Source: Spartobacteria bacterium | GTDB lineage: Bacteria > Verrucomicrobiota > Verrucomicrobiia > Chthoniobacterales > UBA10450 | Length of the DNA stretch: 64,000 bases | NCBI GenBank assembly: GCA_003167365.1 | Contig: PMTM01000004.1 | Location: 62,001-126,000, forward strand | Direction of reading: 5' to 3' | Part shown: positions 1-64,000 of the stretch, piece by piece | Position numbering within the stretch: the stretch's first letter is position 1 | Layout of the letters: each line of letters begins with the position of its first letter | Translations under genes and position numbers: made by a program | Notes under the pieces: generated by a model | The model's input: the letters and a program-made list of their open reading frames with translations, nothing else | Told to the model about the DNA's origin: nothing | The model's database searches: none

Positions 1-524
1 GACTCGATCGAACGCTCCATCTTGTCGCCCTCATGACTGTGCGTGGCGATGATGTGCATGACTTCGCCGGGAATGCCGTGTTTGTAGGCCAGTGCGACGC
101 CGGTGAATGGATGCCGCACTTGCTGCCCGAATGTGCCCTGAATCACTTTGCCCGACGCGTCCTTATCAAACTCGAGCGGCTTGCCCACATCGGCCAGCAG
201 CGCGCCGGCGATGAGAATATCTCGCTGAACGGGAATGCCGCAGCGGAACGAACTCTCCAGCACATCCGCAATGGCGATGCATTGCCGCGCGCACGAATTG
301 AGATGCTCGACGAAGGTCATGTCGATGTCGCCGGCCAGCAGCGTGAACTTGACCGCGCGAAGTTCGTCGAAGGTCCAGCCCTTGCCGCCGCAGCCCGTGG
401 TGATGGCTTCGTTCCACACGGCGGCTACCTTTTCGCGCAGCGACTGGTCCTTGATCTTCATCAAGCTCGGAAATAATTCCGCGATTTCGTTAACGCCGTA
501 GTTGCTGCGCTGGGTTGTTGTCAT
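1..524 (-). CDS. HD-domain protein (C-terminus cut off by window edge)
   Basis: The gene begins with ATG at 524 and runs off the left edge, so only about 174 N-terminal residues are visible. The protein reads as an HD-superfamily metal-dependent phosphohydrolase: FVEHLNSC supplies a first histidine, ALLADVGK sits where the HD pair is expected, then HPFTGV and IIATHSHEGD supply further histidines. The position normally holding the H of the HD pair is alanine (AD instead of HD), so metal binding may be altered. The substrate cannot be told. Its start overlaps by 4 bp (ATGA) the stop of the small gene at 521-805, so the two are probably co-transcribed and translationally coupled. Confidence 0.75.
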   Translation of the reverse strand, partial: MTTTQRSNYGVNEIAELFPSLMKIKDQSLREKVAAVWNEAITTGCGGKGWTFDELRAVKFTLLAGDIDMTFVEHLNSCARQCIAIADVLESSFRCGIPVQRDILIAGALLADVGKPLEFDKDASGKVIQGTFGQQVRHPFTGVALAYKHGIPGEVMHIIATHSHEGDKMERSIE

Positions 525-805
525 GGTTTTTGGTTCGATCGGTACTTTGGAGGTTTCGCAGAGGTTCTTTCTACTATTTTTCTAGCTTCCAAATCGAGTT
601 TAACTGTTTCTGCGTACCAACTGATGTTTCCGGAAAACTTGCCTTTCAATGTCTTGTTGAGCTTGGTGAACAGTTCGGTGTGAGTGAGTTCTTTCTGTTT
701 CAACGCGGATAGGATCGCCCTCTTGAGCGTTTCGTATTTTTGTTTGTCGATATTTTTCCCACTTTTACCTAGCGGATGTTTGGTAAGTATTTTTTCGTCT
801 GCCAT
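521..805 (-). CDS. Small hypothetical protein (DUF6958-like)
   Basis: This is a 94-residue basic protein with no signal peptide or membrane segment. Its opening (KHPLGKSGKNIDKQKY) and the middle stretch ending in KLDLEARKIVER resemble the small family I know as DUF6958; this assignment is from memory and not certain. The layout looks like a compact helical, possibly winged-helix-like, domain. The stop codon overlaps the start of the HD-domain gene by 4 bp, suggesting a two-gene operon. I do not know its function. Confidence 0.6.
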   Translation of the reverse strand: MADEKILTKHPLGKSGKNIDKQKYETLKRAILSALKQKELTHTELFTKLNKTLKGKFSGNISWYAETVKLDLEARKIVERTSAKPPKYRSNQKP

Positions 806-826
806 CCTTGTCCTCCTGCTTAAAGA

Positions 827-2542
827 TTAGTCTTTCGATACGCTTCGCGGACCAGGTCCGTCATAGCCGTGATTGACTGGATCGATTCGCCGCATCGGTT
901 TCTCGCGAGTTTGCTCTTCGATGACATGCGCCACCAGGCCGGGCGTTCGCGCAATCATAAAAATGCCGTTGAAAGCCGCGGGGTTCATTCCTAAATCAGC
1001 GAGAATGGCCCCGATGGCGCCGTCCACATTGATCGGCAACGCTTTCTTGGCGTCGGCGAAAGATTTTTCAACGGCGCGCGCCGCTTTCATGTGCGGCCCG
1101 TCGACGCCGGCTTCGCGCGCCAGCTCGAACAACCGCGCTGTGCGCGGATCCTTGGTGTGATACCGATGACCAAATCCCGGCATGCGATCGCCCGCTTCCT
1201 TCATCGCTGCGAGCGTGCGCGTGGCGGCTTCATCTATCGAAATGGATTCACTCGTGGCGCGATCCGAAATCTTTTTCAGTTGCCGGGCGCAATCTTCAAT
1301 GGCGCCGCCATGATGACGATTGATCGACATGATGCCGGCAGCGACCGACGCGCTCAACGAGGCGCCGGTGGATGCGACGGTTCGCGCGGCCAACACGCTT
1401 GGAGGCGTGGCGCCATGATCGATAGACGCCACCAACACCGCGTCCATCAAGCGTGCGATTGGCGGCGACGGCAATTCGCCGGTCAAAATTAAATGCACCG
1501 CGGCGCCAAAGGACGCGCGCCCCATGAGATCGGCAATGTCGTATCCGCGCACCGCGACTCGATTGGGCTCGATGCGCGTTACGGCGGTATTCCACACAGC
1601 GTTTTTATCGGTTTCACTCATAAGACTTCGTCCTTTCATTCGCTTCAGAATTTCAACCACCGCGCTCGGCAGTTCGCCAAACGCATCGACCACAGTGGCG
1701 CCGGCCTCACGCAACGCCTTCACTTTGCCGGCGTGCGTGCCTCGACCACCTTCAATAATCGCGCCCGCGTGACTGAAGCGCGTGCCTTCGCGCGCCGCCT
1801 TGCCACCGATGTATGCGATCACCGGCTTGGTCACTTTTCGATCGCGAATCAGTTGCGCCAACTCCTCTTCTTGTGATGAACCAATTTCACCAAAGATCAC
1901 GATGGCTTCGGTGAGCGGATCAGCTTCAAACATCAGCGCCGCGTCGGGAATACGAATTCCAAGAACAGCGTCGCCGCCAATGTGCGCGATGGTTGAAATG
2001 CGCACCCCAGCCTGTCCCAGGTAGTAGCCCGTGCTCGAAGCCATGCCGCCAGAACGACTGATCACTCCAACACCGGTTGGGATGCCGGGCTTGAACCATT
2101 GTCTCGCGCTTTCAGCACGACCACCGATCATGCCGACCACGCCTTTGCCTGGACTCAAAACTCCAAGAGTGTTTGGTCCAAGAAACATCGCACCATTCGC
2201 TTTGGCCGCCGCCGCAATCTCCATCGCGTCCCACACTGGTACGCGATCGGGCACTAGCACCGTGAGTTTGATGCCCGCATCAATTGCCGAAATGGCCGCG
2301 TCCTTCACACCGGCCGCTGGAACAAAAAGCACGGAGATGTCGATCTTGCCTATCGCTTTCACCGCATCCTGCGGCGTATTGAACACGGGCACGCCAAGAA
2401 CGGTCTGCCCACCTTTGCCCGGCGTCACACCCGCGACAACATTGGTTCCGTACTCGCGCATTAGGCGCGTGCGCGCCTGACCTTCGCGGCCAGTAATGCC
2501 TTGCACCAGAACACGCTTGGTCTCGTCGATCAAAATCGCCAT
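827..2542 (-). CDS. ATP-citrate-lyase-like large subunit (CoA-ligase alpha + citrate-synthase-like domain)
   Basis: The 571-residue protein has two parts. Residues 1-300 are a succinyl-CoA-synthetase alpha (SucD) module: a CoA-binding Rossmann fold opening with LVQGITGREGQ, and the phosphohistidine loop RFSHAGAII. Residues 315-571 are a citrate-synthase/citryl-CoA-lyase module with HHGGAIEDC, GFGHRYH and INVDGAIG, which carry the His, His and Asp expected for the lyase step. This is the layout of the large ATP-citrate lyase subunit, which with the ATP-grasp subunit cleaves citrate plus CoA to acetyl-CoA and oxaloacetate at the cost of ATP. It directly abuts the ATP-grasp gene upstream (0 bp). 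A related substrate such as a methylcitrate or another hydroxyacid cannot be excluded, because propionate genes lie elsewhere in the window. Confidence 0.8.
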   Translation of the reverse strand: MAILIDETKRVLVQGITGREGQARTRLMREYGTNVVAGVTPGKGGQTVLGVPVFNTPQDAVKAIGKIDISVLFVPAAGVKDAAISAIDAGIKLTVLVPDRVPVWDAMEIAAAAKANGAMFLGPNTLGVLSPGKGVVGMIGGRAESARQWFKPGIPTGVGVISRSGGMASSTGYYLGQAGVRISTIAHIGGDAVLGIRIPDAALMFEADPLTEAIVIFGEIGSSQEEELAQLIRDRKVTKPVIAYIGGKAAREGTRFSHAGAIIEGGRGTHAGKVKALREAGATVVDAFGELPSAVVEILKRMKGRSLMSETDKNAVWNTAVTRIEPNRVAVRGYDIADLMGRASFGAAVHLILTGELPSPPIARLMDAVLVASIDHGATPPSVLAARTVASTGASLSASVAAGIMSINRHHGGAIEDCARQLKKISDRATSESISIDEAATRTLAAMKEAGDRMPGFGHRYHTKDPRTARLFELAREAGVDGPHMKAARAVEKSFADAKKALPINVDGAIGAILADLGMNPAAFNGIFMIARTPGLVAHVIEEQTREKPMRRIDPVNHGYDGPGPRSVSKD

Positions 2543-4093
2543 TTAGCGCGCCTCTCCAATCAATTCGTCCAAGCCAGGAATATCAAGCTCAATATGGAAG
2601 CCTTCGACTCCGGCGAGTCGACACTCGACATCGCACGCGAGCAACTCGGAATCTTTGTTGGCGAACTCCTCCCAGCTTAGCGAGGCCACCGGCGCGCCGG
2701 CGCGATCCACGATCAATCCGCCTGAGTGCGTTTCGACGGCGGCGCGAATTCGCGACCACTCCGAGGTGTCGATCCACACGCGACCACTTTTCACGGGAAG
2801 CATGGTGGCCGATTTATCTTTAACGAACTTCGGCATGCGCGGAGCGCGCGGTTTCCATTTGGTGCCGCTCGCGCTCACGACAAGTTCCGCGAATCGTTCG
2901 GCGATCATGGCCGGCGCGTCGGTCTTGCGATAGCCCTCGACCGGCGCGCGCAGCAGTCCGGACATGCGCCGTAAAATATCCACGGCGCGATCTTCGGTGT
3001 TGCCGCCCAAACGAATCACCGCCGGAATATCTAGATCGAGTTCCCAAAATGCTTTCGCCAGTCCATAGGCGGACCAATATTGTTCCTGGCTCGCGACGCC
3101 GGAGCCCGAACCGAAATATCCCACCAGGTCAGGCTGAGCCAAAATAATTCGGCTGGCGCGATAAACCTTGGACGCGGATGGATTGCCGCTGGTGTCGGTA
3201 AAATTGGCGATGGTGAATCCCGCGTTCACGATGGCGTCCATGGACATCATGGACCCGCCGCCGCCGGCGCCGTGAAAACCAACCAGACCTTTGGAATCTT
3301 TGGCGGCCGCCGTGGCCAACTGCGCGAAATAAAATGTGCCGCGATGATCGTTTTGTTCGGCGGCGTAAGCCACGCGTTCAAGAGCCGTGGGCGGATGATC
3401 GAACTCGCGCGCAATTTCAATCCCCAGTTCAGGGTGTCGCGCCACGGCGTAATCATCAATCGTGATGCGGCAATCGGCGGCGACGAACTGACCATCTTTG
3501 GTCAGCACCAGCGGATTGATTTCAAGCGACCGGGCTTCAACGCTGCGCGCGGCGGCAAATAATTTTTGAATCGACTCGGCGAGTTGCGCCGCCTGCGCCG
3601 GCGAAAGTCCGCACGAAGCGGCGGCTTCGCCAACGGCCGAATCCAGTGGTCCGTGCTTCACGTCGCAGGGGATGCGCCGGGTTGAGGCGGCGCGCTCTTC
3701 GATTCCACTGCCGCCGCCGCCGGCGAAAATAATCACCGGGGCGCGGGCGGCGTCATCAATGGCGAACGAAAGAAAAAACTCGCGCTCGATGTCGATCTTC
3801 TCTTCCATTAAAACGGCTTCGACTGGAAACTGTCCAACTTTCATCGCCAGCATGCGCGCCGCGTGCGCGCGAATATCATCTGGTTTTTTGGCGAAGGCCA
3901 CTCCGCCAATGCTGGCGCGCTCGGTGGTCCAAGCCTGAATCTTGATGACCACTTCGCCGCCCTTCTTGTCGGCGGCGAATTCCTTTGCGGCTGCCACGGC
4001 TTGATCAGCGGTTGAGGCGACGCGGCCACGCGGAATCTTGAATCCGTTGGCAGCGAGAATGGCTTTGCCTTGATATTCGTGCAGTCGTGCCAT
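2543..4093 (-). CDS. ATP-citrate-lyase-like ATP-grasp subunit
   Basis: The 516-residue protein begins like a succinyl-CoA synthetase beta chain (RLHEYQGKAIL) and continues with an ATP-grasp domain to about residue 240. A SucC-type CoA-ligase domain follows (GGGGSMMSMDAI, FTDTSGNPS, IRLGGNTEDRAVDIL). About 100 further residues at the C-terminus are not explained by SucC and may correspond to the citrate-binding extension of ATP-citrate lyases. It is the first gene of a two-gene operon and its stop codon touches the start of the large-subunit gene. A 210-bp intergenic region separates it from the divergent thiolase, so both promoters must lie there. Confidence 0.8.
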   Translation of the reverse strand: MARLHEYQGKAILAANGFKIPRGRVASTADQAVAAAKEFAADKKGGEVVIKIQAWTTERASIGGVAFAKKPDDIRAHAARMLAMKVGQFPVEAVLMEEKIDIEREFFLSFAIDDAARAPVIIFAGGGGSGIEERAASTRRIPCDVKHGPLDSAVGEAAASCGLSPAQAAQLAESIQKLFAAARSVEARSLEINPLVLTKDGQFVAADCRITIDDYAVARHPELGIEIAREFDHPPTALERVAYAAEQNDHRGTFYFAQLATAAAKDSKGLVGFHGAGGGGSMMSMDAIVNAGFTIANFTDTSGNPSASKVYRASRIILAQPDLVGYFGSGSGVASQEQYWSAYGLAKAFWELDLDIPAVIRLGGNTEDRAVDILRRMSGLLRAPVEGYRKTDAPAMIAERFAELVVSASGTKWKPRAPRMPKFVKDKSATMLPVKSGRVWIDTSEWSRIRAAVETHSGGLIVDRAGAPVASLSWEEFANKDSELLACDVECRLAGVEGFHIELDIPGLDELIGEAR

Positions 4094-4303
4094 GGCTGGG
4101 TGCTATTTCCATGATCCTAACCAACTTTCAAAGCTGTTTGCGGATCAGAACCTTGAAAAGGTATGATGAATTCAATGCGTTTCATTCAGAAACTCTGGAT
4201 GGTGGTGCTGGCCGTTTGAGCTTTTGCGAGGTCATCGCTCCGCCCGGTCGCGACCCCGTGTTCGGGATGACAGGGCGAGATGATTAGCTAAAGTAATCAA
4301 CGT

Positions 4304-5539
4304 ATGAACGAAGTTTATATTCTCGGCGGTGACCGAACCGATTTTAAGCGCAACCTGAAGAAGGAAGGCAAGACGATCCGGGACCTCATCACTGAGTCGG
4401 GAAAGAAAGCGATCGCCGACGCGAAGATCGATCCGGGCGAAATCAACGCCGGCACGGTCGGTAATTTCAACGCCGGACAATTTACCAAGCAGCTGCATCT
4501 CGGCGCGTTTCTGCCGGAGATCGACCCGAAGCTGCATGGCATTCCCACCATGCACACCGAGGCCGCATGCGCTTCCGGTGCGCTCTCCGTTTTGCTCGCC
4601 TCGCAGTGGATCATGGGCGGTTTTTACGATGTCGTCCTCGTCGTTGGTGTGGAACAGCAGAAAACGATGTCGTCCCTTGACGGCTCCGATGTTCTTGGCG
4701 CCGCGGCGGATTATCACATTGAGAGACCGGAATACGGTGACTTCATGTTCCCGAAATTGTTCGGCAAAATTGCGCAGATTTACATCGATAAATATGGCGT
4801 CTCCGAGAATGCACTGGCGCAGGTCGCGTATAAGAATTACGCGCATGCCAAGCTCAATCCATTGGCGCAAATGCGCGACGCGGATCTGACTTACGATTCC
4901 GCGTCACAAGTGTCCGACAAGAATCCGAGCGTGGCGCCCCCGCTCAAAGTTTCCGATTGCTCACAGATCACGGACGGGGCCGCCTCGCTCGTTCTGTGCT
5001 CCGAAAAGTATTTGAAAAAGATCGGGCGCGACAAATCCAAATCCGCGCGCCTGCTCGGCTTTGGTCACACGACGGATTACCTCGCGCTCGCGAAGAAGGA
5101 CGCGCCGACATTCTCGACTGCGCGCAAAGCCGCGACGAACGCGTTCTCGATGGCAAACCTGAAGCCGCGCGACATGCAAGGCGCAGAAGTGCACGATTGC
5201 TTCTCGATCACCGAGATTCTCGCCTACGAGATTCTCGGATTGGCCGAGCCGGGCAAGGGCGCCGAGCTGGCCATGAGCGGTGCGACGGCGTTGCCACAAG
5301 TCCGCGGCGAACATGTGAGCGGGAAAATCGATTTCGAGATTCCGGTCAACACCGGCGGTGGTTTGATCGGCGATGGCCACCCGGTCGGCGCGACCGGCGT
5401 GCGCCAGGTGTTCGACGCCTATCAGCAGATCACGAATCAAGCCGGCGCGCGACAGATTGAGAACGTGAAAAACTTTGTCACCTTCAACATGGGCGGAAGC
5501 TTAACGACTTCCGTGGCCATGGTTTGGGGCCGCGAATAA
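4304..5539 (+). CDS. Thiolase family acyl-CoA acetyltransferase
   Basis: This 411-residue thiolase has the nucleophilic cysteine in HTEAACASGAL (about residue 90), the histidine in AEVHDCFSI, and the second catalytic loop GDGHPVGATG near the C-terminus. The spacing and length match SCP-x/acetoacetyl-CoA-type thiolases rather than FadA. It would join or cleave short-chain acyl-CoAs in the cytoplasm. It is monocistronic and divergent from the ATP-citrate-lyase-like pair, which would supply or use acetyl-CoA, so a common regulator in the shared intergenic region is plausible but not visible. Confidence 0.88.
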   Translation: MNEVYILGGDRTDFKRNLKKEGKTIRDLITESGKKAIADAKIDPGEINAGTVGNFNAGQFTKQLHLGAFLPEIDPKLHGIPTMHTEAACASGALSVLLASQWIMGGFYDVVLVVGVEQQKTMSSLDGSDVLGAAADYHIERPEYGDFMFPKLFGKIAQIYIDKYGVSENALAQVAYKNYAHAKLNPLAQMRDADLTYDSASQVSDKNPSVAPPLKVSDCSQITDGAASLVLCSEKYLKKIGRDKSKSARLLGFGHTTDYLALAKKDAPTFSTARKAATNAFSMANLKPRDMQGAEVHDCFSITEILAYEILGLAEPGKGAELAMSGATALPQVRGEHVSGKIDFEIPVNTGGGLIGDGHPVGATGVRQVFDAYQQITNQAGARQIENVKNFVTFNMGGSLTTSVAMVWGRE

Positions 5540-5731
5540 TTGCATAGGGACGATCGACCCAATCGCGACGAGCCGGAGACAAAGTTCGACTCAAGCACAA
5601 TATTGTGGTCGGAGACGACACTGGCCCGTCGACGGCAAGCTTTACCGCGCCGGAGAAATTTGGTCTGTCTTAAGTTGTGCAGCGAAACAAGCGAAAGCGG
5701 ACAAAGCAAAATATCGTGATAGTGGTGTGTA

Positions 5732-6775
5732 ATGCGTTTCAATTCTCTGCTGGTGGTGGCGTGTGCCTTTGCGTTGCAGAACGCGACGGCCGCGGATGAA
5801 GGTCCGTACAAATTTTTGAGCGAGATACCAATCGGCGGTGAAGGCGGCTGGGATATTCTCACGATCGATTCGCTGACGCATCGGCTTTACCTTTCGCATG
5901 CGACAAAAGTTGTTGTTGTCGATCTTGCGAAAAACGCGGTTGTCGGCGAGGTGACCGACACACCAGGTGTGCACGGCTTCGCCGTCGCGCCGGAGCTGCA
6001 GCGCGGTTTTTCTTCGAACGGCAAAGAAGCGAAAGTTAGCGTCGTTGATCTAAAGACGCTGAGCACAATCTCGAAAGTGGACACCGGCGAAGGTCCGGAC
6101 GCGCTGGTTTACGAGCCCCGTCGCGGCGAGGTTTATGTGTTCAATCACAAGGGGAATTCAGCGACTGTGATCGACGCAAAGTCAGCAAACGTTGTTAGCA
6201 CAATTGCGCTCGGTGGCAGTCCGGAGTTCGCTGCGGCCGACAGTACCGCGGGACGCGTTTACTGCAATCTCGAGGATAAGAATGAGGTCGTCGTCATCGA
6301 TACGGCAAAGCACGAGGTGGCCGCGCGTTGGCCGGTCGCGCCTGGTGAAGAGCCGAGCGGCATCGCTTTCGACGCCGCGCATCATCGCTTGTTTGCCGGT
6401 TGTCACAACAAGATGCTGGCGATACTCGACACCGAAACCGGTAAGGTTGTGGCGACTGTTCCGATCGGCTCTGGCGTCGATGGCTGTGCGTTCGACGATG
6501 TGAAGCAGCTCGCGTTCGCGTCTTGTGGCGACGGCACGACCACGATCGCGAAAGAGGAAACACCGCAGAAGTTCACGGTCGTTCAGACGCTCAAAACGGA
6601 ACCTCGTGCGCGAACGATGGCGCTCGATCCGCAAACGCATCGGATCTATTTGCCCTCTGCGCAATTTCAGCCGCCTCCGCCTGCGTCGCCCGGTGCTTCT
6701 CCCGCGCGACCGACGATTGTGCCGAACACTTTAAAGCTGCTGGTCTACGGCCTGGCCGAATCAGCGAAGCCTTAG
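5732..6775 (+). CDS. Secreted YncE-like beta-propeller protein
   Basis: The 347-residue protein starts with a signal peptide (MRFNSLLVVACAFALQNATA, then ADEG). The rest is built of repeated blades with the pattern of YncE/YVTN propellers: VVVVDLAKNAVVGEV, KVSVVDLKTLSTIS, SATVIDAKSANVVSTIALGG, EVVVIDTAKHEVAARW and LAILDTETGKVVATV. Such proteins are periplasmic or extracellular binding scaffolds with no single known activity. The C-terminus carries a proline-rich tail (QPPPPASPGASPARP) before a last strand. It stands alone between the thiolase and a convergent membrane-protein gene. Confidence 0.82.
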   Translation: MRFNSLLVVACAFALQNATAADEGPYKFLSEIPIGGEGGWDILTIDSLTHRLYLSHATKVVVVDLAKNAVVGEVTDTPGVHGFAVAPELQRGFSSNGKEAKVSVVDLKTLSTISKVDTGEGPDALVYEPRRGEVYVFNHKGNSATVIDAKSANVVSTIALGGSPEFAAADSTAGRVYCNLEDKNEVVVIDTAKHEVAARWPVAPGEEPSGIAFDAAHHRLFAGCHNKMLAILDTETGKVVATVPIGSGVDGCAFDDVKQLAFASCGDGTTTIAKEETPQKFTVVQTLKTEPRARTMALDPQTHRIYLPSAQFQPPPPASPGASPARPTIVPNTLKLLVYGLAESAKP

Positions 6776-6957
6776 CCGGGCATGTTCTGGTAACCGTAAA
6801 CATCTCGGCCTTCGGCAAAAGTTTAGCGAGTCGGCCGCGCGCATCGCATCGCTCAGCCACGACGTCCGCTCTGCGCCCGGGCAGCGGATTTCGTTAATCG
6901 GCTACTTCGGCATGCAGCTGGAATTTTGAATCACCAGCCGTGAAACCCACTACGCCT

Positions 6958-7746
6958 TCAAGAGGTTTCCTCATGCGCCCGAGGATGGCTGCCAGCTTTC
7001 CGCGATGTGAAGAGAATGGCGACGATGATGAAGGCGGCGATGATGAGCGACGAGGTGATGCGGCCTAGATACAGGCCGCCATGCGCAACGGGTTTGGTGA
7101 GCAGATCTCCCAGCGTGGCGCCGAGCGGCCGGGTGAGAATAAAGGCCGACCAGAAGAGTGCCGTGTGGGAAATATCGGTCCACAAATAGACAGCGGCGAT
7201 GAGAACCAAGGCACCGGCAAACACCAACGCACCGCCTTCGTAACCGAGCCGGGTGGTGTCAGCGAGGCAGTCACCGAGCGCCGTGCCAAGCGTGTTGGAA
7301 AAGAGAATCGTAACCCAATAGAAGCTCTCCACTTTGCGGTCGGTGATGCGATTCACGGAGACCGAACCCAGGGTGAAACGCCACAGGGCGAGAACGCCAA
7401 GCACAATCGCGAACAGCAGCAGGGATGATTTAAGGTAACCCAGCCCAGCGGTACGAGTGAGATAATCGGACATCGTGGTGCCGACGGTGGTGGTGGCGAC
7501 GATGACGGCCCAATAGAGAAAGCGGTGGTAGGATTTCGCGCTGACCTGGGCCGCTGCGGTCACGAGGAAAATCCCAAAGAAAATCGCGGTGCTGATCGCA
7601 TAGCCTAAATTCAATGTCATGGACAAGGCATCTCCGCCGGTTTCACCGAGCGTCGTCGCGCAGATTTTAATGACCCAAAAGGCGAGGGTGACCTCCGGGA
7701 CTTTGCTTAGGAGGCCGGCGTTACCGGAGCGAGCGCGATTATCCAT
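6958..7746 (-). CDS. Integral membrane protein with four tandem two-helix repeats (COG4705-like)
   Basis: The 262-residue protein is almost entirely hydrophobic and consists of four tandem repeats of roughly 60 residues. Each pairs a segment of the form T-x-x-G-x-x-x-x-D with a following helix: TTLGETGGDAL, TTVGTTMSDYL, NTLGTALGDCL and RPLGATLGDLL. This gives about eight transmembrane helices with a conserved acidic residue in each repeat. The family is the uncharacterised membrane-anchored protein group COG4705. The repeated buried acidic residues would suit an ion or metal transporter, but that is inference only. It ends in a short charged tail. Confidence 0.78.
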   Translation of the reverse strand: MDNRARSGNAGLLSKVPEVTLAFWVIKICATTLGETGGDALSMTLNLGYAISTAIFFGIFLVTAAAQVSAKSYHRFLYWAVIVATTTVGTTMSDYLTRTAGLGYLKSSLLLFAIVLGVLALWRFTLGSVSVNRITDRKVESFYWVTILFSNTLGTALGDCLADTTRLGYEGGALVFAGALVLIAAVYLWTDISHTALFWSAFILTRPLGATLGDLLTKPVAHGGLYLGRITSSLIIAAFIIVAILFTSRKAGSHPRAHEETS

Positions 7747-7967
7747 GTCTTTTTATTATCATTGCGAACGGAAGAGAATGCGCATGCAGCAGCGAGGGAC
7801 GACAATCAGGTCATCTCAAAGACAAATCCAGTTTCAGCTGCGTCGATCGACAAATAATCCCACCCGCCTTCGCCGTCGACCGAGTGCTTGTCAGGATTTT
7901 TAATCGCTTTGCGCGCGCGAAGCTGGCGCACTCGCGCCGGGGCGAAAAGGAAAAACGATCTCATCAT

Positions 7968-8564
7968 TTACTCGTTACCGATCGCTCGTTCCAGAACAGT
8001 AAACGCCTCTTCGAGATCTTTCCCGAAAGTGACGACTCCTCCTTTATGTCCGGCCATGACAAAAATCTTCCCGCTTTTCACGTCCGTGGTTTTGAAAAGG
8101 CGCCGCACCTCGTACGCCATTTCGGGCGTGCCGTACTCAACCTCCTTCGATGTGGTCGGGGCATGGCCCAGGAGCGCCGCCCACAACTTTAGGTTATGGC
8201 CATGAATGACCGCGTCGGCCTTTGCTTCCGATTCATAAACCGCCGCATGCGTCAGCGATTCGGATGAGGCAATAGCAGAACCTTCACATCGGAGCCAGTT
8301 CCTCGCGAAATCGTGCGCCACTACTCTGGCGCAGTCAGCGGGTGTCAGCTCGAAAATTCCGCCAGTCGCCGAAGCGGTAATGTAAAAGCCGTTGGTTGCG
8401 CCGTCCCTGATGCTCAGGTTTCCGAACCCGATCCCATCTGCGTCCATCCCGATCACTCCCAATCGGCGAAGTTTTTGGCGGCATGCGTTCAACTCGGCGA
8501 AGCCGTCAAATGGAACAGCCGGAACAACCTCGTGTTCGCACGTGAATTTGATGTATTCGCTCAC
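7968..8564 (-). CDS. Class II aldolase/adducin-family protein (MtnB- or DrdA-like)
   Basis: The 198-residue protein has the class II aldolase fold: the phosphate-binding GFGNLSIRD, FYITASATGG, the zinc-ligand pair in AVIHGHNLKLW, and a later histidine in VMAGHKGGVV. Its start overlaps the stop of the upstream isomerase gene by 4 bp, so the pair forms an operon. With that isomerase it could act as methylthioribulose-1-phosphate dehydratase (methionine salvage) or as an aldolase of the 5-deoxyribose/DHAP shunt. No MtnK kinase, MtnC or MtnD lies nearby, so the choice is open. Confidence 0.72.
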   Translation of the reverse strand: MSEYIKFTCEHEVVPAVPFDGFAELNACRQKLRRLGVIGMDADGIGFGNLSIRDGATNGFYITASATGGIFELTPADCARVVAHDFARNWLRCEGSAIASSESLTHAAVYESEAKADAVIHGHNLKLWAALLGHAPTTSKEVEYGTPEMAYEVRRLFKTTDVKSGKIFVMAGHKGGVVTFGKDLEEAFTVLERAIGNE

Positions 8565-9667
8565 GGCGAATGCTCGGGGAAAAGCTCAAGGATACTTTTT
8601 TCGTCCGCATTGCAGACGCCCCGCTCGGTAATTAATCCAGTCACCAGCCGTCTCGGTGTAACGTCGAACCCGTAGTTTGCCGCGGGGCTGTCTTCCGGTG
8701 CGACATGCACTTCGACGTGCCGGCCGTCGAGCCACCCATCGGCGTGCTTGACCTCGTCCGCGCCGCGCTCCTCGATCGGAATCTCCAAACCGTCGCGGAT
8801 TTTCCAATCGAAGGAAGACGAAGGTAAGGCCACGTAGAAAGGAATCTGATTGTCTTTCGCCGCCAGCGCTTTCAAATAAGTCCCAATCTTGTTCGCAACA
8901 TCCCCCGTGTAAGTGGTTCGATCGGTTCCGACAATCACCAGGTCCACCTCGCCGCGCTGCATCAAATGTCCGCCGGTGTTGTCCGCGATCAACGTATGAG
9001 GCACACCATGCTGACCGAGTTCCCAGGCGGTGAGTTTCGAACCCTGATTCCGCGGCCTGGTTTCATCGATCCAGACATGAACAGCCAAACCGTTGTCATG
9101 TGCGGCGTAAATCGGCGCCAGGGCGGAACCGTAATCGACAAACGCGAGCCATCCCGCGTTGCAATGAGTGAGCACATTGACCGGCTTCCCGGCTTTCTTT
9201 CGTGCAATTTGCGAAATCAGATGCAGGCCGTGCTCTCCGATCCTCCGACAGTGTTCCGCGTCTTCCTCGGCAATCTGCTTCGCTGTATTCAAAGCGATGG
9301 CAATCTTTTCTCGCGCGGTTTTCCCCTCGGCGATGCTCGTTAATTGCCGCTCGATCGCCCAGGCAAGATTCACCGCTGTCGGTCTGGTCGCAGCGAGTTG
9401 CTTTGCGGCAACGTCCAAATGTTGATCCAACGAATCCTTCTCCCTAGCGCCGAGGGCGGCGAGATACATCCCGAATCCCGCGCTCGCCCCGATCAAACCG
9501 GCTCCTCGCACATGCATCTCCCGGATCGCAATCGCCATTTGCTCCACTGTCGTGACTTCTTCGATCACGAAGCGGTGCGGCAAGAATCGCTGATCGATCA
9601 ATTGCACAACATCGTCGTCATCGGCTTTGAGCCAGATCGTTCGGAAATGTTGGCCACCGACCTTCAT
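8561..9667 (-). CDS. mtnA: S-methyl-5-thioribose-1-phosphate isomerase family protein
   Basis: The preferred start is the ATG at 9667, giving 368 residues beginning MKVGGQHFRTIW, as in the family; upstream in-frame codons look non-coding. Family signatures are VRGAGLIGASAG, the catalytic cysteine in LTHCNAGWLAF, the catalytic aspartate in VGTDRTTYTGDVANKIGTY, and the Arg-rich C-terminus. The enzyme isomerises an aldose 1-phosphate to a ketose 1-phosphate. The stretch HCNAGWLAFVDYG differs from the more usual HCNAG-LATAGYG of methionine-salvage MtnA, and I associate it with deoxyribose/DHAP-shunt relatives. It is followed by the aldolase with a 4-bp overlap. Confidence 0.85.
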   Translation of the reverse strand: MKVGGQHFRTIWLKADDDDVVQLIDQRFLPHRFVIEEVTTVEQMAIAIREMHVRGAGLIGASAGFGMYLAALGAREKDSLDQHLDVAAKQLAATRPTAVNLAWAIERQLTSIAEGKTAREKIAIALNTAKQIAEEDAEHCRRIGEHGLHLISQIARKKAGKPVNVLTHCNAGWLAFVDYGSALAPIYAAHDNGLAVHVWIDETRPRNQGSKLTAWELGQHGVPHTLIADNTGGHLMQRGEVDLVIVGTDRTTYTGDVANKIGTYLKALAAKDNQIPFYVALPSSSFDWKIRDGLEIPIEERGADEVKHADGWLDGRHVEVHVAPEDSPAANYGFDVTPRRLVTGLITERGVCNADEKSILELFPEHSP

Positions 9668-9760
9668 GTCTTTGTGACATGTGCGATTTGACGGTGAATA
9701 CGTCAACTCATGATGATCGATTATGGCAGCCAATCGATGAAGTTCACTCGATCCTGTTAT

Positions 9761-10147
9761 ATGAAGCCTCCATTTACACTTGGCGTCGTCGGTCACTTCG
9801 GGTTAGCGGTGCGCGATCCGGAGAAAAGCGCGAAATGGTTCGAGCGCGCGCTCGGTTTGCGTAAGCAGTTTGAGTTCGAAAACGGCGTCGCGGTCGGCAA
9901 CGACAACGTGACGATTGCGCTATTCAAAGGCAAGCCGTGGCCGAAAACGATCGAGCATATGTCATTTCATCTGCCGAACATGGCGACATTGCGAAAGGCG
10001 CTCAAATACCTGAAGAAGCACAAGGTTGCCGTAGAAGATCCCGGCGACGAAATCGGCCCGGAAGGGCCCGGCTCGAAAAACATGGGTCTCTGGTTTCACG
10101 ATCCCGATGGCTACCGTTGGGAACTCAGTGTGCAGGGCGGGAAATAA
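9761..10147 (+). CDS. VOC/glyoxalase-fold protein
   Basis: The chosen ATG gives 128 residues. The protein reads as a single vicinal-oxygen-chelate unit: LGVVGHFGLAVRDPEKSAKWFERALG at the start, then IEHMSFHLPNM and LWFHDPDGYRWEL at the end. These give two of the metal-ligand histidines and the terminal Glu. Members include glyoxalases, dioxygenases and resistance proteins; the substrate cannot be inferred. It is divergent from the isomerase gene, with about 90 bp between them. Confidence 0.8.
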   Translation: MKPPFTLGVVGHFGLAVRDPEKSAKWFERALGLRKQFEFENGVAVGNDNVTIALFKGKPWPKTIEHMSFHLPNMATLRKALKYLKKHKVAVEDPGDEIGPEGPGSKNMGLWFHDPDGYRWELSVQGGK

Positions 10148-10191
10148 GCGAGGCAATTGACCACCCGGACGTAGGCTGACAACCTTCACGC

Positions 10192-10524
10192 ATGCCGCAA
10201 CGCCAGCGATATCTCTTCGTCTGCATCAACCGCCGAGCTGAAGACAACCCAAAGGGGTCGTGCACCGCGCGTGGTTCGGAAGAAGTGCATCGGGCATTGA
10301 AAGAACAGCTCGCCGCGCGCGGGTTAGCCAAGGTCGAGGCGCGGGTTTGCACGTCGAGCTGCTTGGATCAGTGCTCGTCCGGCGTTACCATTTTGGTTGA
10401 GCCCGATCACTTTTTCTACGGTCGCGTCACTGTGTCAGACGTCCCGGAGATCGTGGAAGGGATCGCGAACGATCGACGGGTCGAGCGGCTCGTGCTAACA
10501 GCCGAAGACTTGGAGAAAGGCTAA
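10192..10524 (+). CDS. Thioredoxin-like [2Fe-2S] ferredoxin
   Basis: The 110-residue protein has the cysteine pattern of thioredoxin-fold 2Fe-2S ferredoxins: C11, then C24 after twelve residues, and later C53 and C57, with an extra C61. The FVCINRR opening and the GVTILVEPDHFFYGRV core match the (2Fe-2S) ferredoxin domain family found in many bacteria. It probably carries electrons in the cytoplasm. It follows the VOC gene by 44 bp on the same strand and may be co-transcribed with it. Confidence 0.82.
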   Translation: MPQRQRYLFVCINRRAEDNPKGSCTARGSEEVHRALKEQLAARGLAKVEARVCTSSCLDQCSSGVTILVEPDHFFYGRVTVSDVPEIVEGIANDRRVERLVLTAEDLEKG

Positions 10525-10904
10525 GCGGCCGCGCATTGGGACGCTACCAATGCAACAGGCGCGCCAAGGTCGCGGATGCGTGCCTTCACCGTTTCACAAC
10601 GCTCGCGTTCGCGAACTGCATCGGCCTCCGGCAAATGCTGCGCTTGATATGGAGGTCGCGCTGGCTTCAAGAATATCTCGACAACATCATTGGCGATGCA
10701 GACGCGATGAAGTGTTGAAGTCGTCGGACCTTCTTCGGCTTCGGCGAGCAAGTTGTCCCTGATCGCAATGTAAGCAGTGATCTCATCGAGCGCGTATTTC
10801 AAATGCCTGTGCTCAACGGGTTTGGCCAATGCCTGCGGGCGCTTCTCCGAATCGGATATCGGGATAACTCCGGCGTATCCCCTGAGCGCGTGAGATAGCT
10901 GCAT
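10521..10904 (-). CDS. Hypothetical protein, 127 residues
   Basis: This is a weakly supported frame convergent with the ferredoxin gene, overlapping its stop by 4 bp. The predicted protein is soluble, has a helical middle (LKYALDEITAYIAIRDNLLAEAEE) and no motif I recognise. It fills an otherwise empty 535-bp gap before the NYN gene, which is the main reason for listing it. It could be spurious. Confidence 0.35.
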   Translation of the reverse strand: MQLSHALRGYAGVIPISDSEKRPQALAKPVEHRHLKYALDEITAYIAIRDNLLAEAEEGPTTSTLHRVCIANDVVEIFLKPARPPYQAQHLPEADAVRERERCETVKARIRDLGAPVALVASQCAAA

Positions 10905-11059
10905 ACCATCGTGAGGAGCAGACCATGTGCCGTCGGCGTCTGCACAAGCCGTATCTTTTGAATATGAAAAGGGTTTCGGCGGCTCTCCGGAATATCGGGA
11001 AATCCCGTTTTCACATTTTCGCTATCTCGCGAGTGCGATGTCGGTAAATTCACAGCCTA

Positions 11060-11863
11060 ATGAGCGTTCATGATTCCGACGCCACGATGGCTGTGTTCCT
11101 CGACTTGGAGAATATCGCACTCGGCGCGCTTGAGGCGCACTTTCCAGCGTTCGACGTCCGGAAGGTGCTTGAGCGTCTGCTGCTCAAGGGCCAGATCGTC
11201 GTCAAGAAAGCTTACTGCGATTTTGAGCGCTACAAGACGTTCAAGCGCGGGCTGCACGAGGCTGCCTTCGAGCTGATCGAGATCCCGCACGTGCGCCAGT
11301 CGGGCAAAAACTCCGCCGACATCCGCATGGTCGTCGATGCGCTCGATCTTTGCTACACCAAGAGTCACGTCGACACTTTCGTCATCATCAGTGGCGACTC
11401 GGATTTCTCTCCGCTTGTCAGCAAATTGCGCGAGAACGACAAAACGGTCATCGGCGTTGGCGTCAAGAAATCGACCTCGGACCTCTTCATCAGCAATTGC
11501 GACGAATTTATTTACTACGATGATCTCGTGCGCGTGGAGCTTTCGAAAAAGCGCCCCGGCGTCGCTGCGACCGCGCCGGCTGCGAAACCTGCGCGTGACA
11601 AAGATCATGGACCGTCACGAGACGAGGCACTCGAGCTTCTCACGAGAACTTTGGAAGCGTTGCGCGCCGAGCGAGGCGAGGACTATACGATCCGTGGCTC
11701 ACTGGTGAAGCAGGCGATTAAACGCCAGAACCCCGGCTTTAACGAGCGCGCGCATGGCTTCCGCGCCTTCAACGACCTGCTCCTCGAAGCGCAAAAGCGC
11801 GGCCTGCTAAAACTGGAGAGCGATAAACAAGTCGGTACCTACATCGTTCACGCGATCGAATAA
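11060..11863 (+). CDS. NYN-domain ribonuclease-like protein with C-terminal OST-HTH-like domain
   Basis: The 267-residue protein has an N-terminal NYN (PIN-like) domain: VFLDLENIALGAL, AYCDFERYK, the conserved KNSADIRMVVDALDL and FVIISGDSDFSPLV. These supply the acidic residues of a metal-dependent RNase site. After a linker rich in Ala, Lys and Pro (about 165-185), residues 190-267 read as an OST-HTH/LOTUS-like winged helix (LELLTRTLEALRAE, VKQAIKRQNPGF, LLLEAQKRGLLKLE). LabA/DUF88 proteins share this layout and are thought to act on RNA. It is a single gene upstream of rpoZ. Confidence 0.85.
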   Translation: MSVHDSDATMAVFLDLENIALGALEAHFPAFDVRKVLERLLLKGQIVVKKAYCDFERYKTFKRGLHEAAFELIEIPHVRQSGKNSADIRMVVDALDLCYTKSHVDTFVIISGDSDFSPLVSKLRENDKTVIGVGVKKSTSDLFISNCDEFIYYDDLVRVELSKKRPGVAATAPAAKPARDKDHGPSRDEALELLTRTLEALRAERGEDYTIRGSLVKQAIKRQNPGFNERAHGFRAFNDLLLEAQKRGLLKLESDKQVGTYIVHAIE

Positions 11864-12054
11864 CGAGGCGCTAACAAATCGGGCGCGGCGGGCCGGCTCG
11901 CTCCTCCCGTTTTCCGAGGAGAGATACACGTTGTGTTTCGCGGTTCTACGACGATAGTGAGGGAAGTTTCTCTGCTGCGATTCTTCTGAAACGTGATCAG
12001 CCGCCGTTCGGGAGTTTAATGCTTCGTCAGCCGGTAACTCGCACTTATCTATAT

Positions 12055-12330
12055 ATGAAAGCCGAACTCGTTAAAGCTGCGCTCGAAGCAGTTCCTAATC
12101 AGCAAATTCTGGTGAACATGGTCTCGCGGCGTGTGCGGCAGCTCTGTATGGGGCATCGCCCGCTCGTGGAATTTGCTCCAGGGCTTGGTCACGCCGATGT
12201 CGCTTTAACCGAGATCGCCAGCAAGAAGCTGACGTACGAATCGACCTTCGGTCAGAACGGGAAAGACGCTGCTGCGGCGCAGGTCGTGCAGTTCCCGGGG
12301 ATCATCGTGAGTAAGAAGAAAGCCGCGTAG
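12055..12330 (+). CDS. rpoZ: DNA-directed RNA polymerase omega subunit
   Basis: The start at the ATG of 12055 gives a 91-residue protein; an in-frame ATG 36 bp earlier adds non-conserved residues. The core LVNMVSRRVRQLCMGHRPLVE, followed by DVALTEIASKKLTYE, matches omega helices that clamp the beta-prime subunit. It keeps the usual small size and ends in a lysine-rich tail. The gene is single, 190 bp downstream of the NYN gene. Confidence 0.82.
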   Translation: MKAELVKAALEAVPNQQILVNMVSRRVRQLCMGHRPLVEFAPGLGHADVALTEIASKKLTYESTFGQNGKDAAAAQVVQFPGIIVSKKKAA

Positions 12331-12462
12331 GGCCAAAGAAACTGGGAGTTGAGGGTTGGAGAGAGGCAACGCGGGCGGAACCTCGAAGCCGATCGCGGAT
12401 TTCTGCAGGAGACGGATTCAGGACGGCAGCGAATCGCGGCCGCCGCGATGTGATCGCTAAAT

Positions 12463-12840
12463 ATGTTTTTAGTCGAAGCTGACCGATCGAAGCGCCTTTT
12501 AGTGATCAGTGTTGCGCGGCACATGAGCGCGGAAGAGGCACAACAGGCCGCACAACAAGTCCGCGAGACGTTAGAAAATTTCGCACCGGGCTTCCGGACG
12601 TTAACCGATTTTCGGTGGTTGGACTCAATGGATTCCTCGGCTGCAACTCACATTGCGGAGATCATGGATGCCATAGCCAAGAAACAGGTGGGTTTGGTGA
12701 TTAGAGTGATGCCCGATCCGCACAAGGACATTGGCCTCAATATTCTGTCGCAATTTCATTACGGTCCCGAAGTTCAAATCGTCACCTTCGAGACGCTGGC
12801 TGACGCGTTGCAGAGCTTGTCGGAGAATTCCGGTGAATGA
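12463..12840 (+). CDS. STAS/SpoIIAA-like protein
   Basis: The 125-residue soluble protein alternates beta strands and helices as in STAS/SpoIIAA-like domains: FLVEADRSKRLLVISV, the helix EEAQQAAQQVRETLENF, TLTDFRWLDSMDSSAATHIAEIMDAI, and the strand VGLVIRVMPD. Such domains often sense or bind anti-sigma-like partners or lipids, but no partner is encoded nearby. Function unknown. Confidence 0.68.
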   Translation: MFLVEADRSKRLLVISVARHMSAEEAQQAAQQVRETLENFAPGFRTLTDFRWLDSMDSSAATHIAEIMDAIAKKQVGLVIRVMPDPHKDIGLNILSQFHYGPEVQIVTFETLADALQSLSENSGE

Positions 12841-12894
12841 CGCGGGCGCTGATGGGTTGAGACGGAAAAGAGAAAACGCGAAAAGGAAGCGAAG

Positions 12895-13479
12895 TTATGC
12901 GGTCTTGCTCTTTCCGAGCACGAGTCCTGCGACGATGCCAACGCAGATGAAACCGACTATTTGTATGAACATGTAGGCGGCGATGTAAACACAAGGAAAG
13001 CCATACCAGTTCCAATAGGAAACATTGGTCGCGATGGCCGCGAGAATTCCGGCGAGGAAGACAAAACCGAGGCGCGCGCCAAAACTGGCGAGACCGGTTT
13101 GAGCAAGAAGGAAGACGGCGAGAATGGATTCGAGAAGCTCGGTTGAGAATTCGACTCCTAACAATTTGCCCATCGCGAACACTCGACCAGGCGGATGGTA
13201 CATAAGAATGCCGCTCGGATTATTCGCGAGCTTTTCGTACATCTTTTTCATCGCTTCACTCTTTTGTTCCCGGGTCGCGTCCGGACCGAGGCCCGAGCCG
13301 GGAAAAATGTAAAGCCCGGACTCTCCGATATTTGCTTGCATGGCGGCGAGGACCGCTTGCTCATTTGGAATTTCACGGATGCCGGCTTCGCCCAAGGGCA
13401 AAACCATGTGCGCGATCGATGTCCAAATAAACATCGCGATTCCACCCAAAACCCCCGCGAGAATGATGCGTTTTGTCAT
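12895..13479 (-). CDS. Hypothetical integral membrane protein
   Basis: The 194-residue protein has an N-terminal helix (RIILAGVLGGIAMFIWTSIAHMVL), a soluble segment of about 90 residues, and three further helices at the C-terminus (ILAVFLLAQTGLASFG, FVFLAGILAAIATNVSYW, IVGFICVGIVAGLVLG). I recognise no catalytic motif. It converges on the STAS-like gene and stands alone. Confidence 0.72.
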   Translation of the reverse strand: MTKRIILAGVLGGIAMFIWTSIAHMVLPLGEAGIREIPNEQAVLAAMQANIGESGLYIFPGSGLGPDATREQKSEAMKKMYEKLANNPSGILMYHPPGRVFAMGKLLGVEFSTELLESILAVFLLAQTGLASFGARLGFVFLAGILAAIATNVSYWNWYGFPCVYIAAYMFIQIVGFICVGIVAGLVLGKSKTA

Positions 13480-14020
13480 AAGTGCCTCCGGTCGGCGGCG
13501 ATTATGGCCGGGTGCGATACGATGGCAAGAAGGGAAACGTTAAGAAGTCGAGTTGTTGAAAACTGAAAGCTGAAACGCGGAGAGCAGAAAGCTGAGAAAA
13601 ATAACCATCAAAGCGTTTAGACAAAAGGCGTAATCGGCGGCGTCTCTCTTAAAAGAGGAATGGGAGGACGGAGGAAAAAAGAAAATCTCTGAATCCGAAT
13701 AGCTGACTTTATGCATCCCATATGAAAGCTGAGAGGAGAGGCGTTGAGATGTTGAACCAGATTTCCGAACTGCAAACTGCGAACTCCGCGATCCCAAAAC
13801 CGGGACGAGAAATTCCCGAAAGCGAACACTTGTCGATCGCAACGAATGAGAGCCAATCGGATCAACTGTGTGATGACCAGCAACTTATGTGTCTCGAGAT
13901 TGCGTTGGCACGCGCTTTGCAACAGCTGACGTCAAAGACGGAAAATTGACAGTAGAATTTCGAAAATTCTTAGCCACCAATCTCTCAACTTCTCAGCTCT
14001 CAACCACTCACCTCATCCAT
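13480..14020. other. Gap with AT-rich low-complexity phrases; no convincing gene
   Basis: The stretch separates a minus-strand membrane protein from the ABC permease and must carry promoters for both. It holds repeated phrases of the type aactgaaagctgaaa, gcagaaagctgagaa and catatgaaagctgag, and near 13980-14010 ctcaacttctcagctctcaac. This phrase type recurs in intergenic regions of this genome. No gene can be supported here. Confidence 0.5.
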
Positions 14021-16513
14021 ATGCTTGAGTCCTTCCTGCAAGATATCCGCATCGGTCTTCGCGTCCTGATCAAGGAGAAATCGTTTTGTTTCCTCGCTGT
14101 GCTGGTGCTCGCGCTCGGCATTTGCGGCGTGACGACGCAATTCACCGTGGTCAATGCATTCGTACTGCGCGGCTTCTCGTTTCCGCATCCCGAGCAATTG
14201 ATGAGTGTTGGGTTGATCGACCCGCAGGGGACTCCGCAAAACAATAACTTCGGCACCGGCAACATTCCATCGGGGCAAGATTACGAGGACCTGCGCGCGG
14301 CTCAGCAGTCGTTCGCGCAGATGGCTGCTTATATCAACCAATCGACCATCAACGTATCGTATCGAAACAATCCGCAGCGTTATACCGGCGGCTATGTCAC
14401 GGACGATTTCTTTAAAATCATCGGCGTCTCGCCGATAATGGGCCGCGATTTCACCGCCGAGGACAACAAGCCGGGCGCGGAAAAGGTGGCGTTGCTGGGT
14501 CACGAAATCTGGCAGCGCGATTTCAATGGCGACCCGAAGATCGTCGGGCAAGCGATTAGAATTAATGGCCGCGCCGCCACCGTGATCGGAGTGATGCCAC
14601 CAAACTTCAAGTTCCCGATCTCCGAGCAGCTTTGGGTGCCGCTTTACAACGAGTTTCCGCTCAAGCCGCGCGGCGACCCGGCGGGTCTAGGTCCTTCCAT
14701 CATGGGCCGGCTCAAACCGGGCGTGAGCATCGATCAAGTGAACGCCGAATTTGTCGGACTCGCGAAACGTTTGGCAAAGGACAATCCGAAAACAAATGGA
14801 CAGCTCGTCTCTGCGAGTGTGCAACCGCTCATGAACACATTCAGCGGCCCGCAACTTCGCCAAACGGTTTACGCGATGCTGGGAGCGGTCATCGTTGTCT
14901 TACTGATTGCGTGCGTAAATGTGATGAATATGCAGTTTGGGCGCGCTGCTTTGCGCGCGAAGGAACTTGCCATTCGGGGCGCACTCGGCGCCACGCGCTG
15001 GAGACTCGTGCGACAGATGCTGACTGAGAGCCTGCTCGTCGCTTCGTTCGGAGCGGTCGTCGGGGTGGCGATGGCGTATTGGGCCGTGGGCTTGCTCGTT
15101 CGCGCCACGAACGCGCTGCCATTTCCCTTGCCGTATTGGGTTTCATTCGACATCGACGCGCCGGTCCTCGCATTTACCGTCGGGATCGCTTTGATTGCGA
15201 CGCTTGTTTCCGGTCTCATTCCCGCATTACTCGCCTCCCGCGCTAACGCTGCTGAAGCGATGAAAGAAGGCGGGCGCGGCAATAGCAGCCGACTCGTCAA
15301 TGTCATCACGCGCGTCCTCGTCGTTGGCCAGATCGCGTTGACGGCCGCGCTGTTGATCGGGGCGACGCTTCAGATCAAATCCATTCGAAATCAGATCAAG
15401 CTCGATTACGGCTACGACGAAAACGGCGTTTACTCCGCACGTATGGGCCTGTTCGAAGGCGATTATCCGACATCGGAGGCGCGCCAGCAGTTTTTCGTGC
15501 GGGCGTTGCGCTCGCTGCGCAGCAATCCGGCATTCGACGGCGCCGCCATGACTGGGCGTTTTCGCATGACCTTTGGCGGCTTCGGCCAATATGAAGTGGA
15601 CGGCAAAAGTTATGTAACCGATAGAGACAGGCCGCAGGGCAATTTCGAGTTTGTCTCGGACGGATACTTCTCGACCATGGGCTTGAAGATTTTGGAAGGT
15701 CGCGACTTCACGATTGACGACGCGGATGGAAAACAGCCGGTCGCGATCGTGAGCACCGGTTTCGCGCAGAAATATTTTGGTCACGACAGCCCGCTCAGCC
15801 GCCGGATTCGAATCTTCAATCCCGCCCAACCGCAAGAGTGGCGCACAGTCGTCGGCGTTGTTCCCGAAACGCTCATGCAAGGGCCATTCAATCAGCAGAC
15901 CGATAACAGCGGTTTTTATGTTCCGATACTCGGCGTGCCGCCCGCGCCGCAGTTCGTCACCATCGTCGTGCGCCCGCACCAAGGGCAGCGGGCGGAAACT
16001 CTCGCCGCCCCGCTCGGCCAGGCAGTGGCCCAGCTCGACGCCAACCTTCCAACCTATTTCGGCGGAACACCCGCTCGTTTACACGATGAAATTCTTGGAG
16101 TGAATCGCATTACCGCCACGCTCTTCACGATTTTCGGCATTGCCGCCATCTTATTGTCGTCGGTCGGTCTCTACGGAGTCATGAGCTTTTCGGTCAACCA
16201 AAGGACGCAGGAATTCGGCATTCGCATGGCGCTCGGTGCTGACGCGGTGAGAATTCTCCGCATGGTCATGACCCAGGGCGCGTGGCAGCTAGGGATCGGG
16301 CTCTTCCTTGGGATAGGTGTGACCGCGCTCCTGCTCGGAGCGATCGGCGCCGCCGCGCTCCAAAACTTTCTGTTTCAGGTGAACATGCTCGACACTCTCT
16401 GGATCTACAGCGCGGTGGGGGCAATACTGACCGCGGTCGCCGCGGTATCCTGCTTTGTTCCGGCTCGTCGCGCGACGCGCGTCAATCCAATGGTCGCGCT
16501 GCGCGCAGAATAA
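14021..16513 (+). CDS. ADOP-type ABC transporter permease (MacB/FtsX family)
   Basis: The start at 14021 (MLESFLQDIRIGLRVLIKEKS) is the classic opening of acidobacterial/verrucomicrobial duplicated permeases, giving 830 residues. Two FtsX-type cores each follow a periplasmic MacB-PCD domain. The order is TM1 near residues 20-45, a first periplasmic domain, three helices around 280-420, TM5 near 430, a second periplasmic domain, and three helices around 700-820 with FGIRMALGADAVRILRMV. The first core carries the matching ELAIRGALGATRWRLVRQM. No ATPase lies beside it, which is usual for this family. The substrate is unknown. Confidence 0.87.
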   Translation: MLESFLQDIRIGLRVLIKEKSFCFLAVLVLALGICGVTTQFTVVNAFVLRGFSFPHPEQLMSVGLIDPQGTPQNNNFGTGNIPSGQDYEDLRAAQQSFAQMAAYINQSTINVSYRNNPQRYTGGYVTDDFFKIIGVSPIMGRDFTAEDNKPGAEKVALLGHEIWQRDFNGDPKIVGQAIRINGRAATVIGVMPPNFKFPISEQLWVPLYNEFPLKPRGDPAGLGPSIMGRLKPGVSIDQVNAEFVGLAKRLAKDNPKTNGQLVSASVQPLMNTFSGPQLRQTVYAMLGAVIVVLLIACVNVMNMQFGRAALRAKELAIRGALGATRWRLVRQMLTESLLVASFGAVVGVAMAYWAVGLLVRATNALPFPLPYWVSFDIDAPVLAFTVGIALIATLVSGLIPALLASRANAAEAMKEGGRGNSSRLVNVITRVLVVGQIALTAALLIGATLQIKSIRNQIKLDYGYDENGVYSARMGLFEGDYPTSEARQQFFVRALRSLRSNPAFDGAAMTGRFRMTFGGFGQYEVDGKSYVTDRDRPQGNFEFVSDGYFSTMGLKILEGRDFTIDDADGKQPVAIVSTGFAQKYFGHDSPLSRRIRIFNPAQPQEWRTVVGVVPETLMQGPFNQQTDNSGFYVPILGVPPAPQFVTIVVRPHQGQRAETLAAPLGQAVAQLDANLPTYFGGTPARLHDEILGVNRITATLFTIFGIAAILLSSVGLYGVMSFSVNQRTQEFGIRMALGADAVRILRMVMTQGAWQLGIGLFLGIGVTALLLGAIGAAALQNFLFQVNMLDTLWIYSAVGAILTAVAAVSCFVPARRATRVNPMVALRAE

Positions 16514-16606
16514 CCGCGAAGATATTGAGAGTTGAGTAAAGGCGGAAAACGAAAAGTGGACCGAAGAAGTTGTTGAGGGCGGCAACAGCGCTAGAGTCTG
16601 TTCGCC

Positions 16607-16816
16607 ATGCTGATCATTGGGTGTTTGAAGTGGGCCGCGGTTGGCTTCGTGGTGGCGTTTTGCCTCATGATGCTTTACGAGGCCAGCCATATTCACGACG
16701 ACATTCCGAAGCCGGAATTCAAGAAACGTCAGTCGATGCGCGCGCGGACGGTTCTATCTACGTTCGCCGGCTTGCTCTCCGCACTGGTGTGGCTGTTGGT
16801 GCAAAAATTGGACTAG
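16607..16816 (+). CDS. Small membrane protein, 69 residues
   Basis: The short gene encodes one N-terminal helix (CLKWAAVGFVVAFCLMML), a charged middle (PKPEFKKRQSMRARTV) and a second helix (TFAGLLSALVWLLVQKL), a plausible two-pass hairpin. It lies 93 bp after the ABC permease on the same strand. No homology is recognised, and being short it could be spurious. Confidence 0.42.
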   Translation: MLIIGCLKWAAVGFVVAFCLMMLYEASHIHDDIPKPEFKKRQSMRARTVLSTFAGLLSALVWLLVQKLD

Positions 16817-16891
16817 AAGACGAAGCCAAGACGAGCAGCTTGACGATATCCCACGCGGAACGGCCACCGCGTTTGATCAATTGATTCCCGG

Positions 16892-17152
16892 CTAGTGTGG
16901 TCCGGGGGTCGATACCGGTCGACCGGTCGGATCGACTGGTTGATCGACCAGCCCAGGTGTGACGGAAGGGCGAGGCGTAGGCGTAACCTCGACCATTTTC
17001 TCGCCGTATCCAGTTGGTACACGATTTGGCTCACCCTCCACATCGTCCCTGTCTTTAGTTGGAGCATCTCCTGAATACGTCGACGAGTGGTTGGTACAAC
17101 CCCAGAGAAAAATTGAAGAGGCAAGCGCGAAACAAAATAGCGTGGGCTTCAC
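16892..17152 (-). CDS. Small lipoprotein
   Basis: The 86-residue product has a lipoprotein signal peptide (MKPTLFCFALASSIFLWGC) with lipobox LWGC and cysteine at residue 19. The mature part is polar and rich in Pro, Thr and Val with repeats (TPTPRP, VTPG, VSTPG), suggesting an extended, unstructured tether to the outer membrane. Its coding region contains several short palindromes around ccggtcgaccgg. Function unknown. Confidence 0.65.
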   Translation of the reverse strand: MKPTLFCFALASSIFLWGCTNHSSTYSGDAPTKDRDDVEGEPNRVPTGYGEKMVEVTPTPRPSVTPGLVDQPVDPTGRPVSTPGPH

Positions 17153-17255
17153 AAGGTGAATCTAGATAGTCTTGCGGCGGATTTCATCCTGAAAAACACC
17201 GCCTTGGTTTGTCTTGCGACGATTTGGCAGGGGGAGCGTTTGCGCTGTAAAAGGG

Positions 17256-17287
17256 TTCGCCGTTCATCGAGCGCCGCGACAGCTACA
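17256..17287. repeat. Degenerate REP-like half element
   Basis: The stretch resembles the right half of the REP-like element at 32053-32075: cgccgttcatcgagcgccgc followed by ctaca. It sits just past the 3' end of the autotransporter gene. Confidence 0.4.
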
Positions 17288-17289
17288 GA

Positions 17290-20200
17290 TTAGAAGCCGA
17301 TGCGAAATCCGCCGCTGACGGCATTGTTGTCATAATTGTTCCGACCGAGGACGCCGTCGTAATAAACGTAAGTGGAGAGGCGGTTGTTCCACTGCATGCT
17401 CATGCCCGTACCGACGAGCGCGGCGTCCCGACCGATGTCGGGTCCGCGGACGCGAAAGACACCACCCGCGCCGGAAGCAAGCTGTGAATCAACCTGGTAA
17501 GCCTGATCGCAGTATTCGTGTTGGTAGGCCGCGCGGACTTCCGGACGGAAGATGAAGTGACCCGCTTTGATGTCGTAGGAAGCGTGCAGTCCAGTCGTAG
17601 CTCGAAACGAGTTCTCGTCTTGATCCTGAATTATCAACGGGGCAAGCGAACCGGTTTCGGTGAACTGATCGATGCTGACATTAGTGAACTGCACGGTTGA
17701 CCAAGTCCCGATGTTGAAGCAACCGAAGGTCCAATCCGAACCGTAGGAGATCATGGCGTTGAACTCATTGCCGTTTGTGCTGCCACGGACCGGTTCATCC
17801 TGCAATCCGGTGCGGCGCGTGTCGTAACTGTTGAAGCCGCCGCCCACTGCGCCATCGACATAGAATTTGCTGCCGAAAAGTCCTTTGCCAAAAACGGTGG
17901 CGTACGCTCCGACCTTCCCGCCATCGACATCCACTCGGCCGTCATCGACTAGATCGGCGGTGCTCCTCGAATAACCGGCATCGATGCCGATGGCGAAGTT
18001 GTTACAGAGCCGGTAATCGGCGCCCACGGTGACGTCACCCGTAGTGATGTCGTAGCCGGGAGCATTGGAATCGTCGTTACCCACGTTGACGAAATCGCCC
18101 GTGCCGGTGACGAACACGCCCCAACGGTTGTCGGGTGCGGGAGTATAGACATCGCGCGTGCTTTTGTCGGGGAGTGATCCTTTGCCGTCGGAGTCCTTGG
18201 TATAATCTTTCCCGCTCACTTGCGGCACGAAACCATCGGCACAAAAACCGTTGGAGCCGGCGCGGATATCATCCATGCGCCGCTGCAAGTTATCGTTCTG
18301 CACGACGGCCTGCGAGAACCCAATCTCATATATAGATGCGAGTTCTTCCGGCGCGATCAGATCGTAATCGTGCGGCAGACTGCCGAGCGGTTCCACTCCC
18401 AGAAAATTAATCAAAGCCGCCATGGCTGGGTCGTTCACAACATTATCCAATTCGTGAGCGACAGATTTCTGGTTAGGCGTTAACCCGGTCAAACCGGAGA
18501 AGGAACTTAACTGGAACAGGATGTAAACATCGAGAGCCTCGTCATAATGAACGGTCGGTTGCAGCATCCCGAAAGTGCTAATGACAGTATCAAAGGCGCC
18601 GGTATGTCCGGCCCCATCGGCAATGATGTTGACCCGGTCGCCGTTCGCGGGATTGAAGTTATTAATGCGAACAAGGGACAGAGTGCCAGCGAGCGACGCA
18701 CTTCCAGTGACACTCAAGAAGTCGCTCTCCGAACCGGAATCGGTCCCGCCAATCTGGAGCCGTAACGTTCCTCCGCTATTTTGAGTATAGTTGCCGCCGA
18801 CGGCAATCGGGCGCGGGCCGTTGAAAGTTTGCAACGTGCCGCCGTTGACGATTACATCACCGGTTCCCATTCCATTCAGGCTGCCGATGGCAAGTACGCC
18901 GCCGTTGATGGTGGTGCCGCCGTTATAGGTGTTGTCGTTCTCCAGGATCAGCGTGCCGGGGCCGGCCTTGACTATTTTGCCGTTGTCGCCTTCATCGTTG
19001 ATCAGGCCGGAGAAATCGCCGGCGCCGATGGTGAGAGTGCCGCCCGGGCCGCCGCCGCCGTCATCCAACAACACTTCGCCACTTCCGAACAGCGAACCAA
19101 TCGTTTCGTTATGTCCCGACAAAATTATTGTGGCCGTGCTCTCGATGGTCACGGTGGAAGTGTCGGCAATCTGTTCGTCGGCTTCGAGATATACAGCGCC
19201 ATTGGGGTTGATCAACAAGTCGCCCTGAATGGCGCCATTCGTGACCGACTTGTTAAGGACGAGAGTTACTCCGTTCACCGTGGTCAGGCCAGTATAAGTG
19301 TTTGCCGTTGCGCCCGTGTAAGTGAACCTGCCAAAGGGCTGCGTGGAATCCAGAATAACGCCGCCGTCGCTGATCGCTCCCGCGAAGGTAGTGGCGCCAG
19401 TGGCTGTTATGTTCGTGATTGTTCGCGTGGCGCCATCCAAATCCACGTCGCCATTGAGAATCAGTCCGTGAGTACCGGTGGTAGGAGGCGCGATCGAGAA
19501 ATCGACCTGCACCTCGATGGCGTTAGGAATGTATTCCCCGTCCACGTGCGAGCCGAGGACGACACCGTCGTTCAATACATTAATTAAGCCGGTACCGAGC
19601 GCCTGATTAGTCGGGCCCGCCGGACTCACATCCGCGTACAGACTTCCTCCTGACAGAATGGTGCTGCCGCTGTAGGTATTATTATTCGTTAACACCAGCG
19701 TGCCCTGCCCGGCCTTTTGCAAATTGCCCGGGCCATCGATTAAGCCGGTCAGGTTCAAGGTTGCTAGAGAATCGACCACGATATTCCCGATGCTCTCGGG
19801 CAGATGGACCGGACGCGCTGAGGTAAATGATCCGGTCACCTCCACGGTCCCATTATCCTGGATCGAGAGCGGCGCGGTGGGCGCACCAAGATTATTATCC
19901 GCGCTCACTACGACGGTCACGCTGTTGAGATTGGCCGAGCCGATCGAAAGGCCGCCCGTTAGACTACTGTTATTCCCGGTCAGGGTCAGGACCCCCTCGC
20001 CTCCTTGTGTCGTATCGGTATCGATGACGCTCAATACTCCCGCTCCTGAAATGGCGCCGTTCAGGGTGGACATATGTGTGAACAGGTCGATCGTCCCACC
20101 CGTGGCATCCAACGTGAACGTGCGCGCCGCGTCGAAAGTAATATCGGCTAGCGTTCGCAAAGTCGCATTATTACTGAAACTAACGCCGCCCGTCGTCGCG

Positions 20201-20790
20201 CCCAGGTTGTTGTCATTAGAAATGGCCAAAACGCCGCCGCTGATGGTTGTTCCACCAGAATAAGTGTTCGTCCCGGAAAGCGTTAACATTCCCGGGCCAG
20301 TTTTCGTCAGGCTAAACCCGCCGGTGATCTGACCGGCTATCTGGAAAGTACTATCCGCCAATGACGTATTGATAGTGGCATTGGCCAGTAAGTTGAGCGT
20401 CAGATTTCCGTTGAAATCGTCGAACACATTATGCGTCTCGACGTAAATAGTGGCGACGCCGTCCAGCTGTAACGTGCCGAAGGAAAATGTGTAGCCGTCT
20501 CCACTATCGCCGTTAAGGTGCAACGTATTAACCGTGAAGGTGCCGGCATCTAGATTGATTCCGAAAGTAGGTGGACCGATGGCATTGAACGTGGCCGTGT
20601 CCCCAGCTCCATCTGGATGACCGAAGGGATCCCATAAGTTATCGTTATCCCAAAGTCCGCTGCCGGCAGTCCATAGGTAATCGGTGGCTACCGCTTGCTT
20701 TTGAACGGTTAACCAACTGATGGCGATGAAAGCCATTAGTGCACGGCGCAAGATTCGTTCTCCGATCGCTGGACGCTTTGTGATGTTCAT
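17290..20790 (-). CDS. PATR-type autotransporter with C-terminal beta-barrel
   Basis: The start at 20790 (MNITKRPAIGERILRR) gives 1,166 residues with a long signal peptide ending near AVAT. The passenger begins DYLWTAGSGLWDNDNLW. It has at least three autotransporter-associated beta-strand repeats recognisable by G-x-G-x-L-x-L-x-x-x-N-T-Y-x-G: GPGMLTLSGTNTYSGGTT, GQGTLVLTNNNTYSGST and GPGTLILENDNTYNGGTT. Residues from about 880 to the end form an autotransporter beta domain (RWGVFVTGTGDF, DVTVGADYRL, FRPEVRAAYQHEY) closing with the aromatic residue of GGFRIGF, the outer-membrane insertion signal. It is probably displayed on the cell surface. No proteolytic motif is evident. Confidence 0.9.
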   Translation of the reverse strand: MNITKRPAIGERILRRALMAFIAISWLTVQKQAVATDYLWTAGSGLWDNDNLWDPFGHPDGAGDTATFNAIGPPTFGINLDAGTFTVNTLHLNGDSGDGYTFSFGTLQLDGVATIYVETHNVFDDFNGNLTLNLLANATINTSLADSTFQIAGQITGGFSLTKTGPGMLTLSGTNTYSGGTTISGGVLAISNDNNLGATTGGVSFSNNATLRTLADITFDAARTFTLDATGGTIDLFTHMSTLNGAISGAGVLSVIDTDTTQGGEGVLTLTGNNSSLTGGLSIGSANLNSVTVVVSADNNLGAPTAPLSIQDNGTVEVTGSFTSARPVHLPESIGNIVVDSLATLNLTGLIDGPGNLQKAGQGTLVLTNNNTYSGSTILSGGSLYADVSPAGPTNQALGTGLINVLNDGVVLGSHVDGEYIPNAIEVQVDFSIAPPTTGTHGLILNGDVDLDGATRTITNITATGATTFAGAISDGGVILDSTQPFGRFTYTGATANTYTGLTTVNGVTLVLNKSVTNGAIQGDLLINPNGAVYLEADEQIADTSTVTIESTATIILSGHNETIGSLFGSGEVLLDDGGGGPGGTLTIGAGDFSGLINDEGDNGKIVKAGPGTLILENDNTYNGGTTINGGVLAIGSLNGMGTGDVIVNGGTLQTFNGPRPIAVGGNYTQNSGGTLRLQIGGTDSGSESDFLSVTGSASLAGTLSLVRINNFNPANGDRVNIIADGAGHTGAFDTVISTFGMLQPTVHYDEALDVYILFQLSSFSGLTGLTPNQKSVAHELDNVVNDPAMAALINFLGVEPLGSLPHDYDLIAPEELASIYEIGFSQAVVQNDNLQRRMDDIRAGSNGFCADGFVPQVSGKDYTKDSDGKGSLPDKSTRDVYTPAPDNRWGVFVTGTGDFVNVGNDDSNAPGYDITTGDVTVGADYRLCNNFAIGIDAGYSRSTADLVDDGRVDVDGGKVGAYATVFGKGLFGSKFYVDGAVGGGFNSYDTRRTGLQDEPVRGSTNGNEFNAMISYGSDWTFGCFNIGTWSTVQFTNVSIDQFTETGSLAPLIIQDQDENSFRATTGLHASYDIKAGHFIFRPEVRAAYQHEYCDQAYQVDSQLASGAGGVFRVRGPDIGRDAALVGTGMSMQWNNRLSTYVYYDGVLGRNNYDNNAVSGGFRIGF

Positions 20791-20867
20791 AGGGACTTGA
20801 CCGCTAACTTTGTCAGCCGGTGTTATTATCATGCTGATTCACGTACGGCCAGCGCTAATCGTTGGCT

Positions 20868-21623
20868 TCAGCCCATGTAAAAGCCACCGTTTACGTTGAG
20901 CACGTGACCGGTGATGTAGGAAGCCATCGCTGAAGCGAGAAAGAGCGCAGCATTCACAATCTCTTGCACGTCGCCGAGACGGCCGAGAGGAATTTGCTTC
21001 TTAAAATTTTCCGTCACTTCGTCGGGCATGCCTTTGCTCATCCCGACGTCGATGAAGCCGGGAGCAATGGCGTTGACGGTGATGTTCTGTCGGGCGAACT
21101 CGCGTGCGGAAACCTTCGTGAGCGCGATGATTGCGGCTTTGCTCGACGAATAATTCGCCTGGCCGAACAATCCCATCTCTCCGCTGACTGAGGACAAGTT
21201 CACCACGCGTCCGCCATTACGCAGAATCGCGGCGGCTTTCTGCGTGACGTTGAATGTCCCAGTCAGATTCACGCGCACGACGCTCTCGAATTCTTCCATC
21301 GACATTTTCTTGATCGTGCGGTCACGAATAATTCCGGAGTTGTTTACCAGAATGTCGAGACCACCATGTCGATCTTGTATTTGTTTCATCATCGCCTCGA
21401 CCTGCTCCGGTTTGGTCACGTCGCACTCGATCACGAGCGGATCTTTCAACTCGTTCGCCACCGTTTCGGCATCGGTTTTGTTTTGACCGGCTGGATCGGC
21501 AATGTAATTCACCACGCAATTCGCCCCGCGTTGGCCGAAGGCCTTGATCATCTCCGCGCCAATCCCGCGCGAGCTGCCGGTGACGAGCACGACTTTGTCA
21601 GTGAAATTGAGTGGATCATCCAT
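20868..21623 (-). CDS. Short-chain dehydrogenase/reductase, FabG-like
   Basis: The 251-residue SDR has the NADP-binding VTGSSRGIGAEM near residue 15, the NNSG motif, catalytic Ser in NLSSVSGEMG, YSSSKAA with Tyr and Lys, and the C-terminal LNVNGGFYMG. This is closest to 3-oxoacyl-ACP or 3-oxoacyl-CoA reductases. Placed before the acyl-CoA mutase genes, it may reduce 3-oxoacyl-CoA in short-chain acid or polyhydroxyalkanoate metabolism rather than serve in fatty-acid synthesis. Confidence 0.87.
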   Translation of the reverse strand: MDDPLNFTDKVVLVTGSSRGIGAEMIKAFGQRGANCVVNYIADPAGQNKTDAETVANELKDPLVIECDVTKPEQVEAMMKQIQDRHGGLDILVNNSGIIRDRTIKKMSMEEFESVVRVNLTGTFNVTQKAAAILRNGGRVVNLSSVSGEMGLFGQANYSSSKAAIIALTKVSAREFARQNITVNAIAPGFIDVGMSKGMPDEVTENFKKQIPLGRLGDVQEIVNAALFLASAMASYITGHVLNVNGGFYMG

Positions 21624-21642
21624 AAATCAGGAAGGAGAACTT

Positions 21643-21776
21643 AATCAGGAAACCAGGAAAACAGGAAATAAGAATCGAAGATCATCGCCTTGTGCCGCAA
21701 ATCAGTATCCGTATAAATCCGCGTAATCCGCGGTTAGCAGAATCGCTTTGTCTTCTGTTTTTCTGGCTTCCTGATT
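21643..21776. repeat. Inverted-repeat intergenic element of AGGAAAC-type phrases
   Basis: The element begins aatcaggaaaccaggaaaac (21643-) and ends ttctggcttcctgatt (-21776). The two ends are near-complementary over about 24 bp and enclose the phrase ccgcgtaatccgcggtt. It separates divergent genes and could be a small non-autonomous element. No target-site duplication was established. Confidence 0.5.
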
Positions 21777-21801
21777 GTTTCTGTTCATTTTGTCATAAAA
21801 C

Positions 21802-23034
21802 ATGGCTTTACCAGTTCGCATCCTCACCGCCGTTCCGATCTGCGACGGGCATGATAGCGCCATCAACACGATCAATCTCGAGTTCATCCGGCATGGGATC
21901 GAGGTGGTTTATCTTGGCTATCATCGCTCGGTGGGCGACATCGTGCGCGCGGCCATTCAGGAAGATGTGTGCGCCATCGGGATTTCGAGTTACAACGGCG
22001 GGCACATTGAGTTTTTCGCCGACGTGGTGAAGCAATTGCGCAAGCGAGGCGCGGACGACATCAAGGTTTTCGGCGGCGGCGGCGGCACGATCACACTTGC
22101 CGATGCGATGGCGATGGAACGCAAAGGCGTGGAGAAAATTTTCTTTGCCGGGACTTCGCTCGATGAAATGGCGGACTATGTCCGCGAAAAGTATGGCAAG
22201 CCGCGCAAGAAGCGGTCGCGAGCGAAAACGCGCGATATCGAACTCGCGCGGAAGCTGACGCAGATTGAGGACCGCTTTGCGAAAAGCAAACGCCCAGCGT
22301 CCAAAGGAAAAATCCGCAATCCGAAATCCGCAGTCCGCAATTCAAGAGTGATCGGATTCACCGGACCGGGCGGCGCGGGGAAGACGACATTGATTGACGA
22401 GCTGGTGCTGCGGTTTCTTCGGCAGGAACCGAAAGCGCGTATCGCAATCTTGTCGCACGATCCGAGCGTCGTGGGCGAAGGCGCGTTGCTTGGCGACCGC
22501 GCCACGATGATCAACTCACAGGATGATCGCGTTTTCATGCGCAGCATGGCGACGCGCGGACAAACGGGCGGTCTCTCGCCGGCCACGGAAGGTTGTCTGC
22601 GCGAATTGATCCAAGGCGGTTTCGATTACGTGATCATCGAGACGGTGGGAACCGGACAGGAAGCGATGCCGTTCCAGAAAAATGGAATTGTCGATCTTAC
22701 CGTCTTGGTCATGAATCCGGATTACGGCGCTCGTTTGCAGTTGCAGAAGATCGTCATGCTCGATTTGGCCGACATCGTCGTAGTCAATAAGACCGATCAG
22801 GCGCGCGCACGCGCGGCGATCCTCGAAATCGAACGGCGCCTGGACCAAAACAAGCGTGCGCAGCAGTTGGTTGCGAGCGTGGCGAAACGTCATCGCGATC
22901 CTGGCGTGGATGAGTTGTTCGGTTTAATTTCCGGAAAGCAAAATGTAGAGGCGCTCGCTGCGGCGAGCGCCGGCCACGGAAAAAGGCGCTCGCCGCGGCG
23001 AGCACCTCTACAACGACGGAGGCGAAAAAGATGA
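21802..23034 (+). CDS. IcmF-like B12-binding domain fused to MeaB/ArgK-type G-protein chaperone
   Basis: The 410-residue protein matches the N-terminal half of fused isobutyryl-CoA mutase (IcmF). Residues 1-135 are the cobalamin-binding domain with DGHDSAINTINLEF, ISSYNGGHIEFF and KVFGGGGGTI. After a charged linker, residues 178-380 are a MeaB/ArgK GTPase: P-loop TGPGGAGKTT, ILSHDPS, ETVGTGQ and NKTD. The G-protein would gate B12 loading of the mutase encoded next, which starts inside this stop codon (ATGA, 23031). Two stretches look acquired: a run of aatccgc repeats in the linker (22311-22342), and a 27-bp-arm palindrome supplying the basic C-terminal tail (22945-23011). Confidence 0.87.
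   Translation: MALPVRILTAVPICDGHDSAINTINLEFIRHGIEVVYLGYHRSVGDIVRAAIQEDVCAIGISSYNGGHIEFFADVVKQLRKRGADDIKVFGGGGGTITLADAMAMERKGVEKIFFAGTSLDEMADYVREKYGKPRKKRSRAKTRDIELARKLTQIEDRFAKSKRPASKGKIRNPKSAVRNSRVIGFTGPGGAGKTTLIDELVLRFLRQEPKARIAILSHDPSVVGEGALLGDRATMINSQDDRVFMRSMATRGQTGGLSPATEGCLRELIQGGFDYVIIETVGTGQEAMPFQKNGIVDLTVLVMNPDYGARLQLQKIVMLDLADIVVVNKTDQARARAAILEIERRLDQNKRAQQLVASVAKRHRDPGVDELFGLISGKQNVEALAAASAGHGKRRSPRRAPLQRRRRKR
22311..22342. repeat. Short tandem aatccgc repeats inside a coding linker
   Basis: Four imperfect units of the type aatccgc, aatccgaaatccgc and agtccgcaatt run through the linker between the B12 and GTPase domains and are translated as KIRNPKSAVRN. Such phrases are usually intergenic filler, so this looks like an in-frame insertion tolerated in a flexible linker. 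Confidence 0.5.
22945..23011. repeat. REP/BIME-like palindrome within the end of a coding region
   Basis: Two 27-bp arms beginning gtagaggcgctcgctgcggc and ending gcggcgagcacctctac pair with two mismatches around a 13-bp spacer. Each arm also folds on itself. The element is translated as the tail NVEALAAASAGHGKRRSPRR and brings the stop codon onto the start of the mutase large-subunit gene. Confidence 0.75.
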
Positions 23035-24869
23035 GCAAACTCGGACAAGTTGTTGAGTCGGTTGAGAAATATAATCGGTTTGTCCTCGATCAGGTGAAGC
23101 GGGCGCGCACCGACGAAAAGTTCGGACGCGAATTGGTGGACCGCTGGAACGAAGTGAAAGCGAACACACCGATCATGCGTGCGCCGACCGGACTCGAACT
23201 GCCGCGGCTTGCGCTCCCTGAAGTGGATGAGCCGGGCGAGATCGCGCGCTATCTGTTTGGCGAAGGATTGCCCGGCCAGTTTCCGTTTCTAAACGGGGCT
23301 TATCGCGAAATGTATCTCGAACCGGAGCGCGAAATCGAAACGGGCAGCTTTGGAAAAAATGGTCATGGCAAGAATGGCCACGCGAAAAACGGGAAGATCG
23401 ACAAAAAGAAAATCGATAAACCGGCGCAGGCCGAGGAACCAACGCGATTGTTCTCCGGGTTGATGCTGGCGGAAGACACGAACGAGCGTTTTCATTTTCT
23501 CACCGCGCATCAGCGCACGCATCGACTCAGCACCGCGTTCGATGGCCCGACGCTTTACGGAATCGACAGCGACGCGGACGGCGTCTTCGGAAAAATTGGA
23601 GAAGGCGGAGTCGCGATCGACACCGTCGAAGACATGGTGCGGCTCTACGATGGATTCGATCTTGGCTCGCCCGATTTTTCCGCGTCGATGACGATCAGCG
23701 GCCCGGCGCCGATCATCATGGCGATGTACATCGCGGCCGCGAAACGCCGGTTCGGCGCGAAAGTGGTTCCGAAACTGCGCGGCACAGTCCAGGCCGACAT
23801 CTTTAAGGAAGTTCAGGCACAGAACGAAACGATTTTCCCGACTGAAGCGTCGCTCCGTTTTCTCACCGACATGGTGGAGTACACGACGCGCGAGATGCCG
23901 CGCTGGTATCCGATTTCGATCAGCGGCTATCATATCGGCGAAGCGGGTTCGACCCCGGTCCAGCAAGCTGCTTACACGCTCTCGAATGGTTTTGCTTACG
24001 CGGAGATGTTTGTCGCGCGCGGCATGTCGGTCGATCAATTCGGTCCGCGCCTCTCCTTCTTTCTCGATTGCGGACTCGACGTCGAATACATCGCGCTCGC
24101 GCGCGTTTCGCGTCGGATCTGGGCGATCGGAATGCGCGACGCGTTTGGCGCCGGGCCGCGCGGGCAAATGTTTAAATTGCACACGCAAACCAGCGGTCGC
24201 TCGCTCGTTGCGGCCGAATTCAAAAACAATCTCACCCGGACTGCGGCGGAATTGATGCTGGCCTACATGAACGCCACGAATTCGTCCCATTCCAACAGCG
24301 CGGATGAGCCGTTCACAACGCCGACGGAAGAATGGATTCGTCTGGCCGCGCACGGGCAGGCGATCCTGCTCGAGGAGTCCGGCATTTTCAAACACACCAT
24401 GAACATGTTGAGTGGCTCGCCCGGAATGAAAGCGGTCGAGCGCGCGGTTGAAGCAGCGATCCTGGAGGAATTTCGCGAGATCGAGCGGATGGGCGGAGTG
24501 CTCGCTGCGGTCGAGAATCGTTATCAGCGCAGCCAAATCCAGAGCGCCGCGCACCGTTACGAGCAGCAAATTTACGACGGCACTCGTCCGATCATTGCGC
24601 TGAATAAATATTGCAACCAAGACGACGCGCCCGAAGTGAAACTCTCGCGCACGCCGCGCTCAAAGCAGCAGCTTCAAATCGATCGGCTTACGAAATTCAA
24701 AAAGAAAAACGCGGAGAAAGCGAAACGCGCCCTGGCCAAGCTCGCCGACGTAGTCGAGCGCGGTGACAACTGCTTCCCCTCGTTGCTCGAAGCGGTCGAA
24801 GTTTGCTCCCTCGGTCAGATCACCGACCGGCTGCAAGAAGTCGTCGGACGTTTTCGGCCGATGGTGTAG
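23031..24869 (+). CDS. IcmF/methylmalonyl-CoA mutase-type large subunit
   Basis: The 612-residue protein is the substrate-binding TIM-barrel chain of a B12 acyl-CoA mutase, closest to the C-terminal half of IcmF: LPGQFPFLNGAY, RLSTAFDGPTLYG, TISGPAPIIMAMYIAA, RGTVQADIFKE and YHIGEAGSTPVQQ. An insert at about 108-137 is low complexity (repeated KNGHGKNGHAKNGK), apparently a linker expansion. It would interconvert branched and linear acyl-CoAs such as isobutyryl/butyryl-CoA or methylmalonyl/succinyl-CoA; which one is not decidable by eye. The 4-bp overlap with the B12/G-protein gene implies one complex made from two chains. Confidence 0.85.
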   Translation: MSKLGQVVESVEKYNRFVLDQVKRARTDEKFGRELVDRWNEVKANTPIMRAPTGLELPRLALPEVDEPGEIARYLFGEGLPGQFPFLNGAYREMYLEPEREIETGSFGKNGHGKNGHAKNGKIDKKKIDKPAQAEEPTRLFSGLMLAEDTNERFHFLTAHQRTHRLSTAFDGPTLYGIDSDADGVFGKIGEGGVAIDTVEDMVRLYDGFDLGSPDFSASMTISGPAPIIMAMYIAAAKRRFGAKVVPKLRGTVQADIFKEVQAQNETIFPTEASLRFLTDMVEYTTREMPRWYPISISGYHIGEAGSTPVQQAAYTLSNGFAYAEMFVARGMSVDQFGPRLSFFLDCGLDVEYIALARVSRRIWAIGMRDAFGAGPRGQMFKLHTQTSGRSLVAAEFKNNLTRTAAELMLAYMNATNSSHSNSADEPFTTPTEEWIRLAAHGQAILLEESGIFKHTMNMLSGSPGMKAVERAVEAAILEEFREIERMGGVLAAVENRYQRSQIQSAAHRYEQQIYDGTRPIIALNKYCNQDDAPEVKLSRTPRSKQQLQIDRLTKFKKKNAEKAKRALAKLADVVERGDNCFPSLLEAVEVCSLGQITDRLQEVVGRFRPMV

Positions 24870-24921
24870 GTAGGGACGCCGCGCTGCAGCGTCCGCAGTC
24901 ATCGCAGCGCGATGACCCTAC
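24870..24921. repeat. REP/BIME-like element after the mutase gene
   Basis: The element has the frame gtaggg...ccctac and contains two perfect hairpins. One is 24874-24894 (ggacgc/gcgtcc arms); the other is 24898-24916 (gtcatcgc/gcgatgac arms). It lies between convergent genes and could end transcription of both. Confidence 0.75.
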
Positions 24922-24924
24922 CAA

Positions 24925-25356
24925 TTATTTCTTCACGCGCTTGAGCCGCATGTTCTCGCCGTAGAAAGGCAAGCAGCGTGGTTCGGCCACATTTGTCATC
25001 TTCATCGAGACAATTATATCTTTTCCAGCGCGGCTGATCGTACCGGTGCCCGTGTTCGAGAAGCTGTCCTCAAACGTGAACTCCACTGTACCTTTCGGGG
25101 TGATTTTTCCGGTGCCGCTGCCATCGGGCGCCGCGCCATGGCCATCGGAATACGCGGCGTTAAACGACAACTGAATCACGTCTCCTTGCTTTTCCAGACT
25201 GACTTCGAAAACCCCTCCTCCGTGGACAGAAGTTTTGAACTCGCCCGTCCAATCTGTTGGATCGGCTGCAGCTACCGGCCACACAGTTGAAAGCGCGAGT
25301 ACCACCGCGAATGCCACTGCGCATTTTCTTCCAGGAATTAATCGTCGATTTTTCAT
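24925..25356 (-). CDS. Secreted hypothetical protein
   Basis: The 143-residue protein has an N-terminal signal peptide (CAVAFAVVLALSTVWPVAAA, cleavage near AAADP). The mature part is a small all-beta protein with repeated Gly-Thr strands (WTGEFKTSVHGGGVFEVSLEK, GSGTGKITPKGTVEFTFE). It has a single cysteine, in PRCLPFYG near the C-terminus. No family is recognised. It is convergent with the mutase gene, and a copy of the sequence around its 3' end recurs at 25536-25576. Confidence 0.7.
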   Translation of the reverse strand: MKNRRLIPGRKCAVAFAVVLALSTVWPVAAADPTDWTGEFKTSVHGGGVFEVSLEKQGDVIQLSFNAAYSDGHGAAPDGSGTGKITPKGTVEFTFEDSFSNTGTGTISRAGKDIIVSMKMTNVAEPRCLPFYGENMRLKRVKK

Positions 25357-25407
25357 TTCGTTTATTCGTTAACGCAACTGTGTGTGCTAATCTCGTCGAG
25401 AGCTTGG

Positions 25408-25576
25408 GGATTTTCGAGTGCGGAAAAAATTGTTTCCCGACGTTGATCGAGACGGTGGAGGTTTGCTCGTTAGATCAGACCACCGGCCGCTTGCAAGAAG
25501 TGGTCGGCCATTTCCGTCCGATGGTTTAGTCCGCGGTCATCGCAGCGCGATGACCCTACCAATTATTTCTTCACGT
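25408..25576 (+). pseudogene. Duplicated 3' fragment of the mutase gene and its downstream element
   Basis: About 40 codons read ...NCFPTLIETVEVCSLDQTTG... and end RLQEVVGHFRPMV then TAG, clearly matching the mutase C-terminus NCFPSLLEAVEVCSLGQITD...RLQEVVGRFRPMV. After the stop, the hairpin gtcatcgcagcgcgatgac and the sequence ccaattatttcttcacg also match those after the real gene, but the first REP hairpin is missing. The rest of the mutase gene is absent. This is a diverged partial duplication flanking the secreted-protein gene, probably not functional. Confidence 0.75.
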
Positions 25577-25658
25577 TCGAATTTGAAACGCGGTTTGCGC
25601 GACTGAGCGGGATTCGCATTGTGAGTAGCATGACCCGCGCGTTATTCTGCGCGCAGTG

Positions 25659-26963
25659 ATGGCTTCCTCCTCGCAATTAGACGCCGGGGCGAGTGCGCGT
25701 ACTCGCATTGCGACGCGGCTGCTGCCGTTTCTTTTTCTCCTTTACGTCGCGAACTATCTCGATCGCACGAACATCGCTTACGCGACGCTCGGAATGAAAG
25801 GCGACCTGGGTCTGACCGATTCGGTGTTTGGCACGGCGAGTGGAATTTTCTTTATCGGCTATCTCGGGCTGCAAATTCCCGGGGCGCTGTTGGTGGAACG
25901 CTGGAGCGCAAGGCTGCTGCTGGCGATAACCCTGATCACGTGGGGCGCACTCACCACTCTCACCGGTTTTGTGCGCACTCCAATGGAGCTATACGGCGCT
26001 CGTTTTCTACTCGGCGCGGCCGAGGCGGGGTTCTTTCCCGGCGTGATTGTTTATCTTTCTCACTGGTTCATTTATCAGGACCGGGCCAAGGCGGTGGCGC
26101 GGTTTATGGCCGCGATTCCAATTGGATTTATGATCGGCGGACCTATTGCCGGCACGATTCTCGGTGTGCACTGGTTGGGCATCACCGGATGGCGATGGCT
26201 TTTTCTCCTGGAAGGCTTGCCAGCGATTGTCCTGGGACTCGCGGCAGTGTTCGTGTTGCCGGATTGGCCTAACCAAGCGCGATGGCTCCAGCCTGACGAA
26301 CGCGATTGGATTACTGCTCGCCTTGCCGAAGAGCGGCGCGCCAAAGCACACTTGGAGCACGCCAAGATTTGGCAAGCGCTCCGGCAGCCAGCGGTGTTGG
26401 TGCTCACGGCCGGGCTATTTTTCACCTATAGCGGTGGCTATGCGTTTTGGTTCTGGTTTCCTACGATGCTCCAGCGTTTCACTGGTTGGACCGATGTTCA
26501 ACGCATCGGCTGGGTCGGTGCGATTCCGTTTGTGGCGGGCCTGATCGGAATGCTCATTCTCGGCTGGAGTTCCGATCGCACCGGCGAGCGGCGGTGGCAT
26601 TTTGCCATTCCTCAACTGACGGCCGCGCTCGCGCTCGGCGTGTGGTTTTTCATCCCCCATTCGAATGTACTGCTCATTGCGGTGTTCACGCTCGTCGGCT
26701 TCGGCACCGTCGCCTATTTGCCATCGTTTTGGGCGTTGCCTTCCGCATTCCTCTCCAGTTCAGCAGCGGCCGCTGCGGTGGGCTTCATCAATTGCACAGC
26801 GAGCATCGGTGGATTCGTCGGTCCAAAAATTATCGGCAACCTGAGTCAGCGTAATGGATCGTTCAATTCCGGCTTCATCTTCATGATCGCGTGCTGGACG
26901 ATCGCGTCATTGCTGGTGCTGCTGTGCCCGCGGCCAGTGCCAGAAAAGAAGAGACAGGATTAA
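25659..26963 (+). CDS. MFS transporter, anion:cation symporter (ACS) type
   Basis: The start at ATG 25659 gives 434 residues with about 12 transmembrane helices. It has the ACS-family opening RLLPFLFLLYVANYLDRTNIAYA, the TM4 motif GARFLLGAAEAGFFPGVIVYLSHWF, and a short cytoplasmic loop near 200-235. Relatives import organic acids or sugar acids such as galactonate, tartrate or phthalate derivatives with protons. Placed beside the propionate genes, a carboxylate substrate is likely, but this is inference. Confidence 0.87.
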   Translation: MASSSQLDAGASARTRIATRLLPFLFLLYVANYLDRTNIAYATLGMKGDLGLTDSVFGTASGIFFIGYLGLQIPGALLVERWSARLLLAITLITWGALTTLTGFVRTPMELYGARFLLGAAEAGFFPGVIVYLSHWFIYQDRAKAVARFMAAIPIGFMIGGPIAGTILGVHWLGITGWRWLFLLEGLPAIVLGLAAVFVLPDWPNQARWLQPDERDWITARLAEERRAKAHLEHAKIWQALRQPAVLVLTAGLFFTYSGGYAFWFWFPTMLQRFTGWTDVQRIGWVGAIPFVAGLIGMLILGWSSDRTGERRWHFAIPQLTAALALGVWFFIPHSNVLLIAVFTLVGFGTVAYLPSFWALPSAFLSSSAAAAAVGFINCTASIGGFVGPKIIGNLSQRNGSFNSGFIFMIACWTIASLLVLLCPRPVPEKKRQD

Positions 26964-27007
26964 CAGGATGAACGGGATTGAGAAAAACAATCCTGAAAAT
27001 TCTGTCT
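26952..27007. repeat. Intergenic inverted-repeat phrase (acaggat type)
   Basis: The sequence opens agacaggattaacaggatga and closes aattctgtct, giving short inverted ends around repeated ggatt/aatcc phrases. It contains the stop codon of the MFS gene and lies between it and the convergent CoA-transferase gene. It may act as a terminator. Confidence 0.4.
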
Positions 27008-27029
27008 ATGTATTTCGTATCGTCGTGAA

Positions 27030-28385
27030 TCAGCGGTTCAGCGCGACGTCGAACGGTGCGCCGGTCTTCGCGCGGACGTCGTCCACCGTGACACCGGGAT
27101 GCAGCTCGGTGAGAACGAGTCCGCCGCCTTGTTTCACCTCGAACACGCACAGGTCGGTGATGATGAGGTTGACGACTCCCAGGCCCGTGATGGGCAGCGT
27201 GCATTCTTTCAAAATCTTCGGGCTGCCGTCTTTAGCGCAGTGCTCCATTACCGCCACCACGCGCGTTACCCCGGCGACGAGATCCATCGCCCCGCCGGGG
27301 CCTTTGACCATCTTGCCGGGAACCATCCAATTCGCGATGTCGCCTTTGTCCGTCACCTCGAAGGCACCGAGAATGGCGAGATCGATGTGCCCGCCGCGAA
27401 TCATCGTGAACGAGTCGGCGCTCGAGAAAAAGGCTGAGCCGGGAATCGCCGTGATGGTTTGTTTGCCGGCGTTGATCAGGTCGGCGTCCACCTCGTCCTC
27501 GGTCGGGAACGGGCCGATGCCGAGCAGACCATTCTCGGATTGCAGCGTGACGTTCATCCCTTCGGGAATGTAATTGGCCACGAGCGTCGGGATGCCGATG
27601 CCGAGGTTGACGTAGTAGCCGTCGCGCAGCTCCTGCGCCGCACGCTTCGCCATCAACTCACGGATCGGATTTTCTTTTTTTGAGGTCGCGCTGCCCTGCA
27701 CGGTGCGGAACTCGATGCGTTTCTCGTAGCTCGGGCCTTGGATGATGCGGTCGACGAAAATGCCCGGCGTGTGAATCTGGTCTGGATCAAGCTCGCCGAT
27801 CTCGACCAGTTGCTCGACCTCGGCCACGCAAACCTTGCCGCAACTGGCGATCATTGGGTTAAAGTTCCGTGAGGTTTTTCGAAAAATGAGGTTGCCGGAT
27901 TTGTCGCCTTTCCACGCCTTCACCAGCGAGACCTCGGCTGTGATGCCGGGTTCGAGCACGTATTCCTTGCCGTCGAAAACTTTCGTCTCTTTGCCTTCGG
28001 TCAGTTTGGTGCCGAAGCCGGTGCGAGTGTAAAACCCCGGGATCCCCGCGCCGCCCGCGCGCAACCGCTCGGCGAGCGTGCCCTGCGGGATGAGTTCCAG
28101 CTCCAGCTCGTTTGCCAGCACCTGGCGCTCGAACTCCTTGTTCTCGCCGACGTAGGAGGCCATGACCTTTTTCACCTGCCGCGTGGTGAGCAAAATCCCC
28201 ATGCCGAAGCCATCCACGCCCGCGTTGTTGCCGACGATGGTGAGGCCCTTCACGCCGCTGTCGTGCAATGCAGCGATGAGATTTTCCGGTATGCCGCACA
28301 GCCCGAACCCGCCCGCGGCGATCGTCATGTTGTCATGGAGCAAGCCAGCAAGCGCAGTCGTGGCATTGGGATAGACTTTGCTCAT
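27030..28385 (-). CDS. 3-oxoacid CoA-transferase with fused alpha and beta subunits
   Basis: The 451-residue protein joins the A part ([33 protein letters not shown]) to the B part ([21 protein letters not shown]), as in eukaryotic SCOT. The catalytic glutamate is in [11 protein letters not shown] near residue 297. It moves CoA between succinyl-CoA and an acceptor such as acetoacetate or another 3-oxoacid, activating short acids in the cytoplasm. Divergent promoters for it and prpD must share the 143 bp between them. Confidence 0.9.
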
Positions 28386-28528
28386 GTGGAGAGAGATTTA
28401 ACCACGGATTGCACGAAGGGCACGAAGGAATTCCGCCAGCCGTGTGAGTTGCTAATAATGAGAATGCAATCCCCAATCCGCTTGCCGAATCGCATCCCAT
28501 CGGCAGATTGCAGCTTCAATTTTTTCTA

Positions 28529-29923
28529 ATGACTAAGACACTCGCTCACCAACTCGCCCATTACGCTTGCTCGCTTCGCTTTGAGGATCTTTCGAAGGAA
28601 GTCGTGCGCGAGGTGAAACGGCGTGTGATCGATTCTATCGGTTGCGCACTAGGCGCGTGGAACGAAGAGCCGTGTGTAATTGCGCGAAACGTCGCCTCGG
28701 AGTTCTCAGCCAAGAATGGTGCGACCATCATTGGCACGAATCACAAAGCGCCGCCGGATTGGGCCGCGTTCGCGACTGGCTGCTGCATTCGCTATTTCGA
28801 TTACAACGACACTTATCTGTCCAAAGAGCCGGCGCATCCGAGCGACAACTTTTCAGCCGCGCTGGCGATGGCGGAAAGTCTCGGCTCAAATGGACGCGAA
28901 TTGATCACGGCAATCGCGCTCGCTTACGAAGTGCAATGCCGCTTGTGCGACGCGGCCAGTATTCGCGCTCGGGGTTGGGACCACGTGACCTACGGCGCGT
29001 TTTCGACCGCACTGGCTTCCGCCAGGTTAATGAAACTTGATCCGGAAAAGACACGGCACGCCGTAAATATCGCCGGCGTGGCGTGCGCAGCGATGCGACA
29101 GGCGCGGGTCGGTGAACTTTCGCACTGGAAAGGCGTCGCGTTTGCTAACGCCGCGCGTCACGGAGTTTACTCTGCGTTGCTTGCGCGCGCGGGGATGACG
29201 GGACCGGCGCCAATTTTTGAAGGCCAGATGGGTTTCGAAAAGGAACTCGGCGTTTCGTTAGGCAACGTTGGCGAAATTTTCGTGAAGCGCCCGGGCGAGA
29301 AAAACGTGAACGAAGGCACCGCGGCCATGATTCTCAACACCAGCATCAAGTATTGGCCGGCGGAATATCACAGCCAGAGCGCGATCGAGGCGGCCATGTT
29401 TTTGCGCAAGGAAATCGGCGATCCTTCGCAGATTCAATCGGTGCGGATCGAGAGTCATGATGCCTCGGTCGATATTATCGGGAGCGAGCCGGAGAAATGG
29501 AAACCGGAGACGCGCGAGACGGCGGACCACAGTTTGCCTTATATCACGAGCATCGCCTTGATCGACGGCGAAGTGACGGATCGACAATTCCAGCCGGAGC
29601 GTTTCATGGATCCGAAGATCTGGAAATTTCTCGAGAACGTGACGGTGCAGCGCAACGCCGAGTTGAGCTCGCTTTACGCCAAAGCAGTCGCGAACATCGT
29701 GCACGTGACCCTGGAAGACGGACGCACCCTGACCAAGCGCGTCGATTATCCGTTAGGCAACGCGTTTAATCCGCTGAGCGACCAGCAACTGGAAGGGAAA
29801 TTCAATGCGCTGGTCGTGCCGGCCTTGGGCGACGCGGGGGCAAAGAAGATTGTCGATCTTGTCTGGAAGCTGGATGAAGTGAAGAATGTCGATGGATTGA
29901 TGCAGGCAGTGAAAATGAAATGA
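28529..29923 (+). CDS. prpD: MmgE/PrpD family 2-methylcitrate dehydratase
   Basis: The ATG at 28529 (MTKTLAHQLAHYACSLRFED) gives 464 residues. Family features are VKRRVIDSIGCALGAW at the start, YNDTYLSKEPAHPSDNFSAALAMAE, YEVQCRLCDAASIRARGWDH, and the C-terminal strand-rich domain. It would dehydrate 2-methylcitrate to methylaconitate without an iron-sulfur cluster. The stop overlaps the start of prpB by 4 bp, and prpC follows, so the assignment to the 2-methylcitrate cycle is strong. Confidence 0.9.
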   Translation: MTKTLAHQLAHYACSLRFEDLSKEVVREVKRRVIDSIGCALGAWNEEPCVIARNVASEFSAKNGATIIGTNHKAPPDWAAFATGCCIRYFDYNDTYLSKEPAHPSDNFSAALAMAESLGSNGRELITAIALAYEVQCRLCDAASIRARGWDHVTYGAFSTALASARLMKLDPEKTRHAVNIAGVACAAMRQARVGELSHWKGVAFANAARHGVYSALLARAGMTGPAPIFEGQMGFEKELGVSLGNVGEIFVKRPGEKNVNEGTAAMILNTSIKYWPAEYHSQSAIEAAMFLRKEIGDPSQIQSVRIESHDASVDIIGSEPEKWKPETRETADHSLPYITSIALIDGEVTDRQFQPERFMDPKIWKFLENVTVQRNAELSSLYAKAVANIVHVTLEDGRTLTKRVDYPLGNAFNPLSDQQLEGKFNALVVPALGDAGAKKIVDLVWKLDEVKNVDGLMQAVKMK

Positions 29924-30786
29924 AAAGCAAAGGCGCGATCTTACGCGAATTGATGGCGAAAGGCCCGGTGATGATGCCGGGCGTGCCCAATGCGTCCATC
30001 GCGCGGCAGGTCGAGCAAGCAGGCTTCGACGCCTTATATATAAGCGGCGCGGGTATGGCGAACGCGACGGCGGGTGTGCCTGACATTGGTTTGCTTACTC
30101 TGACCGAGGTCGCGCGCCTGGCTGGGTACGTTGCGAACGCGACAAGAATTCCGGCGATTGTGGATGTGGACACGGGCTTTGGTGGAGCGGAGAATGTGGC
30201 GCGAACCATTCGTGAATTGGAAAGCGCGGGCCTCGCCGGTTGCCATATTGAGGATCAGGAATTTCCAAAGCGCTGCGGTCATCTCTCCGGGAAATCGGTG
30301 GTCGATATTGAAGAGATGACCGGCAGAATTGAAGCGGCGGTCAGCGCCCGACGAGATAAAGATTTCTTGATCATCGCGCGGACAGACGCGCGCGGCGTCG
30401 AAGATTTTCAAAGCACCGTCAAACGTGCGCAAAAATATGTCGCGGCTGGCGCTGACGCGATTTTTCCCGAGGCATTACAGAGCGCTGATGAGTTCCGCGA
30501 TTTCGCGAAAGAGCTGAAAGTTCCGTTGCTGGCGAACATGACTGAGTTTGGCAAGAGTCCATTGCTTTCATTCAAAGAGCTTTCGGATTTCGGTTATCGC
30601 ATGGTGATTTTTCCGCAGAGCGCATTCCGTGTGTCGATGAAAGCAACCGAAGAATTTTTTCGCGATTTGAAGAAACGCGGGACGCAGTCGGATTCGATCG
30701 ACCAGATGCAAACCCGGGAAGAGCTCTACAAGTTGTTGGATTACGATCCGGCCGCGGACAGTTGGCCGGGCTTGCGTAACCAATAA
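29920..30786 (+). CDS. prpB: 2-methylisocitrate lyase
   Basis: The 288-residue protein of the PEP mutase/isocitrate lyase superfamily has VDVDTGFGG for Mg binding, the catalytic loop PKRCGHLSGK with Cys119, and AVSARRDKDFLIIARTDAR. It cleaves 2-methylisocitrate to succinate and pyruvate. The start overlaps the prpD stop (ATGA). About 80 bp containing a strong hairpin separate it from prpC. Confidence 0.9.
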   Translation: MKSKGAILRELMAKGPVMMPGVPNASIARQVEQAGFDALYISGAGMANATAGVPDIGLLTLTEVARLAGYVANATRIPAIVDVDTGFGGAENVARTIRELESAGLAGCHIEDQEFPKRCGHLSGKSVVDIEEMTGRIEAAVSARRDKDFLIIARTDARGVEDFQSTVKRAQKYVAAGADAIFPEALQSADEFRDFAKELKVPLLANMTEFGKSPLLSFKELSDFGYRMVIFPQSAFRVSMKATEEFFRDLKKRGTQSDSIDQMQTREELYKLLDYDPAADSWPGLRNQ

Positions 30787-30794
30787 GAAAAACA

Positions 30795-30825
30795 TTCAAC
30801 GCTCAACAATATGTTAAGCGTTGAA
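30795..30825. repeat. Hairpin between prpB and prpC
   Basis: The arms ttcaacgct and agcgttgaa (9 bp) enclose a second short stem, aaca/tgtt. No T-run follows. It may be a processing or termination site, or one of the ttgaacattgaacg phrase repeats. Confidence 0.5.
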
Positions 30826-30866
30826 CATTGAACGTTTCTTAATCGCGAGTAAGAAGAAACACATTG

Positions 30867-32006
30867 ATGAGTACAGAAACAAAACCAGCATACAGTCCCG
30901 GCCTGGCCGGCGTGATCGCGGGCGAAACAGAAATTTGCTGGGTCGATCCCAACGCCGGGCTGATGTATCGCGGCTACGACATTCACGAAATGGCGGAGCA
31001 GGCCAGCTTCGAAGAAGTCGCGTTCTTGCTGCTTAACGGCGAGCTGCCCAGCAAGGAACAGCTCGGCAAATTCTCGCGCGAGGTCGCGACGCAACGGGAA
31101 TTGCCGGAGCCCGTTGTCAAAATGCTGCGACTGATGCCGCGCGGGACGCATCCGATGGACATGCTCCGCACCGGCGTGTCGATGTTGGCGCCGTTCGATC
31201 CGGATCTCAATGATCACTCGCACGCCGCTAACATTCGCAAAGCGATCCGCTTGATCGCGCGCGTCTCGACGCTGAGCACAGACGGCTGGCGAATTTCTCA
31301 AGGCGAAGAACCGCTGCCGGAAAAGCTCGATCTGACGCAGGCTGGGAATTTGTTCTACAAGTTGACCGGCAAGGTTCCGCAAGCCTGGCAAATCCGAATG
31401 CTCGACACGATTTTCATTTTGTATGCGGATCATGAATTCAACGCCTCCACTTTTGCTGCGCGCGTGACCGCTTCGACACTGGCCGATATGTACGCCGCAG
31501 TAACTTCTGCGTGCGGAACCCTGAAGGGACCGCTGCACGGCGGGGCTAACGAGGAATCGATGAAGATGCTCGACGATATCAAAACGCCCGACCGCGCCGA
31601 AAGCTGGTTGAAAGAGCAGCTCGCGAAAAAGGCGAAGATCATGGGATTCGGTCATCGGGTATATAAGAAGGGCGATTCGCGGGTGCCGATCATGCGCGAA
31701 ATCGGGCGAGATCTTGGCAAGCGAACGGGTAAGGAGCAATGGATACCGATCTGTGAAAAGCTCGAGGAAACGATGGAGCGCGAGAAACACCTGTGCGCGA
31801 ACGTCGATCTTTACGCTGCGCCGGTGCTCACGATGCTCGGATTTCCGCCGGAGTTGAATACGCCGATCTTTGCCGCGTCGCGCGTGGCCGGTTGGTGCGC
31901 GCACGTGGTCGAACAACACGATCACAATCGATTGATCCGGCCACGCTCGCTTTACACGGGGCCGAAGCTGCGGCCGTATCCCGGCGCGGCCTCAAAAGGC
32001 GCGTGA
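30867..32006 (+). CDS. prpC: 2-methylcitrate synthase/citrate synthase
   Basis: The start at the ATG of 30867 (MSTETKPAYSPGLAGVIAGETEI) gives 379 residues. It has LLLNGELPSKEQL, the first catalytic histidine in PLHGGANEESMKML, the second in MGFGHRVYKKGDSR, and an aspartate in CANVDLYAAPVL. The short length fits type II dimeric enzymes such as PrpC and CitZ. With prpD and prpB upstream, condensation of propionyl-CoA and oxaloacetate is the likely main reaction. Confidence 0.88.
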   Translation: MSTETKPAYSPGLAGVIAGETEICWVDPNAGLMYRGYDIHEMAEQASFEEVAFLLLNGELPSKEQLGKFSREVATQRELPEPVVKMLRLMPRGTHPMDMLRTGVSMLAPFDPDLNDHSHAANIRKAIRLIARVSTLSTDGWRISQGEEPLPEKLDLTQAGNLFYKLTGKVPQAWQIRMLDTIFILYADHEFNASTFAARVTASTLADMYAAVTSACGTLKGPLHGGANEESMKMLDDIKTPDRAESWLKEQLAKKAKIMGFGHRVYKKGDSRVPIMREIGRDLGKRTGKEQWIPICEKLEETMEREKHLCANVDLYAAPVLTMLGFPPELNTPIFAASRVAGWCAHVVEQHDHNRLIRPRSLYTGPKLRPYPGAASKGA

Positions 32007-32017
32007 CTCACAAAACT

Positions 32018-32075
32018 GTAGCGGCGGTCTATGACCGTCGTAGCATTATTTTCGGCGTTCATAGAGCGCCGCTAC
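32018..32075. repeat. REP/BIME-like element just before a thioesterase gene
   Basis: The left half, gtagcggcggtctatgaccg (32018-32040), and right half, cggcgttcatagagcgccgc then tac (32053-32075), are related inverted copies framed by gtag...ctac. The element ends one base before the ATG of the next gene, so it will shape that mRNA leader. Confidence 0.7.
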
Positions 32076-32076
32076 A

Positions 32077-32544
32077 ATGACGGAATCAAAATCTCTTCAG
32101 GAACAATACGCGCCGCGAAATGAGTGCTGGGGTTGCGGCCCGGCCAACCCGGATGGCTTGCGCATCCGCAGCTTTCCGAAAGGCGACGAAGTGATCGCCG
32201 AGTGGACGCCGGAGAAAAAATATGAAGCGTTTCCCGGCGTTCTGAATGGCGGAATCATTGGAACATTGCTCGATTGTCACTGCAATTGGACGGCCGCGTA
32301 TCATTTGATGAAGCGCGCGAATTCTGATCAAGCGCCATGCACGGTTACGGCCGAATATGCGATCAAGTTACTGCGACCGACACCAACCAACGGTCCAGTT
32401 TATCTTTCAGCGAAAACCGTCGATCTAAGCGACGATCGCGCCACCGTTGAAGGAACGTTGACCGCAAGTGGAAAAGTTTGCGCGACTTGCCGCGGGCTTT
32501 TCGTCGCGGTGAAAGAAGGCCACCCAGCGTTTCATAGGTGGTAG
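32077..32544 (+). CDS. PaaI-like hotdog thioesterase
   Basis: The 155-residue protein begins with RNECWGCGPANPDGLRIRSF and has the hotdog helix motif VLNGGIIGTLLDCHCNWTAA, followed by strands ending SGKVCATCRGLFVAV. Such enzymes hydrolyse acyl-CoA thioesters, often as proofreading or housekeeping enzymes. The start codon directly follows one REP-like element and the stop codon lies inside another. Confidence 0.8.
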   Translation: MTESKSLQEQYAPRNECWGCGPANPDGLRIRSFPKGDEVIAEWTPEKKYEAFPGVLNGGIIGTLLDCHCNWTAAYHLMKRANSDQAPCTVTAEYAIKLLRPTPTNGPVYLSAKTVDLSDDRATVEGTLTASGKVCATCRGLFVAVKEGHPAFHRW

Positions 32545-32602
32545 GGACACATCTCCGAGGTGTCCGACGAATTCCACGGACGGCTCGGAGAGCCGTCCCT
32601 AG
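32541..32602. repeat. REP/BIME-like element over the thioesterase stop codon
   Basis: The frame is gtaggg...ccctag with two hairpins, ggacac/gtgtcc and ggacggctc/gagccgtcc. The TAG of the frame is the stop codon of the preceding gene. Two hairpins without a T-run could protect the mRNA 3' end. Confidence 0.7.
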
Positions 32603-32671
32603 CAGCGCACGGAATTCAATGCCCGAATTCCGTCGATGCGCGACACCGATCTACGCGGTTACGCTGCGTTC

Positions 32672-33139
32672 ATGAAAAATTCTATGTTCCGCATCGTTCC
32701 TCTTGCGACCGAAGTCGCGGAGACGGCCCGGCGCGTCGCCGCGAGTGGTGCGCCGGATCATGTCGTCATTACCGTGGATTCGCTAAGAGGCTGTCCTTGT
32801 CGTCACTGTCTTCGCTGGGCGCAGCCGGGCCAGCAGGTGATTCTATTTCCATTCACGGCGATCCCGCCCGGCCGGCCTTATTCAGAAACTGGTCCGATCT
32901 TCGTTCACGCGGGACCGTGCGAACGCTACAGCGCGACGGGCGAATTTCCCGCCGACTTTCGTAACGGACGCGTGATGCGCGCTTACAATTCAAGGAACGA
33001 CATGATCGACGCCGAAGTCGTAAATGGCACTGCGCCGGAAGCGGTCGTTGAAAAGTTGCTGCAAAACCCGGAGACTGCATTTGTGGATGCGCGAAGTGTA
33101 ACTCGCGGTTGTTACACCTTTCGGATTCAACGCGTATGA
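32672..33139 (+). CDS. DUF1203 family protein
   Basis: The ATG at 32672 (MKNSMFRIVPLATEVAE) gives 155 residues. DUF1203 signatures are the cysteine-rich RGCPCRHCLR, ETGPIFVHAGPCERY and YNSRNDMIDAEVV. The family is uncharacterised. Its stop overlaps the ada start by 4 bp, so it is probably made together with the alkylation-repair protein. Confidence 0.8.
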   Translation: MKNSMFRIVPLATEVAETARRVAASGAPDHVVITVDSLRGCPCRHCLRWAQPGQQVILFPFTAIPPGRPYSETGPIFVHAGPCERYSATGEFPADFRNGRVMRAYNSRNDMIDAEVVNGTAPEAVVEKLLQNPETAFVDARSVTRGCYTFRIQRV

Positions 33140-34203
33140 AAATGCCAGAACTTCTTCCTCCATCGGAAACGATGTATCGCGCGCTGGTCAATCGTGATTC
33201 CAGTTTCGAAGGAATTTTTTTCGTCGGCGTGCGCACCACCGGCATTTTTTGCCGCCCAACCTGCTCGGCGAAAAAGCCGGCGCGCGCGAACGTCGATTTT
33301 TTTCCAACCCCGAGTGAAGCATTGCACGGCGGTTACCGTCCCTGTTTGCGTTGTAACCCAATGGATCCGGATAAACGTCCGCCGAAGTTAATCGAAAAAT
33401 TGCGCGCGGAAGTTGAGCGAGCGCCGGGTGGGCGTCTGACCGACAAAGAGCTGGCCGCGTTATCGATTGATCCCTCAACTGCGCGACGTCAGTTCAAACG
33501 GCATTATGGAATGACCTTTCAAGCTTATCATCGCGCGCGGCGGATGGGTCTCGCCTTGCGCGAAGTTCGCCGCGGCCGGCGTGTCGATGAAGCCAAAAAC
33601 GGAAGCGGTTTCGAATCGGCCAGCGGTTTCCGCGAAGCGTTTACGAAAATCTTTGGCGATCCGCCGACGGCGGCAAAGGACCGGGCGTGCATGTTTGCGG
33701 AACGTATCGACACACCGCTTGGCGCGATGTTGGCGGTCGCGGATGACGAAGGTCTGCGCTTGCTCGAATTCGCCGACCGCCGCGCGACGGAAAGGGAATT
33801 GTCGATTCTGCGGAAACGTTTACGGACAAACATCGTGCCAGGTGAGCATCTGCATCTCGATTCGATTCGTGCGCAACTCGCCGATTATTTTTCCGGAAAG
33901 AAGTTAAAGTTCGATATTCCGATCGCACCGGTCGGTTCGGATTTTCAAATGCGGACTTGGAAAATTCTGCGTTCGATTCCGATCGGCGAAACGCGCTCGT
34001 ATTCGTGGATGGCAAAAAAGCTCGGTGATGAGGCCGCGCGCCGTGCCGTCGGCCGCGCCAACGGCACCAACATGATCTGCATCGTCATCCCGTGTCATCG
34101 CGTCATCCGTGCGGACGGGACACTCTGCGGATACGGCGGTGGGTTGTGGCGCAAGAAATGGCTGCTCGATCACGAGAGGAAATGGAAGAAATCAGCCGCT
34201 TAA
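33136..34203 (+). CDS. ada: Bifunctional alkylation regulator/methyltransferase Ada
   Basis: The ATG at 33136 overlaps the upstream stop and gives 355 residues. The N-terminal zinc domain has GIFCRPTCSAKKP and CLRCNP, the methyl-accepting cysteine site. An AraC-like helix-turn-helix follows (LAALSIDPSTARRQFKRHYG). The C-terminal MGMT domain has VIPCHRVIRADGTLCGYGGG. It repairs O6-methylguanine and phosphotriesters and, when methylated, activates repair genes. It shares a TTAA stop overlap with the convergent phospholipase gene. Confidence 0.92.
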   Translation: MKMPELLPPSETMYRALVNRDSSFEGIFFVGVRTTGIFCRPTCSAKKPARANVDFFPTPSEALHGGYRPCLRCNPMDPDKRPPKLIEKLRAEVERAPGGRLTDKELAALSIDPSTARRQFKRHYGMTFQAYHRARRMGLALREVRRGRRVDEAKNGSGFESASGFREAFTKIFGDPPTAAKDRACMFAERIDTPLGAMLAVADDEGLRLLEFADRRATERELSILRKRLRTNIVPGEHLHLDSIRAQLADYFSGKKLKFDIPIAPVGSDFQMRTWKILRSIPIGETRSYSWMAKKLGDEAARRAVGRANGTNMICIVIPCHRVIRADGTLCGYGGGLWRKKWLLDHERKWKKSAA

Positions 34204-35477
34204 AGTTGCGGCGATGCGAGCCCGGCGGCCTGTTGCAGAGGATGCAGAAAGATTAGACCGCCAGTCTTGTCGAGAACCATTTCCTGCGATTGGCGTTTAT
34301 CCATCTCGAAGATTCGCGTCTGTTGCGCGGCAAAGCTTCGATCCAATACGTCCACGTTAGCTTCATCGTTAAGGCGGATCGATCGATCGTCGAGGTTGCC
34401 CGAGCCGAAGGAAACGAACGTGTCGTCCACGATTATCAGTTTCACGTGCACCATGGTTGGTTGATACTCGTAAATCTTAATGCCGGCTTTAATCAGTTCA
34501 GGCCAATGGCGCTTTGAAGAGGCGCGTACGAGCTTTTGATCGATGTGTTTCCCGGGCAAGATTATCTCGACTTTTGCGCCGCGTTTGGCCGCGGCGATCA
34601 ACTCTTTCCGGATGAGCTCATCCGGCAAAAAATAAGCATTCTCGATCCGCAACGTTTTCTGCGCCGAAGCGATGGCGAGGAGATACATCAAACCGAGATT
34701 TTCATTGCCCGCCGAACTCCTGATCACCTGCGCGAGGGACGAACCGGTGCTGGCGAGCGGCGGGAAAAAGTCTGCGCCGTGCAACATGCTGCCGCGTGTC
34801 TTCAGCCAATTGGTCATGAAAGTGGCCTGGAGCTGCGCCACAACCGGGCCGGTAATCTTGTAATGATTATCGCGCCAATGTTCCGGCGAATTGGCATTGC
34901 CGGTCCATTCATCTGCAATGCCCGCGCCACCAGTGAACGCGATTTTTCCATCGACAATCAACAATTTGCGATGGCTGCGATTGTTGTAACGACGCGGATC
35001 CAGCCAGAGGATTGAATGGTACTTGACGATTTCGACGCCGGCGTCGTGCAGCTTGGCCAGATTTCCCATTCCCATTTTGCTGGTTCCCTGCGCGTCCAGG
35101 ATGGCGTTAACTTTTACGCCGGCGCGTGCCCGTTCCGCCAACGCCTCAGTGAACTCGCGCGCGATCTCTCCGTCCCAATAAATGTAGGTCTCGAAGTTGA
35201 TCGACTTTTTGGCTGAGCGAATTGCGCCGAGCATGGCTGGGAAAATTTGATTCCCGTTTACTAGGGTCGTGATGTTGTTACCGGGCACGAAATTCGGGCC
35301 GAGCAACGATCCAGCCGATTGCCGGAATTCAAGCGAGTTCGCCGAATAAAGAGGCGTGATCTCCTGCCGTACCTGTTTGCCGCTCTTGATTGCGCACCCG
35401 GCGGTTAGGAACACACAAGACAGGAGTGAGACACTCTTGCGCGGCGCGAAGGCGCGCAGAATAGGCAGGCGACTCAT
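34200..35477 (-). CDS. Phospholipase D/cardiolipin synthase-like lipoprotein
   Basis: The start at 35477 (MSRLPILRAFAPRKSVSLLS) leads into a signal peptide with lipobox LTAGC. The 425-residue protein carries two HKD motifs, HRKLLIVDGKIAFTGG and HVKLIIVDDTFVSFGSGN. This fits a periplasm-facing phosphatidyl-transferase or cardiolipin synthase of the ClsC/PLD type, tethered to a membrane. It is convergent with ada. Confidence 0.85.
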   Translation of the reverse strand: MSRLPILRAFAPRKSVSLLSCVFLTAGCAIKSGKQVRQEITPLYSANSLEFRQSAGSLLGPNFVPGNNITTLVNGNQIFPAMLGAIRSAKKSINFETYIYWDGEIAREFTEALAERARAGVKVNAILDAQGTSKMGMGNLAKLHDAGVEIVKYHSILWLDPRRYNNRSHRKLLIVDGKIAFTGGAGIADEWTGNANSPEHWRDNHYKITGPVVAQLQATFMTNWLKTRGSMLHGADFFPPLASTGSSLAQVIRSSAGNENLGLMYLLAIASAQKTLRIENAYFLPDELIRKELIAAAKRGAKVEIILPGKHIDQKLVRASSKRHWPELIKAGIKIYEYQPTMVHVKLIIVDDTFVSFGSGNLDDRSIRLNDEANVDVLDRSFAAQQTRIFEMDKRQSQEMVLDKTGGLIFLHPLQQAAGLASPQL

Positions 35478-35515
35478 GTTCAGAATCTTATCGCAGAACG
35501 CTACCACATGGTTGT

Positions 35516-35875
35516 TTATCGCGCGCGGTGCTCTTTGAGCGCTTCCGTTAACCAGGCGTCTAAATGCGTTGCTTTGCCATCTGAAGTTCGCACCAGGTAC
35601 GGTTTTCCCGTGAGTAAACTTTTCGACGCCGACAGCCGGATGAAATCTTCCGGTGTTTTGACCTGATTCTTGAAGTGTTCGTACTTGGCCTTGATGTGCG
35701 AAACCGCTTCCGCGGGGGTGTGCTCGGCGCCGTTGCGAACGAAGGTCGCCTTAGAACTGCCCACGTAATCGATGAGATAAGCGATCGTCTGTTCGAGAGA
35801 TTCTCTGGCGAGGATTTGGCCGGCGAAAATGAGCAAGAGTCCGACAGTAAGCAAAGAGCGCGTGGAGAAGATCAC
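35516..35875 (-). CDS. Secreted DUF5329 protein
   Basis: The 119-residue protein has a signal peptide (SLLTVGLLLIFAGQILA) and the DUF5329 pattern: IAYLIDYVGSSKATFVRNG, HTPAEAVSHIKAKYEHF and TGKPYLVRTSDGK. The family is uncharacterised and periplasmic. It lies 38 bp upstream of the phospholipase-like gene on the same strand, so the two may be co-transcribed. It is the last chromosomal gene before the island. Confidence 0.78.
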   Translation of the reverse strand: MIFSTRSLLTVGLLLIFAGQILARESLEQTIAYLIDYVGSSKATFVRNGAEHTPAEAVSHIKAKYEHFKNQVKTPEDFIRLSASKSLLTGKPYLVRTSDGKATHLDAWLTEALKEHRAR

Positions 35876-35941
35876 GCTATCAATTCGAACGCGGCCGCGT
35901 TTTTGCGCGCAATAATTGTCGATCTTTCCGCGAAAGGGAAC

Positions 35942-35989
35942 CGCGCCCGGAGTGACTCGAACACTCGACCTACGGATTAGAAATCCGTT
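35942..35989. repeat. attL-type end: copy of the 3' part of tRNA-Arg(TCT)
   Basis: These 48 bases match 63757-63804 without a mismatch. They contain the anticodon arm, variable loop, T arm and 3' acceptor strand of the tRNA-Arg gene but lack its 5' part. This is the displaced 3' end expected when an integrase inserts an element into a tRNA gene that stays whole at the other end. Confidence 0.95.
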
Positions 35990-36240
35990 TTCTTACTAGG
36001 TAAAGTATTCAGAGTTGCCACATTTTTGCCAATTCCTGATGGTTTTCAGTTCTGAAGATTCCAAGGCGAGGGACGGCCAACGCGAGCGCCGGTCGCCCGA
36101 CACGACTTTCGAGGTCGCATTTTCCGCGCGTCTTTTCTGTTTGATTCGCGCGAGTACTTGATTGCATCGCGGAGTTTCCGCTTGCACTCGCTTGGAGCAG
36201 GAATTACATTTTTGTCGCTGGGGTGATGCTCAGCATACTG
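35990..36240. other. Island left border, no gene seen
   Basis: No coding sequence can be supported. The stretch sits between the tRNA fragment and a strong terminator that faces rightward, so a short rightward transcript may originate here. Confidence 0.4.
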
Positions 36241-36288
36241 AAACTGACCTGGCCTAGCATCAAGGCCGCACGGGGTCAGTTTTTTTTT
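36241..36288 (+). terminator. Strong intrinsic terminator
   Basis: The arms aaactgacc (36241-36249) and ggtcagttt (36274-36282) pair perfectly, an inner ggcc/ggcc stem strengthens the hairpin, and nine T residues follow (36280-36288). No plus-strand gene precedes it. It may insulate the island from read-through, end a small RNA, or attenuate the gene at 36329. Confidence 0.8.
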
Positions 36289-36328
36289 GTCGCGTGCGGC
36301 TCTCGGGCCGGGTTCAACGAGAACCAAA

Positions 36329-36541
36329 ATGGCCCAAGAAAAATTAGTCGATTACGCGGGGCTGGCTGAAGAGGTCGGCATTCCCGTCCGCACTCTGCGC
36401 ACTCTCGCACACCGACGCGTCATCCCACGGCTAATCCTGGGCCATCGCACGGTTTTGTTCGCGCCGAGCAAGGTAATTGCCGCTCTTCAGCGGTACGAGA
36501 TTACGGAGGTGGGTCGTTTGACCCGCGTGAAAAAGTCATGA
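36329..36541 (+). CDS. Small excisionase/MerR-like DNA-binding protein
   Basis: The ATG at 36329 gives 70 residues. The sequence DYAGLAEEVGIPVRTLRTLAHRRVIPRLILGHRTVLFAPSKVIAAL is a compact winged helix of the excisionase/MerR type. Near the att end of an integrated element, an Xis-like role in excision or control of neighbouring genes is reasonable. The stop overlaps the start of the next small gene (ATGA). Confidence 0.7.
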   Translation: MAQEKLVDYAGLAEEVGIPVRTLRTLAHRRVIPRLILGHRTVLFAPSKVIAALQRYEITEVGRLTRVKKS

Positions 36542-36738
36542 ACCGCCTCGCGGCAAATTCTCGAAACAGGACGAGCTATGAAGTCGGCCATACCGGCAAA
36601 CAAGGGGCCACTCTGCCGGAGGTAGGTCCCTCGGTTTCCAGCGGCCTTATTTCTTTCATCAGAATTAACGCGCGAACAATTCGCTACGATTTGGACGCGA
36701 TTGAACGCGCGCTCGAAAACCAGATGCATCGTACTTGA
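36538..36738 (+). CDS. Small DNA-binding-like protein, possibly a truncated helix-turn-helix
   Basis: The 66-residue product starts inside the previous stop codon. Its C-terminal half (SVSSGLISFIRINARTIRYDLDAIERALEN) matches the second half of excisionase-type helix-turn-helix proteins, whereas the N-terminal half is not conserved-looking. It may be a remnant of a longer DNA-binding protein, or a partner of the gene at 36329. Confidence 0.5.
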   Translation: MNRLAANSRNRTSYEVGHTGKQGATLPEVGPSVSSGLISFIRINARTIRYDLDAIERALENQMHRT

Positions 36739-36741
36739 TGC

Positions 36742-37159
36742 AAGGAAAAAGGCTGTGCCGGGCCAGGTAGATCGGCGCCGTTTCCAAGACCACGTGGTCA
36801 GGGGTAATACCGCATGTGGAGGAGGAAAACACGTTCCCGCGGGGACCACCTAGGCGGGAGGATCGGAGAAAAAGCGGCTTCGCTTCGATCAGCAGAGTGC
36901 TCCGGACAGCTCCGTCTGTTCCGCAAGCATGAAGGCACATGCGACAGGGACACGATAGCTCCCGAGGGCTTCTCTGAGGTAACGGTGTGCCCAAGTGCGC
37001 ATGTTCAAGTGAGAGAAACACCCGGACACCAGAACGCTCAGGGAGCGGAAACAATCGGGGACACAAGTCGCCGCAACGGGTGGCTTATGTCCCCGTTTTC
37101 CAGCCGCTAGGGAGCAGTAAAACAACAACGACAAGTGCAACGCAAAAAAACAGCAACAT
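36742..37159. other. Gap, no gene supported
   Basis: The region has frames in several phases but none with a recognisable protein. It ends at the first copy of the hairpin repeat. Confidence 0.4.
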
Positions 37160-37253
37160 GGTTCACGCGGGCGCTGATGAGACAACGAACCAAAACCAAA
37201 GCCAATAAAATTCTGTTAAGTCGAAAACGCATTAACAGAATTCGAGGCACAAA
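37160..37253. repeat. Hairpin repeat, copy A
   Basis: Copy A begins ggttcacgcgg and ends with aattcgaggcacaaa. It shares its overall order and most bases with copy B at 42233-42322. Inside it, 11-bp arms (aattctgttaa, 37209-37219; ttaacagaatt, 37232-37242) enclose the loop gtcgaaaacgca. It ends about 20 bp before the start of the ParB-like remnant, so it may be an operator or leader structure. Confidence 0.75.
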
Positions 37254-37272
37254 CTGAAAAGGAAAATAGAAA

Positions 37273-37461
37273 ATGAGTGAGAAAACATTGAAGGTTCATC
37301 CTGCCGCGTCGGCGTTCCCGAAGATCACCGACCAGGATTTGAAGGAGCTGACTGAGGACATCAAGAAGAACGGCATTCGGGTGCCGATTCTGGTTCGACG
37401 CGATCGGGAAGGCGCAAGGGAGGCTGATTTACATTACGGGAGACAAGGAACCGGAGGTTGA
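37273..37461 (+). pseudogene. ParB N-terminal-like remnant
   Basis: The frame starts after the A-rich leader aaaggaaaatagaaa and reads KVHPAASAFPKITDQDLKELTEDIKKNGIRVPILVRRD, the start of a ParB/Srx-type domain. It is followed by an apparent frameshift: the neighbouring frame continues LIYITGDKEPEVEKS and then stops. The rest of the domain is missing. Broken gene, or a very short relic. Confidence 0.6.
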
Positions 37462-37486
37462 AAAGTCGAAAACGACTTAACAGAAT
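37462..37486. repeat. Hairpin repeat, partial copy C
   Basis: The 25 bases differ from 37218-37242 of copy A at two positions, but the left arm is missing. Copies A and C flank the ParB-like remnant as direct repeats. Confidence 0.65.
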
Positions 37487-37987
37487 TACTATAAAATGAC
37501 AATCATCGAACGACTGCCATAAGCGGAAAACGAGAGGGAAATTCGCGGCCTGCTCAACGCGGGTAACAACCAGCGTCCGAGTGGCACGATCAGCCGTCCG
37601 TGGGTGATTTTCAATGTGCTTGCCTGCTTGCTTCTCAGCGCGCAATAGCACATCGGGAAAGGTGCGGGGGAAGTGCAGGAAAAGTGCAAGTTTGAGCGAC
37701 CATTGGAGCAGCGGGGCCGGTTAGCCAAGAGTTGGCCAAAAGTAGGAAAAAAATGCCGATTCCGCCCTGAGCATTGTGGCGCGCGGCATTTCTGTGATTT
37801 TCACGGAACGTGATTAAGTTGAGGGGTTGAGTTTTTAATTTTGGTTTGAGATTGGTTAGGATCACACATTGAAACTGAGTAAGATGCTCAAGGACTTTGT
37901 TCGCGCCGTGCAAACGCATTTGCACGGCACAAAGAATGGATGGCTGGCCGTTGCTCTCGCGCTCTCGATTGCGCTAACAAATCACTT
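37487..37987. other. Gap, degenerate sequence
   Basis: No gene is supported. Short in-frame stretches near 37500-37650 (IIERLP, EIRGLLNAGNNQRPSGT) look like debris of a decayed gene continuing from the ParB-like remnant. Confidence 0.35.
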
Positions 37988-38665
37988 ATGGCCCTGATTG
38001 AATGTCCCGAATGTAAGCGCCGTGTATCTGATCAAGCCCAGGCTTGCCCCTCATGCGGTATGCCACTTGCCCCAGGCTCAAAACAAGGAACTCCCCTAAG
38101 CTCGCCACCAAGAAAGGCCGTTAATCCTACCAAACCAAAAAAGACCAATGACCGCTTAGTCGCCTTCTTTGTGATCCTCGGCTTGATTCTCGTTCTCCTG
38201 GCCGGGGCCGAAATCGACCGGCGCGGCTGGATCGGATGGGATGACTTTCCGAATTGGATCTCGCAAATATTCACCACCCCGTCAATCCCACCAGCGTTAG
38301 CACGTCCATCGCTTGCCACGCCAACAATTACGCCCGTCCCCACGCCCGATCCTACGTTACTTCAGGTTGTCCACACCGAATGGGAAAAGGGCGGTTTCGA
38401 TTCAATCGCAATTTGGCACGTCACCTTTTTCAACCGCAGTGACAAGCCAATCGGCAACATTCAGTATCGAACGAGGTATTCCGCAGAAACCGGCGACAAG
38501 GTGGATGCTGGTGGAGTCGATGCGTTACTTGGCGACAACACAATTCGGAAAGTCATCCCACCACACCAAAAGCGCACAATCGAAATCAATGATGGGTTTC
38601 TTCACCACGAAGCCGCTAAAGCGAACTTCCAAGTTGTTTCTTGGGAGTTCGTCAGCAAGCAGTAA
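37988..38665 (+). CDS. Membrane protein with N-terminal zinc ribbon
   Basis: The ATG at 37988 gives 225 residues beginning ALIECPECKRRVSDQAQACPSCG, a zinc ribbon with two CxxC pairs. One transmembrane helix follows (VAFFVILGLILVLLAGAEI, about 62-80), then a Pro/Thr-rich linker and a C-terminal beta domain (VVHTEWEKGGFDSIAIWHVTFFNRSDKP) like a FxLYD-type domain. The zinc ribbon would face the cytoplasm and the beta domain the periplasm. It lies 77 bp before the protease gene and may act with it. Confidence 0.75.
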   Translation: MALIECPECKRRVSDQAQACPSCGMPLAPGSKQGTPLSSPPRKAVNPTKPKKTNDRLVAFFVILGLILVLLAGAEIDRRGWIGWDDFPNWISQIFTTPSIPPALARPSLATPTITPVPTPDPTLLQVVHTEWEKGGFDSIAIWHVTFFNRSDKPIGNIQYRTRYSAETGDKVDAGGVDALLGDNTIRKVIPPHQKRTIEINDGFLHHEAAKANFQVVSWEFVSKQ

Positions 38666-38742
38666 TTCACGCGAGGGGCCTCGCTCAATCTAGAGATGTG
38701 GCTGCTTGTAAGCGCCGTCGCGCTTTGGTAAACGACAACGCA

Positions 38743-41700
38743 ATGCTGAGAGTCTTAATCGGTTTTCTCTGCATGTGCTTCGCAATGCCCGCACATGCGA
38801 AACTTGGCGAAAGCGCGGCGGAGCTAATCAAGCGGTTTGGAAAGCCGTATGCCATCGAGAATCTTAAGATCGGCCAAACGTATAAGTTCCGATCGGAAAA
38901 TGTCAGTGTAGACGCAACCTTCGTGGACGGAGTTTCAGTTGCGGAAACGTACTTTTCTGACCATCCATTAAACCCTTTGGGAGAACCACCGAATGATATC
39001 GTCCAAGCAGTTCTGAGGACGAACGCACCGCAAGCGCGATGGATTGAGATCGAGGCTGGACCATTTGGTGCGGACTACGCGTTGCGATCATCCGATGGGA
39101 AATACATCGCCACTTTAAAATACAGTGGTCCACAACCTGAAAGCGCGATTTGGACAATGACCGTGGCTCAAGCAAGTCTGCTCAGCCCGTCAACGCCTGC
39201 GACGCCCGGTTCTTCTTCTTCTTTGAGTCGGCGGCTTACGCCGGCACCCGCTCCTGGCTACTTGGATCGTGCGATCCAAGAAGCGAATCGAAAGGAGTAC
39301 GAGGCGGCGATCTTGGAATTAACTAAAGCAGTTAAGAAAAATCCAAACGATGCCGAGCTATTGGCCGAGCGAGGCTACAAGCATAGTCTGATTGGTGCTT
39401 ACGACAAAGCAGTCTCGGACTATGAGGCCGCCCTCAAGATCAGGCCGAACGATCACCGGACCGAGCTACGGCTGCAAACAGCGCACGCGATGCTTGCCCT
39501 CGAAGAGGGGACATTGCCAAGCGCAACTCCATTTGAGAAACGGAGCGCTTCGGCGAGTCACCGAATATTTTCGCCTGGCGCGGAAACGTTCTTATCGAAC
39601 GTGATTCGAAGCGCCGGCTTCGGCGGGGCTGGCGTCCTGTATTGCTTCGCTTTGGCACGAGCGTTCAGACAGAAGACATTGAAGTGGATTGGAGCGGCCG
39701 TACTCGCCGCGTTGTTCTTTGGCGTGACTTGCCTTCTTTTCCTTCAAGGTTTGTCGGAACACGCGGGCGGTTCCCGGCGGGAAATCGCCGACGATTTTTC
39801 TGACGGGCAGAGCCGGTTCGCGGCTTACGCGATGAAGCTACGCGAGCGGGCGATGGCCAATCGGCGGCTGGCAAGTGATTCGGCGCAAACCGACGCCCAA
39901 CCAAGTCGCTTTATGCCGTCACCATCGCCGATGCCATTGCCATTTGTCGCAGAGCAGGTGCAGCGTGCGGTAGTACAAATCGCGGGCCTTTCTCCGTCCG
40001 GCGGGTCAGTGGCGAGCGGCACGGGGTTCTTCATCTCCGCCAACGGAAATCTGGTGACGTGCTGGCACGTAGTGTCTGCGGCCAACATCGATCATATTCG
40101 AGTCACGCGAAGCGACGGCTCGCAGTGCGAAATCGAAGGGGTGCTGGGTTTCTCTGCGAAAGATGATTTGGTTTTGCTTAAGACTGCCGTGACTGGGGCG
40201 GATTTCCTGAAGCTACGCGCTTCGCGCGCAGACAAACCCGACGTTGGCACGCGGATTCTCGTTTTCGGGAATCCTGGGCAACTTAGAGGAGTTTGGTCGG
40301 AAGGAGCCGTGTCCGGTTTTGTATTTGACGTTAAATTTGCCAAGCGGGATTCTCTGCGTTTTGACGCGCCGGTAGCACCCGGTTCCAGTGGCTCGCCGGT
40401 CGTGGATACTCACAAAGGCGACGTGCTTGGTATCGCGTCAGCGACCGGTTGGCCGCTCGGCAATTTCGGCGTTCCGTTTTACTACATTACTGATCTGGTC
40501 GATAAGCTGCACGGGTCTACCCCTGTTTCTCTGGCTCAATTCAAAGCGGATCTCGAAAAAGAGAAACCCACAATCAAGCAACACGTTGACGAAAAGGAGC
40601 GCGCAGGGGATTTTATGGAAGCGGGTCAGTTGTGCGATGACTACTCTGCACGATACCCAGGCGACATATGGGGATCGTGGGAGCACGCGCAAATTTCCTT
40701 CGCCTTGGACGATTATAACGCTGCCAGCTTTTACACAGCGCGGTTACAGCCAGCAAAGGGCCCCGGAGACGATCTGCTCTGCGCGATTCAGTTTGAGTCT
40801 GGTAATGCGCTTTTCTGGGCGCCTGCGCAGCGGGAGTGGTTGAAGAGAGTGGCAGAGTTGCTGCACAACGATTATGGCGTGGAAATTTGTACTGTTCAGA
40901 TGCGACCAGATACAGGCGTTAACGTGCGTGCGAAGCCAGATGCCAAGTCCGACGTTCTCTATGAGTTCGACGCCGGTGAGCATGTATTTGCTAAACAAGA
41001 TCGACTTCGCAATTCTGCCGGAAAAGAGAGCGTGACTTGGCGCAAAGTGCTGATGCTGCCGTCACGCGATTACATTCACGGCAGCGAGGGTTGGGTGAAC
41101 GAACGCTACATCGCCCCGTTGAGCATGTCGCTCGTTACAGCAGAACCTTATGAGAAAGCGGCCGCTCGGGGCGACGTCGGCGCTCAGGTTTACTTGGGGA
41201 ATCTGTACACGGAGGGAAAGGGCGTTGCTCAAGACTACAGCAAAGCAGCTGAGCTTTATCGGAAATCAGCCGATCAGGGTAACGCCGCCGGTCAGGCATA
41301 TCTGGGGTCCCTATATGCTGAGGGGAAAGGGGTGCAAAGAGATTATCAGAAAGCGATCGAGCTTTTTCACAACGCCATCGGCCAAGAGTCGTCAGTGGGA
41401 TCTTCTAATGCCTTCAACGATTTTGCATGGTTTCTCGCCACCTGCCCGGACAACTCTCAGCGAAATGGAAATCTAGCTGTCACTTACGCAACCAAGGCGT
41501 GCGAACTCACGCAATGGAAAGACGGGAGTTTTATCGACACTCTTGCAGCTGCTTGTGCCGAGGTCGGCGACTTTGACACAGCCATCAAATATCAGAAACA
41601 GGCAATGGACATACACAGTGATTATCCAGATCGGCGTGAAATGGAAAAAGCTCTCGAACTTTACCAGGAGCGAAAGCCCTATCGTGCGGATAAGAAATCG

Positions 41701-42168
41701 CTCGATGTGGTCGATTATTTCCTTCTGCTTCCGCGAGATTCTTTCGAGATACCACCAGCAGATTTGTTACGTTTTCTCAAGCAACCGAAATGCGGCCTGA
41801 TCGATTTGGCCAACGGTTACATCAGTTGTACGGGGGACAGCGCACAGGCCCCCTTCGAAGTCGCACTGTTCCGTTTTCGCGATGGTAGTCCGCTGGTTGC
41901 AGTTTGTTGGGGCGACCATAGCGAGGAAAGTAGAGAGGATGCGAGAACTGGTTTGGTGTTCCTCGATTTTTTCCGATTAGGTGCAGACAAACAAATGCAC
42001 AAGGTTAGCCGTTCAACCTTTCCAGTCGCGGATGCTGGCGATCGCAAGGGAAACTGGCGATTCGAACTGCCGCGATACGGGCGAACGGTGCTCGTGCGCA
42101 GTCAGCAAAGTGGAGCGATTTTGCACGAACTGAAGTGGAACGGCGCAAAATTTCAGGACGAGAAGTAA
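38743..42168 (+). CDS. Exported trypsin-like serine protease with TPR, SH3 and Sel1 repeats
   Basis: The ATG at 38743 is preferred because MLRVLIGFLCMCFAMPAHA is a signal peptide; 1,141 residues result. In order: an N-terminal small domain, TPRs (about 185-250), hydrophobic helix segments (about 290-340), a HtrA-like protease, further helical repeats, an SH3-like domain (about 745-820), two Sel1 repeats with YAEGKGVQRDYQKAIELF (about 830-900), and a C-terminal beta domain. The triad is visible: His442 in CWHVV, Asp474/475 in KDDLVLLK, Ser549 in GSSGSP. It would be a membrane-anchored periplasmic protease with protein-binding repeats. Role unknown. Confidence 0.82.
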   Translation: MLRVLIGFLCMCFAMPAHAKLGESAAELIKRFGKPYAIENLKIGQTYKFRSENVSVDATFVDGVSVAETYFSDHPLNPLGEPPNDIVQAVLRTNAPQARWIEIEAGPFGADYALRSSDGKYIATLKYSGPQPESAIWTMTVAQASLLSPSTPATPGSSSSLSRRLTPAPAPGYLDRAIQEANRKEYEAAILELTKAVKKNPNDAELLAERGYKHSLIGAYDKAVSDYEAALKIRPNDHRTELRLQTAHAMLALEEGTLPSATPFEKRSASASHRIFSPGAETFLSNVIRSAGFGGAGVLYCFALARAFRQKTLKWIGAAVLAALFFGVTCLLFLQGLSEHAGGSRREIADDFSDGQSRFAAYAMKLRERAMANRRLASDSAQTDAQPSRFMPSPSPMPLPFVAEQVQRAVVQIAGLSPSGGSVASGTGFFISANGNLVTCWHVVSAANIDHIRVTRSDGSQCEIEGVLGFSAKDDLVLLKTAVTGADFLKLRASRADKPDVGTRILVFGNPGQLRGVWSEGAVSGFVFDVKFAKRDSLRFDAPVAPGSSGSPVVDTHKGDVLGIASATGWPLGNFGVPFYYITDLVDKLHGSTPVSLAQFKADLEKEKPTIKQHVDEKERAGDFMEAGQLCDDYSARYPGDIWGSWEHAQISFALDDYNAASFYTARLQPAKGPGDDLLCAIQFESGNALFWAPAQREWLKRVAELLHNDYGVEICTVQMRPDTGVNVRAKPDAKSDVLYEFDAGEHVFAKQDRLRNSAGKESVTWRKVLMLPSRDYIHGSEGWVNERYIAPLSMSLVTAEPYEKAAARGDVGAQVYLGNLYTEGKGVAQDYSKAAELYRKSADQGNAAGQAYLGSLYAEGKGVQRDYQKAIELFHNAIGQESSVGSSNAFNDFAWFLATCPDNSQRNGNLAVTYATKACELTQWKDGSFIDTLAAACAEVGDFDTAIKYQKQAMDIHSDYPDRREMEKALELYQERKPYRADKKSLDVVDYFLLLPRDSFEIPPADLLRFLKQPKCGLIDLANGYISCTGDSAQAPFEVALFRFRDGSPLVAVCWGDHSEESREDARTGLVFLDFFRLGADKQMHKVSRSTFPVADAGDRKGNWRFELPRYGRTVLVRSQQSGAILHELKWNGAKFQDEK

Positions 42169-42547
42169 TCAATACCGATAGTTGTGGCGACAAACAACCA
42201 TTTCGTAATCGGCCGGCGTCAGACCGAACAGGGGTTCACGCGGACGCTGGTGAGACAACGAACTAAAACAAAGCTGAGAATCCGTTAATACGAAAACGCA
42301 TTAACGGAATTCGAGGCGCAAAGGGTCAGTTCCTTTATCCTAAGGAAATTACGAGGGAATCGCCAAAACTAGCCTTGAGTCGGCAATAAAACGGCAACAT
42401 CTGACAGCGTTCCTCTTGTTACAGCGGATTGCCAGTCCGTAGGAACGACCAGCCAGGAGGCACGCCACAGTAAAGCAGCGCGCGCTTTTCTTTGCTGGAT
42501 TTCAGCGTTTCAGTTCTCGCGCGTTTTCGCTTAGGATCGCCTCATAA
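42169..42547. promoter_or_regulatory. Leader region of the Res-Mod-ATPase-Dcm operon
   Basis: This is the only gap long enough to hold the operon promoter. It contains hairpin repeat copy B (42233-42322). No clear -10/-35 pair can be named with confidence. Confidence 0.4.
42233..42322. repeat. Hairpin repeat, copy B
   Basis: Copy B runs from ggttcacgcggacgctg to aattcgaggcgcaaa. Its arms tccgttaat (42281-42289) and attaacgga (42300-42308) pair perfectly around acgaaaacgc. Compared with copy A, one T in the left arm is C and the paired A in the right arm is G, so pairing is kept by a double change. Confidence 0.75.
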
Positions 42548-45500
42548 ATGGCTGCTGCGAGCGAAGCGAACCCAATCCTCAACAACCCCTACGAGGAGCC
42601 GTTGCTGCACTACGCCACCAATCTAGAGGGTGAGCTTGATTACTCGAAGGTCGAGAAAAACCGACGCATCTTCGCCGGGGCGCTTCAGACGATTCCTCTC
42701 CCGCAGCGGCGACAACAAGAAGACCTGCTGAAGATGCAGGATTTCGCCGCCACAAACTATGGAACACATTTGGTAAACCTTCTTCGCAAGGAGGTCGCGG
42801 CTTGGCGGGACGCCAAGTATCCGAACACAACTCGCGTCACGCGCGAGCTGCTCCATTTCTGGTTTCTCAACGAAGAACGAGCAGACAACTTAAAACTTTT
42901 CTTCGCGCAGCGCGAAGCCGTCGAAACGGCGATCTACCTGAACGAAGTCGCCGACAAATCCAATCCTGGGCAAAACATCCTGCGGCAGTTGCAAACTGCG
43001 CAAGCCATCTCAGGAGATCCCCAAAGCAATCTTCCCCGCATCGCGTTCAAGATGGCCACGGGCGCGGGGAAGACGGTCGTGATGGCGGCGCTGATCGTTT
43101 ACCAATATTTCAATCGTGTAGAATATCGGAACGACATCCGCTTTGCTGACTGCTTCTTGGTGGTGACCCCAGGCGTAACCATCAAGAACCGACTCGCCGT
43201 CCTTCAAGTCGATCCGCGTACTAGCGCCGACGCACTCGACTATTACTACGCGCGTTGGCTTGTCCCGGCATCGTGGCGGCGAGAACTGCTTCAGATCAAT
43301 GCGCGGTTGGTCATCACGAACTATCACGCGTTCGAACCGAAAACTCTGCAAGGCAACAAACGCTCTCCGTTCGATGGGAAACGTGATTCAGCCGGGAAAA
43401 AGCAGGAAGGCCGCGAGGACTTCAACCAGGTTGTTCGCAGGCTGCTCGGCAACCTCAAGCCGGGATCCCGGTTGTTGATCCTCAACGACGAAGCTCATCA
43501 TTGTTATCTCCCTAAACAAGACAATCGAGTCGCTGAAGGCGAGGATACTGACGAAGAAAACGAACGCGCGGCCGTTTGGTTTAACGGACTGCGTCAAATC
43601 GCACAGCGCTTCAAAGTGCGCCACGTCTACGACCTCAGTGCGACCCCGTACTTCCTGACCGGCTCCGGTTACGAACCCTACACATTGTTCCCTTGGGTTG
43701 TGTCCGACTTCGGTTTGATCGAAGCAATCGAATCCGGCCTCGTGAAGATCCCTTTCCTGCCCACTTCCGACGACACGCAGGCGCTCGAATTGCCCGTGCT
43801 TCGAAACCTATATGAACACGTAAAAGAACGGCTGCCGCGTGCGGGTCAGCGACGCCGGCGCGCAGCAGCCAAGGAAAGGGGCGAAGCGGTTCGCGAGGCC
43901 CCGCCGCACCTCCCGGACACAGTTAAGGCTGCGCTCGCGCAGTTCTATAGGCATTACGAGGAAGAGTTCCATCGACGGAAGCATTCGTTAGGCAGTGACG
44001 GCGAGCGGCAGCTGGAAATGACTGACACGCCACCCGTGTTTATCATCGTATGTAACAATACCTCCGTTTCAAAAGAGGTATTCAAATATATCGCCGGGTA
44101 CGAGCTCACGCCGGCTGAAGAGGGTGAAAAGCCGGAAGTTGTCACCGGAGTTCTCGACCTCCTGTCAAATTTCGACCCCGGTACACAACACCCGCGCACA
44201 AAACCACCGACGCTGCTCATCGACAGCGACGCCCTTGAGAACTCCGGACAAATCGACGGCGATTTTAAGAAGGTCTTTGGTTCCGAAATCGCGAATTTCA
44301 AACGCGACTACGTTCGCATTCACGGTCAAGGCGCTGCTGAAGACATGACCGATGCCGAAATCCTTCGAGAGGTTGTAAATTCTGTAGGTAAGCCAAACTC
44401 GCTTGGCGCTCACATCCGTTGCGTCGTTTCCGTTTCGATGCTGACAGAAGGATGGGATGCGAACACGGTCACCCATATCATGGGACTTCGCGCTTTTGGA
44501 TCGCAGCTTCTGTGTGAACAGGTTGCCGGCAGGGCATTACGTCGAAAGAGCTACTTTCTGCAAGCCTACGATAGGCACGGCAACCCCACTACTGACAAGC
44601 GCCGCATCGCGATTCGAAAGTTCCCTCCTGAGTACGCTCACATCATCGGCGTTCCATTCAAGCTCTTCAAAGGCGGCACGACGAAAGTCCCCGACCCGCC
44701 GGATTACACTCGCGTCTTTGCGCTCAAGGAACGAGAGAAGTTCGAAATCACGTTTCCGAACGTCGACGGCTACCGAATTGAATATCCTGATGGTCCCCTA
44801 AATCGCGATTTCTCCGCCCTCGACGACTACGTCATCGACGGCTCGACCTTGCCGACGCAGACCGTCATGTCCACTGCTGTCAGCGCCGAAACGCAAAAGC
44901 TAACCGTCGTCGATGTCCTCGAACGCCGCGAACAGGAGATCATTTACCTCATCACGAAAGACCTTTTGCGAAACCACTTCTCAACCGATAAAGGCGCACC
45001 AGAGTTCCAAAAATTCCACGAGCTAAAGGCCATCGTCACCGAGTGGTATCACACGAAAGTTCGCGTCCTGGGCAAAGACCCGAAATGGAAAAAGCTTATC
45101 TATTTCCACGATCCCAAACCCATGGTCGATCACGTCGCTCGCGGAATATTCCCCGGCACGTCGCCCGAAGAACGAATCCGTCCGGTCCTGAACTACTACA
45201 ACCCGACCGGCAGCAGCCGCCACGTGAATGGTAACACCACGAAAGACACGTATCCCACTACATCTAGTCATGTGAACGTCGTCGTCGTGGACAGCGGATG
45301 GGAAGGCAAGGCCGCTAAAGCTCTGGATCTAATGGCTGGCGACGGTGAAATTGAGTGTTGGGTGAAGAATAACTTTCTCAGTTTCAAAATTCCTTACGTG
45401 GACAAGGATGGAGTCGAACGTGACTACATGCCCGACTTCATCGTCCACTGCATGACGCAGGCTGGCGATCGAATGAATCTAATCATTGAAATTTCCGGCA

Positions 45501-45703
45501 TGCGTTTCGATAAAACTGCCAAGCGCTGGTTCGTCGAGCACCGGTGGCTCCCCGCCGTAAACAGCGTCGCGGCCAAACACGATTGGAGCCGTTGGGACTT
45601 CCTTGAACTGGACAGTGAAGCAGCCGTCGCCGATCTGCGCGACAAGGTCCTCGGTAAACTTAAGCAGCCATTTACCTCCCTCGCCGAAGTTGCTGTAGCC
45701 TAA
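42548..45703 (+). CDS. Type III restriction Res-like SF2 helicase-nuclease
   Basis: The 1,051-residue protein has a full SF2 helicase core: Walker A ATGAGKT (170-176), DEAH at 314-317, SATPYFLTG, and motif VI-like [10 protein letters not shown] near 660. The C-terminal nuclease region has PDFIVHC (Asp963) and IIEISG (Glu981), where the lysine usual two residues after the glutamate is Ser983. It is the Res partner of the adjacent Mod. It would translocate on unmodified DNA and cut. It is the first gene of six in close series; mod begins 11 bp after its stop. Confidence 0.85.
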
Positions 45704-45714
45704 ATCCGCCTGCT

Positions 45715-48300
45715 ATGCCCAAGCCTCCGAAGCCGATCAAATCCTTTAAGCACAAACACGAGAAACGGGCGCATGTGCCGTCCTCGGAAGAAGCCGGCTA
45801 CGAAGACGCCAATCCAAAAGTTCAGGACGCTTCAGCCGTGGCTTCTTTTCCGCGCAATCCAATCGTTCATCGCGGCCAGGACCCGGAGCTTTTCTGGATG
45901 CACAAGTACGGACCCGAAGACAGGACGATTGCGAGTGACGTGGATATCCGATCGCTTTACCGCCACGAACATATAGCACCGGAACAGCTGATTCGCAGCC
46001 TGTACAAAATTGTAGAAGCCGATCCAAACCAAACCGACTTCTTTCGCGTTAATGAATTGTTCGGGAATGCTCTTTCTCATAGCGAACTCGAAAAAATCGG
46101 CGATTACTACGTCCACTCAGACGGTTGGACGAACCGGCTGATTCAGGGGGACAGCTTGCTGGTGATGACATCCCTCCTCGAGCGAGAAGGCATGGCTGGA
46201 AAAGTACAGTGCATCTATATAGATCCTCCGTACGGGATAAAATACGGATCCAATTGGCAAATCAAAATTAACAACCGCGCGGTAAAGGAGGACGACGACT
46301 CGCTGACCGGCGAGCCGGAAATGATTAAAGCGTATCGCGACACATGGGAGCTCGGCATTCACTCCTATTTAAGCTACCTTCGCGATCGCCTGCTGATCGC
46401 TCGCGACCTCTTGCATGACTCGGGTTCCTGTTTCGTTCAAATGTCGGATGAAAACGTTCACCTGGTCCGTTCCCTAATGGACGAGGTCTTCGGAAGCGGC
46501 AATTTTGTAAGCCTCATTAGTTTCACAACTACAAGTGGGTTCGAAACTACTACATTAGCCCGAAACGGCGACTATCTAATCTGGTATGCGAAAGAAGTAG
46601 CTTCGATAAAGTATCGCCAGCTTTATCTCGAAAAAGATGTTTCGGTTGAAGGCGGACGCTACCGTTGGATTCAATTCGAAGATGGAACGTATCGAGGCCT
46701 AACGGCTCGGGAAATGCGCGGCGAGGACTTGATTCCACCGAAGGCACGATTGTACCAACCCACTAGTCTTATATCTCAAGGAGCCGGCGCTGCTGAATCA
46801 CGTGAATTCAACTACAAGAACAAGATTTATGATTGCGGCGCCGGGAATCATTGGAAAACGACCATTGCTGGTCTAGCCAATCTCGCCAAGGCAGGACGGA
46901 TTCATGTGGCAAGAAATAGCATTCGGTACGTACGATATGCGGACGACTTCCCGTTTCAGCCGATCACGAATTTTTGGGATGATACTGCGACGGGAAACTT
47001 TACAGACGAAAAGATTTATACGGTTCAAACAAATATAAAGGTAATTCAGCGCTGCCTTTTGATGACAACAGATCCGGGCGACTTAGTGCTCGACCCCACG
47101 TGCGGCGCAGGCACCACGGCCTACGCCGCCGAACAATGGGGCCGCCGATGGATAACAGTCGATACATCGCGCATCGCACTGAGCATCGCCAAGACGCGAT
47201 TAGGAACGGCGACTTTTCCTTATTACCAACTTCACGACAGCGAGAGCTGCGATATTCGGCAAGGATTCGTTTACAAGAAAGTCCCACACATCACACTCAA
47301 AAGCATCGCTAACGGCGAGCAACCAGAGGAAGAGCTTCTTTATGACGTGCCAACAGAGGACAAGAAGCGGCTACGGGTCGCAGGCCCTTTTACCGTAGAG
47401 ACACTTCAAAGCTACGAGCCGATTTCACCGGAAGAACTAGCAGCTCGGAGGGATAGTGAAGAAGGACTCGCCGGCTTTGAAGATCTGGTTTTTGAGCATT
47501 TAAAATCTGCTGGCATCAAGACCGGTGACAAGACTGAGAACGCTGTTTTCGTACGCATCGACCGGCTGGCATCATCAAACCTCCATGCCGAAGGTTTCTA
47601 CAATACCCCGGACGGCGAGAAAAAAGCCTACCTTCATATCGGCCCGAAGTTCGGCACGATCAGCAAACGTGCAGTTGAGGAAGCGATCAAGGAGTGTCGA
47701 CAAAAAGGCGACGCAGGCTGGCTGATCATTCTTGGCTTCTCATTCGACTCGGCGATTCAGAACCGGCGTGAAACGTTTTCGATGGGGACATTCGAAGTTA
47801 CGCGCGTCCGAATGCACGATGACCTTTTGCAAGAAGGTCTGCTGAAGAAAGACAAGAAGGCTGCATCCTTCGTCACCATCGGCGAACCCGACATTCGTCT
47901 GCATAAAAACAAGGACGGCACCGGCCAGGTCCAGATCGCCGGCCTAGACATCTACGACCCGATCAAAGACATCGTGAAAAGCCGGGATGTGCACGACATC
48001 GCCTACTGGATGCTCGACGACAACTATGACGGTTCGAATTTCGTCGTTAAACAGGTCTTCTTCTGCGGCGGCGACAAAGACGAATTCGAGGCTTGGAAAA
48101 AGGGAATCGATTCTCTCGCCGCCCAATCCGCCCGTCGCCGCGCGGAGTTAACCCTCAAAATCCAACTCGATGACGAAGCCTTCGGCCGCATCTACGGTCA
48201 CCAAAGTCACCCATTCAAAGCGAAGACGGGGCAGAAGATCGCCGTCCGGGTGATTAGTCAGTTTGGGGAGGAGACAACGAAAGTTCTTCCCGTGGATTAG
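45715..48300 (+). CDS. Type III Mod-like adenine-N6 DNA methyltransferase
   Basis: The 861-residue protein has motif [11 protein letters not shown] at 170-178 and motif I-type DPTCGAGTT at 460-468, the beta-class order used by type III Mod proteins. Between them lies a long region that should include the target-recognition domain. The C-terminal 330 residues ([34 protein letters not shown]) exceed ordinary Mod length and have no motif I know. It would mark host DNA and supply specificity to Res. It lies between res and the GHKL ATPase (5-bp gap). Confidence 0.87.
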
Positions 48301-48305
48301 AAATT

Positions 48306-50285
48306 ATGGCTGGCGAATTTCATCTGCAGATCCTTGGTCGAACGATCGAACACCTCGGAAGTCAGATGTACCGGCACCGCGCTCCATCCATTGCTGAGCT
48401 GGTTGCAAACTGTTGGGATGCGGGCGCAAGGAACGTTTGGGTAACGGTTCCTAACGAAGCCAACTATGATCCTGACGGCTCTTCTATTTCGATATTGGAT
48501 GACGGCCAAGGGATGACTGCAGAAGCCGTGCAGGATCAATACTTGGTAATCGGCCGTAATCGACGAGACGAAGATGGTGGCGAAAACCAGGGCCGGAAAG
48601 TTATGGGCCGAAAAGGAATCGGCAAACTGGCTGGCTTCGGCCTGGCTTCCCGCGTGACCATAACGACATGGGCGTCGCGGATGCCTAAGGCCGTTCATTT
48701 CACCATGTCGCTCCAAGAGCTGAAGCGCGATGCTGGCGAGGTTGCGGATGTCAAGTTTCCCTGGGGTGAAGTCGACAAAAGCGCTGGTTGGCCGGCTTCG
48801 GGCACTATGATCACGCTGTCGCAGCTTCGCCACGCATCATCAATAAACGTTGCGGCACTGACCGAAACTCTCGCGAGGAGGTTCTCGCGTACGACTCGCG
48901 GGCAAATGGCGATACACGTAAATGGAGCTGTCGTAACCGAACCTGCGATTGAATTGCTTTTTCAGAGCCCCGCAGAGGACGACTTTAATGAGGAAACTCT
49001 CCCAACTGGCGCCAAGGTGTTATATCGCTATGCGTTCGCAAAGACGCCCATCAGATCGAAAGAGTTGCAGGGATTTGCGATCTATGCTCATGGCCGAACA
49101 GCACAAGCTCCGCCCTTCTTCTTCAACGTAGAATCCACTGCATCGGGGCAGCACTCTACCCGATATGTATTCGGCGACATTCAAGCTGACTACTTAGATG
49201 ATGGGGTTAACGATGAATCGGATCTGACTTCTACCGATCGGCAAGAGCTGGATTGGGAGAAAGAAGAACTGAAGGAGCTTAAAGAATGGGGCGAAGCACT
49301 CACACGCCGCGTTTTGATCGAATGCGCAGAGCTGAAGGGCAAAGAAGTTGAACAGTGGGTCCTAGAAATACCTGAGTTCAAAGACCGTCTGACTCGACTC
49401 GACAAAGCCGTTACAAAAGAGATCTCACGGTTCCTGATGGTACTTGGACAACGTTCACCGAAAGGAGATGAACGCACGCTGGATTTGGCTAATGCGTTAA
49501 TAAGAGCATACGAATTCCGCAACTTTCACGATGTTGTCGAAGATATAAATGCCGCGGGGCAAGACCCGGAAAAGCTTGAGCAGCTCTTAGCACGGTTACA
49601 TGACTGGAAGGTCCTGGAGAGCCGCGCAATTCTTGAAATTGTTAAGGGCCGCCTCAGCGTCATTGAGCGCCTGCGCGACATGGTAATCGCGAACAAGCCT
49701 GAAACTCCGTCGAAAAATATCACCGACAATCTACACGACCTACTCGCGGAATATCCTTGGCTCTTTAATCCCGAGTGGCAGGTTTTCGCTGAGGAAAAAT
49801 CGATCGGCAAAATCCTTAAGGACTGGGGTCACAAAGACGCGAAAGAGGAAATGGAGAACAAGAGGATCGACTTTCTCGCATTTCACAGAGATGAGGATAT
49901 TCTAGTCATCATAGAGCTAAAGCGACCAGCGCACGCGGTGGAACTAGAAGAGTTGCAAAGACTGCAGCGGTACCAGGATGAGCTCGGAAAAGCTTACAAG
50001 CGATGTCTTGCCGTCCTCGTTCACGAAGGGCAGATCAATGTCCGTGAATCAACGCTGGATGGTTTCTTAAGATCGACTTCCTTTCAGCTACTAAAATGGA
50101 GCGATATTTTCGCACGCGCTTCACGCTTTTACTCACATTATCGCGCAGTGCTTGAAGGCGACGTCGGAGCACCGGGCTTCGTTAGGAAAGAGACCGAAGT
50201 CTTACGTACGCGCGAGATCCTAGAGACTGATACCTCGAGGCGCGGCGAGAAGCGTGAACAAGGCTTAGGAGATACCGAGCCTTGA
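48306..50285 (+). CDS. MORC/MutL-like GHKL ATPase fused to Shedu-like PD-(D/E)XK domain
   Basis: The 659-residue protein opens with a GHKL ATPase: N-box ELVANCWDAGA (Glu31, Asn35), G1 box LDDGQGM (64-70) and G2 box GRKGIGKLAGFGLA (101-114), the form seen in Hsp90/MutL/MORC proteins. A long helical middle part (about 300-490) includes the acidic-basic coiled coil DWEKEELKELKEWGEALTRR. The C-terminal domain has KRIDFLAF (Asp522) and IIELKRP (Glu537, Lys539), then LQRLQRYQDEL, as in Shedu/DUF4263 nucleases. An ATP-driven clamp that positions a nuclease on DNA is a reasonable model. Its stop overlaps the dcm start (TTGA). Confidence 0.83.
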   Translation: MAGEFHLQILGRTIEHLGSQMYRHRAPSIAELVANCWDAGARNVWVTVPNEANYDPDGSSISILDDGQGMTAEAVQDQYLVIGRNRRDEDGGENQGRKVMGRKGIGKLAGFGLASRVTITTWASRMPKAVHFTMSLQELKRDAGEVADVKFPWGEVDKSAGWPASGTMITLSQLRHASSINVAALTETLARRFSRTTRGQMAIHVNGAVVTEPAIELLFQSPAEDDFNEETLPTGAKVLYRYAFAKTPIRSKELQGFAIYAHGRTAQAPPFFFNVESTASGQHSTRYVFGDIQADYLDDGVNDESDLTSTDRQELDWEKEELKELKEWGEALTRRVLIECAELKGKEVEQWVLEIPEFKDRLTRLDKAVTKEISRFLMVLGQRSPKGDERTLDLANALIRAYEFRNFHDVVEDINAAGQDPEKLEQLLARLHDWKVLESRAILEIVKGRLSVIERLRDMVIANKPETPSKNITDNLHDLLAEYPWLFNPEWQVFAEEKSIGKILKDWGHKDAKEEMENKRIDFLAFHRDEDILVIIELKRPAHAVELEELQRLQRYQDELGKAYKRCLAVLVHEGQINVRESTLDGFLRSTSFQLLKWSDIFARASRFYSHYRAVLEGDVGAPGFVRKETEVLRTREILETDTSRRGEKREQGLGDTEP

Positions 50286-51370
50286 AGACGGCGCCGCCCC
50301 AACACACTGCAATCGATTTATTCTCTGGCTGTGGCGGCCTGACGCGGGGATTAAAGGAAGCTGGCTTCGGTGTCGTGGGTGCTGTCGAGCTTGATGAGGT
50401 CGCAGCCAAAACATATCGCCTGAACCATCCCGAGGTTGATTTGCTGTCGCAGGATATTCGAGCAGTGCAGCCGCGCAAATGGATGAAGCAGCTTCGCCTT
50501 AAATCAGGCGATTTAGATCTCCTCGCCGGTTGTCCGCCGTGTCAGGGTTACTCCACGCTCCGTACAAAAAACGGAGGAAAACGGAACCGCGACGGGCGCA
50601 ATCCGCTTGTCCGAGAGATGTTGAGGTTCACGCGAGTCCTCAAGCCCAAAGCGGTGATGATGGAAAACGTACCCGGACTTTTGGGCAAGACAGCATTATT
50701 AGACCTGCAAACGGGGCTCGAGCAGATCGGCTACGAAGTGCAATGCAATGTCAGAGACGCACAATTTTACGGCGTTCCTCAACGCCGGCGTCGCTTGATC
50801 CTATTGGCGGGTAGAGGATTTGAAATTCCTTTCGCCCAGGCGCGAAGAAATTGCCTAACGGTGCGAAAGGCGCTAGCTGGTTTGAAGCGAGTAAGGACCA
50901 GCGGAGACAAATTACATGATTTTCCCGAACGTCGCGATCCAGAGATCCAAAAGCTGATCTCACAGATTCCTATCAATGGCGGCAGCCGGCTAGATCTCGG
51001 CACAGCGAATCAGCTGCGCTGCCATAAGAACTGCGACGGCTTCAAAGACGTCTATGGCCGGATGGCTTGGAACGAAAAAGCGCCCACTATTACCAGCGGC
51101 TGCTTTAATCCTTCAAAAGGCCGTTTTCTGCACCCGCGCAGCAATCGCTGCATCACGATGCGTGAAGCGGCAATTTTGCAAGGCTTCCCCAGGCGCTACA
51201 AATTTGATTCAGGCGCCGGCAAACAGGCGGTAGCGTTAATGATCGGAAACGCTCTTCCGCCTGAATTCATTCGTCGGCACGCAAAGAAGATCCGAAAGGC
51301 AATTGAGTCCCACTGCGACAGCCGGCGAAAGAATGTCCACGCAAGACATAGAGAAAAAGCTGCTCGATAA
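50282..51370 (+). CDS. dcm: DNA cytosine-5 methyltransferase (Dcm family)
   Basis: A TTG start overlapping the upstream stop gives 362 residues; no ATG is better placed. Motifs run in order: DLFSGCGGL (I), AGCPPCQGYS with the catalytic cysteine (IV), MMENVPGLL (VI), PQRRRRLILLA (VIII), ITMREAAILQGFP (IX/X region) and GNALPPE (X). It methylates cytosine in a DNA target and, with vsr two genes on, forms a classical Dcm-Vsr set. Its 3' end overlaps the helicase gene by 38 bp. Confidence 0.92.
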   Translation: MKTAPPQHTAIDLFSGCGGLTRGLKEAGFGVVGAVELDEVAAKTYRLNHPEVDLLSQDIRAVQPRKWMKQLRLKSGDLDLLAGCPPCQGYSTLRTKNGGKRNRDGRNPLVREMLRFTRVLKPKAVMMENVPGLLGKTALLDLQTGLEQIGYEVQCNVRDAQFYGVPQRRRRLILLAGRGFEIPFAQARRNCLTVRKALAGLKRVRTSGDKLHDFPERRDPEIQKLISQIPINGGSRLDLGTANQLRCHKNCDGFKDVYGRMAWNEKAPTITSGCFNPSKGRFLHPRSNRCITMREAAILQGFPRRYKFDSGAGKQAVALMIGNALPPEFIRRHAKKIRKAIESHCDSRRKNVHARHREKAAR

Positions 51371-54300
51371 TCTAACCGACGGCCAAAAGAGCGCCGTACG
51401 ATCAGAAAGACGGAGGTTGCTCGTAGTAGCGGGAGCCGGCTCCGGCAAGACGGAGGTCATGGCCCGTCGCGTGGCGTGGTGGATCGGGATCGAAGGGGTT
51501 CCAAAAAACCGGATCGTCGCTTTCACGTTCACCGAAAAAGCCGCGAAGGAGATGAAATTTCGCGTCCGTCGTTGGATCGGCGTGATTACTCCGTCCGGTG
51601 AAGACGTGAATCTTGGCGGCATGTACGTCGGAACGATTCACGGTTATTGCCTTGAAAAGCTCCGGGAATTCTGGCCGGACGATTATCACAACTTCGACAT
51701 TCTCGATGAGGCCGCACGTGCGGCTCTGATCTTGCGCGGTTTCAACGGTGTTCTCGGACTAGGCGGCCTACGTGCGGCACTCGGGCCGATGCAAGGGATG
51801 TCCGCTACCGTCGAGCAGTTCGGCCAAGCTTATGACCAGCTGCATGAGCATAACAGATTCCATGTTAAGCTAACTAACCAAATAGCGCCGTACGAACTTG
51901 GTGCTGTAGAACAGGAATGGTGCAAGGGAGCGACGCTCCAAACCAATGTTGGGATTACGAAGGAAGCCAAGGCCTTCGCCATCTCTGCCGCACGCTATTA
52001 CGCGTATCTTCGTTGTCGGCGCTTCTTGGATTTCAGCAGTTCCCAGACTGAGTTCATTCGGCTTTTGAGGGCGGACCTGACAAGACAAAAGCAGCTTGCT
52101 GAGGATCTGATTCACCTGGTGGTCGATGAGGTGCAAGATATTAATCCCGTACAGCGTGACCTTGTTGAGCTTCTCGTCGGCAAAGGCGGCAAGCTGACGA
52201 CAGTGGGTGATCATCGCCAGGCGATCTACGGATTTCGGGGGGCCAAAGTCGAAATCATCGGTGAACTCTGGAATGAGTTCAAAGCAGCATCCGACGCGGA
52301 GGTGATCGACCTTCAACAGAACTTTCGCTCGACGCCGCGGATCATCGAAATTGCCAACCGCTGGGCGGAAACGATTACGCCAGCAGGCGGAATGACGACG
52401 GTGGACATGCTCCACGGGAAATCCGATCGATTGGACACACATCCATCGCACATCGCGATGATCGGTTTCCCAGCGCGCGAAAAAGAGGCTGCTTGGATCG
52501 CCAAGGCGATCCGAGCCCTGGTACCTTCCGAGGCTGAAGGCGTCGAGCATGACAAACGGGATGGCAAAAAGCGCGGACTGTCCTTGTCCGACATTGCAGT
52601 GCTCGCAAGATCATCCACTGATGTTCGAACATATATGAAGGCGCTGGAGGCGGATGGCATTCCCTCCATCGTCCGCGCCGGACCAGATCTTTTTTCACAA
52701 CCTGAGATACTATTTTTCTTGGGAGCGCTCGCTTTGACCGGCGGGCTGGACCAATTTTATGGCTCGGAGCACAATCCAAAGAGCCTGCCCCGTAGGATAA
52801 ATGATGTCCTACAGTGTGCCCCGCAACCTGAAGCAGTCCTTCGCGCCGCCGCACGCCAGCTCCGCCAGTCCGGCCTCGCTGTGACCCGCGACGTAGAGGA
52901 GCGATTAATTTTCGCGTCCTCCGCCATTCGCCAGAGAATTGAGAACATCCGCACATTCGGCGCCGGCCAGGTGAAATTTCTTCGCTGCAAGAGATTGCGA
53001 GATTTTCTCGGGAAGTCCGGCAAGCTGCGTCGTCTTTTCCCACAGCAGCTCTTTCACATGTTGCTCGAAGAAGCGGAGGTCGAGCACTGGGACACTTGCG
53101 AAGGTCGCGGAGAGTCCGCTTTGTTCCATCTTGGCGCCTTGAGCGGCCTAATCACGGGAATCGAAATGCCGGGTTGGACCAGTACGGAAAGCTACAAGTG
53201 GCAAATCATCGGCCTCTGTCAGTACGGTTCGGAGTCGGGACGCACCGAAGAGCAACCCCTTATCGTTAAGCCCGACGCGGTGACAATCAGCACGGTGCAT
53301 GGGGTTAAAGGACTCGAATTTGCAGCAGTGTTTCTGGCAGACGTTTGCGCCCGTCGCTTTCCGAGCCAGATGGCAAGAAGGGTTTCCCCCTTGCCCCTGT
53401 CCGGCGCAATTCGGAAGGAAATAGATATAGAGGGATTGTCTGACAACGAGAACTACGACGGAGAACGACGATTGATGTACGTTGCTCTCACCCGTGCAGA
53501 GAGATTTCTATTCGTAAGCCATTCGTCGAAGCAAACCTCCAAATTCATCAAAGAGCTGCAGCCAATCTTCCAAGCGTCGGGTGGAACAGTAACGGCGAAC
53601 TCGGAGCGTTTGCTGCGCGATCTTAAGTACGCTCCGCTGGAATATAAGCGCGAGACGCAACTGGCGACGTCGTTCTCAGATCTCCGGTACTACTTGGAGT
53701 GCCCCCACGATTTTTATTTACGCAAAGTTCTCGGTTTTGCTCCAACCATCGACCAAGCGTTCGGCTATGGCCGCGGCATCCATAATTTGATGCGCGCAAT
53801 TCACTCCGATCCTGCGCGCTGGGCCGCTTTAGCCAAAGATCATACCAAGCTCGCGACGGAGATTCAAAAGCTCATCGACAAAGGACTGTTCTATCTCCGT
53901 TACACCACTGGCGAGCCGGCGGAGAACATGCGCGCGAAAGGAGTGCGGATCGCAGTCGATTACGTAAAGCATTTCGTCGATGAATTACGCGATGTGACTT
54001 TCGAGCCCGAAAAGGAATTCGAAACGCTTGTCGAGTATGAGGACGGCGAAGGCGGCGCTCTCATCTCGGGCGCAATCGACATTGTACGACGAGATGATCC
54101 ACCAAGAGTGACTCTCATTGATTTCAAGTCCGGCGACCCGGAAAGCGATAAACATCAAAGTCTCGATGAAGAAGAAATGCGGCTTCAAGTCGGCATCTAC
54201 GCCGTCGCCGCTAAGCGCGAGCTCGAGTACCAGCCGGATAAGGGGCTCGTCCGCTACCTCGACGTTGACCGCGAACACAATGATAAACACGAACTCGAAG

Positions 54301-54488
54301 TTCCGCTCGATGACGACTCCGTCGCTGACGCCAAGAAAACGGTGATCGTAACAGCCACTGCGATTCGTGATCGAAAGTTTAAATCGGGGCCGAAAAAGGC
54401 GGCACGTGACGGTCAACTGCGCTGCAAGACTTGCGACTTTCTAGGTTTCTGCGGGATGCCAGAGCCGATGTCGCTGAAGCGTTCATAA
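51333..54488 (+). CDS. UvrD-type SF1 helicase with RecB/AddB-like nuclease domain
   Basis: The ATG at 51333 gives 1,051 residues; a TTG 30 bp earlier is possible. SF1A helicase motifs are present: VAGAGSGKTEV (about 32-42), TFTEKAAKEM, VDEVQDINPVQ, GDHRQAIYGFRGA, STVHGVKGLEF and YVALTRAERFLFVSH. A nuclease follows: LISGAIDIVRR, LIDFKSGDP and QVGIYAV, with cysteines in YYLECPHDFY and LRCKTCDFLGFCG that look like an AddB/Cas4-type iron-sulfur site. It would unwind and degrade DNA. It overlaps dcm by 38 bp and vsr starts 1 bp after it. Confidence 0.87.
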   Translation: MSTQDIEKKLLDNLTDGQKSAVRSERRRLLVVAGAGSGKTEVMARRVAWWIGIEGVPKNRIVAFTFTEKAAKEMKFRVRRWIGVITPSGEDVNLGGMYVGTIHGYCLEKLREFWPDDYHNFDILDEAARAALILRGFNGVLGLGGLRAALGPMQGMSATVEQFGQAYDQLHEHNRFHVKLTNQIAPYELGAVEQEWCKGATLQTNVGITKEAKAFAISAARYYAYLRCRRFLDFSSSQTEFIRLLRADLTRQKQLAEDLIHLVVDEVQDINPVQRDLVELLVGKGGKLTTVGDHRQAIYGFRGAKVEIIGELWNEFKAASDAEVIDLQQNFRSTPRIIEIANRWAETITPAGGMTTVDMLHGKSDRLDTHPSHIAMIGFPAREKEAAWIAKAIRALVPSEAEGVEHDKRDGKKRGLSLSDIAVLARSSTDVRTYMKALEADGIPSIVRAGPDLFSQPEILFFLGALALTGGLDQFYGSEHNPKSLPRRINDVLQCAPQPEAVLRAAARQLRQSGLAVTRDVEERLIFASSAIRQRIENIRTFGAGQVKFLRCKRLRDFLGKSGKLRRLFPQQLFHMLLEEAEVEHWDTCEGRGESALFHLGALSGLITGIEMPGWTSTESYKWQIIGLCQYGSESGRTEEQPLIVKPDAVTISTVHGVKGLEFAAVFLADVCARRFPSQMARRVSPLPLSGAIRKEIDIEGLSDNENYDGERRLMYVALTRAERFLFVSHSSKQTSKFIKELQPIFQASGGTVTANSERLLRDLKYAPLEYKRETQLATSFSDLRYYLECPHDFYLRKVLGFAPTIDQAFGYGRGIHNLMRAIHSDPARWAALAKDHTKLATEIQKLIDKGLFYLRYTTGEPAENMRAKGVRIAVDYVKHFVDELRDVTFEPEKEFETLVEYEDGEGGALISGAIDIVRRDDPPRVTLIDFKSGDPESDKHQSLDEEEMRLQVGIYAVAAKRELEYQPDKGLVRYLDVDREHNDKHELEVPLDDDSVADAKKTVIVTATAIRDRKFKSGPKKAARDGQLRCKTCDFLGFCGMPEPMSLKRS

Positions 54489-54489
54489 A

Positions 54490-55011
54490 GTGGCTGACGT
54501 TTTCGACAAGGCAAAGCGCTCACAAATCATGTCGCGCGTCCGCTCGCGAGGAAACACGTCTACTGAAAAGAAACTTATTACACTACTTCGTGAAGAGGAA
54601 ATTATCGGTTGGCGACGCCATCTCCCTTTACCCGGAACGCCGGACTTCGTGTTTCCTAAGCATCGCGTCGCGGTTTTCGTCCATGGGTGTTTCTGGCACG
54701 GCTGTCCAAAACACATCCAGTTTCCTTCGACTAGAGCGAGCTGGTGGCGCAGAAAACTGGAGCGGAACAAAGCGAGAGACCGAATCGCAGCCCGAACCCT
54801 TCGCAGCTCAGGGTGGACGGTTGTGCGGATCTGGGAGTGTGATCTAACCGTCAAACGTCGAATGTCGGCGCTTAAAAAGATAAAAGTAGCGCTTCAATCA
54901 AGGCTGGCGGGCAAGGATAGTGCGATGGGGTTCGACGTTTTGCCGGCTAATTCACTTCCGGCTGCGTCAACAGGTCCATCAAGAGGCCGAATTCCTCAAA
55001 CTAAATTCTAA
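54490..55011 (+). CDS. vsr: Very short patch repair endonuclease (Vsr)
   Basis: A GTG start one base after the helicase stop gives 173 residues. Vsr signatures are MSRVRSRGNTSTE, LPGTPDFVFPKHRVAVFVHG (Asp52), GCFWHGCPKH with zinc/active-site residues, WWRRKLERNKARD and VVRIWECDL. Vsr nicks T:G mismatches that arise when 5-methylcytosine deaminates, so it limits the mutational cost of the Dcm encoded upstream. About 35 extra C-terminal residues look unstructured. It is the last gene of the operon. Confidence 0.92.
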   Translation: MADVFDKAKRSQIMSRVRSRGNTSTEKKLITLLREEEIIGWRRHLPLPGTPDFVFPKHRVAVFVHGCFWHGCPKHIQFPSTRASWWRRKLERNKARDRIAARTLRSSGWTVVRIWECDLTVKRRMSALKKIKVALQSRLAGKDSAMGFDVLPANSLPAASTGPSRGRIPQTKF

Positions 55012-55139
55012 CGCGATCCAAAAGGGATATTACCTTTTGCCGCTAATCGCTGTTTGCCAAACGACGGAGTAGCAATCCGCTGCAATACGATAGCTCAGGT
55101 TCGACAGTTGCCTTTTGGTTGCCTGATTAAACTGTACTA
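55012..55139. other. Downstream of vsr; weak hairpin only
   Basis: A small hairpin aaaaggg...ccttttg lies near 55020-55039 but has no T-run, so termination here is only possible. Confidence 0.3.
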
Positions 55140-55406
55140 CTACCTATCTTTGGCGTGAGAAAATGGAGGAGTCGTCCCTGCGAATTCGTCTAAAGCGAGC
55201 CTCCTGTTAAATGTAGACACATCCGCCGCCAATATATACCGCCTGTTGGCGATTAAATGCGTCCGTAGCCATCCCCGCTTTTCGTAACGCCACGCTGACG
55301 CCTTGGATAGTCCTGTGATTCCGCAAAAGCGGTGCAACGACATCGGTGGAATGTACTCGGCGGGAACAGTTTTTTGCGCGTTAGCAGAGAAATTCTGTGA
55401 GTTCAT
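55140..55406 (-). CDS. Small excisionase-like DNA-binding protein
   Basis: The 88-residue product has a helix-turn-helix of the excisionase/MerR type: MSLHRFCGITGLSKASAWRYEKRGWLRTHLIANRRYILAADV. It lies opposite to its neighbours, between the Res-to-Vsr operon and the phosphoesterase unit. It may repress one or both, or be a relic of a nested mobile element. Confidence 0.6.
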   Translation of the reverse strand: MNSQNFSANAQKTVPAEYIPPMSLHRFCGITGLSKASAWRYEKRGWLRTHLIANRRYILAADVSTFNRRLALDEFAGTTPPFSHAKDR

Positions 55407-55693
55407 ATGGGCACGCTACAGACGCCACGGACTTAAAATTAAAGTTTTCGCATTTTCTTTGCTTTTCGTTGTACATCAATTCGACGACATTTTCCGGGCA
55501 AAACGCTAGGGCTTTTGGTTTGAAAGGCGTTTGTATTGGGGCGGTAGAAATGTCGTTACTCTTGCACAAATCCTTGCACAACTGTTCGCCATCGCAGAAC
55601 ACGCTTCGAGGAAAGGTTTGACTTGATTAGGCCGGTCGAAGTCGCTAGGACACGGTAGAAATTGCACGTGCCGTTTTACCCCAATTGGCTTCG
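55407..55693. promoter_or_regulatory. Divergent promoter region before the phosphoesterase gene
   Basis: No gene is supported in about 290 bp. Two cttgcacaa units occur at 55561-55582; the same pair lies inverted at 60002-60023, before the DUF5131 gene. Confidence 0.35.
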
Positions 55694-56914
55694 ATGACTC
55701 ACGACAAGGCGAGAATCTGGTTCTTCACAGACGTGCACGGGGCAAACGAATGCTTCCGAAAGTTCCTGAATTCAGTCAAGAATGAAAATAGACCAAACGT
55801 TCTAATTATCGGAGGAGATATTACGGGGAAACAGGTCATTCCTCTTGTCGAAGATGATGTGGGGTGCATTAGCGCGACAGTCGAAGGAGGCGCGGTTAAA
55901 TTTCCTGTCACGAAATTGTCGGACTTCAAGAAACGGCTTTCCGATATTGGTTATTATCCGTACGAATGCAATGAAACGAGCTACAAACGATTTGTAACCG
56001 ATCCGAACTACCATCGGGAGATCATTGATCGTCTTGTCAAAGAGCGCGTAGAGGAATGGGTCAAATTGGCAGATACGCTGCTCCCCTCGCGTGATGAGTG
56101 CCAAGTTTTTATTAATCCTGGAAACGATGATCCCTTCTTTATCGATCCCATTCTCGATGCAAGTTCCAAACTGATTCGTCCAGAAGGTAAGATTTGTGAT
56201 CTTCCGTGCGGATTGAAGATGCTTTCCACGGGCTATTCCAACTGGACGCCGTGGGACTGTCCTAGGCAATGCAAGAATCGGGATGATGAAACAGAACTCC
56301 TAACAAGAATTGCGGAGATGACAGGCCGGCTGTCCGCGCATGATTCTAAGCATTTGCTATTCAATTTCCATTGCCCTCCGCGAGACACCACGCTTGACCT
56401 CGCCAACAAAATTGATCCGAACACAAAACAAAAAGCGGCGGGTTTGAGAGGTGCCGCGAAGGAACACGTGGGTTCTACCGCGGTTCGGCAAGCGATCGAA
56501 GTCTGGCAACCTTTGGTGGGATTACATGGCCATATTCACGAGGTCACTGCAAAGAAGGATAAGATTGGCAATACAATCTGCTTCAATCCTGGAACCGACT
56601 ATTACACCGGACATCTACAGGGAGTTTATTTGCAGATAAACAAGAGGGGCGAAATCGAAGCTGATCTTCTAACAGAAGAACGCTATCCCCGGGTAAAGAA
56701 GAACAAACCTCGATCATTATGGGACGCCCTTCTATCAATAATCCCAGTCGTTGGACCCGCAATTGAAGCGCATCAAAGCAGGACGCTAGATGAAAAGATT
56801 CTTGAGCAGATCACCGAAATTAAAGACGATCTGGAAGAGATGAAGAAGCGAAACATTCCTTCGACGTCGGGCTCAAACATAGATTCTGTAAAATCTAGGG
56901 AGGAAGAGAGATGA
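55694..56914 (+). CDS. Calcineurin-like metallophosphoesterase
   Basis: The ATG at 55694 gives 406 residues. All five metallophosphoesterase blocks are present: FFTDVHG (Asp13, His15), LIIGGDITG, FINPGNDDPFF, LFNFHCPPRD and GLHGHIHEV. After the catalytic domain the chain has a hydrophobic stretch (LLSIIPVVGPAI) and a coiled-coil tail (DEKILEQITEIKDDLEEMKKRN). It hydrolyses a phosphoester, possibly a nucleotide, and may associate with the membrane. The permease gene starts inside its stop codon (ATGA). Confidence 0.82.
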   Translation: MTHDKARIWFFTDVHGANECFRKFLNSVKNENRPNVLIIGGDITGKQVIPLVEDDVGCISATVEGGAVKFPVTKLSDFKKRLSDIGYYPYECNETSYKRFVTDPNYHREIIDRLVKERVEEWVKLADTLLPSRDECQVFINPGNDDPFFIDPILDASSKLIRPEGKICDLPCGLKMLSTGYSNWTPWDCPRQCKNRDDETELLTRIAEMTGRLSAHDSKHLLFNFHCPPRDTTLDLANKIDPNTKQKAAGLRGAAKEHVGSTAVRQAIEVWQPLVGLHGHIHEVTAKKDKIGNTICFNPGTDYYTGHLQGVYLQINKRGEIEADLLTEERYPRVKKNKPRSLWDALLSIIPVVGPAIEAHQSRTLDEKILEQITEIKDDLEEMKKRNIPSTSGSNIDSVKSREEER

Positions 56915-58533
56915 GCGAAGCGACAGCTGCGAGTCCCATTTTTGATCGAGGGAGATCGGGATATGTGCGGGACTTTAACACTCTGGATGTCTTCATATTT
57001 AATGTTATCGGGTTTTCGCTTGGTCTTGCCCTTTCTACGAACCCCTCTTTCATCGGTTCGTTTGCGCCCAGCGCGAACATCATCATTGTTTTGGCGCTTG
57101 GGGCCGTCCTGGCGTTTTTTAATGGCCTAACTTACGGGTGGTTCGGCGGAATCATGCCAAGCACAGGTGGGGATTATATCTTTGTGGGCCGAAGCTTGAG
57201 TCATCGTTTCGGGTTTCTAACGAGCTGGGGTTTTACGGCATGCCAAATTTACGGTCTCGCTTTGAATTTAGGCTTTATTTTGTCGGTGGGAATTGCGCCT
57301 GCCCTTTTGACACTCGGTGTGTCGATGAACAACCAGTCGCTAATTGATATTGGTTTTTCGTTAGGCCGCCCAGACCATGTTGCCATTGGTAGCACGCTTC
57401 TGCTTGTACTTTACTTCTTGCTCGCCTACTTCGAGTTGGGTCTCAATCGGGTCGTGATTTATCTGGCGTTTGTATTCGCACTATTAGGTCCGATTTTGAT
57501 GATCTATACACTCTTCGGCCACACGCACGCGGAGTTCGTGGCCGCATTCAATGCTTTCATGCAGAAACTGAAGGGCGTTCCAAACGCATATGATGTCGTA
57601 ATTGGTACTGCGCGGCAAAACAACATTACGGTTGATCCCAAAGCTATGTGGCATGCGAGTTTGCAGGCTGTGCCTTTGGGCTTTCTTTGTTTTCTAGGAT
57701 TTACTTATTCGGTCTATGTTGGTGGCGAAGTCCGGGAGCCACAGAAGTCTCAAGTTCGCGGGATCCTCTCGGCCTTATTGATCGGAATCTTGGTATTCAT
57801 TCTCGGCATGGGACAATATGTTAACGTTGTTAGCCAAGAATTTCACAGCGCTATTGGCTTCCCGCCGGTCCTAGAGAAACTCGGCTTGACCGCCAATTCC
57901 CTGAACTTTTTCACGGGAATCTTGGCCGTGCATCCGGTAGTTAATCTCGTGATGCAGGTCGGGAATCTTCTTTGGTTCCTACTTATCCCGTACGTGATGA
58001 TACAGGTGTGCACCCATAATTTGATCGCTTGGACATGTGACCGCATGATGCCAGAAGGGCTGCTGGCCAGGGCGGGCACGGCGAATACTCCTTGGCGTGC
58101 ATTTCTCGCCATCTGCGTTGCTGTCTTGTTGTGCATCGCAGCGAATTATTTCTTCGGTTTTACTCTCGTTGGTGCCGTGGCGCTCGCTGCAGTTGCCTTC
58201 TGCTTAACTGGAATAAGTGCGGCATATCTCCCGGCTGAAAGACCGGATGTATTCGCAGGCGCTCGTGGAATGATGCGTAGAAAATTTCTCGGCGTTACAC
58301 TGTTTCAGCTCGTGGGAATCATCGGTGCTGCGGGATTTTCCTGGGTCATTTTCGCCGCAGTGTGGTATCCCGACATCAGCGGCGGAACCCCGGCACGCGC
58401 AATCGTGGTTCTCATTGTTGTATACATCACTGGACTGATTGTTTACGAGGTCAACAAGGCGAAATTGCAGCGGCGTATCGAATCAGTCGGAGTTAATTTA
58501 GATGCGCTGTTCAAAGAGATTCCGAAAGACTAG
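56911..58533 (+). CDS. APC-superfamily permease
   Basis: The 540-residue protein has about 12-14 hydrophobic helices and the amino acid/polyamine permease opening FIFNVIGFSLGLALS, then YGWFGGIMPSTGGDYIFVGR and LGFTYSVYVGGEVREPQKS. N- and C-termini are polar (ends LDALFKEIPKD). Amino acids or other small cations are the usual cargo. It is translationally coupled to a phosphoesterase and followed 18 bp later by a nucleotidyltransferase, which is unusual company for a permease. Confidence 0.8.
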   Translation: MSEATAASPIFDRGRSGYVRDFNTLDVFIFNVIGFSLGLALSTNPSFIGSFAPSANIIIVLALGAVLAFFNGLTYGWFGGIMPSTGGDYIFVGRSLSHRFGFLTSWGFTACQIYGLALNLGFILSVGIAPALLTLGVSMNNQSLIDIGFSLGRPDHVAIGSTLLLVLYFLLAYFELGLNRVVIYLAFVFALLGPILMIYTLFGHTHAEFVAAFNAFMQKLKGVPNAYDVVIGTARQNNITVDPKAMWHASLQAVPLGFLCFLGFTYSVYVGGEVREPQKSQVRGILSALLIGILVFILGMGQYVNVVSQEFHSAIGFPPVLEKLGLTANSLNFFTGILAVHPVVNLVMQVGNLLWFLLIPYVMIQVCTHNLIAWTCDRMMPEGLLARAGTANTPWRAFLAICVAVLLCIAANYFFGFTLVGAVALAAVAFCLTGISAAYLPAERPDVFAGARGMMRRKFLGVTLFQLVGIIGAAGFSWVIFAAVWYPDISGGTPARAIVVLIVVYITGLIVYEVNKAKLQRRIESVGVNLDALFKEIPKD

Positions 58534-58551
58534 ACCACTGTTCCTCTCGAA

Positions 58552-59376
58552 ATGGGACCCAATGCAAAGGCAGATTTTCTTGCTAAATTAGCCAAGACGC
58601 TGATCGATGGAGCCACTGAGCAAAAGATCGAATTAAGAACGTTCGGCGGCATCGGCATCCGAACTCACTGCCAAGGAATAGGTGGCAATGCACTCGCGGC
58701 CCGACCCTACAAGAATTACGACCTCGATTTTGTAGCTGATGCTTCGCGAATACCTTCAGTCCATCGCTTTATGCTTGGGTCGGGACTGGAAATGGCAGAA
58801 TTTGGAGAATATCCTGGCGGCGAGTACCGGCTTTACAAATGGCAACCAAATGGAGAGACGGCTTGCACTATCGACATCTATTTTGGTCGACTGCGTTTTA
58901 ATCACGAGGTCCCATCGCCTTACTTTGATAGGGACAATCAATATACACTGCCGATAACTCAACTTCTGCTCTCAAAACTCGCGATTGTCGAGCTCAACGA
59001 GAAGGATAAAATCGACATAATCTCCATTCTGGCCGAACACGAACTGGGGGATTCAAAGGGAAAGGAAATTTTGCAGACGCGTATTTTGAAAAAGGTTTGG
59101 TGTCGCGGCTGGAAGAGCTGGGGCACCGCAAGAACGTGCCTGCTTAACATCCATGCGGTTCGAGACTATGTTCACGGGCTCTTACCGACGGAAGAGTTGC
59201 CTGCAATGCAAATTTGCGAGAAACTTGATGAATTAGAAGGGGTTATTCTGAAGTGGCCAAAATCTTTCTCGTGGAAAGTAAGGAAACTTTTAGGCCCGAA
59301 AATTGCTTGGTTTAACCAGGTACAACCTGCAAAATCTTGGACCCAAAAATCAGCCAATTTGGCTAAAGGCTCATGA
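58552..59376 (+). CDS. Nucleotidyltransferase-fold protein (AbiEii-like)
   Basis: The 274-residue protein has a minimal nucleotidyltransferase signature: the ELRTFGGIGIRTH loop (Gly32-Gly33) and YKNYDLDFVAD with Asp57 and Asp59, then a third acidic strand in CTIDIYFGRL. It recalls AbiEii/DUF1814 enzymes of toxin-antitoxin and abortive-infection systems. The C-terminal half is helical (LLLSKLAIVELNEKDKIDII). It could transfer a nucleotide to RNA or protein. Its stop overlaps the start of the next gene by 4 bp. Confidence 0.65.
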   Translation: MGPNAKADFLAKLAKTLIDGATEQKIELRTFGGIGIRTHCQGIGGNALAARPYKNYDLDFVADASRIPSVHRFMLGSGLEMAEFGEYPGGEYRLYKWQPNGETACTIDIYFGRLRFNHEVPSPYFDRDNQYTLPITQLLLSKLAIVELNEKDKIDIISILAEHELGDSKGKEILQTRILKKVWCRGWKSWGTARTCLLNIHAVRDYVHGLLPTEELPAMQICEKLDELEGVILKWPKSFSWKVRKLLGPKIAWFNQVQPAKSWTQKSANLAKGS

Positions 59377-59879
59377 AAACACAATGCAGCTCGTTCGATA
59401 AGTCCCCAAGGGGCGTGAAGCTTCAGCATCGAATCCCGAGTCGCTTAAAGAACTACGATATGTCTTTCGTTCTCGACAAACTGATTGCGGAGCATCGTAT
59501 TCCGGCCGCCAAAAAAAACCTCTTAGAACGTGAGTTCAAAAGGTTCATTGCTTTGGTAGGAATTGGCGTGCATCCGTTGGCGATGATTGGCCCGTTTGTC
59601 GATGAGGTGTGGCATCAGTTCATTTTATTTACCCGCCAATACAAGGAATTTTGTGACTCTACCGTGGGTCACTTCGTTAGCCACCAACCGGATACTCCCG
59701 CTACGCCGGTCCCACAAGAAGCAGGTGAAAACTTTCGATCAGCGTATAGACATCACTTCGGTCGCCTTCCCAGTATTTGGTTTGAAGGAATGAACAACGA
59801 AACCAAGCGCTACTATCAACAACCTGTCTTAGTTGGTAAACCGCCCACAAGCTGGTCGGGATGGGCTGGTCCTGAGTAA
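59373..59879 (+). CDS. GRDP-like protein with His-Trp motif
   Basis: The ATG at 59373 overlaps the upstream stop; a second ATG at 59460 is also possible. The 168-residue protein has FVDEVWHQFILFTRQYKEFCDSTVGHFVSHQP, the repeat found in glycine-rich-domain (GRDP/DUF1399-like) proteins, where it forms a helical bundle. The C-terminus (FGRLPSIWFEG, LVGKPPTSWSGWAG) is Gly/Trp-rich. Function unknown; the tight coupling suggests it serves the nucleotidyltransferase. Confidence 0.6.
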   Translation: MKTQCSSFDKSPRGVKLQHRIPSRLKNYDMSFVLDKLIAEHRIPAAKKNLLEREFKRFIALVGIGVHPLAMIGPFVDEVWHQFILFTRQYKEFCDSTVGHFVSHQPDTPATPVPQEAGENFRSAYRHHFGRLPSIWFEGMNNETKRYYQQPVLVGKPPTSWSGWAGPE

Positions 59880-60310
59880 ATCTGACTCCGATCTCAACAT
59901 AGTTCATAGGATCATTTGGCCGCGAATCCGAAGCTTTTATAAGTCTTAGTCCGCTGCGTCTGTGTGCGCCCTCTATATGACACGACAGGGATTCCGACGC
60001 AGTGTGCAAGAGTTTGTGCAAGAATAGAGCGCAAATCGGCATTCGTGTTTCAGATTCCGAAAACATCCATAGGGACATGGATTCGAGCGGGGGTGCGTGT
60101 GAGCATGAAGCTTGTCTCTAAAAAATACTGCGTCGCCCAACCAACGGGCCTTTGGAGATTGATTCTCACATCGTTCAACCCTGACTCTTGCGGACAAAAG
60201 TGGACTGTTCCAAAATCATCGGGGGGGCAAACGGGTATTGATTGAAACCGAGTGACAGGGATTTTCTGGTCACTGGATTCCGCACATGATATGAAGAGCC
60301 GAACTGCTTT
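59880..60310. promoter_or_regulatory. Intergenic region before the DUF5131/TcmP pair
   Basis: No gene is supported in 430 bp. It contains the inverted copy of the paired cttgcacaa motif (60002-60023). It should hold the promoter for the DUF5131 gene. Confidence 0.4.
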
Positions 60311-61108
60311 ATGAGCGACAAATCGCGAATTGAATGGACGGATGCCACTTGGAATCCGGTTCGTGGCTGCACGAAAATAAGTCCCGGCTGCAAGAACTGC
60401 TATGCCGAGACTTTTGCGGAACGATTCCGCGGCGTGGAAGGACATCCTTTCCAATTCGGATTCGATCTCCGGATTATTCCTGAGAAACTTAGCCAGCCGC
60501 TGCTATGGCGCGGACCCCGGCGGATCTTTGTGAATTCCATGAGCGACTTGTTCCACGAAAGAGTGCCTGACGCGTTTATTCAGAAGGTCGCCTCAGTGAT
60601 GCGAATCGCCGATTGGCATATCTACCAGGTCCTCACTAAGCGGCCAAAACGCCTTCGGGAGCTTCTCTCGAGAAAGTTACGCGGCACAGCAGACCAACCA
60701 TATATTTGGTGGGGTGTGAGCGTTGAAGATAGACAGCACGGCTTGCCCCGGATTGAAGAGTTGCGACGCTCCGGTGCGGCGGTGAAATTCCTTTCCATCG
60801 AGCCACTGCTTGAAGATTTAGGGAGGATCGATCTCTCAAACATAGATTGGGTCATCGTGGGTGGGGAGAGCGGGCCGGGCGCTCGGCCGATGCGTCCAGA
60901 ATGGGTAGAAAACATCCGGCAACAATGTGACGCGGGAGGCGTGCCGTTCTTCTTCAAGCAATGGGGTGGTGTCCAGAAGAGCCGATACGGCCGGGAACTC
61001 AACGGTCAAACCTTCAACGAATTTCCCACGTACAACGCCCTCCAGACTCCCACCCAACGCGTCCGAAAATTGGCGTGGGAACAGTTGAGAGTGCTGTCAG
61101 CCGCCTGA
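60311..61108 (+). CDS. DUF5131 (phage Gp37/Gp68-like) three-cysteine protein
   Basis: The 265-residue protein has the family hallmark RGCTKISPGCKNCYAE (Cys20, Cys27, Cys30), a C-x6-C-x2-C motif that resembles a radical-SAM iron-sulfur site. It then has PRRIFVNSMSDLFHE, WGVSVEDRQ, KFLSIEPLLEDLG and VGGESGPGARPM along a TIM-barrel-like chain. The exact activity is not known to me. Its partner TcmP starts 4 bp downstream, the usual arrangement. Confidence 0.88.
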   Translation: MSDKSRIEWTDATWNPVRGCTKISPGCKNCYAETFAERFRGVEGHPFQFGFDLRIIPEKLSQPLLWRGPRRIFVNSMSDLFHERVPDAFIQKVASVMRIADWHIYQVLTKRPKRLRELLSRKLRGTADQPYIWWGVSVEDRQHGLPRIEELRRSGAAVKFLSIEPLLEDLGRIDLSNIDWVIVGGESGPGARPMRPEWVENIRQQCDAGGVPFFFKQWGGVQKSRYGRELNGQTFNEFPTYNALQTPTQRVRKLAWEQLRVLSAA

Positions 61109-61112
61109 TTTC

Positions 61113-62186
61113 GTGGCTGACAAGACCCCTCAGACCGAGTCGTTTGACGAAGGGACGATTACTAAGCTTGAACTCTTCCAGCTGTATACTCGCGAGTGGC
61201 TGCCGGTTTTCACAAGCCCGCGAGAACCCCGTTGGACCGAATTAAACCTTTTCGATTTCTTCGCGGGACCCGGCACGGATGACAACGGCGTTTCCGGTAG
61301 CCCCCTTCGGACCCTCTCCGAACTGGCAAACGGTGGACACGTTGGCCTAAGCCTTGCCAAAGGACTAAGAATACACGTCTGGTTTTCGGACAAAAGTGCT
61401 GCGAAAATCAACAAGCTAAAGATTGCTGTTGGCTCAAGTGGGCTCGACCTGCGGGGCGTCGAAATTCGATACGAGGCTGGGACCTTCGAACACATGTTCC
61501 CGAAAGCTCTGGCCGAAATAAGCCATTCTTCGTCGGCAAACTTGGTTATCATTGACCAGTACGGAGTCAGTCAGGTTTCGGATCAGGTATTTCACACTCT
61601 CGTCGCACTCGACCGGACCGACTTCATTTTCTTTATCAGCTCATCTTTTCTGCATCGCTTCGCGAACCATCCCTCGATCAAGCGATACATCGAGTTTCCC
61701 CGGCCGGAAGATTATTACCAAGTTCACAATGTAGTTCTTAACCACTATCGGAACCTCATCCCGCCAGGGCGCGAATTCTGGTTGGCTCCCTACTCGATCA
61801 AAAAAGGCTCGAACGTTTACGGGATTATCTTCGGCAGCAGCCATCCACTCGGAATCGAGAAATTTCTGAGAGTGGCTTGGAGACAAGATGGAACTAACGG
61901 TGAAGCGAACTTCGATATCACTCGCGAGGGTTTTGATCCCAGTCAGCCTACTCTGGATATCGTACGTCCGCGCAAGATCGAAGTGTTCGAGTCAGACTTA
62001 CGGGAGAAAATTATCACCCAGAAGTTAGATAACGAGCCGGCGATTTACCGGTTTTGTCTGGAGCGTGGAATGACGCCGTCGCACGCAAGACCCGTAATCC
62101 GAGCGCTCAAACAAGAAAACAAAATTGAGACTGGCTTCGACGTTCCGCGCCGGAAAAATCCACGCATCTTTAAAATTATTCAGTGA
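61113..62186 (+). CDS. tcmP: Three-Cys-motif partner protein TcmP
   Basis: A GTG start gives 357 residues. It carries LNLFDFFAGPGTD (about 45-56) and NLVIIDQYGVSQV, the pattern of a Rossmann-type methyltransferase-like fold. The last 80 residues (LEREKIIT-like helix, PSHARPVIRALKQENKIE) look like a winged helix. The family is defined by neighbourhood to the three-Cys DUF5131 protein. The two probably form a complex that modifies a nucleic acid or another substrate. It is last before the integrase. Confidence 0.87.
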   Translation: MADKTPQTESFDEGTITKLELFQLYTREWLPVFTSPREPRWTELNLFDFFAGPGTDDNGVSGSPLRTLSELANGGHVGLSLAKGLRIHVWFSDKSAAKINKLKIAVGSSGLDLRGVEIRYEAGTFEHMFPKALAEISHSSSANLVIIDQYGVSQVSDQVFHTLVALDRTDFIFFISSSFLHRFANHPSIKRYIEFPRPEDYYQVHNVVLNHYRNLIPPGREFWLAPYSIKKGSNVYGIIFGSSHPLGIEKFLRVAWRQDGTNGEANFDITREGFDPSQPTLDIVRPRKIEVFESDLREKIITQKLDNEPAIYRFCLERGMTPSHARPVIRALKQENKIETGFDVPRRKNPRIFKIIQ

Positions 62187-62337
62187 GCATAAGGGAGAAG
62201 AGATTTGTTCCCACAATCGACGGAAGAGTATTTATGCTCAATGTCACCCCCGCTCGCATCCGTACGGGCGGAAATTCATTTGCAGCACCGGTTATCAACT
62301 CGCGCGAGATAAAATGACTGTCACGAGTTCGGCACCT

Positions 62338-62411
62338 CGGAGCCTACAGGACTCGAACCCATCGGTTAGCCTATTCAGTAACACGGTGTTCTATGTCCGA
62401 AGTGACTTTGG
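62338..62411 (-). other. tRNA-like degenerate sequence
   Basis: Read on the minus strand, a T-arm-like stretch (gggttcgagtcct) is flanked by weakly pairing arms, with further segments resembling a D arm. Pairing of the anticodon stem is poor and no acceptor stem closes. It could be a tRNA relic left by an earlier integration. I would not call a functional tRNA. Confidence 0.3.
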
Positions 62412-62424
62412 TTGAGAGTCACTT
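62400..62424. terminator. Hairpin between convergent tcmP and integrase genes
   Basis: Perfect 8-bp arms aagtgact and agtcactt enclose ttggttgag. No T-run follows, so this is only a candidate bidirectional terminator. Confidence 0.4.
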
Positions 62425-62484
62425 GCTCTGCAAACTACAGTCTTGGTGCTTGCTGTGGTTCGGGAGCTTTGAGAGAAAATGTCG

Positions 62485-63618
62485 CTAAGCGCGCGCCATG
62501 AGCGGCACGATCTTCTCTTTTGCCGCTGGCCTGATGTTCCAGTACCGCTCCGCCTCCTTCGGCTTAACGAGCTGGCGGTAGTGCTCGAAGATCATGCCGC
62601 CGTCGGTGTGTCCCATTTCGAGCGCGAGCGCGGCAACGTCTTTGAAGTGCGCCAAGTGATAGCTCGCGAACGAGTGTCGCAATGCGTTATCCGGCCACTC
62701 CGCGATGCCAGCCGCTGTGCGTGCCGCGTTGAACAGTTTGCGGAAATCGCTTGGTGTGACTTTGCCTCTGAGCTTCCGCGTTGGCAGCAGCCAATCGCGC
62801 AGATTCGGCTGCATCTTCACGAAACGTCGCCGGGCCGTTTTAGCCTTCTCTGCCGTGACTTCGATCAGATCGCTGTCGAATTGAACGTCTGACCAATCCA
62901 GCCGCTCCAGCTCAGCGCGGCGCAGTCCGGCAAACGCGCCGATCGTTACATACGGCAGCAACTCCGGCGAAGCAGCTTCGAGAAGGCGAGCCGTCTGAGT
63001 GATGGTGAGAATGCCCGGAATCTGATCAACAACCTTTGCCTTCGCAGTGTTCTCCGCTGGATTGCTGGTCGCGTAGCTGCACCGCATGGCATGGTTGAAC
63101 ATCACGACGAGCACGCGCCGGAAGTTGTTGCGTGAGATTGGCGAGACTTGGAGCGCACGCAACCAGTTGTCGATTTGCGCGCTTGTGATTGTCGCAACTA
63201 ATTGCCCGTCGAACTCGCGTGCGAAACGGTTGAGACGGGAACGTAAATCTTCCAGGTATCGCTTGCTCGCGCCGTCCGCTTTCTTGGCTGCGATCAGTTC
63301 GCCAACCAGAGTCGTTGTTGTGCAACTTTTCTCGCTCGCTTTCAAATGGGCGACCAAAAAGTCTGTCGCGTCTTTGAGCGTTTTGCCGTAGCCGCTCAGC
63401 CGTTCCGCGCACTCTTGCGCCATCTCCCGCAGCCGCGACGAAAACTCCGCGCCTTCAAGTCCAGACTTGCGTAGCTGCGCGTTCTTGAAAGCGGCAAATG
63501 CGCTGGCTTGCTCTTTTGTCTCGAAAAAACTGCGCTTCCGTTTTCCGGCCTCTCGGTAGTTCACTACGAACTTGAGCCGCGGATGCTTGTATTTTCTCAC
63601 CTGAAACCGTTTTCTCAT
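62485..63618 (-). CDS. int: Tyrosine recombinase (integrase) of the island
   Basis: The 377-residue protein has an N-terminal DNA-binding part (KYKHPRLKFVVNYREAGKRKRSFF), a SAM-like core-binding domain (about 70-170), and a catalytic domain. The latter has FAGLRRAELERLDW (first Arg), ALRHSFASY (second Arg and His), LEMGHTDG and the tyrosine in IFEHYRQL. The residue three before the second Arg is Asn rather than His. It lies 139 bp from the intact tRNA-Arg and is oriented away from it, the standard arrangement for an element inserted into a tRNA 3' end. Confidence 0.93.
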   Translation of the reverse strand: MRKRFQVRKYKHPRLKFVVNYREAGKRKRSFFETKEQASAFAAFKNAQLRKSGLEGAEFSSRLREMAQECAERLSGYGKTLKDATDFLVAHLKASEKSCTTTTLVGELIAAKKADGASKRYLEDLRSRLNRFAREFDGQLVATITSAQIDNWLRALQVSPISRNNFRRVLVVMFNHAMRCSYATSNPAENTAKAKVVDQIPGILTITQTARLLEAASPELLPYVTIGAFAGLRRAELERLDWSDVQFDSDLIEVTAEKAKTARRRFVKMQPNLRDWLLPTRKLRGKVTPSDFRKLFNAARTAAGIAEWPDNALRHSFASYHLAHFKDVAALALEMGHTDGGMIFEHYRQLVKPKEAERYWNIRPAAKEKIVPLMARA

Positions 63619-63756
63619 GACTTATCCATTGCCATTCTATTGCCCTATTTACAAGTAAAATCGCGTTAAAATGGGGTTTTCGTGTCAGAACGAGTCACTC
63701 AAGCGAATGCGTGTTGCTCCTCGTTTTTACCTATGAAAAGGCGATTTTAGAGGGTG

Positions 63757-63804
63757 CGCGCCCGGAGTGACTCGAACACTCGACCTACGGATTAGAAATC
63801 CGTT
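63757..63804. repeat. attR-type end within tRNA-Arg
   Basis: These 48 bases are identical to 35942-35989 and cover the tRNA from the base before the anticodon stem through the discriminator position. Together the pair bounds a 27.8-kb element. Confidence 0.95.
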
Positions 63805-63830
63805 GCTCTATCCGGCTGAGCTACGGGCGC
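63758..63830 (-). tRNA. tRNA-Arg (anticodon TCT)
   Basis: The 73-nt gene folds as a full cloverleaf. The acceptor is gcgcccg/cgggcgc, the D stem gctc/gagc, the anticodon stem acgga/tccgt with loop tttctaa, and the T stem gagtg/cactc with loop ttcgagt. Anticodon TCT reads AGA. No CCA is encoded. It is the integration target of the island and remains intact. Confidence 0.96.
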
Positions 63831-64000
63831 AATTGGCCGCAACATTCCCGTGTGACGAAGAAAAATCCAGTGCATCGTTGCCGGCACGACGTGAAATGAG
63901 AGATGTCTCGACTTCGCTCGATATGACAGACGATGTCGCCATGTGAGGATTACGTTAACGCTGAAGAGTTAAAGCGATGAAGCGTTAAGGGGTTCAATCC

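Follow-up and report, generated by a model that had tools for sequence, protein, structure and literature searches.

The question raised by this locus is what a protein that joins a GHKL ATPase to a PD-(D/E)XK nuclease in a single chain does within a dense run of helicase, methylase and endonuclease genes, and with which of its neighbors it works. The window, meaning the whole stretch of DNA analyzed (64,000 nucleotides of a Spartobacteria bacterium contig), holds six nearly gapless genes on the same strand:

42548-45703 (+), type III-like restriction helicase of the BPTD_3080 family; belongs to a separate module within this gene run
45715-48300 (+), site-specific N6/N4 DNA methyltransferase, Mod-like; partner of the BPTD_3080 gene
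48306-50285 (+), GHKL ATPase / PD-(D/E)XK nuclease fusion, 659 aa; predicted restriction subunit, paraMORC3 / BbrUII-HgiDII-like
50282-51370 (+), C5-cytosine DNA methylase of the Dcm family, TTG start, 4-bp overlap with the end of the fusion; predicted protective partner
51333-54488 (+), UvrD/PcrA-type helicase with a C-terminal RecB-like nuclease (PDDEXK_1), overlapping dcm; unusual accessory
54490-55011 (+), Vsr mismatch endonuclease

The fusion ORF is intact and correctly bounded, with an ATG at 48306 and a stop at 50285. The stop of the upstream gene lies 5 bp before its start, and its N-terminus is in register with those of homologs. Further along, a calcineurin-like metallophosphoesterase gene (55685-56914) occurs on the same strand 3' of vsr, beyond a small reverse-strand ORF.

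Two of the neighbors were considered as conserved partners and rejected. The UvrD-RecB gene adjoins none of the 65 non-redundant relatives of the fusion gene, and no close homolog of its product (E below 1e-60) was found in 194 genomes of the phylum. The BPTD_3080 helicase and its methyltransferase (res-mod) are found elsewhere with other cargo and were therefore taken as a separate module; on plasmids, the varied cargo of their relatives includes DUF4747/DUF2075 genes and CBASS-like genes.

The ATPase half

The features of the N-terminal part of the chain are as follows:

48306-48845 (+), GHKL ATPase domain, about residues 1-180; HATPase_c_3 at 28-135, MORC3/Hsp90-like fold
48396-48425 (+), N box ELVANCWDAG, residues 31-40; predicted catalytic E31 and predicted Mg-binding N35
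48492-48515 (+), G1 box ILDDGQGM, residues 63-70; from sequence and conservation
48606-48641 (+), G2 box GRKGIGKLAGFG, residues 101-112; from sequence and conservation
48846-49265 (+), probable S5-like transducer domain, about residues 181-320; from the model and its MORC3/Hsp90 matches
49263-49688 (+), long helical linker, residues 320-461; candidate clamp or dimer arm, from the model

The Pfam model HATPase_c_3 matches residues 28-135 with an E-value of 4.6e-19, and the full set of GHKL residues is in place (E31/N35/D38, D65-G67-G69-M70 and G101-K107). Among 66 non-redundant relatives, E31, N35, D38, D65 and G67 are kept in all 64 that cover these positions, and G101, G104, G106 and K107 are conserved in 66/66. 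The three complete boxes claimed by the original prediction thus lie where it had placed them and are present in every covering homolog.

The whole chain was modeled with AlphaFold2 using an alignment of 51 homologs, giving a mean pLDDT of 84. The best matches of this model among solved structures are TRAP1/Hsp90 and the ATPase modules of MORC3 and MORC2; about 400 columns were aligned with MORC3 and TRAP1, with an S5-type domain following the GHKL domain. The GHKL-S5 module fold is common to the fusion and to the eukaryotic and prokaryotic MORC ATPases (TM-score of 0.57 on the target for MORC3), but the fusion differs from these in its fused nuclease and in the absence of the MORC-specific S5 motif, since no match to GhXhhpXXRhl was found in its sequence. 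Identification as a MORC protein proper was rejected on this ground, and the missing signature places the fusion with the paraMORCs. Of the MORC/MutL-like label first given to the ATPase, the MORC3 and Hsp90/TRAP1-like fold therefore stands, while the motif specific to MORC is missing.

The nuclease half

Two features describe the C-terminal part:

49623-50171 (+), Shedu/NucS-like nuclease domain, residues 440-622; modeled alone, pLDDT 91
49701-49922 (+), active-site span, from conservation: E466 (49701-49703), D522 (49869-49871), E537 (49914-49916) and K539 (49920-49922)

The nuclease motifs are RIDF at 520-523 and IELK at 536-539, giving the site E466-D522-E537-x-K539. The alignment of 51 sequences from which the model was built shows no variation at E466, D522, E537 or Y556 and almost none at K539; of the 66 non-redundant relatives, 62 retain D522, 61 retain E537 and 57 retain K539. 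The original prediction had positioned D522, E537 and K539 correctly but overlooked E466, the first acid of the site. Its central observation, GHKL boxes and a D...ExK site in one chain, is borne out by residues that are conserved in relatives.

Some relatives depart from this pattern. In one clade (L037, L066, L067, L077 and L080) the D and E are kept, methionine replaces the ExK lysine and Dcm is still adjacent, so that not every linked pair has the lysine. Two other GHKL relatives (L060 and L062) lack the D-E-K triad in their C-terminal part, and L062 is located between large helicase-like genes.

Assignment of the fold rests on sequence profiles and on realignment of the model. Profile-profile comparison (hhalign) of the nuclease domain with Shedu proteins from other genomes gave a probability of 97.7%, against 5% and 0.6% for two PD-(D/E)XK controls, the RecB-like domain and the Vsr of the window. 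When the domain profile was searched against PDB sequences (hmmsearch), NucS (E 2.2e-6), EndoMS (E 5.1e-5) and SduA (8ti8, E 6.6e-4) were recovered. Realigned on solved structures, the nuclease model matched E. coli SduA (8ps4) with a Z of 10.6 over 156/183 residues, followed by EndoMS (Z 10.3), NucS (Z 10.0) and B. cereus Shedu (Z 9.9); NucS and EndoMS are therefore as near to this domain as Shedu is. With plain Foldseek, nothing below E 0.001 was recovered for the domain; its relatives came from the realignment and the sequence profile, and phmmer of the single fusion sequence against the PDB returned nothing useful. The Pfam family SduA_C (DUF4263) scored 13.3 bits against a cut-off of 27 (E 0.097), and filing the fusion as Shedu by Pfam was rejected. 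Given the weak plain Foldseek result and this sub-threshold score, the domain is best called a Shedu/NucS-type nuclease and not a member of Pfam SduA_C. With this proviso, the assignment to the Shedu class made in the original prediction is backed by profile-profile, hmmsearch and structural evidence; a PD-(D/E)XK profile match and conserved D/E/K residues, the two points on which it was open to refutation, were both found.

Shedu SduA (8ps4, 8ti9) and NucS/EndoMS (2vld, 5gke) share the nuclease fold and the D-ExK site with the fusion, but are without a GHKL module and have other N-terminal domains and triggers.

Relation to known families

The architecture has already been described, and the fusion belongs to a known family, paraMORC3 or the BbrUII/HgiDII restriction enzymes. 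ParaMORC3 was described in restriction-modification gene neighborhoods (Iyer, Abhiman and Aravind, 2008; PMC2292703), in a paper that set its nuclease against RecB and not against Shedu/NucS. Like the fusion, paraMORC3 has an N-terminal GHKL domain, an S5 domain and a C-terminal RecB/RE-fold nuclease with E-D-ExK, and its neighborhoods contain methylases, helicases and Vsr, as does this locus with its dcm, vsr and res-mod genes. Nothing essential differs: the intact GHKL site, the S5-type domain, the E-D-ExK nuclease of RE fold and the restriction-modification neighborhood are all present, and only the UvrD-RecB neighbor is unusual.

The NCBIfam model NF050001 (BbrUII/HgiDII) covers both the ATPase and the nuclease halves of the fusion with 240.8 bits, below its equivalog cut-off of 550, and the characterized members are therefore distant. 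Both halves match, and the size and the C5 methylase partner are common to the fusion and these enzymes, but given its score the fusion represents a related subfamily, to which the recognition site is not transferable. A phage protein annotated as ParaMORC3 and adjoining Dcm scores 751 bits on the same model, which ties the two family names together. On the methylase side, M.HgiDII is a characterized 5mC methyltransferase with the site GTCGAC (PMC5867850).

More recently, a 2025 study of Vibrio put paraMORC3-like proteins in the Shedu group, and reported that E27A (ATPase glutamate) and K557A (nuclease lysine) each abolish defense by VcSduA, of Shedu type I-D (PMC12137116). In VcSduA a GHKL ATPase is likewise followed by a Shedu-type PD-(D/E)xK nuclease, and E27 and K557 are the equivalent catalytic residues. 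VcSduA is however described as a single-protein system, whereas the fusion, as most of its relatives, is paired with Dcm and so departs from that description. In the comparison below, stand-alone relatives were taken as VcSduA-like, the VcSduA sequence itself lying outside it.

Methylase pairing and phylogeny

In 53 of the 65 non-redundant relatives, a Dcm gene lies within 350 bp of the fusion gene, before or after it and in the same or the opposite orientation; in two more it lies slightly beyond this distance. The relatives with an adjacent Dcm are found on plasmids, on phage or prophage-type contigs and on chromosomes. In a further relative with 50% identity to the fusion (L064), a Dam-type N6-adenine methylase (7974-8831) follows in place of Dcm, a swap of methylase class. 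Vsr occurs within 2.5 kb in 15/65. In a relative with 45% identity (L051), a 595-aa AAA ATPase (AAA_21/AAA_15; 8880-10664) is located between the fusion gene and vsr. The adjacency of Dcm in most relatives points to restriction-modification. It had been overlooked in the original prediction, as had the published status of the architecture; of that interpretation, which is supported in part, the domain call holds.

In the phylogenetic tree, the four nearest relatives of the fusion, with which it groups at 100/100 support, are a protein of Planctomycetaceae, two proteins from viral contigs and one encoded in another genome of the query's phylum. Five relatives of 580-600 aa (L055, L057, L110, L113 and L140), beside which no methylase was found, form their own 100/100 clade apart from the query, and one of these stand-alone proteins, L055, scores just above the SduA_C cut-off that the query fails to reach. 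The program warned that some long branches meet in this tree, and the deep branching order was left out of use. The separation of the methylase-paired clade of the query from the stand-alone clade and the presence of UvrD-RecB in the operon are the less familiar aspects of this locus, and neither proves a new mechanism.

Proposed function and alternatives

We contend that the fusion probably serves as the ATPase-gated restriction subunit of a restriction-modification pair formed with the linked dcm gene and situated in a tight operon. Sequence and models show that the GHKL and nuclease sites are both intact, that the nuclease has a Shedu/NucS-like fold and that most relatives are paired with Dcm; support for a restriction-modification function comes from this pairing, including the relatives with a more distant Dcm or a Dam-type methylase, from the coverage of both halves by NF050001 and the high score of the Dcm-adjoining phage protein, from the conserved catalytic residues together with the characterized activity of M.HgiDII, from the separation of the query and its four nearest relatives from the stand-alone clade, and from the loss of defense in the VcSduA mutants. 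Counted against it are the NF050001 score below the cut-off and the ExM clade that is still Dcm-linked. Related Shedu nuclease domains also work without a methylase.

By analogy with the families concerned, the adjacent C5 methylase would mark host sites and thereby protect them, while the fusion may dimerize through its GHKL module and, on binding ATP, close as a clamp on DNA. ATP state, with hydrolysis as a presumed step, and recognition of a specific unmethylated site would then gate the E-D-ExK nuclease, leading to cleavage of invading DNA; Vsr, given its known function, would correct T:G mismatches arising from 5mC deamination.

The single-protein systems suggest another explanation, in which the fusion is a Shedu type I-D nuclease like VcSduA in which the GHKL module detects DNA ends, or some other feature of a phage, and then releases the nuclease, with Dcm as an independent neighbor. 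It has in its favor the architecture shared with VcSduA, in which a mutation in either half abolishes defense (PMC12137116), and a nuclease domain closest to SduA by structure and profile. We nevertheless consider it unlikely, as adjacency in 53/65 relatives is far above that of an accidental neighbor, the stand-alone proteins fall in a separate clade, and the query remains under the SduA_C cut-off which L055 just exceeds. That NucS and EndoMS, both mismatch endonucleases, are as near as Shedu, and that Dcm, a UvrD-type helicase and Vsr share one gene run, could instead indicate a repair complex, with a MutL-like ATPase and a NucS/EndoMS-like nuclease acting with Vsr and UvrD-RecB on Dcm-derived T:G mismatches. 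This is very unlikely, given that it is Dcm which recurs among the relatives, Vsr doing so far less often and UvrD never, and that the characterized family related to the fusion carries a restriction-enzyme annotation. A modification-dependent (type IV-like) enzyme cutting methylated DNA is the least credible of these explanations and most improbable: MspJI and AspBHI, which are modification-dependent, appear among the fold matches solely as generic PD-(D/E)XK matches, and an enzyme of this kind, stably linked to a cytosine methylase, would attack the host's own DNA.

A wider form of the restriction-modification proposal would treat the last four genes (fusion, dcm, UvrD-RecB and vsr), or all six, as one machine, in which the ATP-gated nuclease first cuts unmethylated sites and UvrD-RecB, loaded there, unwinds and degrades the invader. 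We regard this as quite unlikely; if true, it would parallel, on the side of restriction, mismatch repair by MutL and UvrD.

Significance

GHKL restriction enzymes that pair with a methylase and GHKL Shedu-like proteins that stand alone are shown to be branches of one family with a common Shedu/NucS-type nuclease. This raises the question of whether the two branches differ in what the ATP-gated module responds to, methylation in one and a different trigger, DNA ends for example, in the other, and a side-by-side comparison of both would be a direct test of such a difference.

Follow-up and report, generated by a model that had tools for sequence, protein, structure and literature searches.

A permease, a nucleotidyltransferase and a phosphoesterase form a gene set that is kept together across distant archaea and bacteria, and the copy in the window (the whole stretch of 64,000 nucleotides analysed here, from a Spartobacteria bacterium) is a rare four-gene version of this module on a mobile island. 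The part families are known, but the conserved assembly matched no known kind that we found, and we therefore regard the set as new. The literature searched, which covers few subscription journals, held no paper pairing all three families and no description of the unit, in line with the original prediction that the system is of unknown kind. The case is built on the operon and the island that carries it, on the conserved linkage of the genes, and on the intact catalytic residues and folds of their products.

The operon and its island

The four genes lie on the forward strand at 55694-56914 (a metallophosphoesterase of 406 residues), 56911-58533 (an APC-superfamily permease of 540 residues), 58552-59376 (a small nucleotidyltransferase with an ANT(2'')/LnuA-like fold) and 59373-59879 (a GRDP-like small protein of 168 residues). 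Their spacings of -4, +18 and -4 bp are exactly those from which a single operon had been predicted, and the unit is real. The first gene starts with an ATG at 55694, with an in-frame TTG at 55685. Promoter and terminator scans gave no excess over shuffled sequences. Upstream of the unit, on the opposite strand (55140-55406), there is a small helix-turn-helix-like open reading frame that could encode an excisionase or a regulator.

The unit is carried by an integrative island of 27.8 kb (35942-63804) at a tRNA-Arg gene. A repeat search found a 48-bp perfect repeat at its ends: attL, at the left end (35942-35989), is a perfect copy of the 3' half of tRNA-Arg, and attR (63757-63804), identical to attL, lies inside the tRNA-Arg gene itself (63756-63830, reverse strand). 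An integrase of the tyrosine-recombinase type, named from its sequence (62485-63618, reverse strand), adjoins the tRNA-Arg gene and the att repeat. The G+C content is 0.49-0.54 within the island and mostly 0.55-0.58 outside it. A ResIII protein and an N6/N4 methylase stand in tandem at 42548-48300, resembling a type III restriction-modification system, and the cargo further includes an ATPase with a type II restriction-like match, a UvrD-like helicase, a Vsr nuclease, a radical-SAM/TcmP pair (PDC-M30) and a C5-methyltransferase, the last likewise named from sequence. This restriction-type cargo on an att-bounded island bears out the defence-island setting that had been proposed. Just inside the left end, at 38641-42168, we also observed a gene for a 1175-residue protein with a trypsin-like domain and TPR and Sel1 repeats, which is possibly a protease-type defence gene.

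Conservation of the three-gene module

Among 72,556 plasmids the phosphoesterase has only two matches, from the archaeon Halobellus limi and from Thermomicrobium roseum. The only two plasmid matches of the permease are those same records, the sole plasmid match of the nucleotidyltransferase is the Halobellus limi record, and on both plasmids the module genes stand side by side. Genome contigs were scanned with an alignment of three phosphoesterases (from the window and the two plasmids), which gave 74 loci, or 77 when the window and the plasmids are included. Because the phosphoesterase alone served as the query, the neighbouring genes are an independent result. An APC-clade permease lies near the phosphoesterase in 68 of the 77 loci (median gap 59 bp), the nucleotidyltransferase is present in 63 (median gap 14 bp), and the complete trio occurs in 57, the window and 56 others, in nine arrangements of order and strand. 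Several of the incomplete loci are cut by contig ends, and some (L004, L027 and L072) have no nucleotidyltransferase despite long flanks. Judged by the names in the record titles, the archaeal loci come from Halobacteria, Thermoproteota, Nitrososphaeria, Thermoplasmata, Theionarchaea and others, and the bacterial ones from Chloroflexota, Spirochaetota, Actinomycetota, Bacteroidota, Ignavibacteria and others.

The linkage also holds in 14 whole genomes, where a clade permease is no more than 3 kb away for 18 of 20 phosphoesterases, and 18 of 22 clade permeases adjoin a phosphoesterase; these genomes were picked for holding the module, so the figures tell how often copies stray, not how frequent the module is. 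By simple arithmetic, the chance expectation for such proximity is about 0.1 at 30 APC matches per 60 Mb. Pairwise distances of the three proteins are correlated over 52 loci (r = 0.86, 0.88 and 0.73), and since shared species history contributes to this correlation, it demonstrates joint inheritance rather than contact.

Taken as coincidental cargo, the unit would be four unrelated genes that the island has gathered along with the rest of its mixed contents. We give this almost no credence, because the trio clusters in many orders across two domains of life and all four genes recur in identical order in another phylum; a chance operon is ruled out by the conservation of linkage.

The phosphoesterase and the nucleotidyltransferase

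The first gene product belongs to the calcineurin-like metallophosphoesterases (PF00149, 27.6 bits against a cut-off of 21.5). Its metal-ligand residues D13, H15, D42, N144, H226, H280 and H282 are present in the window and kept in 97-100% of the 77 loci; when the catalytic acids of the nucleotidyltransferase are counted with them, conservation is 95-100% of loci, and the window has every one. The predicted fold is nearest to aq_1956 (Z 23.3), followed by TT1561 (Z 22.2). Beyond a catalytic domain of about residues 1-330, the protein continues for some 75 residues, in which a helical extension (about 340-386) is predicted with modest confidence, so that the tail already remarked on in the original prediction is real. 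Comparison among the module loci found this C-terminal extension only in the window and in a four-gene locus of a Mucilaginibacter metagenome-assembled genome (MAG).

The nucleotidyltransferase of the window had no match when searched alone against Pfam, whereas 23 of 38 relatives matched NTP_transf_5, a name not found in the literature searched. The conserved residues G32, D57, D59, D108, K142, D152 and D155 are all present in the window protein, and its model (pLDDT 89) is most similar to ANT(2'')-Ia (Z 13.8, rmsd 3.0 over 154 residues) and LnuA (Z 12.6), with MenT1 and MenT3 next in the ranking (Z about 9-11.6). With G32-G33, D57, D59 and D108 in place and the right fold, it is a small nucleotidyltransferase of the pol-beta type. 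The earlier description of this protein as AbiEii-like thus stands at the level of the superfamily and fails at that of the family, as the window protein does not match PF08843.

The MenT similarity raises the question of an RNA-directed toxin-antitoxin system, in which the nucleotidyltransferase would modify tRNA as MenT toxins do, the phosphoesterase or another partner would be the antidote and the permease would be a passenger. We consider this highly unlikely: no partner accompanies the phosphoesterase more constantly than the permease, no antitoxin gene was recognised next to the nucleotidyltransferase, and the Pfam AbiEii family is matched by a single one of the 38 relatives (E = 0.011). 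In the window its neighbours are the permease and the 168-residue protein of no known family, and the neighbourhoods of the relatives have no antitoxin-like gene in common.

Two further observations concern this gene. Copies apart from the permease and phosphoesterase occur in module-bearing genomes (L095, L096, L097 and L098). At L015 (4285-7008), the nucleotidyltransferase is part of a 907-residue open reading frame whose upstream part is a separate kinase-SIS gene in L017; this is either a natural fusion or the result of a lost stop codon.

The permease and its genomic neighbours

The predicted 540-residue APC permease was confirmed by a match above the cut-off to PF00324 (44.1 bits, cut-off 24.6, residues 33-511) and by one to PF13520 (43 bits), and its identification as the module permease agrees with its near-exclusive linkage to the phosphoesterase and with its terminal motifs. 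These motifs, F.R...G..R at the N-terminus and G[IV]D...[YF].EIP at the C-terminus, are a hallmark of the clade. The C-terminal motif also occurs in clade permeases unlinked to both enzymes (L089-L092), and since the motifs are kept in members far from the enzymes they prove nothing as targets of nucleotidylation. By profile, the closest solved permeases are the bacterial amino acid transporter 5oqt/6f34 and CAT1, and we infer that the substrate is an amino compound.

The three-gene form is found mainly beside genes of amine and amino-acid catabolism, the kind varying by locus. In descriptive counts made without a matched background, the leading Pfam families among 109 neighbouring proteins are class-III aminotransferase (6), iron alcohol dehydrogenase (5), aldehyde dehydrogenase (3) and ABC ATPase (3), followed by MttB, glutamate dehydrogenase, FAD amine/amino-acid oxidase and M20 peptidase (2 each). 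Arginine deiminase with OTC, asparaginase and aldehyde ferredoxin oxidoreductase each appear at single loci. The window copy has no catabolic neighbour. That the catabolic enzymes change while the trio stays constant suggests that the two enzymes serve the permease and not one substrate.

Some neighbourhoods have a character of their own. In L011, L013 and L017 a PfkB kinase and a SIS protein, fused in L017, lie between the permease and the nucleotidyltransferase, and a SLOG-family protein lies 3' of the phosphoesterase, joined in L011 by a BtpA-family protein; these loci are a fructosamine-like catabolic cluster around the module. An Ignavibacteria locus (L009, 1300-7960) holds two phosphoesterases, the permease, the nucleotidyltransferase and an FGE-sulfatase/phosphoesterase fusion, together with a class II tRNA-synthetase-like protein and an asparaginase.

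The main rival to a role in controlling the permease is chemistry on the substrate itself. The imported amino compound would be nucleotidylated, and thereby trapped or activated, much as ANT(2'') and LnuA adenylylate the hydroxyls of antibiotics, and the phosphoesterase would later free the NMP. The best structural matches of the nucleotidyltransferase are indeed small-molecule adenylyltransferases, and the SLOG-family protein (possibly of the NMP-cleaving LOG type) and the sugar kinase/SIS gene that cluster with some loci would fit such a pathway. However, the catabolic enzymes vary widely between loci, and none of the enzymes observed is known to use a nucleotidylated substrate. We judge this explanation possible but on the doubtful side.

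The four-gene form

The fourth gene encodes a small protein with the motif VDExWHxFILxTxxYxxFC and is absent from all module loci other than the window and the Mucilaginibacter locus (L008), which has a 54% identical homologue at the equivalent place. It matched no model of Pfam, PADLOC, NCBIfam or PHROG; in Pfam, the window protein had no match at E = 1 or below, and four homologues had none at 0.1 or below. The GRDP label that it was given at the outset thus finds no backing in Pfam, and the name reflects a supposed resemblance to PF07173; in the literature searched, GRDP led to plant papers only.

Whether the order of all four genes is kept in other islands had been put forward as a check on the unit, and one further case was found, in another phylum and beside a defence island. 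This is the Mucilaginibacter copy, whose products are 52% (phosphoesterase), 49% (permease), 29% (nucleotidyltransferase) and 54% (GRDP-like protein) identical to those of the window. No more four-gene copies turned up among 288 further genomes from the window's phylum or 399 further ones from the order to which the Mucilaginibacter MAG belongs. The Mucilaginibacter copy adjoins an RteC gene, and within about 16 kb there are Lamassu LmuB/LmuC, E1-JAB, patatin (named from sequence), MBL, HNH and Mrr-type genes. A defence island in a Mucilaginibacter MAG (L109, 221-14258) holds LmuC, LmuB, a patatin-like protein, an E1-JAB fusion with two MBL-fold proteins, an Mrr-type nuclease and an HNH protein. 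With copies in two phyla, the four-gene form has probably moved on mobile elements, and a role in defence is possible, no more.

An anti-phage role of the four-gene form is suggested by these two copies (n = 2). As an anti-phage or island stress system, the mobile form would, upon infection, shut or open the permease by making or clearing a nucleotidyl mark. Both copies, from different phyla, have defence genes as neighbours, those of restriction in the window and those of Lamassu, E1-JAB, patatin and Mrr type in the Mucilaginibacter MAG, both have the extra tail and the GRDP-like gene, and the nucleotidyltransferases have diverged more than the other three proteins. Yet there are two examples only, the divergence of the nucleotidyltransferase pair is only about 1.9 SD from expectation, and the wider family sits in a metabolic context. 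In PADLOC-DB the first gene alone was matched, to PDC-S10 at 4e-5 over 44 residues, a short, weak stretch, and none of the four proteins otherwise matched a PADLOC system. Nor is there a close viral or phage-borne relative: 50,697 phage records held no relative of the unit proteins, viral contigs gave six distant phosphoesterases only and no GRDP-like relative, and PHROGs gave generic permease and phosphoesterase matches only. We consider the anti-phage reading decidedly unlikely. As a role for the module in general it is unsupported, with no PADLOC system, no phage relative and the three-gene form beside catabolic genes. The confinement of permease-phosphoesterase pairs to core metabolic loci, which was to count against the original prediction, holds for most relatives and not for the two four-gene copies. 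Fast evolution of the nucleotidyltransferase as a sign of an arms race was considered and is not claimed, given the size of the deviation.

Discussion

The explanation that we favour, tentatively and as something quite possible though short of probable, is that the four genes are the mobile form of a widespread module for the uptake of amino compounds, switched by the nucleotidyltransferase and the phosphoesterase as opposing writer and eraser. The permease would import an amine or amino-acid-like substrate; the nucleotidyltransferase would add a nucleotidyl group, probably AMP or UMP, to the permease or its gate; and the phosphoesterase would hydrolyse the resulting phosphodiester, so that the joint action of the two enzymes would switch uptake according to the state of nucleotides or nutrients. 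The helical tail of the phosphoesterase and the GRDP-like protein would be gains of the mobile form, perhaps as tethering or sensing parts, and this form may have been re-used. That the two enzymes oppose each other is conjecture, as is the proposed target of nucleotidylation.

That the enzyme pair stays the same while the catabolic enzymes next to it change is easier to reconcile with control of the permease than with chemistry on a single substrate, and the linkage of the trio, the near-invariant catalytic residues and the correlated distances are all consistent with such a switch. On the other hand, the C-terminal motif of the permease is shared with enzyme-unlinked clade members, the closest fold relatives of the nucleotidyltransferase modify small molecules and not membrane proteins, and the window copy stands without a catabolic neighbour. 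Moreover, in the loci that lack the nucleotidyltransferase despite long flanks the switch would need to work without the enzyme or with a distant copy. The earlier suggestion of a nucleotide made or cleared to act on the permease survives in that the genes are best read as a permease and an enzyme pair working together, while the mechanism is one that we infer. A bolder version, unlikely in our judgement, is that this is an undescribed switch, spread from archaea to bacteria, that writes and erases a permease mark and has been taken up by islands, with two added parts, as a device for defence or host control.

That the trio has stayed together through many rearrangements, with a permease next to two catalytically intact enzymes of opposing sense, suggests that amine uptake involves a step of control or activation. 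Should the permease prove to be the target of the enzymes, transport would be regulated in a new way; should the mobile form give protection from phage, immunity would be tied to nutrient permeases.

Comparison with known systems

In PII/AmtB nitrogen control, GlnD uridylylates the regulator of a permease. The proposed switch would be similar in its reversible nucleotidyl transfer controlling the uptake of nitrogen compounds, by analogy only; no PII, AmtB or GlnD-type gene was seen in the four-gene unit. With AbiEii and MenT toxins the nucleotidyltransferase has the superfamily fold in common, but the window protein differs from them in lacking a Pfam AbiEii match and a recognisable antitoxin partner and in its neighbourhood. 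It shares the pol-beta-type core and catalytic acids with ANT(2'')-Ia, LnuA and Pfam NTP_transf_5, and is set apart from these by an extra C-terminal helical part, an identity of 12-17% and its constant permease and phosphoesterase neighbours.

The phosphoesterase resembles Icc/MPPED2-like enzymes (aq_1956, TT1561, MPPED2 and Rv0805) in its fold (Z 17-23) and metal-ligand motifs. However, it represents a family of about 320 residues with a GNDD motif and its own invariant residues (Y88, W122, TPW at 185-187, R191 and D235), to which the window copy adds the C-terminal helical extension. Similarly, the permease shares its Pfam domain and its length of about 540 residues with the APC amino-acid transporters, among which 5oqt/6f34 and CAT1 are its nearest solved relatives by profile, but it belongs to a clade apart, which is marked by distinctive motifs at both termini and is firmly associated with two enzymes.
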